A stretch of DNA of 64,000 nucleotides from Apoda limacodes (taxonomy: Eukaryota > Arthropoda > Insecta > Lepidoptera > Limacodidae): NCBI GenBank assembly GCA_946406115.1, contig OX291545.1, positions 1,178,001 through 1,242,000 on the forward strand. The letters run 5' to 3'. Of the stretch, positions 1 to 64,000 are shown piece by piece (positions within the stretch are counted from its first letter, which is position 1; each line of letters begins with the position of its first letter). Below the pieces are notes generated by a model. It saw nothing but the letters and a program-made list of their open reading frames with translations, did not search any database and was not told the DNA's origin. The position numbers and the translations under genes are program-made.

Positions 1-1255
1 TAGCCATTGAGAGTCAGGGGGAGGCATTGGCATGTAGCCTGGACATAGCGAAGGCGTTCGATCGGGTCTGGCACCGCGGTCTTCTATCGAAGTTGCCATC
101 TTACGGAGTGCCCGAGGGTTTGTGCAAATGGGTGGCTAGCTTTTTGTCCGGCAGACGCATACGAACTGTAGTTGACGGTAGTTGCTCTGATAGCATGGAC
201 ATTAATGCTGGTGTCCCGCAAGGCTCTGTGCTGTCTCCTACGCTGTTTCTACTGCATATCAATGACATGTTGGACATCAACAACATACATTGCTATGCAG
301 ATGACAGTACTGGAGACACTTTTTACACGGGTCGTGCAAACATCCCTCGTTCCGTTGTGGAGGAAAACCGCGGAGAACTTGTGTCTCAAATCGAGACCAC
401 ACTGTCCCAGGTCTCTGACTGGGGACGGGTAAACTTGGTCCGATTCAACCCTACAAAGACACAAGTGTGCGCGTTCACCGCTAAGAAAACTCCATTCACT
501 GTGGTCCCACAATTCCAGAACACTCCCCTCTCCATCTCCAAGAGCATTGGGATCCTTGGTGTCGACATCTCCAGCGATGTTCAGTTCCGAGATCATTTAC
601 AAGATAAGGTAAAGCTGGCGTCCAAAAAACTTGGTGTACTCAACAGAGCGAAGCAGTACTTCACGTCGGGGCAAAGGTTGTTACTTTACAAGTCGCAAGT
701 TCGGCCCCATATGGTGTACTGCTGCCATCTCTGGGCAGGTGCACCCGGATACCAGCTTGACCCTTTTGACTCGGTTCAACGACGGGCTGTGAGAATTGTC
801 GACGATCCCAAACTCACTTGCGGTATCGAGCCCTTAAGTCTGAGGAGAGACTTTGCCTCACTGTGTGTGTTCTACCGCTTGTACAATGGGTTGTGTTCTG
901 AGGAATTGTTCGAAATGATGCCCACGGCTACTTTCTACCATCGCACCGCTCGCCATCGGCAGGGAATTCATTCTCACACTTTAGAACCTAAATGGTCGCG
1001 TACAGTGCGGTTTCAGATAAACTTCCTCCCGCGAACGCTTAAGTTGTGGAATGAGCTCCCTGCCAAGGTTTTCTGCAAGGACTACAGTATGGAGTTCTTC
1101 AAGAAAGAAGTTATTAGATTTCTGAAGGGTCGGCAACGCGCAAGTGATACCCCTGGTGTTGCAAGCGTCCATAGGCTACGGTGACCGCTTACCATCAGGC
1201 GGGCCGTAAGCTTGTTTGCCACCTTAGTGGTATAAAAAAAAAAAAAAAAAAAAAA
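1..1255 (+). mobile_element. LINE-A non-LTR retrotransposon, 3' portion with poly(A) tail
   Basis: The 3' end of a non-LTR retrotransposon runs in from the left window edge. It consists of the RT frame, a short 3' UTR (TGA, then CCGCTTACCATCAGGCGG and GCTTGTTTGCCACC) and a 22-base A run at 1234-1255. The same 3' UTR recurs at 21575, 43146, 45270 (minus strand) and 61232, so this is a repeat family; I call it LINE-A. The long intact frame suggests a fairly recent insertion. The 5' end is outside the window. A Jockey/CR1-like affiliation is inferred from the RT motifs; the exact clade is not resolved. Confidence 0.93.
3..1184 (+). CDS. Reverse transcriptase (ORF2 C-terminal part) of LINE-A, 5'-partial
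   Basis: This frame encodes the C-terminal half of a non-LTR ORF2 protein, which makes cDNA at the nicked target during retrotransposition. The frame is open to window base 3, so the gene continues upstream and the TTG at 27 is not a real start. Counting from that TTG, RT motif A (LDIAKAFDRVWH, with the catalytic Asp) is at residues 5-16, GVPQGSVLSP at 62-71, and the YADD catalytic pair at 90-93. The thumb and C-terminal region follow, with the usual RPHMVYC-type and LWNELP blocks. The stop is TGA at 1182-1184, about 50 bp before the A tail. No internal stop or frameshift is seen over about 390 codons. The upstream endonuclease domain is not visible. Confidence 0.92.
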   Translation, partial: AIESQGEALACSLDIAKAFDRVWHRGLLSKLPSYGVPEGLCKWVASFLSGRRIRTVVDGSCSDSMDINAGVPQGSVLSPTLFLLHINDMLDINNIHCYADDSTGDTFYTGRANIPRSVVEENRGELVSQIETTLSQVSDWGRVNLVRFNPTKTQVCAFTAKKTPFTVVPQFQNTPLSISKSIGILGVDISSDVQFRDHLQDKVKLASKKLGVLNRAKQYFTSGQRLLLYKSQVRPHMVYCCHLWAGAPGYQLDPFDSVQRRAVRIVDDPKLTCGIEPLSLRRDFASLCVFYRLYNGLCSEELFEMMPTATFYHRTARHRQGIHSHTLEPKWSRTVRFQINFLPRTLKLWNELPAKVFCKDYSMEFFKKEVIRFLKGRQRASDTPGVASVHRLR

Positions 1256-1403
1256 CATTAATGTCCGAGTGTTGAGTAAATCAATCAGTTATTTTGCAAA
1301 CGTATTTAATCAACAAATCCTTATTCTTTTTGTTTACATTAATAAATCACTTATTTATAAGCAGTCACCGAACTACTCACCTGGTGATAACGGGCCACTA
1401 AAG

Positions 1404-1668
1404 AAAGATTTTACCTACCATTAATATCCTTATTGTGGTCCTATGGCCTATTGAGGCCTACCTGGTGAGACGCATTGCCGAAAAGAAGTGGTGCTCGCTG
1501 GTAAGTAGACGGTTAGCCCATACGTTTGACTTAACTAAGTGATCGCGACAGTGGCGCCACGAAATGGATATAATTGAAGCGGAAATGCATTAAAATCACA
1601 ACCACGATCTCTCACAGAGAGAGGACTCCAGGACCACAATAACGATTTTAATGGCAGGTAAAATCTTT
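1404..1668. mobile_element. MITE-like element with ~42-bp terminal inverted repeats
   Basis: Both ends carry the same sequence in opposite orientation. It starts AAAGATTTTACC at 1404 and continues through ATTGTGGTCC; the mirror copy runs from about 1629 to GGTAAAATCTTT at 1668. The arms match at most of about 42 positions. There is no reading frame inside, so this fits a non-autonomous DNA transposon. No convincing target duplication was found, so the exact ends are uncertain. Confidence 0.6.
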
Positions 1669-3079
1669 TTATTCTGTATTGGCTACAACTATAGCTTACT
1701 ATAGGAAACTTCCTTACTATAACACATACCTACCTACCTAATTAATAGGCTATAATCAAAAAGTTGTTGTAGGAATGAATCCCTCGCCGATAACCGAATT
1801 TAGCTCAGATGGAGAGAGATGGAGTAACAGCTTGTATTTAATAAAGATAAATATGGATGTAAGAAAAAAAATTTAGAAAAAGTTATCCTTTCTGTGGCAC
1901 TGTATTTTTAAGTCTACGAAAATCAATCGTTAACAAGTAAGAAAAAATATTCAGAAAAGATTATCTGCCCCACAGAATAAACGCAGTAACACAAAGCTGT
2001 CCTTACAAGAGTCACTTGTGTTGTGACCCTCGAATCTAAAGTGACGTGCAGTGGGGAGCCAAGGTAAGGGTGACCCCTCGACCCGCGTCTTGTTACAAGT
2101 GAGTGTTGTTGGGTTTCTTCTTTTACATCTTATATGAATAGGTGGATGTTTATTTTATTGATACCTACGTTATTTTGTGTATACTTTCACCATGATATTG
2201 GGACTAAATATTGTACTTACCTGTAACACTTAGCAATTTGTGACAAAAAAATAAATTAATAAAAATAAAAAAACCCCGACTGCAAAATCATTCAGAACTA
2301 AACACCAAATATATTGTGACTTCATGATAATATAGTACTTAATCAAACATTTAACTATAAGCAGAAGAGGCTAATTTAAATACAATTTCAAATTGTTGTT
2401 TATTTTGAGACCAAACATGATACGCATGATACGATACATGAAGCAAAAAAAGAAAAAAAAAATTGTGTATTGTGCAATATATCTACTGCCACCATTTTTT
2501 TAAATTATACCCTATAACAGTCGGGGGATCAATAATATATTGATCCTAATTCATTAAAATCGGTCTAACCGTTCGGCTTTGACTTTGACTTTATATATTT
2601 ATCCTCCTGCTGGCTAAAGGGTACTGTTCGGCTCATTCCCCCTACTACACATCATAGACTGCGCAGCCCAACACTACCTTAGGAATGCTGTGAAAAGGAC
2701 GGGTTGCTACTAGAATCACTCATTAATGTGGACTGGAAACGCCACATACCTTCCGAAGATGGTTGAGGCCCCCCGTTCCTTCAATTGCCACCTATTTAAA
2801 CGCTTGCGTTGTTCCAGTTTTGGGTACTTTACAGAACCCTTTAATCGACCGTTTTTTCCCATGTGACCCGTTCCTCGAGTCCTTGCAGTGGAACGCTTGC
2901 TGGTAAGACGCTGGAACGGAACAGAGTTCACCCTCACACACACTATAATCACTACAAGTAAAGTACCTACTTTGAGTAGTAGTAGTAGAGTGGTGGTAAC
3001 GACGACTGGCAGAAGTTCCCCTCGGCAGCTTTAGCAAGCGACCAGAAAGCACGACTCGCAGAAAGATAGATCCCAAGTC
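1669..3079. other. Non-coding, AT-rich
   Basis: I see no gene here. A TTTGACTTTGACTTT scrap at 2577-2593 resembles the 3' tail of LINE-B. From about 2640 the sequence becomes less AT-rich and has overlapping minus-strand frames of 78 and 97 codons (2716-3085). They match no protein I recognise, so I treat them as unclassified repeat DNA. Confidence 0.5.
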
Positions 3080-3871
3080 GCCCACCTATTTTGCCGATGA
3101 ATTGCTCTGGCAGTTGCTTCCTTACTGAACCTCGAGGCAGCATTTAATTTGCGTTTTAACTCAGAAATATTCGGATCCTTATTATTACGAGCCGTGGTCC
3201 AAGCCTCATACGCAGTTTGCTTAAGAATTTTAGCTTCTCTGCAAGACCTATTAAACCACGGTCGTTTTTGACGCCGGCAGCTACTCGCAGGTTAGGAATG
3301 AAACATTCCATACCAGCGAGGATTGTCTCAGTGACTGCGGCTGCGCTAACGTCAGGATCTTCTGAGCTATAGCAGATCTGCCTCTACGGGTACGATGCAT
3401 AAAATTCTCGCAATCCATCCCAGCCTGCCGACTTATAATGCCACACACGACGCCAATTAGTTGGCCCAGAAGGATCGGGTTGTGTGCATGACATTTGAGT
3501 CCGGACGATCCAGTGGTCCGAGGAGCCAAGATGCGCATCCACTGAGACGGAGTATCCACCCGGATGTGTAGTCAGCACAAGGAGCTCGTATGGTCCTCTA
3601 TATCTGGTATTCTCGTTGGAGAAAGTACCAGCTGAGAGAATCCATAGGTCAGAACAAATTCATGAGCAGATATCCCTGCAAAGTTATTGGTTTGAGAACT
3701 GAGCCACTCACAATGGTGGGCGTTAAAGTCTCCCAAAATAACTAATTCTGCTGTGGGATATTGCTCTAGAACTTTGTCAGTCGTCAAACTCAGGTGCGTG
3801 AAGAGTCGAGTTACGTCCGTGACACTGCTATGAGACCTGTATAGGCACGCATAGATACGAGAAATCATCAC
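3080..3871 (-). pseudogene. Non-LTR retrotransposon endonuclease domain, broken
   Basis: Read on the minus strand, this is the back half of an AP-endonuclease-like domain plus the linker toward RT. At 3871-3572 the frame carries ELVILGDFNAHHCEWL, the GDFNAHH motif of these nucleases. A one-base shift near 3575 moves to a frame with GSSDHWIV, the conserved SDH motif, ending in the usual ...FYASYP segment. A TAG then interrupts, and linker-like sequence with NRPWF and RREAK-type residues can be followed in shifted frames to about 3080. The frameshift and the stop make it inactive. It may be the same family as LINE-A, whose endonuclease region is not in this window, but no overlap allows a test. 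Confidence 0.8.
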
Positions 3872-4715
3872 GTAACTTATTCCATTTATAAATAAATAAA
3901 TCTATCATGATTTTTATTTACAAACAATAAATTAAAATACTTTAGCTTTTAAACTGTGTTTTAAAATGGGAAAATATCACGATTTAGTAATTTTTTTTTG
4001 TTTCAAAATTGGTTTATATGTTTTTTAGACAACCGTATTAAAGGGAGCCCTAACTTTGTGCTTACGACACGCACTTGACCAGTTTTCTTAAATACCACTT
4101 AACATAACTATAATAGGTTGAGTTTCAGCAAACCCTCACAAAATTCCATTCACTGAAGGTGACGCTGATAAATGACCTCTGGGACCCCGGGGATCTACGA
4201 CGGACTGCGGTAATGACCAATGCCAATACTTGAGCGATGCACATTGCTCGTTCCTATCCCGACCTTATATCACATGAACGATTTATTTATTATCAACATA
4301 ACATGCAAATGTCGTAAATTTTAAAACTGGGAGGTTTTTTACCTACTTGTAAACGCCTTTAGAACCATCTGACCATAAAATCCCACCTTGGTATCTTTAC
4401 ACTCAAATTTCCCAACGGGCCAAGTGGCCACCCGTGACCAATAACACGACAGAAGGTGGTTCCGAATTAAGAGTGTTTTCTATGTAGGTATGTTGCGTTC
4501 GCACCTACCTGTTTTTTTTTGGAAAATTTGAACTTAATATATGTATTTAACAGAGTTTATTTTTCGCCAGAGTGGAGCCTTATTGAATATTATATTATAT
4601 GGGCTTAGCAAAGTTTTTTTTTATTCCAGAGTGGTCCTATTATGTAAGGATCCGATAATGCAGAATAGATTTTGAATCAGAAATGTACCTACTATGATCT
4701 TTTTTCATATGTGTT
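3872..4715. other. Non-coding, AT-rich
   Basis: No gene, RNA or clear element is visible. The stretch includes several T runs and no long frame. Confidence 0.5.
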
Positions 4716-4872
4716 TTTTTTTTTGTAAATACATACATATTATACATAATAAATACACCCAGACTCAAGACAAACACAAATGTTTATCACATAAATGTTT
4801 GTCCAGTGCGGGAACCGAACCCACACTCTCTGCACAGCAGCTGGCCACACTACCAACTAGGCTGAGAGGGAG
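4716..4872 (-). mobile_element. tRNA-derived SINE (SINE-1), minus orientation
   Basis: On the minus strand a tRNA-like head carries a GCCTAGTTGGTAG A-box region and a GTGGGTTCGGTTCCCGC B-box. A body follows with CTTGAGTCTGGGTG and TATGTATGTATTTACAAA. The plus-strand copy at 16835-17035 has the same head and body, which defines a family. It is a SINE rather than a tRNA gene, because no full cloverleaf can be drawn and a unique tail is attached. Confidence 0.7.
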
Positions 4873-5350
4873 TGAATAGGCATTTATATAAAGTTAAGGA
4901 TACGTTTACTAAGATGTTAAACGGATCAAAGCAGTTCAGTCTATTTGGTTTTGGCCGAGAGATAGAAATTGTTGAAACCAAACATTTTAGCCGCGCTCTA
5001 TGCGTTTATTAATCCACTATAATCGGATTTTGATTGCAATTCTGCTATCCACCGGCTTTACAAAATGGAGCGAGACTCGTTTACCAAAATTTATGGAACT
5101 CTATAAGGTAAACGCCACTCGAAACTTGTCCAAAGCTGCAGGTAGGTACATGACCCGAACTCCATGGATTCTATAACCTATTTCAACAACAGTTTTATTG
5201 GTAGAATGGCTTCTATATGTGATAGGTACCATACGTACATATACCTTATTTTAACAAAAAGAAAAAACCGGGGAACTGTTCGAAAAATACTGGCTAGGTG
5301 CGAAAACAAACTTCTTATATGTAAATAGTTCTTCCATCGTGGACCAAGTC
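4873..5350. other. Non-coding
   Basis: No frame or recognisable element is seen in this stretch. Confidence 0.45.
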
Positions 5351-6018
5351 TTAAAGGTTTTTTTTTCTATTTGCTCAATAAGCGACAAAAATTACCGTAT
5401 TTTGGGCATATTTTTTATTGCATTGACTTAGAAGCTTGATTTGACTTACAACTTTAAGTAACCGTAGATTTAAGGCTGCGCCCTACTTGAATGTACAGTT
5501 TTCTGCTCGTTTTTAAAATCGATTCCACTGTCCTGTTGCAAGTTTCAGGCTAGAAAATAATAACATGGCTTTCTAGATTCTTTAACTAGCAAATTACTGT
5601 ATTGGTTTAAAGATATCTGTTTAAATATTGCTTAAAGAAAATAAAGGCCGAACCTCTCGTTTTTCTATATTTCATTCATAACTCATTATCAACTAGTAGT
5701 GGAAACATAATTTATTTCATGAAATGTTAATGTTAAGAGAACTACAAAGCTAAAAAATTACTGTATTATAATTTTTATATCTTATGTGATGTAACTGTAA
5801 TTATTTATTTTTCACTTTTTAAGCTAAGTTTAAGTTAAGAGAAAATTAAGCTCTATTCGAGATTAAAGATTGTCGATTTCAGCTGAACGCCCGTAAAGCA
5901 AATGTATACGCGCGTTGGGGGCCCTCTTAAGTAGATATTTGAAGAAATCCAGCTTCTAAGTCAACGCAATAAAAAATACGGCCATTCTTGTCCCATTTAC
6001 AAATAAATCAAAACCTTT
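5351..6018. mobile_element. Fold-back element, ~670 bp, with long imperfect inverted ends
   Basis: The left arm begins TTAAAGGTTTTT and contains a CCGTATTTT block, then TTTTTTATTGC and GACTTAGAAGCT. The right arm (about 5945-6018) is its reverse complement, with AGCTTCTAAGTCAACGCAATAAAAAATACGG. The arms extend roughly 75-90 bp with gaps. No transposase frame lies between them, so it is probably a non-autonomous transposon. Confidence 0.5.
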
Positions 6019-6180
6019 GGGGTACTTCACGTTGTCTTAGAATCATGTAATTTGACACGAAGCAAGGTCTTACATCACAAATATATAGAAAACAATCCGA
6101 AATTCGTTAATTTGTAGTTATAACACATAAAAAAAGTTTGTCTGTCTGTGTGTCAAGACCCTTTTTACTCAAGAACGCGT

Positions 6181-6244
6181 GGAGGATCACGTATATATAT
6201 TAATATATATTAATCAAATATCTATAATTTAAACGTGATCCTCC
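6181..6244. repeat. Inverted repeat: perfect 12-bp arms around an AT core
   Basis: GGAGGATCACGT at 6181-6192 is mirrored exactly by ACGTGATCCTCC at 6233-6244, with a 40-bp core of TATATATTAAT-type sequence between. Its function is unknown. Confidence 0.75.
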
Positions 6245-6479
6245 AACTATTTTACCCAACGCATGTGAGCGAAAGAAAAAGAGATTACTCTGTACTCGGC
6301 TGTACACTACGTTAAACAAAACGCGTAAGCGCCAACTTGTACATGGTTTTTCCGACCTTTTTGGTCGTGAGTTAACTTACTGCAGATAGCTTCTCTGTAG
6401 CATGTACTTGGAGCGCACCTCGCTCTTTAGTTAGTACGTGGAATTGGTAGTATAATAATAAGTACCTGGCAGACCGAGC

Positions 6480-6960
6480 TTTGCTCGTTTTGTAGAGTTC
6501 CCAAAGGGTAATTAGCGGAACCCTATTACTAAGACTCCGCTGTCCGCCCGTCCGTCCGTCCGTCCGTCCGTCCGTCCGTCCGTCCATCCGTCTGTCACCA
6601 GGCTGTATCTCATGAACCGTGATAGGTAGACAGAAATTTTCACAGAATGTGTATTTCTGTTGCCAGTATAATTCAAAATACTAAAAAGTAGAATAAAATT
6701 AATATTTAAGGTGGCTCCCATACAACAAACGAGATTTATTTCCTCGATTTTGCTCGATATTGATAACGGCAGCAGGTAGACGCTTAAAATATTCACAGAA
6801 TATTAGTTATACTATAGTCACATTAAAAATAAATAATTAAATACAAATATTTAAGGGGGGCTTCTATACAACAAACGTGTTTTTTGCCGTTTTTATAGAC
6901 GATTACGGAAATAAGGAACATTTCGTGCCCTAGTACTACTCGCACTTGGCCTATTTTTTA
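6480..6960 (-). repeat. Lepidopteran-type interspersed repeat, inverted copy, with a (GTCC)n tract
   Basis: This is a minus-strand copy of the family described at 13395. Its landmarks appear in mirror order: the ACTCCGCTGTCCG block, a GTCC tetranucleotide run (6548-6584), CACCAGGCTGTATCTCATGA, then ATTCACAGAATATT, GGGGGGCTTC and CTCGCACTTGGCC. It is non-coding; frames across the GTCC run only encode a repeated DGRT peptide. Confidence 0.75.
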
Positions 6961-9900
6961 ACAACGCCACCTATTGCCAAGTAGCTTTAGTGTTGCTGTG
7001 TCGGAAGAAATAACATTTTTCATGAAATTTAGTGTGCCGGTGCTCTCTTGTCCGTCTGTCCGTCATCTGTCACACAGGTTTTAGTGCTTCTTCTTCAAAT
7101 TTTTCCCAATATAAGGATCTTGTTGATCCAAAGCCATACTAATTGTCAAAAATTATTTTAAGGGATACAACAAAAGGAGGCGCGATAAAAAATGTGACCT
7201 ACCCCATCGTAGGTAGTGGTGTGGTGGTATCGTTGTCTAAAACACGTAGAGTAGATAAATACTATATTTTTTGTTTCAAAAAATATTGGAAAGCAAAGGA
7301 ATGAGAAGTCACAAAAGTTAACTTTTTTTACAAAATTTATGATCCTATGAACTTAAAATTTGATGATAATGTTTATAATTACGTATATATATTATACTTA
7401 CAAAAAACAATATATTGATAAATAAGTTTTTTTTTGAGATTCTCTCATCTTTCCTCTTAAAAAAATTGCGTTCAAATGTTTAGCACAGAAGGGATTCACT
7501 AACCTACTGCTTATGAATAATTCTGCCATTCGGAACTATAAATGTGCGAAATCCGGTACGCACTTTGCCGGTTTTTTTAGGTAGTGCAGAGTTACATTAT
7601 TTCTACGTCTACTATTATCTACTAAATTTAAGTAGCTCGTCTAAGTCGAAACTAATCCCATTCACAAAGACTTTAACTTTTACTCAAAGTTTTAATTTTA
7701 TTTACGGCCTTAAGCTTCGAATTTTCTACGTTTTAATTTGTCATTCGTAAGTCACGTAGTTTTTAGAATTGTTTCTAAAGTTTGATGCCTAAATCTTTTT
7801 GTAAATTACTTTTTCTCAATTAAGTTAATTTAAGCAATAAATAATTTACGTAATAAAAATAGTTTTTTTTTGTATAAGTACCTAAATATTCTGAACAGTA
7901 TAATCTATATTTAATCAAATTGTACTTATCTGAAATATGTCTAAATACTATATTTCACTTCACTTTCAGCAGTATGATTATGTAATAAGTAATTGTTGCG
8001 TTGTGTCTACCCTTTTAATTTAAATCTCCACAGATAATAGGGTAGACCAAGGCAAATCGGATCAATTCTGCTTTGAGTTTAAAAAATACAATTTCTCTCA
8101 ATGTTACATTATGTTTATTAATTTAACTGCAAACACCAAAACCAAACACAAAACATCGTGAATTATCCGATCCACCCCAAATTTTGGTGCTAATCGGATC
8201 TAACATTTATTTATAATAAAAATAGTAAAATTCTTAAAATAATATTTTTATGAACAGACTTAATACTTATTTCTTTTTGCAGTGTTTTTACGCCATTGTT
8301 GTATACAGTGTCCAAGTGTGCCTGTACCAGTTGTGAAACGCTCTAAGAAAAAAAATCAAATTGGAGCAAGATCGCTCGAAACTAATGATTTGCGTCACAG
8401 ATTCCGTATCTAAGTGTTACTGTATGAGTTACAAGGACTTTCCGTTCAAAACAAAAGGCTTATAAGCGGATGAACGGCGGAAAGTTTGTGCCTTGTGCGT
8501 GGCGGAGTCCATTGTTGTGCGAAGTTATGTCCCCTTTATGTCGCGATATAAGGGAGTTTAAGGCTAAGTTTGAATCCCTTGATAAAGCCACCGTGCTACT
8601 TAATGATACACAACACTATGATAATTCTGCATTGCAGTTTATAGACGATTTAGAATAAATTTAACTTTTGTAAAAGGATTAACTGGATAACATATATACA
8701 CACACATCTTGTAGTGTATATATGGTATGATTTTATTATGTATAGGTAGGTACGCAATTTTTGCCTTAGATCTCGGAACTTTGTGGGTGCGTCCCAAATA
8801 TTGTGCCTACAAATTGAATCTTGGACATCCGGTCCAGTAATGTACCAAATTATATCATAGGTGTAAGCATATGGAAAAAAATATAACATGTTAAGAAAGG
8901 TTTTCTTAAACTTATCAGACGTACCGTTATTTTTCTATGACTATGTAAATAAAGGTCTAAAAAGATACACTACAAAATAAACTTGAGGGTAGCATAGCAA
9001 ATAGTGACACGTCTAACAATAAGGTTGAAAGGGTAACCCTTTGGTCAAAGGTCATTCACAAAGGACTTTGCCACCCGCAAGGAAGCACCAGTACGGAAAT
9101 GTAGGTAGGTGACTGACTACCTATATATTTTTTAAAGTTGCTGTCATCAAAAGTGTGACAATAATATAAATATGTTTTACTAATATTATCAATGACTTTC
9201 TCAGTAGAATTATTGTAAATAAGTGTGAACGTTTGGATGACTGTTACTCATATCACCCCGTAAGTCAGAATGTATTTAATTAGCATTACATTTTATAGGT
9301 GGACAGATGGTTAGAATAGTCAATTCAATACGGGACGGTATACGATATCAAGTACGGTACCATTTAGAATTTTTTTTTATCACACTTACTCGTAAACAGT
9401 GTCATTATGTGCACGTAAAACGGTTACTTAAATCTTAATTACACCTACATGTTTTTTTTTTCTTTATATTTTTTAAGCAAAGCGCGCGTTCACAGAAAGC
9501 ACGGTCGGTAATGACGCGTCTATTATAATAAGGATAAATAAAAAGCAGGTTTGTTCCAAACATGAACTACGCGCACATACAAGCGAACAAACAAGTTTTT
9601 ACTTTAGCCAAAACTTTTTAATTCATAAATTCTCTTAATTTATTTAATTCATAAATTCATAAGTTCTCTAGATATTTAGTGCCATCTGGCCGCGCCATTT
9701 AAAATTGTGTTTTGCTGAGTTTATTTACCTATATAACACCTTATATAATTATTTATTTACTCGCAAATGTAATGAAAAACATTGTGTATAACACGGGTGG
9801 TACGGAAATTACAAACTCGATTCAATTAAGCCTTTTTTTCTTTCTTCATAGAACTTCTTAATAGCCTCTCGTTAGTAATTTTCTCCTTAAAACCCAGAAT

Positions 9901-10450
9901 ACACAATGTACTATAGTTTATCATATTAAGTACTTTGATACGGCCCTACCTGATGTTATTATAACAGCAGCCGTTAAGCCAAGCCAGAGGCCTTATGGAC
10001 GGCTTAAAAGCTCTAACAGTCGAGTGGCCACTAGCTTGACAAATTTCCACCAATTCGCACTAGGCCAGCGCAGTGAAGTTTGGTCTAAGCAACCTTTCTC
10101 TAACGAGAAGCGTGTGTCCCTGCAGTAGGGACAAACGATGGCTGAGGTGGCTGCTGCCACAACACGATTTAGTGATTTAGATACCTATAACAGTCAAGGC
10201 AATCTGAATTTAAAAGTATAGTACTATTGTAAGTATTGAAACTAACTGGAAAGGTCACAAGGGATCAGATCGGAGCACCTAAGTAAATGAAAAGATAGCG
10301 GTCGGCCTGAGGGTTAAGGATCTGAAGAGATGTGAGTGAATTCTTTACAGGGCGGCTACATAACTACTTTCGGCCAGGCGGGCGTCAATATGCAAATTGA
10401 GAGGCAAAATGTGTTCAAATCAGAGGGTTTTTTTTTCTGCTCAAATTTAA
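6961..10450. other. Non-coding, AT-rich with repeat fragments
   Basis: No gene is supported. An AACGCCACCTATTGCCAAGTAG scrap (6963) recurs near 39398. A block around 8430-8600 is shared with 12460-12600. A block at 9810-9915 is shared with 35040-35115. GC-richer sequence at 9950-10150 ends with a TGCAGTAGGGACAAACGATGG phrase that looks like the 3' end of an old retroelement. A 62-codon frame at 8470-8658 has no recognisable domain. Confidence 0.45.
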
Positions 10451-10574
10451 TATAAAATATATCTTTATGATATCTCTATATTTATAAAATGCCTGTAAAA
10501 CTGTATATTGTTTAGTTATTATAAAATATATCTTTATGGTATCTCTATATTTATAAAATGCCTGTAAAACTGTC
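10451..10574. repeat. Tandem duplication, 69-bp period, about 1.8 copies
   Basis: TATAAAATATATCTTTATG at 10451 repeats at 10520, and both copies run through ATGCCTGTAAAACTGT. The copies differ at one or two bases over 55 bp, so the duplication is recent. Confidence 0.85.
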
Positions 10575-10949
10575 TGTATATGTCTTCTCTTGTAGTTGGA
10601 ACTAGAGACGTGAATGCTTACGGTAACATAATGAGATAAAATATATAATAAAATTCTACGCAGACCTGTTTATATAGTTACTCTTATGGTATTACCTACC
10701 TACATATCTATCTATTATAATTAAAAAATCTGTCACTCTACGCATAGTTAAGAAATTACTCGAGAGTTTTCAATGAAACTTGTCATTATGATAGCTTGCA
10801 TACTTACTACTTACTACTATTTGTAGGTAGGTAATTTCCGCATATAAAAGATAAGTTAAAATTTAATAATTAACAAACCTAAAATTATCTTAACTAAAAA
10901 CCTAAAAAATAAATAAATAATACATAATTTAAATTTAAAAACATCAGAC

Positions 10950-12060
10950 TCATAAAAAGAATATTTCATCCAAAGTATACCCCTGTGGTATGGAACCATT
11001 GACATTGGCGGCATTACCTCTCTGCACAGCCAAACTTAGCTTTTGAGAGAGGTAGCATCCAGCCCTTAAATCACCCGACGCAAGAACAAGTCTTTTAGAT
11101 AAGTCCTTAACACAAGACTTCGCATCCGATGACCAAGGGCCAAGTGTCTCAAAAGCAAGTGGCACAATATCATAACGATTAATTAATGAGGCCGCACCAG
11201 GTGTACTCTGAACGTAAGACAGAGCAAGTGTATCGACACAAGTTGCGTCTCACACCAGCCAACCAAGACTCCATGGCACTAAAGTCACCCCATCAGGTCT
11301 CTTTCCATCGTCTCTAAAAAGTCCCCAAGGTTCTAAGTTTGATGGAATAGACGCAGTAGAAAGTGCTCTCCTAATGAGGTCATTAATAGTGCCATGGCGG
11401 TATATGCGGCCTGCACTTTTTAGGTAAGAGAGGCCGTGAACACCTCGCTCGTCAACACTGTGTCTACAGGGGCAAACATGTACTTCACAAACATTTGTAT
11501 CAAGAAGCAAACAAACAGAAAAACGTAAAGTGTCCCGGTCCAAAAGTGTGCCTAATTTAGATGAGGGCAGCGCGTGCAGCCAGTGACCAGACTCTCTTTC
11601 TGAAACCGCCAAAATACGAGCTCGATCCGTTATATCCGTTACATCGTTGAAAAATATTAATATGGGTTTGTTTAACCGATGGCAAGTCCCATAGAGTTTG
11701 TTAACGGACATCTACAGGAATATTCTCTTCTGAAAAAGTTAAACTCCAAGCACTTCTAGCTTCGCTCAGACACACTATCTCATCATAAGCAAAACTTGGT
11801 AGGTTGAGTATTTTACTTATAAGACGCAGTGTGCCGTGAGTAGAGGTCAGAAAAGCAGAAAGAGCTAAGCTCTAAATCGTCCTAATACCCAGCCCACCAA
11901 ACTTGATAGGAAGAGACGCTTGGCTCCCAGATCGATCGCAAAAAGAAATATTAAGTATTTTAGAAAAATATTTTAAGTTGTCTAAAGTAGATGTGATCAA
12001 AGGGAATTTCCAAGTGCGCTAAAGATAAGTTGGAATTCCAAAAACACACAAGTTACGGAG
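10950..12060 (-). pseudogene. Retroelement polyprotein C-terminus with CCHC and PD..D nuclease-like motifs, broken
   Basis: Read on the minus strand, three frames follow each other. First (about 12060-11720) comes a segment with ASLPIKFGGLGIRT and a TSTHGTLRLISKIL stretch, typical of the RT end of some invertebrate retroelements. Next (11711-11250, 153 codons) comes a Cys/His region with VCPCRH...GVHGLSY, then [11 protein letters not shown] and [12 protein letters not shown], which resembles the PD-(D/E)XK restriction-like nuclease layout of R2-type elements (inference). After a break, DATCVDTLALSYV and ETLGPWSSDA run to 10950. The Cys expected after HGLS is Tyr here, and there are frameshifts and a stop, so it is inactive. 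The exact family is not resolved. Confidence 0.72.
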
Positions 12061-13394
12061 ACGATTTCTGAATATTTTGTCGTTTGTTCGAATGTCATGT
12101 GACAACTACGAAACGGATTGAAATGACAAGCATTATGGATTTTTGATATCCGGATATATAGATAATAAATAACATATAGGAAAATTTAATTTATTATCAC
12201 GGGACCACGAGGAATTGTTGGCGAGCGTCGTCTAATATCAATTCAGTCGAATAGCTAAAATGTAACTCAACATGAGTTTTAAATCGCCAATTTAACTAGG
12301 TATGTATTTATTTTTACCCTTACCACAAAGGAATGATTGAACATTGCGCTTTTTAGAGTACTAAGGTAAAATCGGAAGCAGATGATATCAAATTTGATGT
12401 CACAAAGACTTCTCTGAAAGCTTATGACTTGGGTCACCTTCCCTATCGTGTATATCAGTTAAAGAAGGGCTTTCCGTTCAAAACAAAAGGCATGTAAGCA
12501 GTTGAGCAGCCGAAAGTTCGCGTCGCACAAAGTTTTCACCAAAGATGACTTATATGTCATTGTGCTGTGTCGCGATACGCAGTCTTTGAGGGCTATAGGT
12601 ATATGTTACAATATTGATACTTACCTTAAGATAAGTCTAAAACGAAGGTAAATTATATTAATTCAATTTAATTATAGTAAATCGCGCACTAACATCAGCT
12701 GAGCCCTGTTCAGAACCTTCGTACCGTGTAAATATCACTTTATAACCCTGGTTATGCAAGCTAAAACATTAGAGATATTAGATAAGGAATTTGACAGCAT
12801 ATTTTAATTTATAGTTGTACCTTTTGAACACGCCCCTGGTAAAAAATAATATGATGTTCAATGTGAGGCTGATAAATAAATTCCATAAATGGAACCTATA
12901 TCTAAACTTTCGTCTTAGAAAACCAGTACTTCATTAATGTAGAACCCAAATAAAATCCGTTCAGTATTTATTTACGCAAGAATCGTGCATGCACACACGC
13001 GATATACGACTTTATTTTATATTATAGGTGCTTAGGCGATGTAGTGATTGCTTTCCAAATTCTAAACTCGACGTGACTGAATCTAGCAAAAACGTCTTAC
13101 TTATTTAAATAGAAGAATAAACAGCATAAGAAGGTGTATCTGAATAACGCCTGCGTAGTTATATCATATTCGAAAACTAAAATATTGATACAATGATAGG
13201 TACAGTAACTTGCAGAAGCGCATTTAAAATAAGAAAACCAAATCGCTTGGCTTAAGCTGATATCGATCTACTTACTCACATACTTACGGAAATAGCAAAA
13301 GTAGAAGTGAACGACTGTTCATTGTTTTTCAGTGCTAGTTCGTCTTGTAGGCATGGAGTTCAATTTACTCTATAATTTTCACAACGTTATCTAT
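12061..13394. other. Non-coding, AT-rich
   Basis: There is no supported gene. The stretch at 12460-12600 shares GGGCTTTCCGTTCAAAAC and a TGTCGCGATA block with 8430-8600, so both belong to an unclassified repeat. Confidence 0.45.
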
Positions 13395-14255
13395 GTGAAA
13401 ATCGGCCAAGTGCGAGTCGGACTCGCGCACAAAGGGTTCCGTACCTTATCTATAAAAAAATCACGTTTGTTGTATGATAATGAAAATATTGGTTTTATTT
13501 TAATTTAAATATTCATTTTTAAAGTGAATATATAACTAAATATTCTGTGAATATTTCAAGCGTCTACCTTTTGCTGTAATCAATTTCGAGCAAAAACGAG
13601 CGAAAAAATCGGGCCAGTGCGAGTTGGACTCGCGCATAAAGGGTTCCGTACCATTATCTATAAAAATGGCAAAAAAATCACGTTTGTTATATGGGAGCCC
13701 CCCTTAATTTTTTTTTTATTTTAATTAAAAAAATATTTTTTAAAGTGACTTTATAACTAGATATTCTGTGAATATTTTAAGCGTCTACCTGTTGCTGTAA
13801 TCAATATCGAGCAAAAAAATAACGTTTAGTTTTATGGGAGCCCCCTTTAATATTTATTTTATTCTGTTTTTTATTATTTGTTGTTATAGTGGCAACAAAA
13901 ATACATCTTCTGTGAAAATTTCAACTGTCTAACTATCACGGTTCATGAGATACAGCCCGGTGACAGACGGACGGACGGACAGCGGAGCCTTAGTAATAGA
14001 GTTCCGCTAATTACCCTTCGGGTTTGGAACCCTAAAAATCACGCTTGATGTATGGGAGCCCCATTAAATATTTGTTTAGTATTTGTTGTTATAGCGGCAA
14101 CAGCAATACATCATCTGTAAGAATTTCAACTGTCTAACAACTATCACTGTTCATGAGATACAGCCTGGTGGCAGATGGACGGACGGACAGCGGAGTTTTA
14201 GTAATAGGCTCCCGTTTTTTACCCTTTGGGTACGGAACCCTACAAATGGCTCAAT
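13395..14255 (+). repeat. Array of lepidopteran-type interspersed repeats (3-4 partial units)
   Basis: Successive partial copies begin with a GTGCGAGTYGGACTCGCGC head (13411, 13617), run into GGGTTCCGTACC, then ATCACGTTTGTTRTATG, ATATTCTGTGAATATTT and GCGTCTACCT. They close with a TTCATGAGATACAGCC block, GACGGACGGACAGCGGAG and GGAACCCTA. The closing half is present twice (about 13910-14035 and 14125-14245). The copies are non-coding. I recognise the family as common in Lepidoptera, but do not assign it to a transposon class. Confidence 0.75.
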
Positions 14256-14264
14256 GCTAGCATG

Positions 14265-14880
14265 TCATGTACGTATGTCTTTTTCAATATCGTCATACAT
14301 AATCACAACCTTATCATCTGGGTGTGCCTGTGCTGTCTGTGCGTAAACCTGTATCATCTTCAGAGAATATGTCTTGGTAATTCTGAGTATAAGGTACGCT
14401 AACCCGCCAACACCTTGGGAGAGTATGTCACCTTCCCGGAAGAAGAACAAGTTGCCGGATTTGAGCAATATCGAGTCATCCCCCTGTCTTCGGACTTCAG
14501 ATAGCCCTATTATATCCCAGCACAGCTTGTATACTTCTTGTTCCAGCTCAAAAATCTTTTCGTCATACCTCAAAGAGCGTGCATTGTTCGTTGCCAGGGC
14601 TAGTTGTCGGTGTTTGTGGTAACCGGAACTCTGCGGGGATTCTTTACAACCCCTGACCCACCGTTACATTGACCGCTACCATAATCAGAACAAGCGGAGC
14701 TGTCGGTGACTAGGGGCCGTGGTTCTTGTGCAATGCATAAGGGGGGTTTTGCCTTTCATCGCAGATTGATGTTTAATACTCCCTCAGTATGGTACTGCTG
14801 CCCACCATCTAGTATATCCCTTGGTCGCCTCGTACGACGCCCACGGGAGGATGTGGGGTGGTATTATTCTGCTCTGCCGA
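14265..14880 (-). pseudogene. RTE-type LINE: 5' region and endonuclease N-terminus, inverted fragment
   Basis: On the minus strand a 5' leader (about 14880-14611) is followed by the start of an AP-endonuclease-like domain. After ATNNARSLRYDEK come WDIIGLSEVRRQGDD (the conserved E of SEVR), KSGNLFFFREG and ILRITKTYSLKMIQVYA (14573-14265), ending near YDDIEK. Compared with intact RTE proteins, part of the domain after the GVGG segment is missing, and the coding sequence stops after about 100 residues. The fragment lies head-to-tail with the plus-strand 3' fragment that starts near 14881. Confidence 0.8.
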
Positions 14881-15110
14881 TACCACACGCTCTCGTCGAA
14901 CCGATAACCGATGCAGAAGAAAGGTTCTCGAGTGGCGCCTACAGATCGGAAGACGAAGCGTGGGTCGGCCTCCTACCAGGTGGACAGACGATCTGCTCAG
15001 AGCCGCAGGAAACGGATGGGCGCGGGCGGCTTATGACGGGTCGTTGTTGAGACATATAGGGGAAGCCGACGTTTAGTAGTGGACATCTTCCGGCAGAAAC
15101 GATTATCAAA
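14881..15110 (+). pseudogene. RTE-type LINE: extreme C-terminus and 3' end
   Basis: At about 14906-15076 a plus-strand frame carries RRSVGRPPTRWTDDLLRAAG and ARAAYDGSLLRHIGEADV. This matches the conserved last residues of RTE-clade ORF2 proteins, whose GRPPTRW..D block I recognise. A short 3' end with AGTAGTGGACATCTTCCGG and an A-rich tail follow at 15080-15123. Everything between the endonuclease and this C-terminus is missing. Confidence 0.8.
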
Positions 15111-15123
15111 AGATTAAAAAAAA

Positions 15124-15539
15124 AATTATTGTTCTAGGTACAATTATTTTTTACCAATATAGATTGTTAAAAACAAATTTATAAATCTAAGTTAACCTAT
15201 ATGTCAATAACCAGTCAATAGATATGATATGAGGAAGGGGAAAAGTATTCCTACTTATTTCTCAACCTTCTACATGAAGGTTCTACATAATATAAGTACT
15301 ATAAAGTTTGAAGACGAGAACTCGTTCCCAACTAAAGGTTCGGAGTGTGTTATGCCAATATCGTGCGGAAGCGGATACCTATACCTAGTGGTGCTTATAC
15401 CACCACCAACTAGACGCGAGAGCTTTAACTTCAAAGGATATTTCGTTTTGGAGCGAATTTATTATTGGATTAAATCTACGAGTGTGTTATTATTGCGCGT
15501 GATGACGGTATTGATTTTTTTATTTAATTAACCTTTTTA
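15124..15539. other. Non-coding
   Basis: A 100-codon plus-strand frame (15229-15531) has no recognisable domain, and nothing around it looks like a gene. Confidence 0.4.
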
Positions 15540-15735
15540 TATTATGCGGTAATTTTCGATTGTGTTTGGGGACGAAGTTGGGATGGTGGCGATCTTAGCG
15601 TCAGTTATGGCGTCCGTTAGTAGCTGAATAACGTTGTCCACTGAGTTAGTATCGCTAAGTTTTAATGAGCCAGGGGTGGGGAGGGTCAAGTTAATGAATT
15701 TTTTGTCCCAGTCGGCTTCGACATAGACTCTGAAG
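15540..15735 (-). pseudogene. Jockey-like LINE ORF2 linker fragment
   Basis: The minus-strand frame reads EADWDKKFINLTLPTP and then a helix-like NVIQLLTDAITDAKIATIP segment. This is the pattern of the endonuclease-to-RT linker in Jockey-type ORF2 proteins: an ADW..F start, then a pair of helices ending before ..IP. Only about 60 residues remain. It adjoins the GC-rich repeat at 15725. Confidence 0.5.
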
Positions 15736-16073
15736 GAGCCTCGGCCCATACAGCGCCCAACGCTCAAGGGCTTCCCGCGGGGGGAGCCTTGGCTTGGGTT
15801 GTCGCTCTCAGGGGCGTCCCTTCGAACAGCGTGAGTCTCGAACCCGAAGGTGAGTCAGCGCCAGGAGGGAGTTCCCCGTTACGCGGGTGGGTTGCGATTG
15901 AGTGGGGGCGAGAAGCGCCCCGGCACTCTTTGAAACTTCGTGTATCCTTGCAGGTGCCGACGAACCCGTCCCCGGGGGGAGGCCCTATTAGGGGAGGTCT
16001 TCATCTGGGGCCATTAGCATGTACCGAGGCCGCCTAGCGATGGTTTTAAGACTGTGCCGACGTCGGTCAGGGG
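15725..16073. repeat. GC-rich interspersed repeat, copy 1
   Basis: This block starts AGACTCTGAAGGAGCCTC and ends near GTCGGTCAGGGG. It matches 29529-29933 at most positions, including CGCGGGGGGAGCC, GAACCCGAAGGTGAGTCAGC and TTCCCCGTTACGCGGGTG. It is far richer in GC than its surroundings, so it is probably the untranslated leader of a retroelement. It lacks about 55 bp present in copy 2. Confidence 0.75.
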
Positions 16074-16834
16074 AATGATACGTTGTGGATTGCACAATTA
16101 ATTGATTCGGGTGATTTCGTGTACGCTCGAAAAAGCGGTCTTTCAAAACTGAACTGACTTGCGACGCCTTTTATACTCGCTGACAAGAGTGCGGGTTACG
16201 CTCGAATGTTCCAGCCGCTTCAAGAGCTGTCTTGTACTTTAATTCGTAAATAACCCATCCCACGTAAACATCCATTGTTGTAAACAATATTGACCTTCAG
16301 AGGAGAGTAAACCTTACGCTTCAAGTTTTAAGTTGACTTTTTTAACTGTAGCAGTGTTTTAGCTAGATCTTAAGTTAAATTAAGATGCAACCTTTTTTTT
16401 TTGTTGTTCGTTAACCATCGATGTTTCCGGTAATCTTAGGCGTCTAGAAAGTTACCGGCCGAAACAATACGAAGCTGAAATTCAGCATTTTGATTTATCG
16501 GTTATCCACTTATAAAGAATTCTACGCCAGGGACAAATTAAGGCAGTCAAAGAAGATGATAATGAAAGATGGTTAAAAGTTTATGTGGAAGTCCTATGTT
16601 TTTTATGTGGGCCATGTAATTTAGTGTAGTGGGTAAAAACTTAATACAAATATAATCTTCTAAGTTTTTACAACAGGAGCATGTAAAGGGGACCAAAATG
16701 TAGTTTAAAGTTTGTACCTAACTAAGTCTTATGATGTTGTATAAACAAATAATAATATAATATTTTTATGACAGAGATATTAGGTTATAATAATTAAAAG
16801 ATTAATTTAATATTATTATATTTGATATTTTGTC
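16074..16834. other. Non-coding
   Basis: I see no frame, RNA or recognisable element. Confidence 0.45.
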
Positions 16835-17035
16835 GGCTCCGTGGCTCAGTGGTTAATGGTAATAAATGACCCGACTGTTGAATCAAGAGACGTGGGTTCG
16901 ATTCCCGCACAATACAAACATTTATTATATGTGTTTCTTTTGAGACTGGGTGGTTTCTATATATGATATGTATGTATTTACAAAAAAAAGTATATATATA
17001 TGTATTTGTAGGCGCTATGTTTAATGCCCACAAAT
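16835..17035 (+). mobile_element. tRNA-derived SINE (SINE-1), plus orientation
   Basis: The head has a GGCTCCGTGGCTCAGTGGTTA A-box region (16846-16867) and a GTGGGTTCGATTCCCGC B-box (16892-16908). The body carries TTTTGAGACTGGGTGG and ATGTATGTATTTACAAA, as in the minus copy at 4716. Confidence 0.75.
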
Positions 17036-17857
17036 ATTTATTTATTTTGTTTTTGTTTTAATTATTATATTATATTTGACTATATAACTGGCAGGCTATA
17101 ATGAGTTTGTAAGATTCGTTACAATCGGTACATTGAAAATCAAAATACGAAAAATTATACAATCAGCTTATTTTTACTAAGTAAATCTTTTTAGGTTGAC
17201 TTGTATTAAGGAAGTATCACAGAAAAGATTATTTCAGTTCAGGGTGGCCGGAACAGACAGTCTCTTTTTAGAATTTAATTTACTTTTTTTGGAAACATGG
17301 TGTCGAAAGTATAGTTTCCACTAATAGTATCTAGATACTTTATTATTATCGAACCTTTAAGGTACTAGAACGGACAATAAAGTATAGTATCGGTAAAGGT
17401 TTTTAGCATATGGTTTCCTATCGAATAAAATATTTTGAAGCAGATATTATTGTTGACAGATAGTAACGTAAATGTGTGAGTGATTGATTTACAGAATAGG
17501 TTGTATGCTGTTTTGGAACTTAAGCTATTCATGCATTTTTGCATGTGACTGTACATACGTTAGGAATTCTGACACGTTAGGAAACTGTGGCACGTTCCGA
17601 GTACTCCTAATATCCTGTGTGTGTTGCAGCCTTTTTTATTTCTCTTTTCATGTAGGTACCTTTCATCATTGAAAAATGCAAACAAAGTATCGCACATGTG
17701 CCTTTGTTTTATTTCTAGAATATGTAGAATGAAAAATAAAAACTAATAAAATTGTAAAAAGAACTTTCTGTGAAATTAGTTTTAGTATTTTTACTTTAGT
17801 ATAAATACTAAACACGTAGGTAGTGGGTTTGTTGTCTATTGAAACCCTGTAAATATA
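17036..17857. other. Non-coding, AT-rich
   Basis: No supported gene is present; short frames here have no domain signature. Confidence 0.45.
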
Positions 17858-18378
17858 AAACCGGTTAAGTGCAAGTTGGACTTGCGCCCCGAGTAGCAGT
17901 TATTTTAAACAGTTTTAGGGCTCGGAAAAACGTAACTTTTATAGGATCACTCGTGTGTCTGTCTGTCCATCTGTCACAGCCAATTTCCTCTAAATTGATG
18001 GATGGGTTAAGTTTGATTTTGGTACACATATGAATTTTTGTAACCCTCATAGGGACGGGTTACATAAGTTAACAAATTTGCCCCTTTTGAGGTCCATAAT
18101 AAGAACATTTTAAAAAGTTTTGAGAACTGTAGCGTATGACTTATAATATGAAAGGGATTGTTTGAGTTTTTTTCTTTTAATAATTAAAAAAAAATCAGTT
18201 TCAAAGTTATTTACGAAAAAAGATGAATATTGGCTGTGCCTCCCTTATCTCTAAAACTACTGAGCTTATAAATTACAGGTAAACCTGTAAGAAATCTATG
18301 ATCTCAAAATAATATGGTAAAATTATATCAATTTCGTGGTATGAGGTTAAGTATTTGTACGGTGGTACGGAACCCTCA
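17858..18378 (+). repeat. Lepidopteran-type interspersed repeat, single copy
   Basis: The copy begins AAGTGCAAGTTGGACTTGCGC, a diverged form of the head at 13411. It passes through TATAGGATCAC, TGTCTGTCTGTCC and CTGTCACAGCC, and closes with GTACGGTGGTACGGAACCCTC (18357-18377). It is non-coding. Confidence 0.7.
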
Positions 18379-19146
18379 TTATGGTATAAATTACTTATGA
18401 AGTATATAACAAATTCATCTCATAGTAAGTAGAAATATGTCATTGTGTAATGAATTTTAGTAAATTGACATGCACATTGCACATTGTTAGTATTACAGCA
18501 ATAAATTTTCTGGCCTATATCGCTCTCTTAGTGACCAACCGAAAGAAATTGGTGGAGGTATAACTATCCGATGTTGAAAATGTAGTACCCCTGTACCCTC
18601 GATAATGACACACTTATGTGTATTAGGTTCATTAGTGCTTATTTTGTGCTTATGAATCTGCAAGAGATAGAAAAGCACAGGGTTCTAGTTTTATATAATT
18701 CAACCAAAATCATCTTAATTATATATCCATTTGTGCACAACTTTTATCTTTGCGTCGTGCAAGTATCTGGCTCGATTATCGTATCTGTCACCGAGTATGA
18801 TAAGTATGATTTGTACATACGTCAACTATACACGTAAACGCTAATGAAAACATTTTTTGATTACAAGGTAAAAGGGCAACCAAGAATCAAAAACCGAGTC
18901 TTACCTCATGTATGTTATGATGATATATCCACGGAGTTATAAATTGGAAAATGCTTCCTACTCATACGTTTATGGTGTTGTTCCTTACCGGAGGGTTAAA
19001 AGGTGTTGTTTGACCTAATAAGCCCATTTCAATGAAATTTTATGAAGGTAAGAGATGGACAGCAACTTAAAAAAACGACAACTGTGAGTATAATTTTTAA
19101 TTTTTACATTGATTTTAATTAACGTTTTCTAAGTTTCTACTTAGAA
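18379..19146. other. Non-coding, AT-rich
   Basis: Nothing recognisable was seen here. Confidence 0.45.
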
Positions 19147-19575
19147 ATGCATAAAGGTGTCTGTCTTAGTGCAAATACGGTTGATCCGCTGAGTCCTATT
19201 GTGATGAAATTAATTATGGATATCTTTGGGGAAGGACATATAGGGAGAGTTCCCCTAGCGTCGGACGCACCCGCATCGGAAAATGTATTATCTGAACATG
19301 TTGATGATGGATTAAATGTCACAGAATTAGGGGTGCAATGCATACTCGTTTTGTGATAAGAGTCAGTCTCGTGGACAAAAAAGTCGGAAAAAGGAGTGAT
19401 CGAAAGTGAAGTGTCCGAAACTAATAGGTATACATTGAATAATTTGAAGTGGTCGGGTCCTCTAAGGACTATGACGAAGACTGTATATTGTCATCAAAGT
19501 GTCTGACATGGGCTCACGAAGCTTGTGCCGACATATCTGAAGGCAGAGTAAACTATGACTCCAATAATTGTACAA
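19147..19575 (+). pseudogene. Possible relic of a pogo/Tigger-like transposase C-terminus
   Basis: A frame at 19147-19356 is followed after stops by one at 19449 with CLTWAHEACADISEG. A WAHE.C segment flanked by Cys residues is familiar from the PHD-like tail of insect pogo-type transposases. Here several of the Cys positions are Ser or Asn, and the frames are interrupted. The identification rests on this one segment, so it is tentative. Confidence 0.35.
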
Positions 19576-20449
19576 AATTTTATACATTATGTAGCTTTAG
19601 GCTATCTAGGTTTTTAGTGTCTGGTACTAGGTGCCACTCTTCGTTTCTTTGGTGACAATTTAGAAGTTTAGTTTTTGTGACTCAATTTTGATTTATTACA
19701 TTGTTAACTTTAATAATTCATAATTAAATAGACATAATAATAAAAAGTTTCTTATGACCATCAAACCTCAAGTGTACGCCACAGGGGAATTCCCCCTATA
19801 CACACATACATATATTATATATATGTATATAGATTTAAAAAAAACATCAAGTGTGAGTCAGATTAACACACATAGGTTTTATGCTGAATACGAATGTCAA
19901 AGTTTAATATCGATATTCTCGGACAGGTCTGTAAAAATTATTGAAGGTTTGTACGTAACTTATTCGCTAGGATGCATTTTTGCAAGTTGTTAGCTTACCA
20001 AGTTACAAAATTGGTATTGTTTGTCCTTTCTTTACGTCACAATAGAGCATCCAACTAAGCTGGAATTTGGCACATACATAGTTGTAGAGACGGAGAAGGA
20101 CATATGCTTTTATATAAAAAAAATTCCCGCAGTCATAACTTTAACCGAATTCTAAATAGAAAAACTAGGGCTTGATATAGGAAACTTTATAACTAAGTAT
20201 AATCAAGAAGGTTCCGTAGAAATACCTCGCTGATAACTGAATAAAAAATCTAGAATGTATACCAAATAACACAGGTACGGTAAGGTAGTTTTAAAAGAAC
20301 TAAGATTAAAAAACTTGTTGGTTTTGTAAAATTTCGTATTTTCCCGATGCCTTAACACAACATTTTATAATTTACAAATACATTGCGGGTAACCAACCTT
20401 ACAAAAATCCGTAAATAATCACTAAATCTCGTGACACATCAACATTGTC
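19576..20449. other. Non-coding, AT-rich
   Basis: No gene is seen. A scrap with GGAGAAGGACATATGC and ATTCCCGCAGT (20092-20140) resembles 47559-47615 and belongs to a common dispersed repeat. Confidence 0.4.
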
Positions 20450-20650
20450 TCGCATTTTGTTAGTAGCGAGCGCGCGCCGAGACAGCATTCCGCCATCCCA
20501 CAAATTAACCTCGCTCGAGATTTCTCCTCCGAGGTGATCCCTAATTTTCAGATACGTCTCCAGGAATAAATAGAGGATTAGGAACAGCGCCGGGCGCGTA
20601 AATAACGCCGCGTCATGCCACGCGAACTACCAGGGTACCAGAAGATAACA
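20450..20650. other. Unexplained GC-richer block
   Basis: This about 200-bp block of high-complexity, CpG-containing sequence (AGCGAGCGCGCGCCGAGACAG at 20464-20484, CGCCGGGCGCG near 20589) sits in AT-rich DNA. GTCTCG at 20447 and CGAGAC at 20478 can pair. It has no open frame of note and matches no repeat in this window. A regulatory element is one possibility. Confidence 0.3.
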
Positions 20651-21574
20651 AGCGAGGGAAATTGCCATCCATAGAGCTTCTTATGGTTTTGGTACAAGTC
20701 TTAGATGATAGCGATTTTGGAGTTATAGGTCCTATGCTTTTAAACAATTTTGTAATTCTTTAACAGATCTTAGCATATAATTATTTAGTGTGGAACTGTT
20801 TTCTTAGGAGTTCCAAAAATTATAAATGAGGAGAAAAACGATGATAAAATAATTGCAGATACGACAAATAATTAGTTATCTTGAATATTATAGTAGAGGA
20901 TATCCTTGGTTTGGTTCGCGTAATTTTGGTGTTATGTTTGATATATTCAACCACAGTTTTATTAAAAAAGCTACCGTGAAGAAAGATGAGAATGCATTCT
21001 AGTGCATTTAGCTCATTTTCCGGATTTTTCCAGTATATGTGAATGTGTTCAGATATACTGGAAAAATCCTACTTAGTTGATTACGAAAAAAGTCCCACGA
21101 GCTCCCATAATTGAGATATGCTTGAAAAACCAAACGAAAACTGTAAATATCCTAAAAAAACCTAAGTTGCATAAAAGTGTTATACTCATTATTTTCATTT
21201 GAATCTATTTGAAAGGGTAGATGTAGAAAGTTTTTTATATTACCTCATTATTTTCTTACATGTTAGGCGTCGTAAGGGCTCAGCTCTGCGGAGCTCTGTT
21301 TTAAACATTAAATTGAAATGTATTAACAATAAAAATAACTTCTTTAAGAGTATTTAACCATACGTGTAATATACATAGGTTGAATATGTTGAAGTAGTAT
21401 TTTGAACTCACGTTATGGTTTACTGCAAAACACAACCAACTCCTAGGCAGGCTGAAAAAAACGTTTGCGTAATTTCCCCTAGAAGTTTTCCTTTCGGACT
21501 GTACAGCCTGGGGTTTCTGAAGAAGAAAGTTATTAATTTTTGAAAATATCAGCAACCCGCGAGTATTTCCCTGA
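20651..21574. other. Non-coding, AT-rich
   Basis: No gene is seen. CCAGTATATGTGAATG and TTCAGATATACTGG (21029-21062) form a short inverted pair of unknown meaning. A 93-codon minus frame (21301-21582) has no domain signature. Confidence 0.4.
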
Positions 21575-21650
21575 TGTTCCAATCGTCCATACGCTACGAT
21601 GACCGCTCAATATTAGGCTGGAAGCTTATTTACCAACTAGGTGGTATAAA
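21575..21650 (+). mobile_element. LINE-A 3'-end fragment
   Basis: This severely 5'-truncated copy starts ATCGTCCATACGCTACGATG and runs through the ACCGCTCAATATTAGGCTGG and GGTGGTATAAAAAA stretches of the LINE-A 3' UTR. Confidence 0.7.
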
Positions 21651-22179
21651 AAAACTTTGTTTTATACGTTCATCCGTTCATGTCGATTTAAATAAAAAAT
21701 TATCCGCCTAGCCCAATTTTTTAAAGTACTTAAGGTAACTTTTAGAAAACTTCTAACTTTCTTTATATTTTCCCAGGATATCATGTGCAGATGTGTCCAA
21801 ATTCTGAAAACATCAAAAAAATCCACTTAGTAATTACAAATGTCCGGGTCAAACTCTAAATGCACTGGACTATGAAGAAGCATTTTGGATGAATTGGCTC
21901 GGAAATTTCATATAAACTCCATGAAACTTCCAAGCCGATACCATCCTATTCAGTATTCATGAATACTTCAAAAGAGTCTATCTTTTGATACCTTGGTACA
22001 ATGGAGCCTAACATCTTGGAAGCAGTAATGCAAGTGGTATTTTGAGACGAGCCAATCAGAGTAATTTCAAAAATCTATTAATTGACTGGTATATGTGGAA
22101 TATGGTATTTAATTACACGTGGTATCTTATTGTGGGATAGCTTTGCTGATGTAAATACAATATTTGTGTTACAAAAAAG
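21651..22179. other. Non-coding
   Basis: There is no supported gene or element. Confidence 0.4.
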
Positions 22180-22229
22180 ACATTGCATGCTATTTACAAA
22201 TTTCCTAATTTGTAAATAGCATGCAATGT
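22180..22229. repeat. Perfect 23-bp hairpin with a 4-base loop
   Basis: The arm at 22180-22202 (ACATTGCATGC, then TATTTACAAATT) is the exact reverse complement of 22207-22229; the loop is TCCT. A G-T pair and four A-T pairs can extend the stem to 28. The right arm belongs to the LINE-B 3' UTR, so the left arm is an inverted copy of it. Confidence 0.95.
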
Positions 22230-22357
22230 TTTTTAAAAAGAGTAACTATCAAGTTCCTTACCGGATGGTTCTTGGTAGAAATCTAGCTTTCAAAAAATAG
22301 TATATAATAACTTTGACGATTCAAAAGTGTTTGTAAAAACCTAATTCGAATAAAAAG
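22207..22357 (+). mobile_element. LINE-B 3'-end fragment
   Basis: The fragment matches the 3' UTR of the nested element at 26174. Shared landmarks are AAAAGAGTAACTAT, a TTGCCGG-like block, GGTAGAAATC, and TTTGACGATTCAAAAGTG, ending near GAATAAAAAGACTTTT. Confidence 0.75.
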
Positions 22358-24227
22358 ACTTTTACATATTTCATAGAAAATAATGGCATAAAATTTTTGT
22401 CATATTTTGAATAACTACTATTAACTACTTAAAAAATCTCTGTGTTAACGTTTATTTACCAAATTTAACTCAATGTTTCATCCACAGAAGGAAACAACAC
22501 TTTTAGGTTAAGTTCTTTGACCATAATATTGAAATACTAGCAAATACCCGCGGCTCCGCAGGTGCTAACTTCTAGATTATAGACAGAAAGTTTGCTATAG
22601 AACGCTAAAGCCGTAATAGTTCATCTACGTGAAATAGTTTTTTCGGAATAAAAGATAGCCTTTGTACTTCTCCGTCCCTATGACAATCCCTGTACCACAA
22701 AATCAGCTCAATTGGGCTTCATAGCGACAAAATTTCACGAATATCTATCTATAGGTATTAATTAAGATTTTGGAATAAGGTTTATTTTTTTTTCAGAAAA
22801 GCGTGTTTCAATGTTCTCGAATATATAGGCTTAATCTAATTTGAAGTTTTCAGCTTCACTTTAATAACAAAAGTTTTAATTCTATTTACCACTTTTTTCG
22901 TTTCTTTAACAACGAATTAACTTTTATTTGTAATATCTAAGAACTTGGTAATTTTAGCTAAGTAAAGTTTAAAACTGTTATTTAAATAATTAAATTGTGA
23001 ATGTAATTAATTCGATGAGTAAAAAAATATATATATTACACATAAACTAAATTTATTTTATCTATAGAATTGATAAAATTAAGTTAATTAATCTTATATT
23101 AAATTAAACTTATCTTAATTGTATTTATTAAAAAAGTCCTAGTCCATGTGGTTAAGTGGCAAGAACGCTGGCTACATTACCTCAGAATTGCAATACTTAT
23201 CTTTTGAGAGAGAAATGAAACAGCCCTCTTGTCACACGTAGTGGCGACCAAACGAGGAGTAATTTTTTTTACAAATCGTTTGGCCGATGGGTACCCCATG
23301 AACCACCTACCTTATGTATATTACGTTTGTATTACATAATCGATACTAATATTATTAATGCAAAAGTAACTGTCTGTCTGTTAAAATAAAATATATAACA
23401 ATATAATATAACACATAATAAAATTTGGCATGGAAATAGTTTGAGTCCTGAGAAAGGACATAGGCTACTGGAAAACGTCATGGGAAGGACACAAACCATC
23501 TCCATGCCAAATTTAATCTTAATCGGTACAGCAGTTTAAGCGTGAAGAGGTAACAGACACACAGACAGTTACATTCGCATTTATACTATTACTATGGATT
23601 ATTAATATTTGCCAGCAAAATTAAAACATGACCACAAGATGAACACATAATCTTTAGTCATATTTAAATGAATAAAAAATGTTGCAAGTCAAGAAACATC
23701 GGATTTTTTACTTCTTTTGAAATTACTACGTTTACAGAAAGATTTAAAAAAAAAAAAATTTGTGCGGCGCGTCCTCAATCTCGGAAATTACGCACAAAGT
23801 AGAGGAATTTAGGAGCAAATGTACGAAATAAAATTTTGTTCGTGTCACCCGTAGCTGTGTGACATTATATTCAGAGGATCTCAGAGCAACATTACTAATG
23901 AAAGAATATGAAAAATAAAAAAAAGAATTGACAAGTTCTTAGAGAGAAAACGGATAAGCGCGAGTCAAAACCGCGCGCCGAGGGTTCCGAAGAAAGTTGT
24001 ATGTAAATAGTTCAAGACTTTTAAAGGTTTTTTCGAGTACGTGTCTTAAGTTTACCTTCAAAATCTATCTTAATAGTAAATTTCATCTTAATCGGATCAG
24101 CGGTTTAAGCGTGAAGAGGAAACAGACAGACTGACAAACACAGTTACTTTCGCATTTATAATATTAGTATGGTAGTATGAATGTCAAAATATGCGTATAA
24201 CTGCTAATGATAGGTATAACTTTTTAG
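22358..24227. repeat. Dispersed-repeat cluster, no genes
   Basis: Three fragments of one dispersed family lie here: 22540-22760 (CTAGCAAATACCCGCGGC...), 23345-23600 and 24040-24175. The latter two end with AGCGTGAAGAGG, AACAGAC, and CGCATTTATA(C/A)TATTA. Further copies lie near 31620-31755, 42855-43120, 57157-57350 and 60005-60235. A block at 23755-23845 is shared with 60988-61068. No coding frame is seen. Confidence 0.6.
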
Positions 24228-24560
24228 GGTTCCGTACCCAAAGGGTAAAAACAGGACCCTATTACTAAGACTCCGCTGTCTGTCTGTCCGTTTGTCACCA
24301 GGCTGTATCTTATGATGAAGAGGGCCCCCATTCAACAAACGTGATTTTCTTGCTTGTTTTTGCTCGATATTGGTAACGGCAACAGGTAGAAATTTGAAAT
24401 ATTCACAGAATATTTAGTTATATTTTCACTTTAAACACAAAAAATAAAATTAAAATAAAACAAATATTTAAGGGGGGCTCCCATACAACAAACTCGATTA
24501 TAGATAATGGTACGGTACCCTTCGTGCGCAAGCCCGACTCGCACTTGGCCGATTTTTCTT
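24228..24560 (-). repeat. Lepidopteran-type interspersed repeat, inverted and nearly complete
   Basis: All landmarks of the family at 13395 appear in mirror order, from AGGGTTCCGTACCCAAAGGG at the left to CGACTCGCACTTGGCCGA at the right. This gives a unit of about 330 bp. Confidence 0.8.
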
Positions 24561-25439
24561 TTTATTGCGTGTTGACTTGGAATCTTGTCTTTACAATAGG
24601 TCTAGGAACCGCAGATCAAAGTAGGTATACTTGATGTTAGATAAAACGTCATGTCTCTACGCGTTCCTGAGAAAAAGGGTTATGAGACAGATAGTAGTAG
24701 AGAAGCTGCTTCTAAGAGGGTGATATAGGCCAGAAAGCTAATTTCTGTAATTCTAACGATGTGTATGTAAATGCACTATAAATCATTAGATAATGTCATA
24801 TACATTACTATGATATATGTTATATACTTCTTAAGTAATTTATACCGTAATGACGCCTTGAAACTTTTAATTTTTTGAATGGAATTTAACGTTATTACCG
24901 TTTTGTAGTCACATTTATTGACTTTTTGCTACAACTTAGAGTCAGAAAGTAGTAGACACAGTAAAAGAAATAAACTGGAATCTTTGCCTTATTTGCCAGT
25001 CTGAAGATAGCGCAAATATCAGAAAAGCAACAGAAAATGGTATCCAGCGATATAAGGAGGCGTTTGCCTTGTGTAAACTTTACATTGATTTGTTTTAATA
25101 CAAGCTATTGGAAAACAAAAAGTACCAAGACTTTTGGTGATTTCAGAGACGTATTCTTACGAGCATTTAACTTAGGATTCCTATAAAATGGAATGTCGAA
25201 GTATTTTTGTCCTATTTGATCAGTATAATAGTATCAAATCTACAACACGTTCAAAACGAGGGCATTCAATAGATTCCATTGACAAGGACGTGGGATAGTT
25301 TCATTCACTCGGTTTCAAATAAAGCCAGCCTTGCATTGTTTATGTCCATAGGAATTACTAAGCAAGTCTTGAAGCTTGACGCCAATTACGTAACTACTGA
25401 CTTCTAAAGATTTTCCTGAAGCCAAAGTCGTGAGCACGT
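24561..25439. other. Non-coding
   Basis: No supported gene is present. The first 100 bp carry a diverged TTATTGCGTGTTGACTTGGA block related to the arms of the element at 5351, and an ACGCGTTCCTGAGAAAAAGGG scrap. Confidence 0.4.
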
Positions 25440-26173
25440 ACCCCCATCGAAATATTGACCACTTGCAATCCTATCATGAGGAAGCTGACACACGATATGT
25501 TCTTCATGGTAAAGATTGAAAAAATTTGGGATTTGAAAAGTTGATAGTGCACAGCTATGAAAGACCGGTGGTGTCTTCGCCCATAGTGCTAAAGAGAAAG
25601 CCGATCTACTTGATAGTCTCTTTGCCTCAAACTCGAATATGAACGACAAAGGTGCTGTACAAACTACTATTTCGTGGTGCGGTAAGACCATGCCGGAAAT
25701 CTCCATAACACAACGGGAGGTCCGGCAGTCATTGCTTTGTCTAAATGTATGTGAGTCGAGTGGGCCAGACACGGTATACCATCAGTGGTGCCCAAACAGC
25801 TCATGAGTTGTGTTCTGTACTCACGCGCCTCTTCGCGTTCTCCTACCACACTAGGCAATTTTCGTCTTTATGGAAGACTGCGAATGTGCACCCGGTACCC
25901 AAAAAGGGCGATAGATCCGAAGCACCCAATGACAGGCCAATCGCTATTACCTTTCTTCTCTCATACCTAGGTAGAAAAACACGACCTGGTCAGAGACCGG
26001 CAATATGGCTTTCGCCACGGTCGCTCGACTGATGACCTTCTAATGTATCTCACACACCGATGGGCACTAGCCATTGAGAGTCAGAGAGAAGCATTGGCAT
26101 GTAGCCTGGACACAGTAAAGGCGTTCGATCGGGCCTGGCACTGGGGTCATCTATCGAAGTTGCCATCTTACGG
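25440..26173 (+). pseudogene. LINE-A copy 2: linker and N-terminal RT region, broken
   Basis: This is the left half of a degenerate LINE-A interrupted by LINE-B. From about 25560 the frame reads AHSAKEKADLLDSLFASN and EISITQREVRQSLLCLN, the linker before RT. After shifts come the RT motifs PVPKKGDRSEAPNDRPIAIT, a YGFRHGRSTDDLLMYL equivalent, and SLDTVKAFDRAWHWG (motif A, with the A of IAKA changed to V). The last part matches 1-110 of the window at most bases. At least three frameshifts or stops were noted, so it is dead. Confidence 0.85.
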
Positions 26174-26676
26174 CAAATACTAGAAGTAAAAATAAGCTAT
26201 TGGTGCATGATACACGTCTACACAAAATAAGTAACTCTTTTATGGGGCAATGTATACACTTTTACAACAAAGTTCCCAATAAAATTCAAAATCTATCAAT
26301 AAGTAAATTTAAATCTTTTATCAAGCAGGTACTTTGTAAAAAGGCATACTATAATATTTCAGACTATGTAAATGATAAAAATCCTTGGGACTGATGATGC
26401 TCAATTACAGGATGCATAGGTAAACTAAATTAAAATGGAAATAACATAAAATTGTACGACTAAAATTTATTGTATTTTAGTTTATTTGTATTATTGATAG
26501 TGTTTTTAAAAGAGTAACTATAGTTTCTTGCCGGATTCTTCTCGGTAGAAATCAACAACATTGTGAACCGGCGGGAAGGTGGGAGGGTTCAAAAAATAAT
26601 ATTTTATAACTTTGACGATTCAAAAGTGATTGTAAAATTCTCTTTTGAATAAACCATTTTGACTTTGACTTTGACT
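26174..26676 (+). mobile_element. LINE-B insertion nested in LINE-A copy 2
   Basis: About 503 bp of foreign sequence interrupts LINE-A exactly where the intact copy reads TTACGGAGTG. TTACGG stands on both sides (26168-26173 and 26677-26682), which is a target-site duplication. The insert holds the last codons of an ORF, a 3' UTR with TTGCCGGATTCTTCTCGGTAG and GACGATTCAAAAGTG, and ends in TTTGACTTTGACTTTGAC repeats instead of a poly(A). It is strongly 5'-truncated. Confidence 0.88.
26176..26394 (+). CDS. LINE-B ORF2 C-terminal remnant
   Basis: The frame is open from the insertion edge to a TGA at 26392-26394, about 72 codons. The reading NTRSKNKLLVHDTRLHKI and then IHFYNKVPNKIQNLSISKFK is the familiar end of Jockey-like RT proteins, where a short Y/FNK(L/V)P block precedes a terminal helix. 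The true start is lost by 5' truncation. It is not expected to be functional. Confidence 0.7.
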   Translation, partial: NTRSKNKLLVHDTRLHKISNSFMGQCIHFYNKVPNKIQNLSISKFKSFIKQVLCKKAYYNISDYVNDKNPWD

Positions 26677-27471
26677 TTACGGAGTTAAGGGTTTGTGCAA
26701 ATGGGTGGCTAGCTTTTAATCCGGCAGACTCATACGTAGTAGTTGTCGGTAGTTGCTCTGATAGCATGGACAATGCTGGTTTTCCGCAAGGCTCTGTGCT
26801 GTCTCCTACCCTGTTTCTACTGCATATCAATGAAATGTTAATCAACAATACTATACAGATGACATCACTGGAGACACTTAATACAAATGCCGTGCAAACA
26901 TCTCTGGTTCCGATATGGAGAAAAAACGCGAAAAACTTGTGTCTCAAATCGAGACCACTCCGACCAAGGTCTCTGAATTGGGACGAAAAAACTTGGTGCA
27001 ATTCAACCCTAAGAAGACACAGGTCTACACGTTCACCGCTAAAAATCCCCATTGACTGTGGCCCCACGATTCCAGAAGACTCCCCTCTCCATCTCCAAAA
27101 GCATTGGGATCCTTGGTGATGACATTCTAGCGATGTTCTGATCTGAGATCATTTGCAAGACAAGGTGAAGCTGGCGTCCAAAAAACTTCGTGTACTCAAC
27201 AGAGCGAAGCAGTACTTCACTTCGGGGCTAAGGTTGCTGCTTTACAAGTCGCAAATCCGGCCCCATATGGAGTACTGCTTCCATCTCTTGGCGGGTGCAC
27301 CCGAATACCAGCTTGAATCTTTTGACTCGGTTCAACGACGGGCTGTGAGAATCGTCGACAGTCCCAAACTCACAAGCCATATCAAGCCCTTAAGACTGAG
27401 GAGAGACTTTGCCTCCCTGTGTGTGTTCTACCGCTTGTATAATTGGACGTGTTCTGAAAAATTGTTTGAAA
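26677..27471 (+). pseudogene. LINE-A copy 2: RT palm to thumb, broken, 3'-truncated
   Basis: This segment continues LINE-A after the nested insert, with GFPQGSVLSPTLFLLHIN (26773 on). The YADD region is deleted: the intact copy's CATTGCTATGCAGATGAC is reduced to ATACAGATGAC, removing the Tyr-Ala context. Frameshifts follow. From 27153 a clean frame reads QDKVKLASKKLRVLNRAKQY to a SLCVFYRLYN segment. Similarity to the copy at 27-1184 stops at about 27471, so the 3' end is missing. Confidence 0.87.
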
Positions 27472-29528
27472 TTTCGTACGTGTACGGACAAATCCGTACA
27501 TATGGCAACACTGTGCCATCATCTCTCAAAGATTTGCAGCTGATATCATGTTTGCATTGCATGGTTCAGTTTTTTTTTAACCAGTTCAATAACGAATCTC
27601 TAGATGACTTAAATGTCATATCAAATACATCCAATAGATATTTTGAATTTAGACAGATATGGTGGTGGTTAAATATTTCAGTTGTACTTTAGAAGTAAGA
27701 GCGCACCTACCTTTTACTGTCAATCCATAAATTGGGACATTCTCTTAGGGAACTTTTTAGGGGAATTGATATTTTAACTGTTCTTTGCCAATATATCTAC
27801 ATTTGTATAATGCAAAAATTGGCATTTATTTGCTTTATTATTTTATTTGTAATAAGGAATTGAAAAAATATAAAAAATAACTAGGTACAGAGTTTCGTCA
27901 TTCAAAATATTTGTAAATGTAAATAATGACATATTATTTTTTACCTTATATTTCATTCTTAATATTTAATTTATTTATATAATTGATTACAGAAATAAAT
28001 TATATTACTAATACGAAATAAGTCTTGTTACTAGTATCATTGAAATAATCTAGAAAATAAAACCTGAAAATAGGATAATGCGCAGCACTAGTCACGTTAC
28101 CCTTATGTATAAATTTAGTCACAGCTTTATCATTTCTCAACTTAGTCTTTTTAACTTAGTTTGCGTCAGGTCACGTGTCCTAATCGTGGAAATTCGTAAG
28201 ACGGAAACCGTAATGCCACGCCTATTATAATTTTTATTTTTAGTATTCGCGATTATGAGTAGTACAGGGAGGTTGGATATGGAATTTTAATTCTATGACA
28301 GATTGCGATGTCAAATATACTACGTCAAAAAAGTAAATAAACATTATTATTTCTTGACAATGTCAAAGACATGTCTTGTGACATATTTGAGTGTTAAGCG
28401 CGAATTTTTTTTATATAGCTGTATCATTCGCCTAATTTTTAGTAATACATTACTTTTAAATTTAATGTAATTTTATTCTTCAATTCAATAAAATAAAAAT
28501 AGTATTTTGTCAAAAAATCGCTTTTTTTTCTAAATATTTAATAAAGTATGGTATATACAGAAACCACTGGAAGATATGTTATGTTAAGCATTTTATCACC
28601 TATCATATGACACCTTATTTGTTGAAATCGGATAAGGGGCTATTGAGAAATTAACCAAACCCCGATAACCGGTTTTCGCATTTTTAATATATATTTTATA
28701 AACTAAGAATTAAGAAAATATCTATCTTAATTGAATTAAAGCCCAAAAATTTGGGTATGCCATCACCTTAAATTGATAACTCCACGCATTCCTGAGAAAA
28801 TAGGCTTGACAGACCGACAGACAGACAGACTACAAAAGTGGTCCTGCGTTTTTTCTATTGATCTACGGAACCCTAAAAATGTAGGAGTAGGCTGTGTGTG
28901 TTATAGGTGCCATATTTGCCAAATATACTTCAGGTTTTTATATGTTTTATTTGTAGGTTCGTAAGTTATGGAAGTGACAAAATCTATTTTTGCCAACACC
29001 TGTCACTTCCCTTTGTTTGTATTTGACCAAGGACGCCCTTACCGGCATAATATTTCAATCATTTATCTGTTGTCTTCAGATTTACACAGGTTGGCGGTTC
29101 AGCTTCCCAGGGCGAATATTAAGTGATCCTTGGGTTCGGGAACCCGTTCATCCTGCCGGCGGCCAGCGGTCAGCCGTTTCATCTGGTCTCCCTGACCTCC
29201 GTACCAGCATGACGCGTCTACGCTGGGCAATGACAGCCACAAGCACGGTCGGACCTCCGCTGTCCGCGCAGCGAATCCTCAGGAGCTCTGGCAACCTTAC
29301 TCACCGCCAGGAACACAACACTACTTAATGTTAGCGTCATTATGGCCACGGTTTTCTCTAAGATACTTCCCTAGTTCGGGCTGCTCATTCGAGCAAGTAC
29401 TCGCTATGCCCCGTTTTAATGATTCAGGTGAAGTACTTGCTGTGCCCTACCCTAATAATTTTTTTTTTCTGAACTGACTATGCAGTTGGCTGTTGCAGCC
29501 ATTATGCTTCACCGGGCTTTTAGGGGCG
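27472..29528. other. Non-coding, with repeat scraps and a GC-richer leader-like block
   Basis: 28745-28885 is a fragment of the lepidopteran-type repeat (TTCCTGAGAAAATAGGCTTG, GACAGACAGACAGAC, ACGGAACCCTAAAAA). From 29095 to 29528 the sequence is GC-richer, with a plus frame of 112 codons (28990-29328) showing no domain signature. It may be part of the same element as the GC-rich repeat that follows. Confidence 0.4.
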
Positions 29529-29933
29529 AGACTCTGAAGGAGCCTCAGCCCATACAGCGCCCAACACTCAAGGGCTCTCCGCGGGGGGAGCCTCGGCTTG
29601 GGTTGTCGCTCTCGGGGGCGTCCCTTCGACCGGCGTAAGTCTCGAACCCGAAGGTGAGTCAGCGTCAGGAAGGGAGTTCCCCGTTACGCGGGTGCCGTTG
29701 CGATTGAGTGTGGGCGAGAAGTGCCTCGGCACTCTTTGATGCCTCGTGTATCCTTGCGGGCGCCGACGATCCCGGAGACTTCGGCGTCGTGTTAGGGGGG
29801 AGGCCCTTTTAGAGGAGGTCGTATAGACTAATCTAGCTATCCGGACAGCGAGATCGTCATCTAGGGCCGTTAGTAGGTATGTGCCGAGGCCTCCTAACGA
29901 TATTTTTACGACCGTGCCGTAGCCGGTCAGGGG
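29529..29933. repeat. GC-rich interspersed repeat, copy 2
   Basis: This block is homologous to 15725-16073 (see there). It contains an extra segment around 29770-29865 that includes GGAGACTTCGGCGTCGTG and TCTAGCTATCCGGACAGCG. It begins just after TTTTAGGGGCG and ends in GTCAGGGG. Confidence 0.75.
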
Positions 29934-31940
29934 CCCTCATGTAGGGATGGGCATTTTCACAGGGAGGGTCGGCTCATAGCAGATTCTTTGCTTAAATAAG
30001 TTTCTGTTGTGTTCCAGATTTAAGTTGAGTTTAAATACTACAATAGTGTACTAAATGTAACTCAAGTTAGATTTAATTTAATTTAAATTAGAAAAAATCG
30101 ATAAAAATGATTTCCTTTAACCATAAACAGAGTTGGTTAATGTTTAATACAAATACATACAACAAAAAACAATGCCTATCATTTATTTTGACACTGCAAC
30201 GGAATGAGACTAATGTTAATATAAGTGCTATTCGTTATTAAAATAAGACAGCACGAGAGCTAAAATAATTAGCAGGTACGTTATTAAAAAAGAATTTATT
30301 TACGACCCTAAAGATGAAAAACTGGAAAAAATAGTTTATTAGTAGGTAGGTAAATAAAAGACTTTACTTACGACCCATAGTATAGCTTGTATATACAATA
30401 AAGGGGTAGTAATTGTCTTTGCCTAGATTTTACTGTGGAGAATCGCATGTAAAAATGATATGATAATAACTCTCTTAGCAATCCTGCTATCTATTTCATA
30501 ATTAGATCATTTCGTTAACGTCACTAGTCACCTGAAATAGGTACCATTATTATGAAATTAGTATTGCTGAAAGCAAATACAATTTAATAAATTAAAATCA
30601 AATTAAAATGTGCTTCCGCAGCATGTTTCAGATTAGAGCGCTTTAATTTAATTACATTTGCGTTTTAATAATCGCCTAACGTAGGCAAGTAAGCTGTTGC
30701 GGGAACGTAAGTAGGAAGTTTAGATTACCTTTCAGATTTAAAAACATAATTTACTGTTGCGTTTCTTATTAGTATTCAACCGTATTCAAGGAGGTACCTA
30801 TCTGTAAATTAAGATTGAGAAAAGAAAAGGACGACGCGATATGTACCTAAGTAGTGTGTGAGTAGTGCATCTACATTTTAACACACTGATATTTTAATTG
30901 CAATAGAATAAATATATTAACAGTTTATGATACTAAGGTGTTATTAAGAATGCTTTTAAAGTAGTAGGATGGTATTGTAAGTAACCACTCGACAAGTAAA
31001 TAATAACATGAAGAACATTTTATCGTGACTTTTACTTGTAGAAACTTATGCAATCTAGACCAAATTGATCCAAGAAATTTCCGGGAAGCGCCGCATCCTT
31101 GACGGGTTAGTTTTATCATCGGCAAGACCCCCCCCCCCTAGCCGGGCATGGGTTGGCAAATTTTCGGGATAATTTAATCATTTAAAAATGTACCTATTCC
31201 GATTGCCCGCATTTTTAACTGCTACTAAACTTCACCATCTTCCAACAGTCGTTCGTTTAACCTTCCACACGTAGAGAGGCAGTTCGTGAGTGTTTTGATG
31301 AGTTGGCGCGCCATTGCTTCAGTAGCGATTTTGTAAAGTCGCCACTACAGGTGCGTACAGATTATTTGCAGCACAAAATGCAATGCAGCACCAACGTATG
31401 TGGACACCTCAACAACGGCCATTCCCGGCAGTGTTCAGCGCGCACGTCATGGAACCGTTTCATTTTGAAGTAACTATATTGGTGTTTCAATTATTTAACC
31501 CACCTTAACAGTCAACTGTTCGGCCAACCTTTCTCGAGTAAAGAGTTCTTCAGTATTTGATGATTTAAGGTCGTGATGACACGCCATAACTTTATAAAAT
31601 AATAAATTATCAACTAGCATTTGCCCACGATTCAATATGCCCGAAATTTGGTTATAAAACCGATTCACTTGACGTTTTGAAGTAGCCTATGTCAGACAAA
31701 TAAAAAAAAACAAACAGAGTTACTTTTGCTTTTATGATATTAGTATGGATTACTTGTCCTAGAAAGAGCAGGTAAGAGCACTGCAGTATGGACGACGTAA
31801 AGACGAGACGAAGTTTCTTCAATCCTGCCCAACCTAAATGGACCCTCCTATCGGCTTCGTTTCAGTAATGATTTTTTACCCAACTGCACTATAGTATCAT
31901 TGTCAGAAAATTATAGGTGTGAAATTTATTCGCTGTTTAC
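29934..31940. other. Non-coding, AT-rich
   Basis: No gene is seen. A run of 11-12 C bases interrupts at 31127-31138. A copy of the dispersed family described at 22358 lies at 31615-31755. Confidence 0.45.
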
Positions 31941-32813
31941 ATTTTATTTATTTATTTATTATTAACATTATTACAGACTGACAGGAAACCCCAACGCGTC
32001 TATAATCAAGTAACATTAATTAACTATACATACTAACTTACTAAACAAAATTTACATGGAAACACAAGAAAAACATATTGTAGTAAACATATAAAACAAC
32101 AAAAAAGAAATAGGCACTAGTAACTAACTGCATGGTAACTTATAAATTAAGAAAGTTTTTTACATTTGATAAGAAAGAATTAAGATAAAATCAAGGGACA
32201 GTCAATATTCGAATTATTAATTATTTTTCGACAAGTGGAGGCGTGCTGCGGCAATGATTTGTGGCAACCTGTCTGCAAATAGGTCCACATCTTGGGAGGA
32301 AAGTGAGTTGAGGGGCATGAGCGTGCGCGCCTTTGGCGCATTTGCACTGGCTGCGGTGCGGGCTCCCGAGCCAGCCAGCAGTGGCCGCCGCCGACGCGGG
32401 CCACCATCCGCAGCCGTACCCCGCATCGCCCTACTGGGAACGTTTAGGCTGATATCAGCTAATGCTGATGGATTGTCTAGTTTATTATTAAAAAGTAGCC
32501 AATATTGGATAATTGCCTGTAGTTTCCTTCGCAGCTCCAAAGTGTCCAGCCCTATCATGCCCGTGACAAACAGTGAGGGATATAGACGTGGGTAGTACCC
32601 GTACTTCTTCTCATAGACGAATCTGCAAAATTTTTTGTGGATTTTTTCGATTATCGTCACATATTTACTCTCTCTAGGGTCCCAGATTAAAGCATTATAT
32701 TCGAGGCGACTTCTAACATAGGCATCGTACAATATAATAGCTGGTTTGGTGTCTTCAAACATATATGTTTGCCGCATTATGAATCCCAGTGTTTTGTTCG
32801 CCGTTTTTGTCAC
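31941..32813 (-). mobile_element. Truncated non-LTR retrotransposon (3' end)
   Basis: On the minus strand the RT C-terminal frame (32813-32217) is followed by about 275 bp of 3' UTR and a (TAAA)n-like tail (TTTATTTATTTATTTATT on the plus strand at 31945-31962). Sequence upstream of 32813 is unrelated, so it is 5'-truncated. Confidence 0.75.
32217..32813 (-). CDS. Non-LTR retrotransposon RT, C-terminal fragment
   Basis: This is a 198-codon frame without an internal stop. It opens with TANKTLGFIMRQT and a YDAYVRSRLEYNALIWDP segment, then IIEKIHKKFCRFVYEKKYGYYP. This is the post-palm region of Jockey/CR1-like RT proteins, in which a conserved VRS.LEY..I.W.P block precedes an I..IQ..F.R helix. 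The last ~75 residues are Ala/Arg-rich (RRRRPLLAGSGARTAA) and are compositionally unlike the rest. The catalytic domain is missing. The first codon marks the truncation point, not a true start. Confidence 0.8.
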   Translation of the reverse strand: MTKTANKTLGFIMRQTYMFEDTKPAIILYDAYVRSRLEYNALIWDPRESKYVTIIEKIHKKFCRFVYEKKYGYYPRLYPSLFVTGMIGLDTLELRRKLQAIIQYWLLFNNKLDNPSALADISLNVPSRAMRGTAADGGPRRRRPLLAGSGARTAASANAPKARTLMPLNSLSSQDVDLFADRLPQIIAAARLHLSKNN

Positions 32814-32815
32814 GT

Positions 32816-33009
32816 TTAAAAACTTATACCTTGTCCTTTCCAGTTACAAGACTTAAAGACATCAGTGCGATTGTAAACAGTTTCAAGGACATTCCCCGTT
32901 TCACTCCTTTTTGTGGCTAGATAGGTCGTGTGACTGTTTTGAAGAACTGATTTCGTTGTCGAATCACACAGACATCTCAAACACTTCGACGTATTGAGAT
33001 TTTCCCGTT
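32816..33009. other. Short spacer without supported genes
   Basis: The frames here have no recognisable domain. Confidence 0.3.
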
Positions 33010-33575
33010 TGTTCAACTAGTATTTCCAATTGGTTGTACGAACAAGGATTTTTTTCCCCGTGGACCAACTGAGGCTGAGTTTGGGGGGGTACGGCACCAT
33101 GCCACATCCAAACAGTGAGATAGACTATACAGTAGTCGTCTTCGGACATCAGCCCATGTGTCAAACCTCTGTGGACTATAAGGAAGTTGACTGGCAATAC
33201 GTCGGGTTTTTTCCGTTCGTCCAACTATTATGTCCAACTAGTTGGCACGAACAATATTTTCTTCCCCGAGGACCAGCTAAACAGTTGAACATTAGAAAAC
33301 CGAAATTTGCAGGGCCCGTCGTACAACTGCATGGCCAGTTGGACCACTGCCCCAAAATGATAGTATTAAAGATTTTAACCGACAGTAAAAAATGAGGTTC
33401 TCAAAGAGGTTTTCATGAAGGTTTTATGCTGAACTAAACATTATTCCTTTTTAACCGACTTCTAAAAGGATGAAAGTTGTTGCAGTTAAAAAAGTCAAGT
33501 GTGAGTCGAATGAGCGCACTGAGGGTTTAATACGGAATATAAATAACAAAGCTTTTAACCTATTCAGGTGGTTGA
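33010..33575. repeat. Unclassified interspersed repeat, copy 1
   Basis: 33213-33575 matches 48765-49115 in order. Shared landmarks are CGTCCAACTATTATGTCCAACT, a CAGTTGGACCACTGCCCC block, CGACTT..AAAAGATGGAAGTTGTTG-like sequence, and GGAATATAAATAACAAA. The segment at 33012-33080 (GGTTGTACGAACAAGG, CCGTGGACCAACT) is a second, partial copy of its first 60 bp, so there is an internal direct repeat. The 121-codon plus frame across it is fortuitous. Confidence 0.65.
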
Positions 33576-34467
33576 AAATCGTTCAAAAAAGGCAAGAAGA
33601 ATTCTAATCTATTCGTGATAATGACCCTCGAAATAGCTTATAAACGTGGCCAGATCTGTCAATAATTTTATAGGTTGGTTGTAATCTCCCTTATTGAAAA
33701 ATAGGATCAAAATGTCATGTATCAGAATCAAGAGCAGAAGTAGCTCCAGGCCTCTGGACTTTTACCATATGAATAATAATGGAGTAAATTGCCTACAATG
33801 CCATTATTGCCGTATAAAAATAACATTTTGTACCAAGTCTGCCCCCCCTAGCCCAAAAGCTGGCTACGCCCTTGAAGAACAGTGTCAAAACCGCTCTCTG
33901 TAGTACACGCAGCTAGCGCTGTGTTTTATTGTGTGCGCCAGCTGTATTTGTGTATCACTACCTGCGCGCCGCTCGTCAGTGTTATTAACGATCTTGATTG
34001 ATCTATTTTTTTTATGTGTATGTTATAAAAGTTTTCCTTTTTTCCATCATATTAATTTAGGTCTGGTAGTTTCTACCGTAGGTTATTAGCGTAGGGAACA
34101 ATAAACTTCAAGGCATAATTTTTGATTTTTTTTTGTGTAAAAACAAACATTTTATCGTGACTCTCTCTTTTAAAAATATATGAAATCTAGACCAACTTCG
34201 GCTTTGGAACATGTTTTATTTGAACATTTGGCAGAACGATCTGGTTTTTGGGACGTTTTTGTGAAAAGTCACATTCTGCCTGTCTCTATCTATAAGTTCT
34301 ATACTTTTCTGTACTAATTAATATAATAAAGCTAAAGAGTTTGCATGTTTGTATTATTGTTAGAAATCAATAGCATAAATATAAATATAAAATATATATT
34401 TGTTCAATTGTTCAATTCAATTTGTTCAATTGTTGTTTGTATCTACTTATTTAAAATAAAGCTTGGT
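33576..34467. other. Non-coding
   Basis: No gene is seen. The stretch at 33900-33985 (CGCAGCTAGCGCTGTG, CTGCGCGCCGCTCG) is GC-richer and unexplained. Confidence 0.4.
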
Positions 34468-34646
34468 ACAGCGGCTCGGTTCCGTAAAAAGATTCCTAAT
34501 AATTCTCAATAGAAATAAGATATACATTGCGGTTTCGCGACAATCGATGAATTTCATACGTAATTTCAAATGCGCAATGTATATCTTATTTCTATGGATT
34601 TCAAACGAGAATTGTTAGCAATCTTTTTACGCAATCGAGCCGCAGT
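34468..34646. mobile_element. MITE with ~60-70-bp terminal inverted repeats
   Basis: The left end starts GCGGCTCGGTTCCGTAAAAAG at 34471, and the right end finishes with its near mirror, CTTTTTACGCAATCGAGCCGC, at 34643. The inner parts of the arms also pair (AGAAATAAGATATACATTGCG against its exact complement at about 34574-34594). Almost the whole 173-bp unit can fold into one stem. No target duplication is clear. Confidence 0.75.
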
Positions 34647-36289
34647 TTTTAACAAAAGATTACCATTTAATATTGCCTGTTGTCTCCAAAACCTAAAACA
34701 ACCCTTGCGGTAGCCAGCGGTGACCATTATTCAAATTAGCGCGAAAATTAAGGACGTTGTTGATTAAAAATTCGAGTAACAGGACGAAGGACGAAGCGAC
34801 CTCGACGCGGACTGGACGAATAAATTACGGAAATACTGTTTATGTATGAAGCTGAAAATGGTATTGAGCACCTTTTTATAATCGATTATGACATTTAGAA
34901 CGCAATGTAACAAATTATAAAATACTATATATTTATGCAAAAGTTTGGATCTCTGTTGTTTTATAGTCACATCATATATACTGAAAGGATTAGTGGGACA
35001 TTGACAGGCAGAAAGCGCAGGTTCCGGAAGCATGTATTACAAACTCGAACCATTAAAGCCTTTAAATAGCCTCTCGTTGGTAATTTTCTCCTTACCACCC
35101 TCAATACACAATGTACTATTAAGTAAAAATAATTATGATTTTAAAATAGTAATAGAAGTTTGGTTTTTTTTTTCAGAATGATTTAACAACACATACTTAC
35201 TTGGTCTTTATAAATTACCACCTAACTAAACCTTATTTTCATGTAAACAAATTCAATCACAAGATTCTGTCACAATCGCTTAATATTACCTACCAAAAAT
35301 TCATTTGCGGCGAATAACAAACACATAAATAAGATACCACATTAATAAACAATTCAAATTATCCTTTTAAATACAATATTTCAATAAAATCGATGTATTA
35401 TCAGAACTTATTTACACAGAGTACGTATAAAAGATTCAATATTTGTCAATCATTGTTGTCTATGGATCTTAGAGATAGAAGAGCGTACGAATAAAATAGA
35501 ATGATTTTCGATTTTGAATATTTCGTTACCGTATGAGTAATACCTTTAGGTCTAACAATAGTTCTAAGACTACTACGTTGCATTCTGGGATAGATTTGGA
35601 TAACTTAAGCTCGGAATTCTTTTATATTGCTACAGTTGCTTTATTGGTAATAACAATTTTGGTGTGAGCAAGAAAGCATGAAAGTGAAAATGCTGACAAT
35701 AATGTGTTACTTATTTATTGTATCGGGGAAAGAGGAGTACTTCGTTATAACAGGAATTACAATATTAAATTTACGAAGTGATAAGATTTTTGAAGAATAG
35801 GCAGTAAGTTGTTACAAGAAGAGGATCGCAAGATGTTTGCCACCTTGGTATAAAAAAGATACAACCATAAGAATAACTAATAAATAAAAACAAATATAGC
35901 GTGCATAATGCAAATAAGAGTATGTATTTTGTCGGGTATTCAAGTGTATTATTTTAAAACACGTTATAGACTGATAAAGTTTTTGGGCTAATTTCCGTTT
36001 AAACAGTTTACTTACGTACACAGTATTAACGTAAGAATACTTATTATTCAGGATCTTGAGGTGTTTATTTTGAAGTCAAAAATGTATGTGTGCCTATGTA
36101 TATGACGATATTTGACGCTTAACATGGTGCGCCCCCCATGCCACATTAAAACTACAAAAAAAAAAGTTTTACATGTTTGACTTTGTTTTTGGTAGCTTAC
36201 TAACTTACTTTTATTACCTGATAAGTGTTTCGGTACAAATTGTATACTCTTTAGCTAATTATCAAAGTACTGTATTAATACTTTAAATA
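34647..36289. other. Non-coding, AT-rich
   Basis: No gene is supported. 35035-35115 shares CAAACTCGA and AATAGCCTCTCGTTGGTAAT with 9810-9915, so both are fragments of one unknown repeat. Confidence 0.4.
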
Positions 36290-36383
36290 GAACTTCTTGC
36301 CAGCTCTTTTTGGCAGAAATTAACATTGTTTACATTGTATTGACGATTCAAAAGTGTTCTTAGAAACCTTTTGAATAAATATT
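36290..36383 (+). mobile_element. LINE-B 3'-end fragment
   Basis: The sequence GAACTTCTTGCCAGCTCTTT, GGCAGAAAT and TTGACGATTCAAAAGTG, then TTTTGAATAAAT, matches the 3' UTR of the nested LINE-B, with an internal gap. Confidence 0.65.
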
Positions 36384-38439
36384 GTTTAATTTATTGTACA
36401 GTTCATAATAATTTTATAAATAGTCACTTGGGAAAAGATCAGAGAATTTTTTGGGAAGATACAATTTGGGGAAATGTACAATTCGAGCGCGTAAAGTCTA
36501 TTCAATGTAGTGTCCAAAAAATAGTCAGAGTAATTAAAAGCCCCCTATGCAATGAAAAAAACCAAAATTAGAATATTTATGGTTATGGTTAGAGTGTACA
36601 ATTGGGGGTGATGAAAAAAGATATTTTTTTTTCGAATTTTTGTATGAAAATTTGTGGTGTCTTCATAACCATATGCTTTGATGATGGGAATCGATAAAGT
36701 ACATCGTTGGCAGCTACGTTTGAATGGAGCACTTTCCTCTGTGATCCCTCTTCTGACCTTTGGGAGCTTTAAAATTTTTTTTAAAAGGGGGTTGTCCCTA
36801 TGACAATAATAATATTAATGAAGTACTTCGTTAACAGACTGTAGTACAATTTTGAATTTATAAATTACATGATGCCTAAAACAATAAAGCGCTTTTTAAT
36901 ATTTATAAAGACGAAAACGACTTATCATTATATTGCGTCAGCGTATTTAAACATATTTTTGTTAAACTACCAAGCTGCTTTGTAGAACGACCTATAATTT
37001 TAACTCTATTGCTATTAACAATATTCAAATGGTTATTACAACTAATTTTATGCCAAAATTAATAAAGAATCTTAGTGAACCAATCAATCATTTTATTGTA
37101 TTGCTGTAATAATCGTATTATTTAACTTTTTTGCAAAGATATTTTGGTTAATAAAGTGATTTATTAAAGATTTTTTTTAGTGTACCACGAGGGACCCACG
37201 GTCAGCCACGAAGGCCCAGTCAGGGTAGGTGGATTGCACTTAGCATTTTTTCATTACGAGGTTTCCTTTATTGGAACAATGTCAATTTTCCACGAGACAC
37301 AATTAAGAACATCTTCGCGGCTGCTTTTATAACATTTTCACTAAGCCCACTTTAAATGCTTAGTCAAGAGTATGAAGGCATATATGCCTTGAATGTGGTA
37401 ATTTCTAGACGAGTGATGTTCTTAAATCTGAGTTTAGAATGGTAATCATACTAATATTACAAAAAGGAAAGATTTGTTTGTTTGTATTTCATAACTTATT
37501 AAGAGCTAAACGTATTGATTTGAAATATCCATGTACACGTACAGTAGGTATGTGCAGATTATATTTAGCTATATATTATATTTGTCTTCAATTTAAATTT
37601 TTAAAAGATACACAATTGTAATAAACTACGACAATATAAAATTTAGGAAATAATTTTAGAGTTCAATCACCGAATAAGTAACTTTAAAATTAATAATTTT
37701 AAATTTTAAAACTATTGCGCTTTAAACACTTTTGTATTGTATTTTTTACATGAACATGCAAAGGACTAGCTTTCAGATTGGTGCCATTTGAATTTGGTAA
37801 GGATCCGACCTTCTCTTGGCCTAAGTTAGGTTAGAAAAAGTGTTTAGGTTTTATAATTTCTATTTATAATAAGTATATATAAAAAACTTATATATATTTA
37901 TATTTACTGTTAAAATTATAACCCTCCGTTGTATCTAGTTGGGAAAAATGAAAGTCGCGGCGGGCAAAAAAATGGATGAGCTTGTTAAACAAATTATTGT
38001 GTTTTGTCAGCCAACAGATTAAATTTTTAGTAAAATGTATTTTTAAATTTTCAAAAACAAGATTTTCAAATTAAAAAAAAAAAACAAATGAACGAATATA
38101 TTTAGAGATTTGATGTCAAAGTAAAAAAAGTTGTGCTGATGCTCCAAATACTGGTAGCATAATCACATAGCTGAATTGTGTTCTTACTGTAGAGACTCAT
38201 TTATTATTTTTCAGAAGTCACATGATTAAAAGTTAAATGTTTTTTATTTAAAAAAAATACCGAAGATTAATAAAATACTCACGCTTATTTAAATATATTT
38301 CATATGCAAGTCCTAAATACATACATCCCTAGGTGCTGTGCTACAGAAGGGCCAAAAGTACCACCGAATGGATTGTGTAAAACCTACACTAGGTGCGATA
38401 AGCGCGGGATTAAAAAGATGTCGGTGCCACCGGTGCAGT
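36384..38439. other. Non-coding, AT-rich
   Basis: Short frames such as 36371-36571 and 37439-37621 have AT-driven composition and no domain. Nothing else was recognised. Confidence 0.4.
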
Positions 38440-38760
38440 CTCGGTGGTGGCTTAGTGATTTTAGTGTCTGCCGCGTGTTTTAAGGGACGAAGGTTTATAA
38501 GCCCAGCCCAGTATGTAAAAATGAGTCTTTTTATGTTTTTCTCAAATAAACATTATTTTTTTACATTACTGCTTTGCAGGCTTTTCGTTGAAGGAAATAT
38601 TTTGAGGAAACCAGAAAGACGTACGTGAAGTACTGGGTCTGCGTAATGAATTATGGTCAAAAAGCCGTCGCTCAAGGTCAGGGTAGGCCGTGTCCCAACA
38701 GTGGGGACGTATGAGGCTTCGTGAAAGCGCGAAGAAGTGACGATCTTCTTAAAAAACTGC
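38440..38760 (+). mobile_element. tRNA-derived SINE (SINE-2), copy 1
   Basis: A tRNA-like head (CGGTGGTGGCTTAGTGATTT as the A-box side, GTTTATAAGCCC as a weak B-box) precedes a body with GGCTTTTCGTTGAAGGAAAT, TGAGGAAACC, AAGACGTACGTGAAGT, and GGTAGGCCGTGTCCCAACAG, ending GGGGACGTATGAGGCT. Copies 2 (50215) and 3 (59035) share the body. I know a GGTGAAGGAAAACATCGTGAGGAAACC-like core from lepidopteran SINEs. Confidence 0.75.
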
Positions 38761-39050
38761 AGTCTTTCGCCACACCCAAGTTTTATTTTATTTTCAATCC
38801 TTCTGTTTAATTCTGTTTTGTTTGAAACTTGTCCTTTGTAACTAAATTAATTAAGACAGCGTCTTCGTTCGTTAACGAGTAACTAAAAGTAAATACTAAC
38901 AGAAGAAATTCTTCGTCGTAAAGTTTTGTTCAGTTTGTAAACTTCTCACTTTGTTGAGTTGAGCCTGTAACTGCAAGTCTGAATAAATAATGTCAATAAC
39001 TTAACATGATTGCCTTTCTATCATTGGACAATCATCTACAAAAGACGGTT
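38761..39050. other. Non-coding
   Basis: This is a short AT-rich spacer between two SINEs. Confidence 0.4.
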
Positions 39051-39220
39051 CAAACACGACTCCGTGGCTCAATTGGTAGTAGTGAATGCCTGCGGATACG
39101 AGGGGCATGGGTTCGATCACCGCACAGAACAGATGAGTCTTGAATTTTATATGTACAAAAAGTATGATGTACTAAGTATTTTTATCCGTTGTCCCATATC
39201 CACAGTACAAGTAAAAGCCT
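39051..39220 (+). mobile_element. tRNA-derived SINE (SINE-1-like)
   Basis: The head CGACTCCGTGGCTCAATTGGTAG and the B-box ATGGGTTCGATCACCGCAC (39108-39126) resemble the 16835 copy. The tail (TGTACAAAAAGTATG, CCACAGTACAAG) differs, so it is a related subfamily. Confidence 0.7.
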
Positions 39221-40841
39221 TGCGTAATGTCCAAGAACATTTGTTTAATTAATATTTTGAAGATGTCTTGAATGATAAATAAATAAAACATTAATAAAAC
39301 AAGATCGCAACTTTCTTAAAACACAAAATCTAAAATCTTATAGTGAAGTGTATTTTACAGTACCTGGTGGACCGAGCTTTGATCGTTTTTTTTACAACGC
39401 CATCTATTGTCAAGTAGCTTTAGTGTTGCTGTGTCGGTAAAAATAATAGTATTACTACTCGCTAATAGATGTCAGGAAGAGTCAAATTTTTCAGTTTATC
39501 ATTGCCTGAAAACACGAATAAAACGACGTTTTCTAAAAATGAAAGCTAGATCTAGCTAGATCGATAGATGCACACTAAATTTCATGAAAATTGTTGGAGC
39601 CGTTTCCTAGATTCAGATTATATACATAAAAATAATAATTGCTCGTTTAAAGGTGGAAGATATTAAGTGCGTTTTGTTCACTGCTTCAATGTGTTTGATT
39701 TCATAATCCAGCCAAGTTAAAAAGACATGAATTCTGTATGGCACACTTCCAATCTTGGCTCATTCACTGTAGTTGGAATATTGACATTAAGCGCATAATG
39801 TACATTATGTCGGTGAACAACACGCTACTTTTATATCTTTAGATTTTATTTTATTTTTGCGTGGTAAGAAGATACAGAAATGATTTATTTACCTACTAGT
39901 AAATATCTCTGTAAATTTGACTAATACCTAACATTTATAAAACAAAATCTTCATTTCACAGACTTATTTTTAAGCTTCTTTTATTCCTAACGTAATTCAT
40001 TCTATTACCAGATTTTTTTCTGAATTTTATGTATTAAGAGATTGTCTTCGTCTAAAGATTTTCAGCTTTATTTATTGCAATTTGTTTCTCAAATCAGTCT
40101 TTGTAATAGCATCAGAGTAGTCTCTTTTCTAAGGGCCAACGAACGATACCAATTTATTTTCCTTTACCGTTTTACCTTTTTATCGACCGTCATCTGGATT
40201 TGGATGAAAAATAGTTTTTTTGATTTATTTGATGTATTTAATTTCATCATGGAAATCTGATTTTTCAGCGATGTGAGGATTATATAGCAATGTTAGCATA
40301 CGTTCAAAATTGGATGCCATTTAGGTATATATACGAGCAGTTATTAGGATCTCCATCTGCTGATTCAGATATTAGGTTACTGTGTTGCAACCAGATACTT
40401 TCTTGTTCTTCAGCGGGCGTTCTACAATGGCTAAACCGAGACTGTTGACAAAACGAGTTATGTATATTTTGAAATTATTTTGTCGAATATATTTTCAATT
40501 TTACATCAACATAATTTTTTCGAAGGACCGAGTTAGGTCAATAATAAAGGGTTTATTATACTAATTTGCGCCTAAAAATATAACCTGTTTAGGTAAATAG
40601 AAGTAATTTGATGTAATAGTAACACTTGTAAGTACATAAATGTTAATAAAATTACCGCTGACAACGGACAATGTAATGTCGGCGGTATAATATCTTTTAT
40701 TTGAGCCTTAATTATAACATTGCTACTACACAAATAACTGCGGTGTCATACCTAAAACGCATTTGCACGTTAGAAAATGTCTATTTATCGATAAATTTAT
40801 TTATAACCTTGAAAGAAGATACTTCAAACACACGTTGGCAC
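39221..40841. other. Non-coding, AT-rich
   Basis: At 39360-39460, a GGACCGAGCTTTGATCG and CAACGCCATCTATTGTCAAG scrap is shared with 6470 and 6963. No gene is seen. Confidence 0.45.
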
Positions 40842-41851
40842 TATGTGTATGTCGTAGGATAATCGAAAAAAACGGATTATTGCGAAAATCCTAGGACGTT
40901 TGCAAACGATCGGATCATTGGAAAATAACAATGAGTTTCGTAATATTCCTAGCTATTTTTAGGATTAGGTATTGCAAAAAATGATTTTGTTTTAGGATTA
41001 TCGCGAATAACTACTCTCGTTTCGTAAATTGTGAGCGCTGAGTGCTTGGTATAAACGTTATTAACTAACAGAAGTGCCTATTAGCTAATGACTACATTCC
41101 TGATTTATGATCGACTTTTTTTCTTCTGTTTAGTGTTTATTTAACGTTATTTAATTAAATTAAAACTGACTTTTAATGTAAACATATGTGATTGTTGTTT
41201 GCTCCCACTACAGGAGTACAGGCTTTTCTTCAGGAGGCTTAGGCAGGCCATAGTCTACCGCACTGGTCCAATGCTAATTGGCGAACGCTATCGAGTGGTA
41301 GCCTGACTTTCAGAGTTTTTTGCTCCGCCAATAATGTCTGTGACTTAGCTTAACTACTGCTCTTAAATGAAAACAGCAAGGACCGAGAGTTAAACGTATG
41401 CCCTCCAAAACACGGCAGAGCTTAAAAAATATGCTACTAGGCGCTCACCCAACTCAACTTTTCTGTTTCCGACGATGTTTAGCTTCGAATGTTGTTTCTG
41501 AAAGATGAATTTTACTGGGCAACGACTTTTTGATAGATAGAAGTTTTCAATTTTATGATAATATTTTGTTGCCACGTCCTCAATTTTCTTACTTTATAGT
41601 TCATTACGAAAAGCCATCTAGGTAGTGATCAATCACTAAGAAGATGTTTAAATCGTACCTTTTCCCACCCAATCACCGCTCAAATTTTGATTTATTCTAA
41701 AGCAAACTCGATTGTTAGCAATAATTCTAATTATAGCTCGGAGGATAGCAAAATTCATTTTTATTGTTCAATCATCTGGTCGTTTGCAAACATCCTAGGA
41801 TTTTTGCAATATTCCTATTTTTTTTTTCGATTATCCTACGACATACACATA
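40842..41851. mobile_element. ~1-kb element with ~80-bp terminal inverted repeats
   Basis: The left end reads TATGTGTATGTCGTAGGATAA at 40842 and continues through AAAATCCTAGGACGTTTGCAAACGA. The right end is its mirror, ending CGTTTGCAAAC ... TTATCCTACGACATACACATA at 41851. TA at both outer edges would fit a TA target duplication. The interior has no transposase frame. It is an unclassified non-autonomous DNA transposon. Confidence 0.7.
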
Positions 41852-43145
41852 CCATTCTCGATAAACTATAATTATATTATAATTATAGAAAAAATATATT
41901 TCTAAATTATTTATTATCTTAACGAGTATTCTGCAGTAAAGAAGAGAAAAATTATTATGTAATGCGTCATTGAAATATAATTTGAAGGTAACATTGGCGG
42001 TATGTATGCAATATGGTGTCTCTATGTCGTACGCTACGTTTATTTCAAATCCCAAATGTCGGCCTGCGGCTGAGACAAGGGAGATGACAGCTATTTAATA
42101 ATTTATTAGAATCCTAAGTTAGGGGTCTTAAAGTTTATATTTGTAAGGCGTTCCATACCCGTTAATTGAATGACCAAAGTTCGGCCGCCTTAAATGTTAG
42201 TTATACTATTTTATTAGACTATGAAAATCACGGCCGACATTAGGCTAGTCTTAAAACGTAAGCTCGGCCAAATTTACCTATGAGAAGACAAAAGAGATAG
42301 GCTGTTCAAAATACTAAATAAGTCTATTTATGTAACTGTGTGTTCAAAATTATTTGCTTAAATACACAATGCAGTTTGCCACATTTATAATTTCTTTTTT
42401 AATAATAGTATAGAAATTTTAAAATTTTTATTATATTTTATTTATTATTAGTCAATTTCAGTTTTTAAATGAAAATAATAAGAATACCATTATAACCTAA
42501 TATAATTTCTATTTTAATACAACTTTGAATTTTAAATAACAATGACTGATTAATGCCTTCTTTTGTTTACGATTTAGAACATTATTTACTGGCCGATATT
42601 ACGGTTAAAAGGAAGCTGTATTATGGAAATTTGACCTAAAAACATTTAAACGCTTATTATTCTTAATAACGTAAGACTTTAATAATCACTAATAACATAA
42701 AATTTAAATATCAAACATCCTGACAGTGCGATGTCATTGGTAAATATCTCCAAGGTTCAGGTGTGGTTAAGACTGAAAGTTGCGTTTTACGTTAAGGGGC
42801 CGACATTTGGCTGTTTTACCCTATTCCATTTAAAAAAATACTACAAATATTGGTTACTAGACTTTGCCAGCGGCTCCGCCCGCCCTTATGCCGGTTATCG
42901 GCATGGAAGTCTTTAATTAACTCCAATTAATTAATAAATTATGGGTCATACCAATGAATTGCTATAGCATGCTATAGGTGCAGCAATAGGACTATTCCAG
43001 GACCTAACCTATATGTATGCCAAGTTTTATCCCGATACATCCAGTGGTTGAAGCGTGATTGAGTAACAAACATCCATCCAGACATACAAACTTTTAGATT
43101 TATAATATTAGTAGGATGAATTAGAACCTTTATAGATTATTTTTT
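41852..43145. other. Non-coding, AT-rich
   Basis: A fragment of the dispersed family (GCCAGCGGCTCCGCCCGC at 42867 to TTTATAATATTAGTAGGATG at 43099) closes this stretch. No gene is seen. Confidence 0.5.
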
Positions 43146-43307
43146 CATTAGATTTTTGAAGGGTCGCGAGCAACGCGCGAGTGATTCTTCTGGTGTTACA
43201 AGCGTCTATAGGCTACGGTGACCGCTTACCATTAGGCGGACTGTAAGGTTGTTTGCCAATTTTTAATATTTAATTTATTTTTAAATATTAAAAAAAAAAA
43301 AAAAAAA
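43146..43307 (+). mobile_element. LINE-A 3'-end fragment with A tail
   Basis: It covers the last codons of the RT frame (ATTAGATTTTTGAAGGGTCG, CGCGAGTGATTCTTCTGGTG) and the TGACCGCTTACCATTAGGCGG 3' UTR, and ends in an 18-base A run at 43290-43307. Confidence 0.85.
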
Positions 43308-45269
43308 TTCTTGTTACTTAAGAATAATTGAAAATCTCTTTCTTGACTTTCAATCTTAGTGACACATTTTTCACAGTAGACATTGTAGGTACCTACAATT
43401 ATTTTGAAAAATTTGAAAAATAATTTTACAATTGAGGTGTTGCCGTTGAAATCTTACATCGATAACCGAATTCAGGGCGGGTGGAACCGCAAGCAAATTT
43501 GGCTTGGAGATGGTTTGAGTCCCTTCTTCGGAACTATACATAAAACATAGGTATTTTATTTCTTTACGTGAGGTGCTGCCGTTGAAATCCTACTCCGATA
43601 ACGCGGGCAAAATCTAGTATTATATAAGTGTAACTTACTCACGATCTGTGAAATCGAGGGACAATAACTTGCAAATCAAAAGGTAACACTTTTGATTACA
43701 GTTACGAACCATTGTTTTGCACGCTCTAGGCAGTGCTCTTTTTAGGTATTATTACACTAAATAGTTAAGAGTCAAAAAAATCTAATTAACTTGCTGCGCA
43801 ACGAAACATGCAGCAGTGATATTTTCGTAATTGTTTCTTTAGGTACCTACCTACTTACGTCGAACGCAATAAAAGTTAAGATTCGCTCACGGCGGCTCGC
43901 GAGTAGTTGCGACTGATTTTGCTACCTCTCCTCCCCCGTCTCAAGCCCCCCGCGTTTGCCACACGAGCCAGCAACATGGCAACATTCGCGTTTTACAAAT
44001 TTGAGTAATATTTTTGTGTTTCGAATTTTACTGTTTATTCATTTAATTAAGTAAGAATGACAGTAAATTTAGGAAATTGATTATATTATCTAGGTCTGTG
44101 GTTCTTTAAAAGTTTTCGAAAACTTTTTTGTTATAGTGTATATTACGCACGAAGTTGCACCTGTTTTGACCATGAATTCTAAGTTTTTGCACTCTAATAA
44201 TTTTAGAACTATACAATTTAACGTAAAACTGAAAAACCACAGATAGGTATTAGTTGTCTGGTCTTGTTGAAAAAAAGGTTAACCTTGAGTTTAAGTGATT
44301 GATATGCATTATAGAAGGAAAATGCTATTGTATGGAGCGCGCTGCGAATCCGATACTCCTAACTATACGAAATTCGAAATAGGACAAAGTCCTTAGATAA
44401 ATGCAAATACCTAACGTAATAAGGCTGATTGCGGTTGTTTCTATTTTTATAATCGCAAATACATAAAAAGTGCCGAAAATCCAGGCAAGCGTAGCCGCGA
44501 GCAACAGTTAGTGAATTCTTTTTACTTCACGTACTTTTGACAAAGATAAAAGTTTTTACACAACTATATTTAAACTTTACGATAAATGAATTCTTGTGTT
44601 AGTACTTACTCATTAAAGAAAGATGTTACAGTAATTAAATTACTAACAAAGAACTGCAGTTTCAAACGAAAACTTAATTTATAAAAGTTAAAACAAAATT
44701 TACTTACTTTAAGTAATGTACTAAGAAAAGTGTGTACAGGAGTAGAGAGCAGTCAACGACTGTCTACGCCTCGCTTGTCTACGGTTTACGTTATTGGCGA
44801 TTCATCAAAGCTGAAAGTTTTTACGCCCTTCATTAAGTTTTTGCAACAATTATATATTACGGAATGTTTGAACTGAAAGGGATAAAGTTTATACTAGAGC
44901 TTTATTATGATATGAGGTAGAAAATAATTGCTAGGCTATGATTTTCATAGGGATATACAAAATGACTGCTGAGTAATTAGGAAAGATATTAATGTTTTTT
45001 ATTCTTACCTGAATTAAAATCATGATGAGATGGTTCAACTGTTTTGAAAATCTATTTACTTATTAAACTTAAATTGTTTATTTGGAAGTTAAATATGATA
45101 ATGACTTAGTTGTGTAATATATAAGTATCAAGGCTAAAATATATGTTTTTGAAATTTCGCATTGTGTTTGAATTCAAACCATCAAAATCAAATTCAGTTC
45201 CCGTCGGTCTTTAGGCGGTCACCACACATTGCATTTTCCAAATCGCAGTCCCTCCATAGAACTTTTCAT
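43308..45269. other. Non-coding, with a GC-richer island
   Basis: No gene is supported. 43430-43625 has fragments of the dispersed family (ATCGATAACCGAATTCAGGG). 43860-43990 is GC-rich and complex (ACGGCGGCTCGCGAGTAGTTG, CCTCCCCCGTC), with no match elsewhere in the window. Confidence 0.4.
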
Positions 45270-45345
45270 TTATACCACTAAGGTGGTAAACAAGCTTACC
45301 GTCCGCTTGATGCTAAGCGGTCACTGTGGCTTATCCTCATCGTTT
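45270..45345 (-). mobile_element. LINE-A 3'-end fragment, minus orientation
   Basis: TATACCACTAAGGTGGTAAAC and GTCCGCTTGATGCTAAGCGG are the reverse complement of the LINE-A 3' UTR seen at 1185-1233. Confidence 0.75.
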
Positions 45346-45470
45346 ATGTTATGTGGCCTGCCCATTGCCACTTCGGCTTAGAAATACGATGTCCGTTAAA
45401 GCGAGAATCCATTGCGGCGCACGCAGAGGCTGCTCACGTGTAGGTACTCAGGTTAGCTCAGTATGAAAAT

Positions 45471-45819
45471 GTAGGCGGTATTACCTACTGCGGCGCACAG
45501 GCACGCTACACACAAATATGTAGGCGGTATTACCTACTGCGGCGCACAGGCACGCTACACACAAATATGTAGGTGGTATTACCTACTGCGGCGCACAGGC
45601 ACGCTACACACAAATATGCAGGCGGTATTACCTACTGCGGCGCACAGGCACGCTACACACAAATATGTAGGCGGTATTACCTACTGCGGCGCACAGGCAC
45701 GCTACACACAAATATGTAGGCGGTATTACCTACTGCGACGCACAGGCACGCTACACACAAATATGTAGGCGGTATTACCTACTGCGGCGCACGGGCACGC
45801 TACACACAAATATGTAGGC
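45471..45819. repeat. Minisatellite, seven exact-length 49-bp units
   Basis: Units start at 45471, 45520, 45569, 45618, 45667, 45716 and 45765, with a partial eighth at 45814. Each begins GTAGGCGGTATTACCTAC and continues with a TGCGGCGCACAGGCACG core and CTACACACAAATAT. Units differ by about one substitution each (for example GTAGGT in unit 3, GCAGGC in unit 4, TGCGACG in unit 6, CACGGG in unit 7). The GTAGG/CCTAC ends of the first 18 bases can pair. Confidence 0.97.
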
Positions 45820-45976
45820 TCAATGAAGTCACCAACCGAACTTCACCTACTTGGATGCGTCGACCTCATAGCTCTGTGATGTAGCTCAAAAAGGCGCGCT
45901 CTGTGTTATGCAGAGCACGGGGCAGTGGCGGATTAAGCAAGTCCAGGGCCTGCAGAATGTGAAGACAAAAAATGAA

Positions 45977-46420
45977 GATCTTGAGATCTATAATTTCTAT
46001 GAAAAATCTTCTAGCCTAAGATCAATAGTTTCGGGGATATATCTCATTAAAGTTTGACAGCTGTCATAAGATATGAAGATCAAAATGAGATATATCACTT
46101 TTGTTAAGAAACTCCTATTCTACGATTAATAGTTACGGCGGCCATATCGCTGTAGATCTTGAGATCTATAATTTCTGTAAAAAAACATCTAGCCTACGGT
46201 CAATAGTTTCGGAGATATATCTCATTATAATTTGACAGCTGTCATACGAAATGAAGATCTTGATGAGATATATCATTTGTGTAAGGAAAATACTACAGCT
46301 GTGAAACTATAAAGGACTATATCTCTGTAACTATTGTTCGTTTATTGATAGTTTAATTATAGAAATAATAGATCTCAAGATATTTATTTCGGTTAGTTGT
46401 CAAACTCGACCAGACTTTTT
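45977..46420 (-). repeat. Tandem array A of a ~100-bp unit with GACAGCTGTC palindrome
   Basis: Units start near CTAGCCTA at 46011 and 46189, with partial units between and after. Each carries TTTGACAGCTGTCAT, GAAGATC(TTGA)TGAGATATATCA and a CAATAGTT(A/T)CGGAGAT block. The array is the reverse complement of the array at 49180. After about 46295 it continues in the opposite orientation (CAGCTGTGAAACTATAAAGG), so it also folds on itself. Confidence 0.75.
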
Positions 46421-48079
46421 ATGAAACTGTGAAAATCAAAATAGCAGTGCTTCAGCCTCCACGGCACACGATGCGTCATAGACAACACTCAACATAAGAA
46501 ATTCTTTGATTATAGACTGGTGTTATTATATTTTGAATGTTGATTAATTATAGATATGGAGCTGCAACGCCTAACTGTAATTCCCAATTTTGTTATCATT
46601 AATTTTCTGAATTGCCTTTCACTATGGAAGCATTTTAAAAGATGTATACACGTCATAAATATCTAAAGATAACATAATATGAATTTTATGACATATATAT
46701 ATATATGTCAGTATAAAGTTTTTGGGTTTGGGTTTTGCTACCATTTGACGTAAAGTTACTACAAAAATTGAATTTTACCGAATTTTTATGCAAATAAAAT
46801 AAAGGCTACGTAGGAAAAGTTTTACCACCCACTAAATTTCCAACCACTACCTCTTAAAATTAAAACCAAATTTCCATAGCTTACAAAGATTTTGACTACT
46901 TAGCATTGAAATTTTTTTTATCAAAAATGGTGCTTACTTCAGACACATAAGTGCTTTTCTTAATAAAAAATAAAGTACCTACGGCTGCCTGTCCGAGTAT
47001 ATTGTTTAGAATATTCAATTATATTTATAAATATATACAATGACGAGCCAAAATAACTAGTCACTTACATAGACTATAATATTTCTTTAACAACTTATGA
47101 TAGTTGTTTGAAGTCGAAAAAAAATTAAGTGTACTAAATCAATTATTTAATTATTTATGTGTCTTTTTTATTTACTTTTTGTTCCAAGAAGCTATCTTTA
47201 TGAAATATCGTCGTTTATGTAAGTGACATGCTTACATCGTTTACATGCTAACTGATTACGAAAATATGTTAATTCTTATACGCAGGACCCGTTAAATCCT
47301 GCTGGCTTCTCCTGCTAATCCAGCACTGACAGAACACTTAACGACGCATAGTGGGCTGAAATTTGACTTTTATAGATATATGAACTGACTTTTTTTACTA
47401 TCAATTTTTTTTTGCTTGATTATTGATTCCATGTACTTTCATTGTACTTATTTTAATAAAAATATATTTGTAAAACTCGTTTGTTTGTTTATTTCTTTCT
47501 TTGTTTTTGCATAACTTTGCTACTGAGCAACCCATTGACCTGAAATTGTTAAAAGGACGGAGAAGGATGTGGGCTACTTTCTATCCCGGATTTTTTTTTA
47601 ATTCCCGCAGTTATAACTATAGTTAACTTTATTCCACCCTGAAGAACTATAGCTGTGTAGAGCCTCTGCACATCCTACGTAGCAGCGGATTCAGGTCTTT
47701 GAATAACGTCTTTTTTATTAAGAAACAACTATTCAATAATTATGATCAGATTTTAAACACTCGTGCGCTGCCGTGCACAAATATAGAGGAAGTGTTCATG
47801 TTTTACAGCTGGTTATAGCATTTATAGTTATAGCATTTATAGGTGTCATTGTTATATGTTTGGTTTATTTTTAAATAAAAAGCTTCTTTTATCATCATAT
47901 TTTATCAATTCGCTCCGACTGCTACAGCTTTACAGGAAGATAATGAATATGAAAAGGACAATTAAACTTAAAAAATTTAAAGGCTTTGGTTTGCTCACAA
48001 TAGAAAAATAACAATTGTGGTTTTGGATTTTTTCTGTTTATTAAAGAACTTAAACATTTATGTTTTCATTCCCTCAATA
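46421..48079. other. Non-coding, AT-rich
   Basis: No gene is seen. 47510-47625 carries a dispersed-repeat fragment with GGACGGAGAAGGATGTGGGC and ATTCCCGCAGTTATAACTA. Confidence 0.45.
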
Positions 48080-48560
48080 GCTTACATAATTTTCTTCCAT
48101 TTGACACCAAAGTTACTCTTGCCCAATCCTTACTTCTCCCTATTTTAGACTACGCTACTAAATGCCAATAAAGAACATTTAGATAAATAAGAACGTCTAC
48201 AAAACTTGTGTATTCGATTTATCTTTCGCCTTCGTAAATTTGATCATGTTTCCTGTTTTAGGTCCAAGCTAGAATGGCTTCCTATCCGACTGAGGCGTAA
48301 TATGCAGATACTTTGCTGTATTTATAATATCCTTAACACTTCCTCCTCCCTTCTGTATATGTCTTCTAGACAGACCTCTTAGATCGCATACTACCTCACT
48401 TATAGAAATACCAGCACATAACACTCGGTTTTATGGTGATTTTTTTTGTTGTTTGTGGAGCAAAAATTTGGAACTCGCTTCCCGGTTTGATACGTGACAG
48501 CACATCAGTTAATATTTTCAAAAATAGATTGAAAGAGCATTATTTATCTCTACTAATGCA
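48080..48560 (+). pseudogene. Non-LTR retrotransposon RT C-terminus, heavily decayed
   Basis: In shifting plus-strand frames one reads LPFDTKVTLAQSLLLPILDYA, LQNLCIRFIFRLRKFDHVS, SKLEWLPIRLRRNMQILCC and a final weak LWNSLP-like segment (GGAACTCGCTTCCC). This is the standard post-palm region of Jockey/CR1-like RT, with at least four stops or shifts. It is not obviously LINE-A or LINE-B. Confidence 0.75.
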
Positions 48561-48764
48561 TTGTTTGTTATTCTTTGTAATCACATAATACTAAAAAGTA
48601 AAAAAAAACAAAAAATATTATTTTAATAACAAGTTTTATACAAAAGAACTAAAAAGGTAAAAATAGACATATTTGGATTAGAAACAACCCATCTTCTATA
48701 TTTTAACCTTTGACCGACTTTAAAAATCCTGTCAAACTCATTCTACATAAAACAGGAGGGTTTT
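48561..48764. other. Non-coding spacer
   Basis: AT-rich, nothing recognised. Confidence 0.4.
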
Positions 48765-49115
48765 CTCCGCTCGTCCAACTATTATGTCCAACTGGTTGTA
48801 CGAACAAGGATTTTTTTTCCGCGTGGTCCAACTAAAAAGCTGAACATTAGAAATTCGAAATTTACATGGCCCTTCGCACAACTGCATGACCAGTTGGACC
48901 ACTGCCCCGAAATAATAATATTAAAGCCTTTCAACCGACTTTAAAAAAGGAGGTTCTCAAATGACGTTTTTATGAAGGTTTTATACTAAACTAAATATCA
49001 TTCCATTTTAACCGACTTTTTAAAAGATGGAAGTTGTTGTCGAAGAACGTCAAGTCTGAGTCAAATAAGCGCACTTAATTCGGAATATAAATAACAAACC
49101 TTTTTAACCAAGTTC
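48765..49115. repeat. Unclassified interspersed repeat, copy 2
   Basis: This copy is collinear with 33213-33575. It contains CGTCCAACTATTATGTCCAACT, GGTTGTACGAACAAGG, CAGTTGGACCACTGCCCCG and CATTTTAACCGACTTTTTAAA. Confidence 0.7.
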
Positions 49116-49179
49116 AATAGAGAACAGGGTTTTGCATTCAAAATCTTCAAGCTTTATTTTCAGATGACAGCTTTAAAAT

Positions 49180-49530
49180 CTACCTATATCTCCAAAACTA
49201 TGGATTTTAGACCAGAAGTTTCATTTTAGACAACAGCTATCAAACTATAAAGTGTTCTTTCTTTGTGACTATTTATTGTAGCTTAGTAGTTTCTGTACAC
49301 AAGTGATGGATCTCATCAAGATCTTAATTTTCGATGACAGCTGTCAAACTAGAAAAGGCTCTATCTCCGTAAATATTGACTATAGGCTAGTAGTTTCTTT
49401 ACAGAAGTGATCTCGTCAAGATATTAATTTTAAATGACAGCTGTCAAACTAGAAAGGGCTCTATAACCGTAACTGTTGTTCTTAGGCTAGCAGTCTATCT
49501 AGTCTTTAATCAATAGTTACGGAGATGGAT
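49180..49530 (+). repeat. Tandem array B of the ~100-bp GACAGCTGTC unit
   Basis: Three units start at GTAGTTTCTGTACA (about 49287), GTAGTTTCTTTACAG (49390) and GCAGTCTATC (49489), preceded by a degenerate one. Each has ATGACAGCTGTCAAACTAGAAA and a CTCTAT(CTCC/AACC)GTAA block. It is the mirror orientation of array A. Confidence 0.75.
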
Positions 49531-50214
49531 GGTAATAAAATTCTATTCTGGTAATAAAATGAATTTAAAGGTTTTTTTTGAAAAAAAATGCATTTTTTTT
49601 CCATATTTATAGATGTAGCAGGTTGTTGATACCCGGTAATGTTTACGTCAAACTTGGCGTTCGATTCCTGATTCTACCAGGTAGTGCCTACACAATCACT
49701 GAGAATAATGGATAATAAGTATGGCTACGTGCAGCCGATAGGCATCTAAGATTAAGGTATTCCTAAACCGAAAGGTTTAATAAATAGTCCGTGTATCGGG
49801 TATCGAGTGAGTGGGTACTCACTATTTATTAATGTGAGTATGTGAGCTATTCGACAAGCAATCTGATGCCTCCGAATCTACTTTTGAAAGAAGCAGATGT
49901 CCCCAACCCTGAAAAGGAAAGTGGTCAAAAATATATGTATTGCTCCATATAACTTTCAAGATATAATTGGACTAATGATTTTAAGAAGTGAATAAAATTA
50001 AAAAGAGCTTTCATGTAATTACTTCCTTTTATTTGGTACGTCCTTGGTACAGTCTCATAGACGGTAACAAAGAATAAATTGATAGCCCCAACGGCTGCAG
50101 TACCCATACGTGAGTAGTAGGTAGTTAGGGCTTCTTGCGTTGTAAGGGGCGTTCAAACAAAACCGAGCTGTATCAATAAGTATTTTTCCAAAATTCCAAT
50201 TGTTGTATCACTTC
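49531..50214. other. Non-coding
   Basis: A 60-codon minus frame (49925-50107) has no domain signature. Nothing else is seen. Confidence 0.4.
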
Positions 50215-50400
50215 AATGGCTTTTCGGTTGAAGAAAAACTTCATGTGAAATCCTACAAACATCAAAAAGAAGCACGAGTATTTGCACAGTGATTAAGCCG
50301 CGTGATGGACTATGTATGACCCAAGTCGCCCTTGCCTAAGGTGAGGGTAGGCCGGTACCCAACATTAAAGACGTATGAAGGCTGGTAAAGATGCAGGAGC
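50215..50400 (+). mobile_element. SINE-2, copy 2 (head not recognisable)
   Basis: The body matches the copies at 38440 and 59035: GGCTTTTCGGTTGAAGAAAA, AACATCAAAAAGAAGCACG, CCCAAGTCGCCCTTGCC, GAGGGTAGGCCGG and GACGTATGAAGGCTGG. No tRNA-like head is clear upstream. Confidence 0.6.
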
Positions 50401-51599
50401 CACTTTCCACAGCTGAGAATTAGCATAGGCTCTTAAATTAAGTGGCGTGCCTTCCAGCAGCCAGCTGGGCAGACTTCAAGGTTCCCGTAGAAATCCCACG
50501 GCTACGACCGAAATCGCAAAAGCTAGTTAAATAAAAGTCAATGTTAATTTGAGGTATGTTATATTTATCGAGTTTGTATGTAGGTAATAACTACAACCAT
50601 AAATTACTGAAATGACCAATGACTTCTATTATGTCGCGTCTGTAACACTAATCACAATTTTCATATGTATTTATCATTTACATTGTATACATTTGTAGGC
50701 TTTAATGGGCATCACTACTAAATACCCTTTAGTCTTTTAGATTCTTTATATGTTACATCAAACAAAATAAAGAAGTGGTCACAATGTTTAGAAAAAGATG
50801 AAAAGTGAAATCGTATCAAATTGTTCCTATAACCTTCAGTGCACTGAATGACTTGAAACATTTCGCTGCTTTCAAAATGCGTTACTGTCATATATTTCTA
50901 TTTATCATTGTAACCAGAGTTTTTGTTAGATTTATGCATTAAATTAACTTTATGATAACTCTGGTTATTTCACTGGTATTTTATGAATGGATATGCTTAT
51001 TGCAATCCTTAGCGACAGCGATACATAATAACGCTCTTTTAGTGCCGAAATGTTTATGGTTAAAGATATTTAGTGTAACGCAGTTTATATAGAAAAATCT
51101 TGTTTGCATTTACAGAAAAATGCAATAGTTAGTTTGGTTTTCGTATATAAAAGATGGCATATTTTTTTTTAAAATAGTAAATAAAATTCCTGCCCAAAAA
51201 ATATCTAAAAATTAGATATGAGGGATATCTAATGTTGCTGTAAAATTTGTAATTACATCTTAGTTTAGAGATGAAGTTACGTTTTGTCTTGTGTGTATCA
51301 TCATCAAACAGAATATGCCACTTTTACCTATTGCCATTGTGTGAGTAAAGGAAACGACTGAATTCGTGATCGCAGTACATAGTTAAAGTTTATTTTGATA
51401 TGCAAAGAAAATGTAGTTGGTTTTTCCTTTAGTTTCAAGTCGTTGATTTATGATAAAACGAAAAACTATTTACTGTTTTTTTTAAAACATATAACAATCC
51501 ACGGTAATGAATTCATTTGCACTGTTTAATACACTTTTGAATTACATGATTGATTATATATTTGGAAAGAAATATGTAAAAAGCAAATAATTCAATAAA
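50401..51599. other. Non-coding, AT-rich
   Basis: No supported gene or element. Confidence 0.4.
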
Positions 51600-51800
51600 A
51601 CGCACCGTACTATGTGTTTCAACTGAGTTGGTGCACGGTCAGTCACCATATTGATGCCACACTAGCGCCACATGTACGTGAGCTCCTACAGTGTGCTCGG
51701 TGCTCAGTACTTACTACTGACTTCGGCTACCAAAATGGCGGCTGACCGGGTGCTAACTCATTTGAAACGCAGTATAAGTGACGAATGATGCTGATATTGG
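51600..51800 (+). promoter_or_regulatory. Candidate promoter or first-exon region
   Basis: This is a GC-richer, high-complexity block in AT-rich DNA. It contains CTACCAAAATGGCGGCTGACC, which combines an AAAATGGCGGC core (like YY1/Pho sites) with a good start-codon context. A short frame MAADRVLTHLKRSISDE follows the ATG at 51738. It also has ACTAGCGCCACATG, close to insect CTCF-type sites in reverse. No cDNA evidence is available, so this is a suggestion only. Confidence 0.25.
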
Positions 51801-52699
51801 TTAATTAAATAAAAAGTCTCGGAATTAACAAAGAATAACTTCTGCTTAAAAACAAAAATGAAATATCTATACATAGTGTTGGCATTTATTTCTTGTCCAT
51901 AAGAATGTTTGTATGTCATATTTATTTGTACAAACTCAGGACAATTCTATTAAATATTTATTAATAGTTACGCTAAAATAATGATTATGTGTTACCGCAT
52001 GTAATGGCAAGTAGGTATTATAATCATAATATGTTCCTTTGAGGTGATGTTTTAAAATTCATAAAGTAGTTGAGTACAGGATTGAGCGTTACAAACTGTT
52101 TAGAGAAGTATATATTTGTTAAGACATTAGGGTGCATTCGTTTAAGAAGATTTATTGAACTTAATTACTAAAAGTCTCAAAATTACCAGTAACTTTAATG
52201 AGTGTTCGGTTTTGCCTTGTAAATGGTTTATTACCATACTTAATTTTGAATTTGTTAAAACCTTATCAACTATTTATGTCTCGACTTCTTTGATCAGAAA
52301 TTTGATAAAAATTATGTTTTTGTGGTGGGTTCGCGTTATCGGAGTAATGTTAAAATATACAGACATGTGTGTGTATATTTTTACGTTTTTTGTTGTTTAG
52401 CATCATCTGATAGTTATAAGTTATATATTATGTTAAAGTCAACTTATATTCAACTAATGTCATACTAAATGATGAAGTAAGTGTATTGTTTTACATCTGT
52501 TTAAATTTCTTCATCCCAGTGAAGCCCATAAAACAGACTGGTAATTTTGAGAGAGAAGCATCAGTAAATGTTAGAATTCTCACAAGTAGTATGTATGAAT
52601 ATCAGTCGATATTAAACAATACAAGACGAAATATTTTTATGATAATTTTAGAAGAACAAGATAGTATTAAATTTTATAAATATCTCAATATAATATAAA
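51801..52699. other. Non-coding, AT-rich
   Basis: Plus frames at 52155-52400 and 52486-52698 have biased AT composition and no recognisable domain. Confidence 0.4.
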
Positions 52700-53288
52700 T
52701 ATATTTACATTCATTAATCCTAATATTTTTCATATTGGTGTCTTATTTAATGCACACTTAAATTTAAGAGTTCGTTTCACATAAATAAAATATAAGACAT
52801 TAAAAAGATTTCTTATGGAATGGTTTTTTGTACAAAATCAAATACAATCCCCACCGCTCGGGTAGAAGAAAAATTACAAATCACAATGTTTTTATGATGT
52901 ATAATCATAAGGGGGAAACCCTACGGGGATTCCCCTAACTACTCTACATTCTTCCCTAAACTTACCGCGACTAGTCTGTACATTGTACGAGTGCCTCGAG
53001 CGAAAGTCTCACTTTCATACTCTCCGAGCCCTTGAAATATATTGAAAAATAGACTCATTACTACCTAAGTTTACAATTTACAAATAAGGTACTCTTTTAA
53101 AACCAAAACACGATATAGAATTAGTCCTCACTGGTCAAACGTACACCGAACTTCGAATACTAGAGTCACTAACCGCTAGAGCACTACGTCCATCACAATG
53201 TTCTTCCTCCACAGAAAACATAATGGAATGAAGTATTATTGCTAGAATTACAAGATCACAAATGACTGATACAGTTGACGGACCGTAC
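52700..53288 (-). other. Probable 3' UTR of the LRR receptor gene
   Basis: This stretch lies directly downstream of the last in-frame stop (53289-53291) of the LRR gene. It has no long frame or repeat match. On the minus strand an ATTAAA sits near 52752 and could serve as a variant poly(A) signal. The extent is inferred, not seen. Confidence 0.4.
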
Positions 53289-53759
53289 TCAACAGTTGAA
53301 GGTGTTGGAGTGACTGCAGGAGCGTGGATACTCGTTCATAGCCCGTCCGTACCCATTCTCTGGGATGATGGAGTATTCCGGCTCGCTGTAGTCTGTGTGG
53401 TGATCGTACTCCCTGTCCGAACCACGGGGAAACCCAATCATAGTCTCAGAGTTCCGTATGTAGCCGTTTTCCTGTTTCCTCGAGTATCGAGTGTCAAGGT
53501 TCCGCTGAAAGTTTTCGGGATGGCAGACGACACCGTTACGGTTTTTCTTTTTGTCTGGAAGGGAACGCAGCGAGCCGTTGTTGAGGTGATGAACCGGAGC
53601 GCCATTGTTGAGGGTAAGAGGCTGATGCGGACGCGCCTCGCTGCCGATGTACGTGAACCCGTTAGCTGGCAGCGTGCCGCCGCCCCCCGAGCGCGGGGCC
53701 CGTCGCCCGGACCCCTGGCCCGACATGAAGAACACGCTCGGGGAGGCGTAAAGCTCTAG
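53289..53759 (-). CDS. In-frame C-terminal extension of the LRR receptor (candidate readthrough product)
   Basis: Directly after the TAG at 53762-53760 the same reading frame continues for 156 codons to a TGA at 53291-53289. It looks translated. Codon choice strongly favours C or G at third positions (AAC, TAC, GAG, GGC, TCC), although the surrounding DNA is AT-rich. The peptide has no low-complexity runs apart from a short Gly stretch (SGGGG). It contains repeated NG-aromatic motifs (ANGFTY, ENGYIRN, ENGYGR), a basic KKKNRN patch, and Tyr motifs (SEPEYSII fits YxxI). It ends SHSNTFNC. It would lengthen the cytoplasmic tail from 59 to 216 residues, counting the residue inserted at the stop. 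No known domain is recognised. How it is reached, by readthrough or by splicing, is open. Confidence 0.75.
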   Translation of the reverse strand, partial: LELYASPSVFFMSGQGSGRRAPRSGGGGTLPANGFTYIGSEARPHQPLTLNNGAPVHHLNNGSLRSLPDKKKNRNGVVCHPENFQRNLDTRYSRKQENGYIRNSETMIGFPRGSDREYDHHTDYSEPEYSIIPENGYGRAMNEYPRSCSHSNTFNC

Positions 53760-53765
53760 CTACAG
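53683..53765 (-). promoter_or_regulatory. Candidate stop-codon readthrough element (TAG-CTAG plus nested stem-loop)
   Basis: The stop context is CTG TAG CTAG AG. Stop followed by CTAG is the best-known strong readthrough context in animals, usually with TGA. The downstream stem begins 14 nt after the TAG: 53745-53735 (CTCCCCGAGCG) pairs with 53693-53683 (CGCTCGGGGGG), 11 bp with one G-T, extendable by two. Inside it, 53715-53695 forms an 8-bp hairpin, GGGGTCCG and CGGGCCCC around GGCGA. Stable stem-loops after leaky stops are documented in Drosophila (for example headcase). Folding energy was not computed. Confidence 0.65.
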
Positions 53766-55286
53766 TTCCGTTACCGGAATCGGCCTTAAGCCGGTAGTGT
53801 GTAGAGGCGCCGGGTACTGCGACGGAATTCCACGCACTATGCAATCTTCTTCTGTGGAAATGGGTTTGTGATATTCGTTTTGTCGGGCTTTATTCCATTT
53901 GTAGTCTTTTAGTTTCTCTTGCATGCTTTTGCGGTATCTGTACAATATGAGCACTAAGGTAGCAACAGTCGCAACACAAGCGACAACGATTACACAAATG
54001 ATAGTCTGTTGTCGTGTGTCATGCAAGACACAGCCCAAGTCGTCAGCTGTTAATGCCTTGAGGTACTTGTCTTTCAAATTTTCCGGTGCAGCGCACTGGA
54101 TCTCTGAAAAGTTGCTTTTCTCGTGAAGAAGAACTTGCAGCCACAGTACCTGACAATTGCACATTACAGGGTTGTCAGCCAAATCTAGCTGTCTCAATTC
54201 TTTTCCTACAAAGACGTTTTCGCTAAGGCTCATAATTGCGTTTTCTCTAAGTGTTACATGTTTAAGTTTTGGCAGTCCTAGAAGTGTTGTTTCCTCTATA
54301 ATTGTTAGTTTCTTGTTATTGGACAAAATTATACTTTCTAAATTGATGTTATCTTCAAATGCACCTTTAGCGATGCGTTCAAGTTGTGTTGCACCCGTAA
54401 TGTCTAACAATTTTAGATTTTTCAAACCTCTAAATGAATGACTCTCTAAAGCCAGAAAATCGTTTTGACCTATATAGAGTTCTTCTAGTCTAATAAGACT
54501 AGATAGCTGCTGCGTAGGTACAACGCTCAGTCTGTTCCCAAATAGGTTTAAACTTCTCAATCCCGGAAGACCTTTAAACGCATTATCGCTAATATTGAAG
54601 AGTCCAGCTCCATTCAAATCTAGAACAGACAGTCTGTTAAGGCCTGCAAAAGCGTCATCTGGCAAGTGGAAGAATACGTTTAAACCTACATGTAACTCTG
54701 CAAGGCTTCCTAAAAGGCTAAACGATGGAGTTGGAACGGTACTCAGTTGATTATCATCTAGATACAGGATCCGCAACGCCGACAAACCAGCAAAAGCGTT
54801 GGGTTCTATCTTCGATATTCTGTTTTGACCCAGATTCAATTCTTCTAACCTCGACAACGTTGCAAATACTCCACTAGTCAGTTCTTCTAAGAAGTTTCTT
54901 TTTAAATTTAACACTGTTAAGGAATTTAATCCTTGAAAAGTATCATTATTTACAGAAGATATTTTGTTATGGTTTAAATGTATCTCTTGAAGTTTGCGTT
55001 GATATGCAAAGCTCTTCGGTGGTATATTGACGAGATGATTCTGTGACAGGTCCAGGTGTTGCAGCTCGGTGTAGAACTGCATGGAGCTGTCGATGGTTTT
55101 GATTTTGTTGTTGCGGATAATGAGTCGCTGGATGGACGGGTTGAGCGCGATAGGGAGCACGTCCAGGCGGCTTTCCTCGCAGACCACTACCAGGGTGTCA
55201 TCGTTGCAGCTGCAGCCGCTAGGACAGTTTGCGAGAGCTGCCGCGCCGCTGTCGCAACACACCATTGCTAGTGACACTAGCAACAC
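53760..55286 (-). CDS. trn/caps: Leucine-rich repeat transmembrane receptor, Tartan/Capricious family (last large coding exon)
   Basis: Tartan and Capricious are cell-surface adhesion proteins that give cells positional and target identity. Residues here are counted from the exon edge at 55286. A hydrophobic signal segment (VLLVSLAMVC) is followed by an LRRNT cap (CPSGCSC...C), about 14 LRRs of 24 residues (roughly 50-375, LxxLxLxxN pattern), and an LRRCT cap (NPVMCNCQVLWL...C...C). A transmembrane helix lies at 428-449 (TIICVIVVACVATVATLVLI...) and a 59-residue tail ends PIPVTEL. The DVLPIALNPSIQRL and KTIDSSMQFY segments and the 14-repeat count are what I recall of Drosophila Trn/Caps. I cannot say which of the two paralogues it is. 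The frame opens with GTG after a splice site, so the start Met is in an upstream exon. The -TEL end fits a class I PDZ ligand. Confidence 0.85.
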   Translation of the reverse strand: MLLVSLAMVCCDSGAAALANCPSGCSCNDDTLVVVCEESRLDVLPIALNPSIQRLIIRNNKIKTIDSSMQFYTELQHLDLSQNHLVNIPPKSFAYQRKLQEIHLNHNKISSVNNDTFQGLNSLTVLNLKRNFLEELTSGVFATLSRLEELNLGQNRISKIEPNAFAGLSALRILYLDDNQLSTVPTPSFSLLGSLAELHVGLNVFFHLPDDAFAGLNRLSVLDLNGAGLFNISDNAFKGLPGLRSLNLFGNRLSVVPTQQLSSLIRLEELYIGQNDFLALESHSFRGLKNLKLLDITGATQLERIAKGAFEDNINLESIILSNNKKLTIIEETTLLGLPKLKHVTLRENAIMSLSENVFVGKELRQLDLADNPVMCNCQVLWLQVLLHEKSNFSEIQCAAPENLKDKYLKALTADDLGCVLHDTRQQTIICVIVVACVATVATLVLILYRYRKSMQEKLKDYKWNKARQNEYHKPISTEEDCIVRGIPSQYPAPLHTTGLRPIPVTEL

Positions 55287-55307
55287 CTGAAACAGACAGA
55301 CAACAGT
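55287..55307 (-). other. 3' splice site (acceptor) of the LRR exon
   Basis: On the minus strand the exon is preceded by ACTGTTGTCTGTCTGTTTCAG. This pyrimidine-rich tract ends in CAG, and a TAA in the coding frame lies at 55310-55308. No ATG precedes the LRR frame, so an intron must end here. The first ATG inside the exon (55265-55263) would leave too short a signal peptide. Confidence 0.8.
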
Positions 55308-56714
55308 TTAGTTATTGGTCCATTAAAATTAAAGATATTCGTTTTTGTGGGACAATCTTCACTACTTTTTATCTTAAAAGAAAGATACTGCGAAAAAACT
55401 TTTATAATGGTTTGGTATTATGCAGATATTTTTGATTTTTTTATCAAACATAAAGGCAGTTTTGTGTATCTTGTCTTCCCATATAAGCTTGTCGTTCACA
55501 CGCTTGAACAAATAAAACGTTATGATGTAAATTGGATATGAATGACAAATTACAAATACGTGTATGACAGAAGTTGAGTTCAGTAAAATGTTCAAACATA
55601 ATCAAGTAAATTACGTTATTCACTCGAGCTTACAATGGCTGAAAATAAATTGCCATCAAATTCGTACATACATAATGACAGCACCAATTTATTTCAGCTT
55701 CTCAAGGAATACGGAAAATATTTTGAATATGCTGAAGTGGCATACGAACTGATTGCTTTCTATTAATAATTTAAGATTCGGTAGGTTCTTTCTACTTGGT
55801 TGGTAGGTCTTACTTATGAGAAACGTCTTTAAAAGTTAATACTATGAAATAAAATTGAAACTTTGCGTTGTTTCACTTGAATGAAGAATACGCAGTAGCT
55901 CCTTTGTTGCAAAGACGGCTGCGCTTTTATTTAGTCTCTCCTGTCCCGTCGTCTGTAACCAAATCTTGCAAGTTAAATTTGACCCACTTTCCGGTGTTTG
56001 ATTGGTTTGAAATTTGGCATACAAATAAATCGAATGACAATGCAATATAATGTCATAGAGCTGGTCTGATCATGGAGCGGGAAAGTGGTCACAGGACCTC
56101 CATAACTCGAAAGCTGGTAATGTACGAGTTATAGGACATATAAAGCTACCTTAGTCCACATTCACTGTATCATAGGGTCACCACCTGTCACGCAGGACTA
56201 AAGTCCCCACATATAATGTGAGTGTGTACCCAGCCACTGGTAAACCCCTTCTGGGACTAAGAACTGTAACGTTACACATACATACACATAATCTAACAAT
56301 AATAATTATCGCAGCAAACCATCGGATTGAAACTGTTATTTTAAAGTCGAATGTATTCCTTGTAGGGAGTGTTGTCAAACAGCAGTTGTATTTTGAATAG
56401 AAGAGATGATTTCTTTACTTGAAATCTTATAACACATTTAGCAACAGGAAATCGTGACGTGGCCAGGGAGCGAGTTGTTATAACACAATAATAACATACT
56501 TTATGTTGAAAATATAATTTCCGATAAGTTTCTAATATAATTTTTGTTAGTTTTAGTGGTTGATGCTTAGGAACACTAATAAACACACAAAATATTTACA
56601 AATATTGTTTATTTAATTAGGAATGTAGTTTATTTTTGTGAATATCATGTTATATTTTATTTCCGAATATTAAACTCAATTTTTGCATTTTAATACTTTT
56701 TACCGGCTTGACAT
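55308..56714 (-). other. Probable intron of the LRR gene
   Basis: AT-rich DNA upstream of the acceptor. Short frames on both strands show no domain. The extent depends on where the preceding exon lies. Confidence 0.45.
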
Positions 56715-56880
56715 TAGGTATGATTACAATCACTTTACAGTAGGAAATTGACGATTGAACAAATTTCGTGCTTCAATCGGTTCAACTGACGTACTGTACA
56801 CAGAACGACGCGACGTAATGCAGATGCGAGGCGAGCGTCGAAGCGGCAAGCGCGAACGGTACGCGAACTTCCGATCTATA
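56715..56880 (-). promoter_or_regulatory. Candidate 5' exon or promoter of the LRR gene
   Basis: This is a GC-rich, CpG-containing block (on plus: GAACGACGCGACGTAATGCAG, GCGAGGCGAGCGTCGAAGCGG). On the minus strand it has a TCAGTT initiator-like site near 56787 and a possible donor ACTGTAAAGTG near 56742. It is the first non-AT-rich, non-repeat stretch upstream of the LRR exon. This is inference from composition and position only. Confidence 0.25.
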
Positions 56881-57913
56881 TTCGTAACTGTGCATAATTG
56901 TTATTCAAGTGATTTGTTGCCGAGAGAACAATTTTCTCTAATTGAATTGGTAACAGTTACATTGGCATTGATTTAATTTATTGATAATAAAATATGCGTG
57001 ATAAAGATAATTATGTAAACAATAAACGCCGACAGACGGCAATGATTTATTATAAAATTGATGATTTCTACGTTTTTAATATTTATTGAATAATTAATTT
57101 TTAATGCAATAAAGTCGTAGACTGTAATAATTATTTATTTTGAGTAAATCCATACTAATATTATAAATGCGAAAGTAACTCTGTATGTTACATCTTCACG
57201 GTTAAACCGCTGCACCGATTAAGATGAAATTTGGCATGAAGTTTGAGTCCCGAGAAGGCACATAGGGTAATCGAAAATGTCAAGTATGAGTCAGTTTTTT
57301 TTCTATAACCGAATTTAGGGCGGGTGGAATCGCGGGCAAAAGCTAGTATCCAATAAAAACCGGCCAATCGCGTGTCGGACTTCGCACATTTAGGGTTAGG
57401 GAAATATTTTATGACAATTTGTACGGCTTTGGGTCAAGAAAAAATTTGAAGACTGTAGCTCCAACCGTTTGGCTGTAAAACCTGTGTGACAGACGATGGA
57501 CAGACGGACACGTGAGTTACGGCAAAAGGACTCCGTTTGGACCCTCGGTTCAAATACACATAGCCTATAACCAGCTGAAGTAATGTAGCTTAATTCATAA
57601 AAGTTCCAGTGATTTCGGAGATAATCCCACACGTATACAACAATTACAAAAAACTCAAAATCTACATACGTAATATTAGCATAGGCTGGCAGGGTTATGA
57701 AGTTATCGTACGTAGGTATAGGTTTATACGTTTTCTTGTCGAATGTTTTGTACAAGTGCATACAATTTGACAAATTAGGAGTTGTTTGATTCGTAGCAGT
57801 AGCTGTTTATGTAGCTTAGAAAGTTCAGAAACCGTTTATCTATAATCTATACTAATATATAAAGCTGAAGAGTTTGTTTGTTTGAACGCGCTAATCTGTT
57901 GTATGTTATATGT

Positions 57914-57915
<2 letters not shown>
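56881..57915. repeat. Non-coding, with dispersed-repeat fragments
   Basis: 57157-57350 is a dispersed-family copy (TACTAATATTATAAATGCG to GCGGGCAAAAGCTAGTA). 57357-57545 is a diverged lepidopteran-type repeat starting ACCGGCCAATCGCGTGTCGGA. A 125-codon minus frame (57396-57773) overlaps the latter and is not a gene. Confidence 0.5.

Positions 57916-58000
<85 letters not shown>
57916..58000. repeat. (TA)n microsatellite, 85 bp, uninterrupted
   Basis: Pure TATATA runs across the whole interval. The minus-strand frame that encodes alternating Tyr-Ile here is an artefact of it. Confidence 0.99.
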
Positions 58001-58005
<5 letters not shown>

Positions 58006-59034
58006 GTTTTCAGTTAGATAGCTCATTAATCGAAGAAGGCTATATGTCATTACGCTAAGACTAATAGGAGCGGAGCACCAATGAAGGATCGGATTTTTTT
58101 CCTTTTAAGAGCTTCCGCCGCGTAAATGGTTAAAGTTTCGCAAAAATCATGTATGACAGAATTGTTCTCCTTTAAAAGTTATTAATAACAAGTATTTAAT
58201 TTTAAACAAAATTGTCCTTTACATCATTCGATTTCAATGAATATCTTAGGAGATATCGCAGTAAAATAATGATCAAGTACTGCGCGCGCATTTATGATGT
58301 GCAAGGCCGACGGGCAGTCATTAGGGGAAAGGGCGGTACGTATTATTTAAAAAATATTTTCACCTTCTACGTAAACAAAGTCGCGGGTTAAAGTTAGCGT
58401 TAGCCCAAAGTAACTATTACTGATTGACTGACTGGCTGATCTATCAACGCCCAGCTCCAACCACTGGACTGATCGAGCTGAAATTTAGCACACATATAGC
58501 TATTATGATGTAGGCGTGCGCTTAGAAAGGATTTTCCACAACTCACCCTATAAACGGGGGTTTAAAGTTTGTACGGAGCACCAAGATCGCGAGATTAATC
58601 CATTAGTTAATTGTTTAATATTTTTGAGAAAGAGAAAAAGAGAGAGCGAGAGAGAGAGAGAACGTCAAGTGTGAGTAGGTTTTTTTCTATAATTGAGGAG
58701 TTGCCGTAAGAATCCTACGCCGATAACCAAATTTTGGCAAGCGAAATTTGGCAAGCGAAGCCGCTGGTAAAAGCTCGTAATATATATAATGGAAAACATG
58801 TAATAAAAAGTTATGAACATGTGTTATAAAGAGATTAAAATAAGCAAAACGAAACAAATGGAAATCCCTACTTTTAACTTTACTTTGATGTATAAAGAAG
58901 AAAATAGGCTTTTCTTTTCTTTGATTCGACGGCCAAACAAAATACGGAATGTTTTATTTTTCGTTATAAGTTTGAAGATCATGCAGATAAAAAAGAAGTG
59001 AGGTGTGATGCTTATTTAGTACCTACTTATATAG
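58001..59034. other. Non-coding, with a GA-rich tract
   Basis: 58626-58662 is an imperfect GA microsatellite. 58660-58770 is a dispersed-repeat fragment (AACGTCAAGTGTGAGTAGG, ACGCCGATAACC). No gene is seen. Confidence 0.45.
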
Positions 59035-59320
59035 AGCCGGTGGTGGCCTAGGGGATTCGATATTGCCTCGCGTCCCGGGTGGCGGAGGTTCGAGCCTGGG
59101 GTATATACCCAATAAGCTTCTTCCTTAACTTCTCAAGTACATTGAATATTTACACCACTGGCTTTTCGATGAAGGAAAACATCGTTAGGAAAACTACATG
59201 CATCAAAAAAAAGACGTATGTGAAGTTCGCAATTCGCACCGGTCCGCGAGTGGACTAAATCGCCCTCGGTGAAGGTAGACCGTGCCCCGAGGGGAGATGT
59301 ATGAGGCTGGTAAGTAACGT
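59035..59320 (+). mobile_element. tRNA-derived SINE (SINE-2), copy 3, best preserved
   Basis: The head GAGCCGGTGGTGGCCTAGGGG (A-box) and GGAGGTTCGAGCCTGGGG (B-box) is followed by the SINE-2 body: CTGGCTTTTCGATGAAGGAA, AACATCGTTAGGAAAAC, AAGACGTATGTGAAGT, GACCGTGCCCCGAGGGGAG and TGTATGAGGCTGG. Confidence 0.8.
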
Positions 59321-61231
59321 ATACTTACAAGGTAAGTGTTTGAGATGAGGAAATGTCCACCTCGCCGCACCCAACTCGATGATGACGTCATCTAGAAAGA
59401 TAAACAAGTTAATGTTAAACAAATACCTAGTTTTAAACAAAAGCTTTTAGTATTAATTCGGAAAATTATACTTTGAATTTAAAATGTAACGCAGACAAAT
59501 GACGATTTTTATTAAATTGCAATATATCCAAATGCATGGAAAATTTACAACATGATCTGACATAGAGAAGTCGTCAAAATTGACTTTTAAGATTCGACGT
59601 CGAAGGACAGACATTCTTAAAATCACAAATTAATAAAGTTTGATTGCGTCAATATTTCGACTGTTATTATACGTACTCGGATAAATTAATAGTAATTACA
59701 ATATTATATATTCCATACGACATCCCTCGGCGTAGTGCTAGCCATTACATCAGCAAAGTATAACAAATAATACGCGGACTTTATCTGTATAAATATATCG
59801 TCTAATGCAGTCAGTGAGCGCCCACCTTTATTTAGTAGAGCATTATATTACATTGTCTTAAGGAACGCCACATTTCACCTACCCAGCTGTTTAGACAGAA
59901 CGTTCATTCAGTCAGTCAGTCAGTCAGTATCTTTTTTTTAATATATGGTTAGAATCCTTTTCGGAAACCTGCTTCAGGTTTTCTGGATGTTTATTATCTT
60001 AATATATATAAATCTCGTGTCACAATGTTTGTCCTTAATGGACTCCTAAACTACTGAACCGATTTTGATCAATCTTCGTAAATATCTGTTATTTGATCCA
60101 ACTTAAAAGATAGGATAGTTTTTATCTCGATATGTCAAATGCGAGCCGGACTCGGGCACTATAGGTAAAAACCAACTTTCGCCGGGTACAGAGGGACGGC
60201 AGCGGAACAACGTTCGCCGGGACAGCTAGTGTACCTAATGTTTTATTTGTTCCTTGGTTTATGCTAAAAGAAATGAGTTTTATAGGTTTTGTAAAAGACT
60301 TATAGCCACTTATTATAGGTCAGATCGACCATGGTACCTTTTTAATAATAGTCATTTATTTCAAATTACTGTAGCCAATATTTTTATATTTCGTCGTTTC
60401 TGGGTATCTTGTTTTCGGATTGTTTAGTAGGGAATACTTAAAATGCTCAAAAATATTACGAATATGGATAAAATAAGGCAAGGGTTCCGTATGGACGCCT
60501 ACAAGAAACGAGTCAAAAATTAACATTGACAGCTTACGTACAACTGCATAAAAAACCTTGTTTGTTTTTAGTGAGTTAGTTTAAGTTGGATTATTTTAGA
60601 ATAAAGTTCATGGACCGCGGTTGTGACGTTATTTGGTAATTTTTATTTAAAATTGTCTTTTGTTTCAAGAGAACCGCTTGCTAAATGTGTTTCTCTGTAG
60701 TTATGTTTGGTTATGTCGTCTATATGGAAACGGAGTTCGAAGCTGAACTCGCGAAATTAAGTTTTATTTTAGTTTTCCTTTTGGGAAACTAATCGAAACA
60801 GTACTTGAAGAATACTTACAACATCAACACTAATAACGGCTTACATTGTTACCGATTGAAGTTAATTAACTCTAGATAGGTACCTACCCAAGAAAAGAGA
60901 GACACTGCGAAGAGAAATTGTATTTAAAATCTGAATAGAGCACTTCTTTTGAAGTTATTATGCTCTCAGAGAAACAATTTGTGTAATGTTTTGTGCGACG
61001 CGTCCTTAATCTCGGGAATAACACACGGAGCAGTAGAATTTAGGGACAAATGTACGAAATAACATCTTATTCATATAGTCCCTATGTAGGTATAGCTATT
61101 ATGTTCGGTTGTAATTTTAATGCTTTCGATTTTATTTGCTTCGACTACTGAAATCGACTGCTTATCAATATTGTATTGTATCCTACGCACGCGCCAGTGG
61201 AAATGGTAATAGACTTGTAACCGATCACCAT
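59321..61231. other. Non-coding, with repeat fragments
   Basis: CAGT tetranucleotides repeat at 59907-59926. 60005-60235 is a dispersed-family fragment ending GCCGGGACAGCTAGTG. 60988-61068 matches 23755-23845. No gene is seen. Confidence 0.5.
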
Positions 61232-61342
61232 ACAGGGTCGGCAACGCGCGAGTGATACCCCAAGCGTCCATAGGCCACGGTGACCGCTTACCATCAGGCG
61301 GACCGTGTGCTTGTTTGCCACCGTAGTAGTTTTTTAAAAAAA
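61232..61342 (+). mobile_element. LINE-A 3'-end fragment
   Basis: It covers GGGTCGGCAACGCGCGAGTG, AAGCGTCCATAGGCCACGG, CCGCTTACCATCAGGCGGACC and a degraded A tail. It is very close to the copy at 1129-1235, with a 12-bp deletion after GATACCCC. Confidence 0.85.
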
Positions 61343-62799
61343 CCCATTGGAGTTAAAAATCGCCTGTTAGATTTTGTTCTCTGATTCTCCAGGACAATCT
61401 AGAATGCTACGTTCATCCACAATCTTGTAATTATGTTGCAATCTGTCCAGTCGTACGTTACGTAGGTATATGTAGGTAATAAACATGCGAATTAATATTT
61501 TTATTTAAATGAAAACGAATATGATGACTGTAGTAACTAACAAACTATTTACTTACAAACAATTCCTCTCTGCTTTGCCCGAACAAAAATTCTAGTAGCT
61601 CATTTTTTTATTTCATTGAAAACTTTTTAAATTTCGTATTAAATGCTATTTTTATAACTTAATGTAGTCTATCTGGAGTACTAAAATAACCACATTTTCA
61701 CAATCGACCAAAAATTCTAATACTTAAACTTAGTACCTAGACTAAAGGTATATATTTAGACTTACCTATTAACAAATGTTTTGTTTCGTTGTTTTTCTTT
61801 ATCAAATTAACGTCGCGTTAAGGTCAAGTGGACCGGAATAATTCATGTCTAATTAATGGATTCTGAAGAACTAGCAATAATTTCATCATAAAATAGAAAG
61901 ACCCATCTGTCCGTGTCGTAGACTACACCCCAAGTTTTTATTGAATAATAATATGCCTAATCATTATATCTCTATTTATTAAGTTTGTGTTCGCCTGCTT
62001 TCAATATTCGCCCGGGCTGGGCTAGGGGTGGGACATGGGTGGGATGATTTATTATGGAGATGTGAAAGATGATGTCGAATTAAAAACGTGAAGATCCGTA
62101 ATGCGTAATGGTTAGACGGAGATCAATAGCGTTTGGGGTGAAGCACACTGAGTTTTACTTAATTTAACGCTAGATCTTCAATAAGCGGGATATTTACATA
62201 ATAAAATACCATGTTTTTTGTATCACATTTTGTATGGTACAACTACACCACTGGTAATACATGGTGTTAATATGTAGCTTTATTACAACAGAAAAAGTAA
62301 TCTTTGTTATTGTTGTGTTTTACCCGCTTAGTAACATATTTTTACCGTTATTTACAATGACCTAGACTGTCATTGGTTATTTATGATATACTTGCTAGAA
62401 ATAGATATGTAACTTGGATCTCATTCAAAATGTTACCAGCTTTAGAGTTTTAGCTAGGTCGAAGCACGCAGACTGAGGTCTCAAAATAGTTGCAGAAATG
62501 TTCCAAGTTACCGGTTACGCATAGCATATGGCAAATAAAAGTACCACCATGGTTATGTGGTGTGAATGGACGTAGCCTAATGCTAGCGTGGTAGGGATTT
62601 GTGGCCAGAAAAACCAATAATATCCATAAAGCAATCCGCACACTATACATAAGCAAAATAATGGTGTAAGCTACGCATCAGTCAGTTCTGCACTTCTTGA
62701 AATTCTGCAATTTTGTGAAATTCAACAAACAAACACAGAATCCTATTTATAATATAAATAAGTGAAGGCCCGTTTTCAGACATAAAAATGCTTTATTTT
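61343..62799. other. Non-coding, AT-rich
   Basis: No supported gene or element is seen. Confidence 0.4.
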
Positions 62800-63450
62800 A
62801 AGCTGAGTAAGGCCTTGGGTAACTCCGGACATAACTATATCTTTGGATATATATCCGAGGCTGGATATGTTATAACTCCTTCACTTTGCGTGAAATAAAC
62901 ATGTCCATATCCAGGGAGTAAGTGAACGAACTAATCCAAACAAACAGCGGAGCCTGTCGCCCGTATCGGTGGTGCGGAGCGGCCGAATAGCGATGCACGC
63001 ATATCACAGAAAGTGAGAGAGAGAGAGAGGGCTAGCGTTGAAAGCGAAATAGTAACGTTGTCGTGTCTTGCTTAAAATAATCGATCTCAGCGCTTTTTAA
63101 AATCATGCCTGCTAAACCCCATGTATATGCATTGGCATTTGAATTTCATGGTAATACGCCTTTAAGCACTTCAACCGCTTATTAATTAACTTATTTGTTA
63201 TTTGATTGATAGTCCTAAGTATGAAGGGATATAAAATAGTATCTATCTATAACAAACGAGGGATACACTAACGTTTTGTGAACTAGTGATTGAAAGGTAC
63301 GAAATCGATCCGAGGATTCGTTTGACCGCGGTGAGCTAGAAAATTGCATATTTCCGCGGATATATTAAGGGATATATATCTTTAATCGGAATGATATGTG
63401 ACATATCCAATCTTTGTCCGGAGTTACTTAGCCCATGGCTAGTAAGGCAT
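62800..63450. repeat. Possible fold-back element
   Basis: GGGTAACTCCGGACATAAC near 62817 with GGATATATATCC, and at the other side GGATATATATC (63371) and TTGTCCGGAGTTACTTAG (63412), form an imperfect inverted pair about 590 bp apart. A short GA run lies at 63014-63030. The ends were not defined. Confidence 0.4.
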
Positions 63451-63496
63451 TTAGTGCATATGATGCAAACTTTTTTGGGTTTTAGAGTGACAACCA

Positions 63497-63553
63497 ACCA
63501 ACGCACTTGTAGAACAAACCAACGCACTTGTAGCCCAACCAACGCACTTGTAG
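63497..63553. repeat. Short minisatellite: three AACGCACTTGTAG units
   Basis: CCAACGCACTTGTAG occurs at 63498, 63519 and 63539, a spacing of 20-21 bp. A minus-strand frame across it encodes a repeated QVRW peptide by chance. Confidence 0.85.
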
Positions 63554-64000
63554 CAATAAGTCTGTTATAGGCACATGATGATATTGCTGATGGCATAAAA
63601 GCAGACACAGTCAATTTTACCATTACATGGAGATGACAAATGCATAATCAGATTCGTGGCTCTTTTCTGAACTCATGGGTCCCATAGACCAATAACCATC
63701 AGGTGGATACAAAATCATTTGATAAGGGACTAAACATACCCTTTAAATCACAAATAATTATGCGAGTAATTTCGTAATGCACCTATAATGGCTTCAAAAT
63801 TCTGTGGATAATATTTCACAGCCAGCATTCCTCATTAGCCAACATAATATTATTTTAATTAATGCAATATGCATTGTGGGACATGAGCTTGCACTGTATA
63901 TATGAATATTAAATTACCTAAGAGATAAAATGCTAATTCCAACGAGCATACATATTTATTCGTGGACTGGATTAAAGGGCAGATATGCCGTCTTACTTCA
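63554..64000. other. Non-coding to the window end
   Basis: Nothing recognised. Confidence 0.4.

Follow-up and report, generated by a model that had tools for sequence, protein, structure and literature searches.

Candidate programmed stop codon readthrough in a Capricious/Tartan-type receptor gene of Apoda limacodes (Lepidoptera, Limacodidae)

With regard to stop codon readthrough in transmembrane receptors of the LRR type, Drosophila caps stands closest to the locus described here. FlyBase curators cite it as an example in which a readthrough extension of 240 aa lengthens the similarity to Trn, and the unextended protein of Trn contains a region that resembles the caps extension (excerpt of PMC4528330). 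For a further fly LRR gene, 2mit, a readthrough extension of 13 residues has been predicted (excerpt of PMC3786989). In four mammalian genes, OPRL1, OPRK1, AQP4 and MAPK10, the tetranucleotide CUAG drives readthrough of UGA, and when the stop of the OPRL1 context is changed from UGA to UAG, readthrough falls about three-fold (excerpt of PMC4132726). The first-pass annotation of the stretch of DNA analyzed here had left it unsettled whether an orthologue of its candidate gene was already published; the answer is given by fly caps, which is described as a readthrough gene, and this description implies that readthrough of this kind, and very likely readthrough of this gene, is already known in flies (excerpt of PMC4528330). 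In the main texts of Dunn 2013 (fly ribosome profiling) and Jungreis 2016, caps is not mentioned, and in the open-licence literature we found no paper that treats lepidopteran readthrough of this gene.

The window, i.e., the whole stretch of 64,000 nucleotides that was analyzed, contains on its minus strand an open reading frame (53763..55286) constituting the main coding exon of an LRR transmembrane receptor of Tartan/Capricious type, with LRRs, an LRRCT-like part and a cytoplasmic tail of 60 aa ending in PIPVTEL. The type assignment made in the first-pass annotation is borne out by a Pfam match to LRR_8 (2.1e-68) and by relatives whose source names are capricious (P0033) and tartan (P0093), while LRRCT scored 14.7 bits, i.e., under its cut-off of 20. 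The layout of Capricious and Tartan, an LRR ectodomain, one transmembrane helix (called by eye) and a short cytoplasmic tail, is present. Just upstream of the frame, at 55290-55287, tttcag suggests an exon acceptor, so that the frame would be a downstream coding exon, and the true start of the receptor probably resides in an upstream exon. The 41 best-ranked homologues share 77-86% identity with the receptor, and the named ones among them are Lepidoptera wherever a species is shown. In a tree of 43 rows (42 homologues drawn from the 120 listed, plus the window, with no Drosophila sequence among the rows), sequences group broadly by insect order, with the window placed within the Lepidoptera and caddisflies neighboring; of its 40 inner branches, 17 have good support and 15 are left open. 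That the tree tracks insect orders fits a single gene inherited by descent. Most likely, the gene is the lepidopteran counterpart of Drosophila caps; possibly, it is co-orthologous to caps and tartan together. Among the 60 solved structures listed out of 362 matches, other LRR proteins were found and none was named Capricious or Tartan.

The C-terminus of the short form, PIPVTEL (53763..53783, minus strand), is conserved. Out of 700 insect homologues found, 120 were listed, and 108 of these end in TEL, 107 of them in VTEL, while 12 (P0001-P0008, P0043, P0082, P0085 and P0109) do not. Named entries with a VTEL or TEL end include moths, butterflies, beetles, a cricket, a stick insect and lice. 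Judged by these protein ends, the position of the first stop is conserved, which indicates that this stop is real and old; the short form has the look of a separate product. All 22 named lepidopteran entries that were picked by hand among the TEL-ended homologues share the VTEL end, and the assembly error at the TAG that the first-pass annotation had considered is accordingly very unlikely. We take VTEL to fit the pattern of a class I PDZ ligand.

The stop itself is a TAG (53760..53762, minus strand), the proposed site of readthrough, and it is directly followed by CTAG (53756..53759), the CTA of which is the first codon of an extension of 156 codons (LELYASPSVFF...HSNTFNC, 53292..53759) that is terminated by a TGA (53289..53291). 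Both tetranucleotide context and frame had been pointed out in the first-pass annotation, and they are read here as described, with TAG at 53762-53760, CTAG at 53759-53756 and an open frame of 156 codons up to the TGA at 53291-53289; what does not stand is its placement of this frame in AT-rich DNA, as GC content amounts to 58% in the extension and 71% in its first 120 nt vs. 36% in the window. When both strands of the window are counted, CTAG follows 18 of the 8103 stop triplets and seven of the 1907 TAGs. Gaps from stop to stop that reach 156 codons number seven out of 8097, this gene's own included. When the extension was shuffled with dinucleotides preserved, 78 of 5000 shuffles (1.6%) stayed open, and since the extension is also GC-rich, openness alone is no more than moderate evidence. 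No domain was found in residues 2-156 of the extension with Pfam up to E 0.1, and none in the extension with NCBIfam up to E 0.001.

Some further open frames were seen in the window. The plus strand opposite the extension (53232-53759) is likewise open, for 175 codons, which we attribute to the GC-rich codon usage of the extension. A region of 48% GC at 14685-16037 (plus strand) holds two frames of more than 110 codons; the one at 14685-15047 (plus strand) gave no Pfam match. The frames at 27147-27692 (plus strand; KSQIRPHMEYCFHLLAGA) and 32217-32843 (minus strand; VRSRLEYNALIWDP) resemble, on visual inspection, the tails of reverse transcriptases from retroelements, and neither matched Pfam at E 0.01.

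The extension recurs in the same frame in 33 protein entries, some of them from one species. A region search with the extension returned nine full-length entries, and a profile search with the extension alone, for which 7991 candidates were scored, returned 25 short frames (12 with lepidopteran names, 13 unnamed). Because species are shared, as by P0006 and P0121, both from Danaus, the entries are not all independent. In an alignment of 34 rows (the window, P0001-P0007, P0043 and the 25 short frames, with P0008, P0082, P0085 and P0109 kept outside as partial or divergent), the C-terminal end is TFNC in 31 rows, TFDC in two and TFSC in one. Blocks such as GFTY, TLNNGAP, LNNG.LRSL, RKQ.N.Y and EPEYS reach 95% identity or more in the rows that cover them, and the 11 codons directly after the stop are invariant in the rows holding them, with LELYASPS in eight of eight and VFF in nine of nine. 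Both pieces could be compared for seven lepidopteran or Lepidoptera-like cases, six of them pairs with equally long longest contigs and one, Leptidea, matched through its species name. Relative to the window, their ectodomains are 79.4-84.4% identical, their tails before the stop 81.4-91.7% and their extensions 71.5-82.4%, and the extension is thus slightly less conserved than the rest. Identity of the extension drops to 47% in the caddisfly Arctopsyche; in the stick insect entry P0085, it is 56% over 36 residues (chosen by eye) after the skipped stop, and the leaf beetle entry P0082 has a short recognizable stretch at that place (E 0.04 in a local comparison). Viral contigs contained no DNA of this region from relatives. 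Coding conservation past the TAG in relatives, which the first-pass annotation had left to comparison, is found at the amino-acid level in all seven cases (the 71.5-82.4% given above), and on these protein alignments the extension is protein-coding.

Programmed readthrough, when defined by conservation as in Jungreis et al. 2016, shows itself in coding sequence that is conserved before as well as after a conserved stop. With the conserved VTEL stop and the conserved in-frame extension behind it, the earlier proposal of programmed readthrough at this TAG is upheld by sequence comparison, and we consider such readthrough probable for the lepidopteran counterpart of caps. Most ribosomes would then halt at the TAG and produce a receptor tail with the conserved end PIPVTEL, while a fraction would place an amino acid at the UAG, favored by the CUAG and probably by a downstream stem-loop. 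Passage of the UAG would add a cytoplasmic tail of 156 aa, conserved as coding sequence at the protein level and ending in SNTFNC. Such a switch of tails would leave a free PDZ-type end on the short form and bury that end in the long form, which may gain tyrosine motifs, e.g., PEYSII, as well as a conserved Cys end. PEYSII or PEYSVI presumably resembles a YxxPhi sorting motif, and it is a testable idea that the long form exchanges the PDZ end for sorting signals. Flies and mosquitoes lose readthrough more often at TAA and TAG, and TGA is enriched among ancient cases (excerpt of PMC5100048), so that the TAG found here is not the typical long-lived type.

The predicted stem-loop is nested and GC-rich, extends over 53683..53745 on the minus strand and begins 14 nt after the stop. 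Its outer stem of 11 bp with one G-U pair (arms 53745-53735 and 53693-53683) and its inner hairpin of 8 bp, again with one G-U pair (arms 53715-53708 and 53702-53695), were read by eye as in the first-pass annotation, and RNAfold agrees in predicting a nested structure across the same stretch. Its z-score is -2.1, and six of 200 dinucleotide shuffles were at least as stable. Shuffles that preserve protein and codon usage gave none as stable in 1000 when codons were drawn from the whole extension (84 and 105 nt), vs. 29 (84 nt) and 36 (105 nt) in 1000 when they were drawn from the local GC-rich part. Along the gene, the segment of lowest energy among 319 (90 nt each, step 6) starts 12 nt past the first base of the TAG. 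Because significance against the locally matched control is about 3%, this predicted structure is suggestive as a readthrough signal rather than proof. A search of Rfam over 53000-55400 gave no match at the gathering score. Among readthrough candidates of mosquito and fly, 9-10% have a predicted structure within 100 nt after the stop (excerpt of PMC5100048).

Alternative splicing is the rival that survives best, and we regard it as unlikely. It would excise a 78-nt intron running from GTGCGT (53837) to the TAG as 3' splice site (53760), thereby removing the stop together with the VRG...VTEL end and joining EEDCI to LELYASPS in frame. A counterpart of this intron (GTGCGT...CTGTAG with TAG as acceptor, 53760..53837, minus strand) is drawn in gene models of relatives. 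The junction EEDCI|LELY is common to five models of lepidopteran type (P0002-P0005 and P0007), P0002 representing 18 member sequences, and near-equivalent junctions occur in the caddisfly entry P0043 (YM|LELY) and the stick insect entry P0085 (DYI|LELF); the corresponding stretch of the window has GT-AG ends and a length that is a multiple of three. On the other hand, there is just one other in-phase GT within 150 nt of the TAG, and it would give an impossible gap of 15 nt, so that gene finders forced past the stop have hardly any alternative. Exactly these five codons are left out in P0006, which proceeds like P0001 from RPIP, while P0001 and P0008 jump elsewhere, P0008 from EEDCI to PLTLNN; in P0082, the stop is bypassed from DYNA to QLSAPPS.

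The splice sites themselves give a divided picture. The donor codon, a Val with its GT, is kept in 32 of the 33 TEL-ended entries that carry the lepidopteran-type motif E[ED]DC, whereas across all orders Val is found in 53 and another residue in 49 of the 102 entries parsed out of the 120 listed (the 49 including one misparse, P0005, 18 entries being unparsed, and the extension mostly not being shown in those orders). The acceptor is preceded by nine pyrimidines in 20 positions, compared to 13 in 20 at the presumed upstream acceptor, a small sample. Regarding the possibility, raised in the first-pass annotation, that transcripts splice the TAG out, models that draw the intron and a conserved donor codon thus speak for it, while the acceptor looks weak.

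The origin of the entries has to be considered as well. All nine full-length entries of the extension are products of annotation and none is a raw-assembly frame, while VTEL ends all 11 Logan entries that are of lepidopteran type, with contigs that may derive either from RNA or from genomic reads; genomic ones could not reveal splicing. In three Logan pairs (P0039/P0127, P0041/P0132 and P0017/P0135), the short frame and the extension frame have an equal longest contig (5040, 5119 and 3005, respectively), from which it follows that stop and extension are probably unspliced neighbors on one contig. For fly caps, FlyBase chose readthrough (excerpt of PMC4528330). The introns in public models are probably mainly repairs by gene finders that hide readthrough.

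Independent translation of the second frame, by reinitiation or from an internal start at a conserved ATG (VFF-ATG-SGG), appears very improbable. Met is present at this position in 30 of the 31 aligned rows that reach it, and ORF callers begin there in most of the 25 extension frames, but conservation also covers the codons that separate the stop from the ATG (LELYASPS and VFF without exception, as noted above) and the caddisfly and stick insect entries carry Leu in place of Met (VFFLPG), both of which disfavor this explanation; a lone cytoplasmic tail without its receptor would moreover make little sense. Least credible of all is a leaky stop faked by A-to-I editing of UAG to UGG, which is named as an alternative in the excerpted text of PMC4528330 with nothing for it in the present data and is not favored by the position of the TAG, which the main stem in the predicted fold does not include, or by a chance frame or assembly error, with which the conservation does not agree (TEL ends in 108 of 120 listed homologues, the alignment of 34 rows and 22 of 22 VTEL ends).

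Under programmed readthrough, the weevil-like relative P0109 constitutes an interesting case. Its residues 500-578 read PVSDL-Y-EEIISTPS at the homologous place and then continue into LPVTGFTY (E 0.005 in a local comparison), i.e., a Tyr occupies the expected position of the stop, and the tail behind it is in frame and extension-like. The tree places P0109 with the weevils on a long branch (0.46), and both an orthologue that has lost the stop and a divergent, tartan-like paralogue are therefore possible. We tentatively raise the idea, for which the odds are somewhat below even, that one leaky stop is older than the separation of the main winged insect orders and has persisted since, switching between a PDZ ligand and a long tail, and that in P0109 this switch has been fixed in the long state.

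Caps and Tartan are involved in the targeting of axons and dendrites as well as in tissue boundaries, with a need for the intracellular domain of Caps that depends on context in flies (excerpt of PMC3873376), and in one model Tartan takes Ten-m off the membrane via endocytosis (excerpt of PMC11034934). If readthrough sets the tail, experiments on the intracellular domain of Caps may have tested only one of two tails. The conserved VTEL end and the extension allow a direct test of which tail does what. In addition, readthrough may be masked in some public lepidopteran gene models by introns that are possibly not real.

When the locus is set beside known systems, it shares with Drosophila headcase (hdc) an RNA structure just downstream of the stop; hdc is another gene, and its structure is reported to trigger readthrough when moved, while the one described here is predicted (excerpts of PMC3609751 and PMC5100048). 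With vertebrate OPRL1, OPRK1, AQP4 and MAPK10 it has in common the CUAG directly after the stop, which is UGA in these genes vs. UAG here, and their extensions are short, with 13 residues in MAPK10 and typically 28 in AQP4 (excerpt of PMC4132726). Drosophila caps encodes the same type of LRR transmembrane receptor with an in-frame C-terminal extension past a stop, the fly extension of 240 aa contrasting with 156 aa here in a comparison of the two by description, and in its close paralogue tartan (trn) the extension-like region sits in the unextended protein. Against this background the mechanism is not new; the present analysis adds the extension of Lepidoptera and of a caddisfly, a VTEL end that is deeply conserved and a caution regarding gene models.
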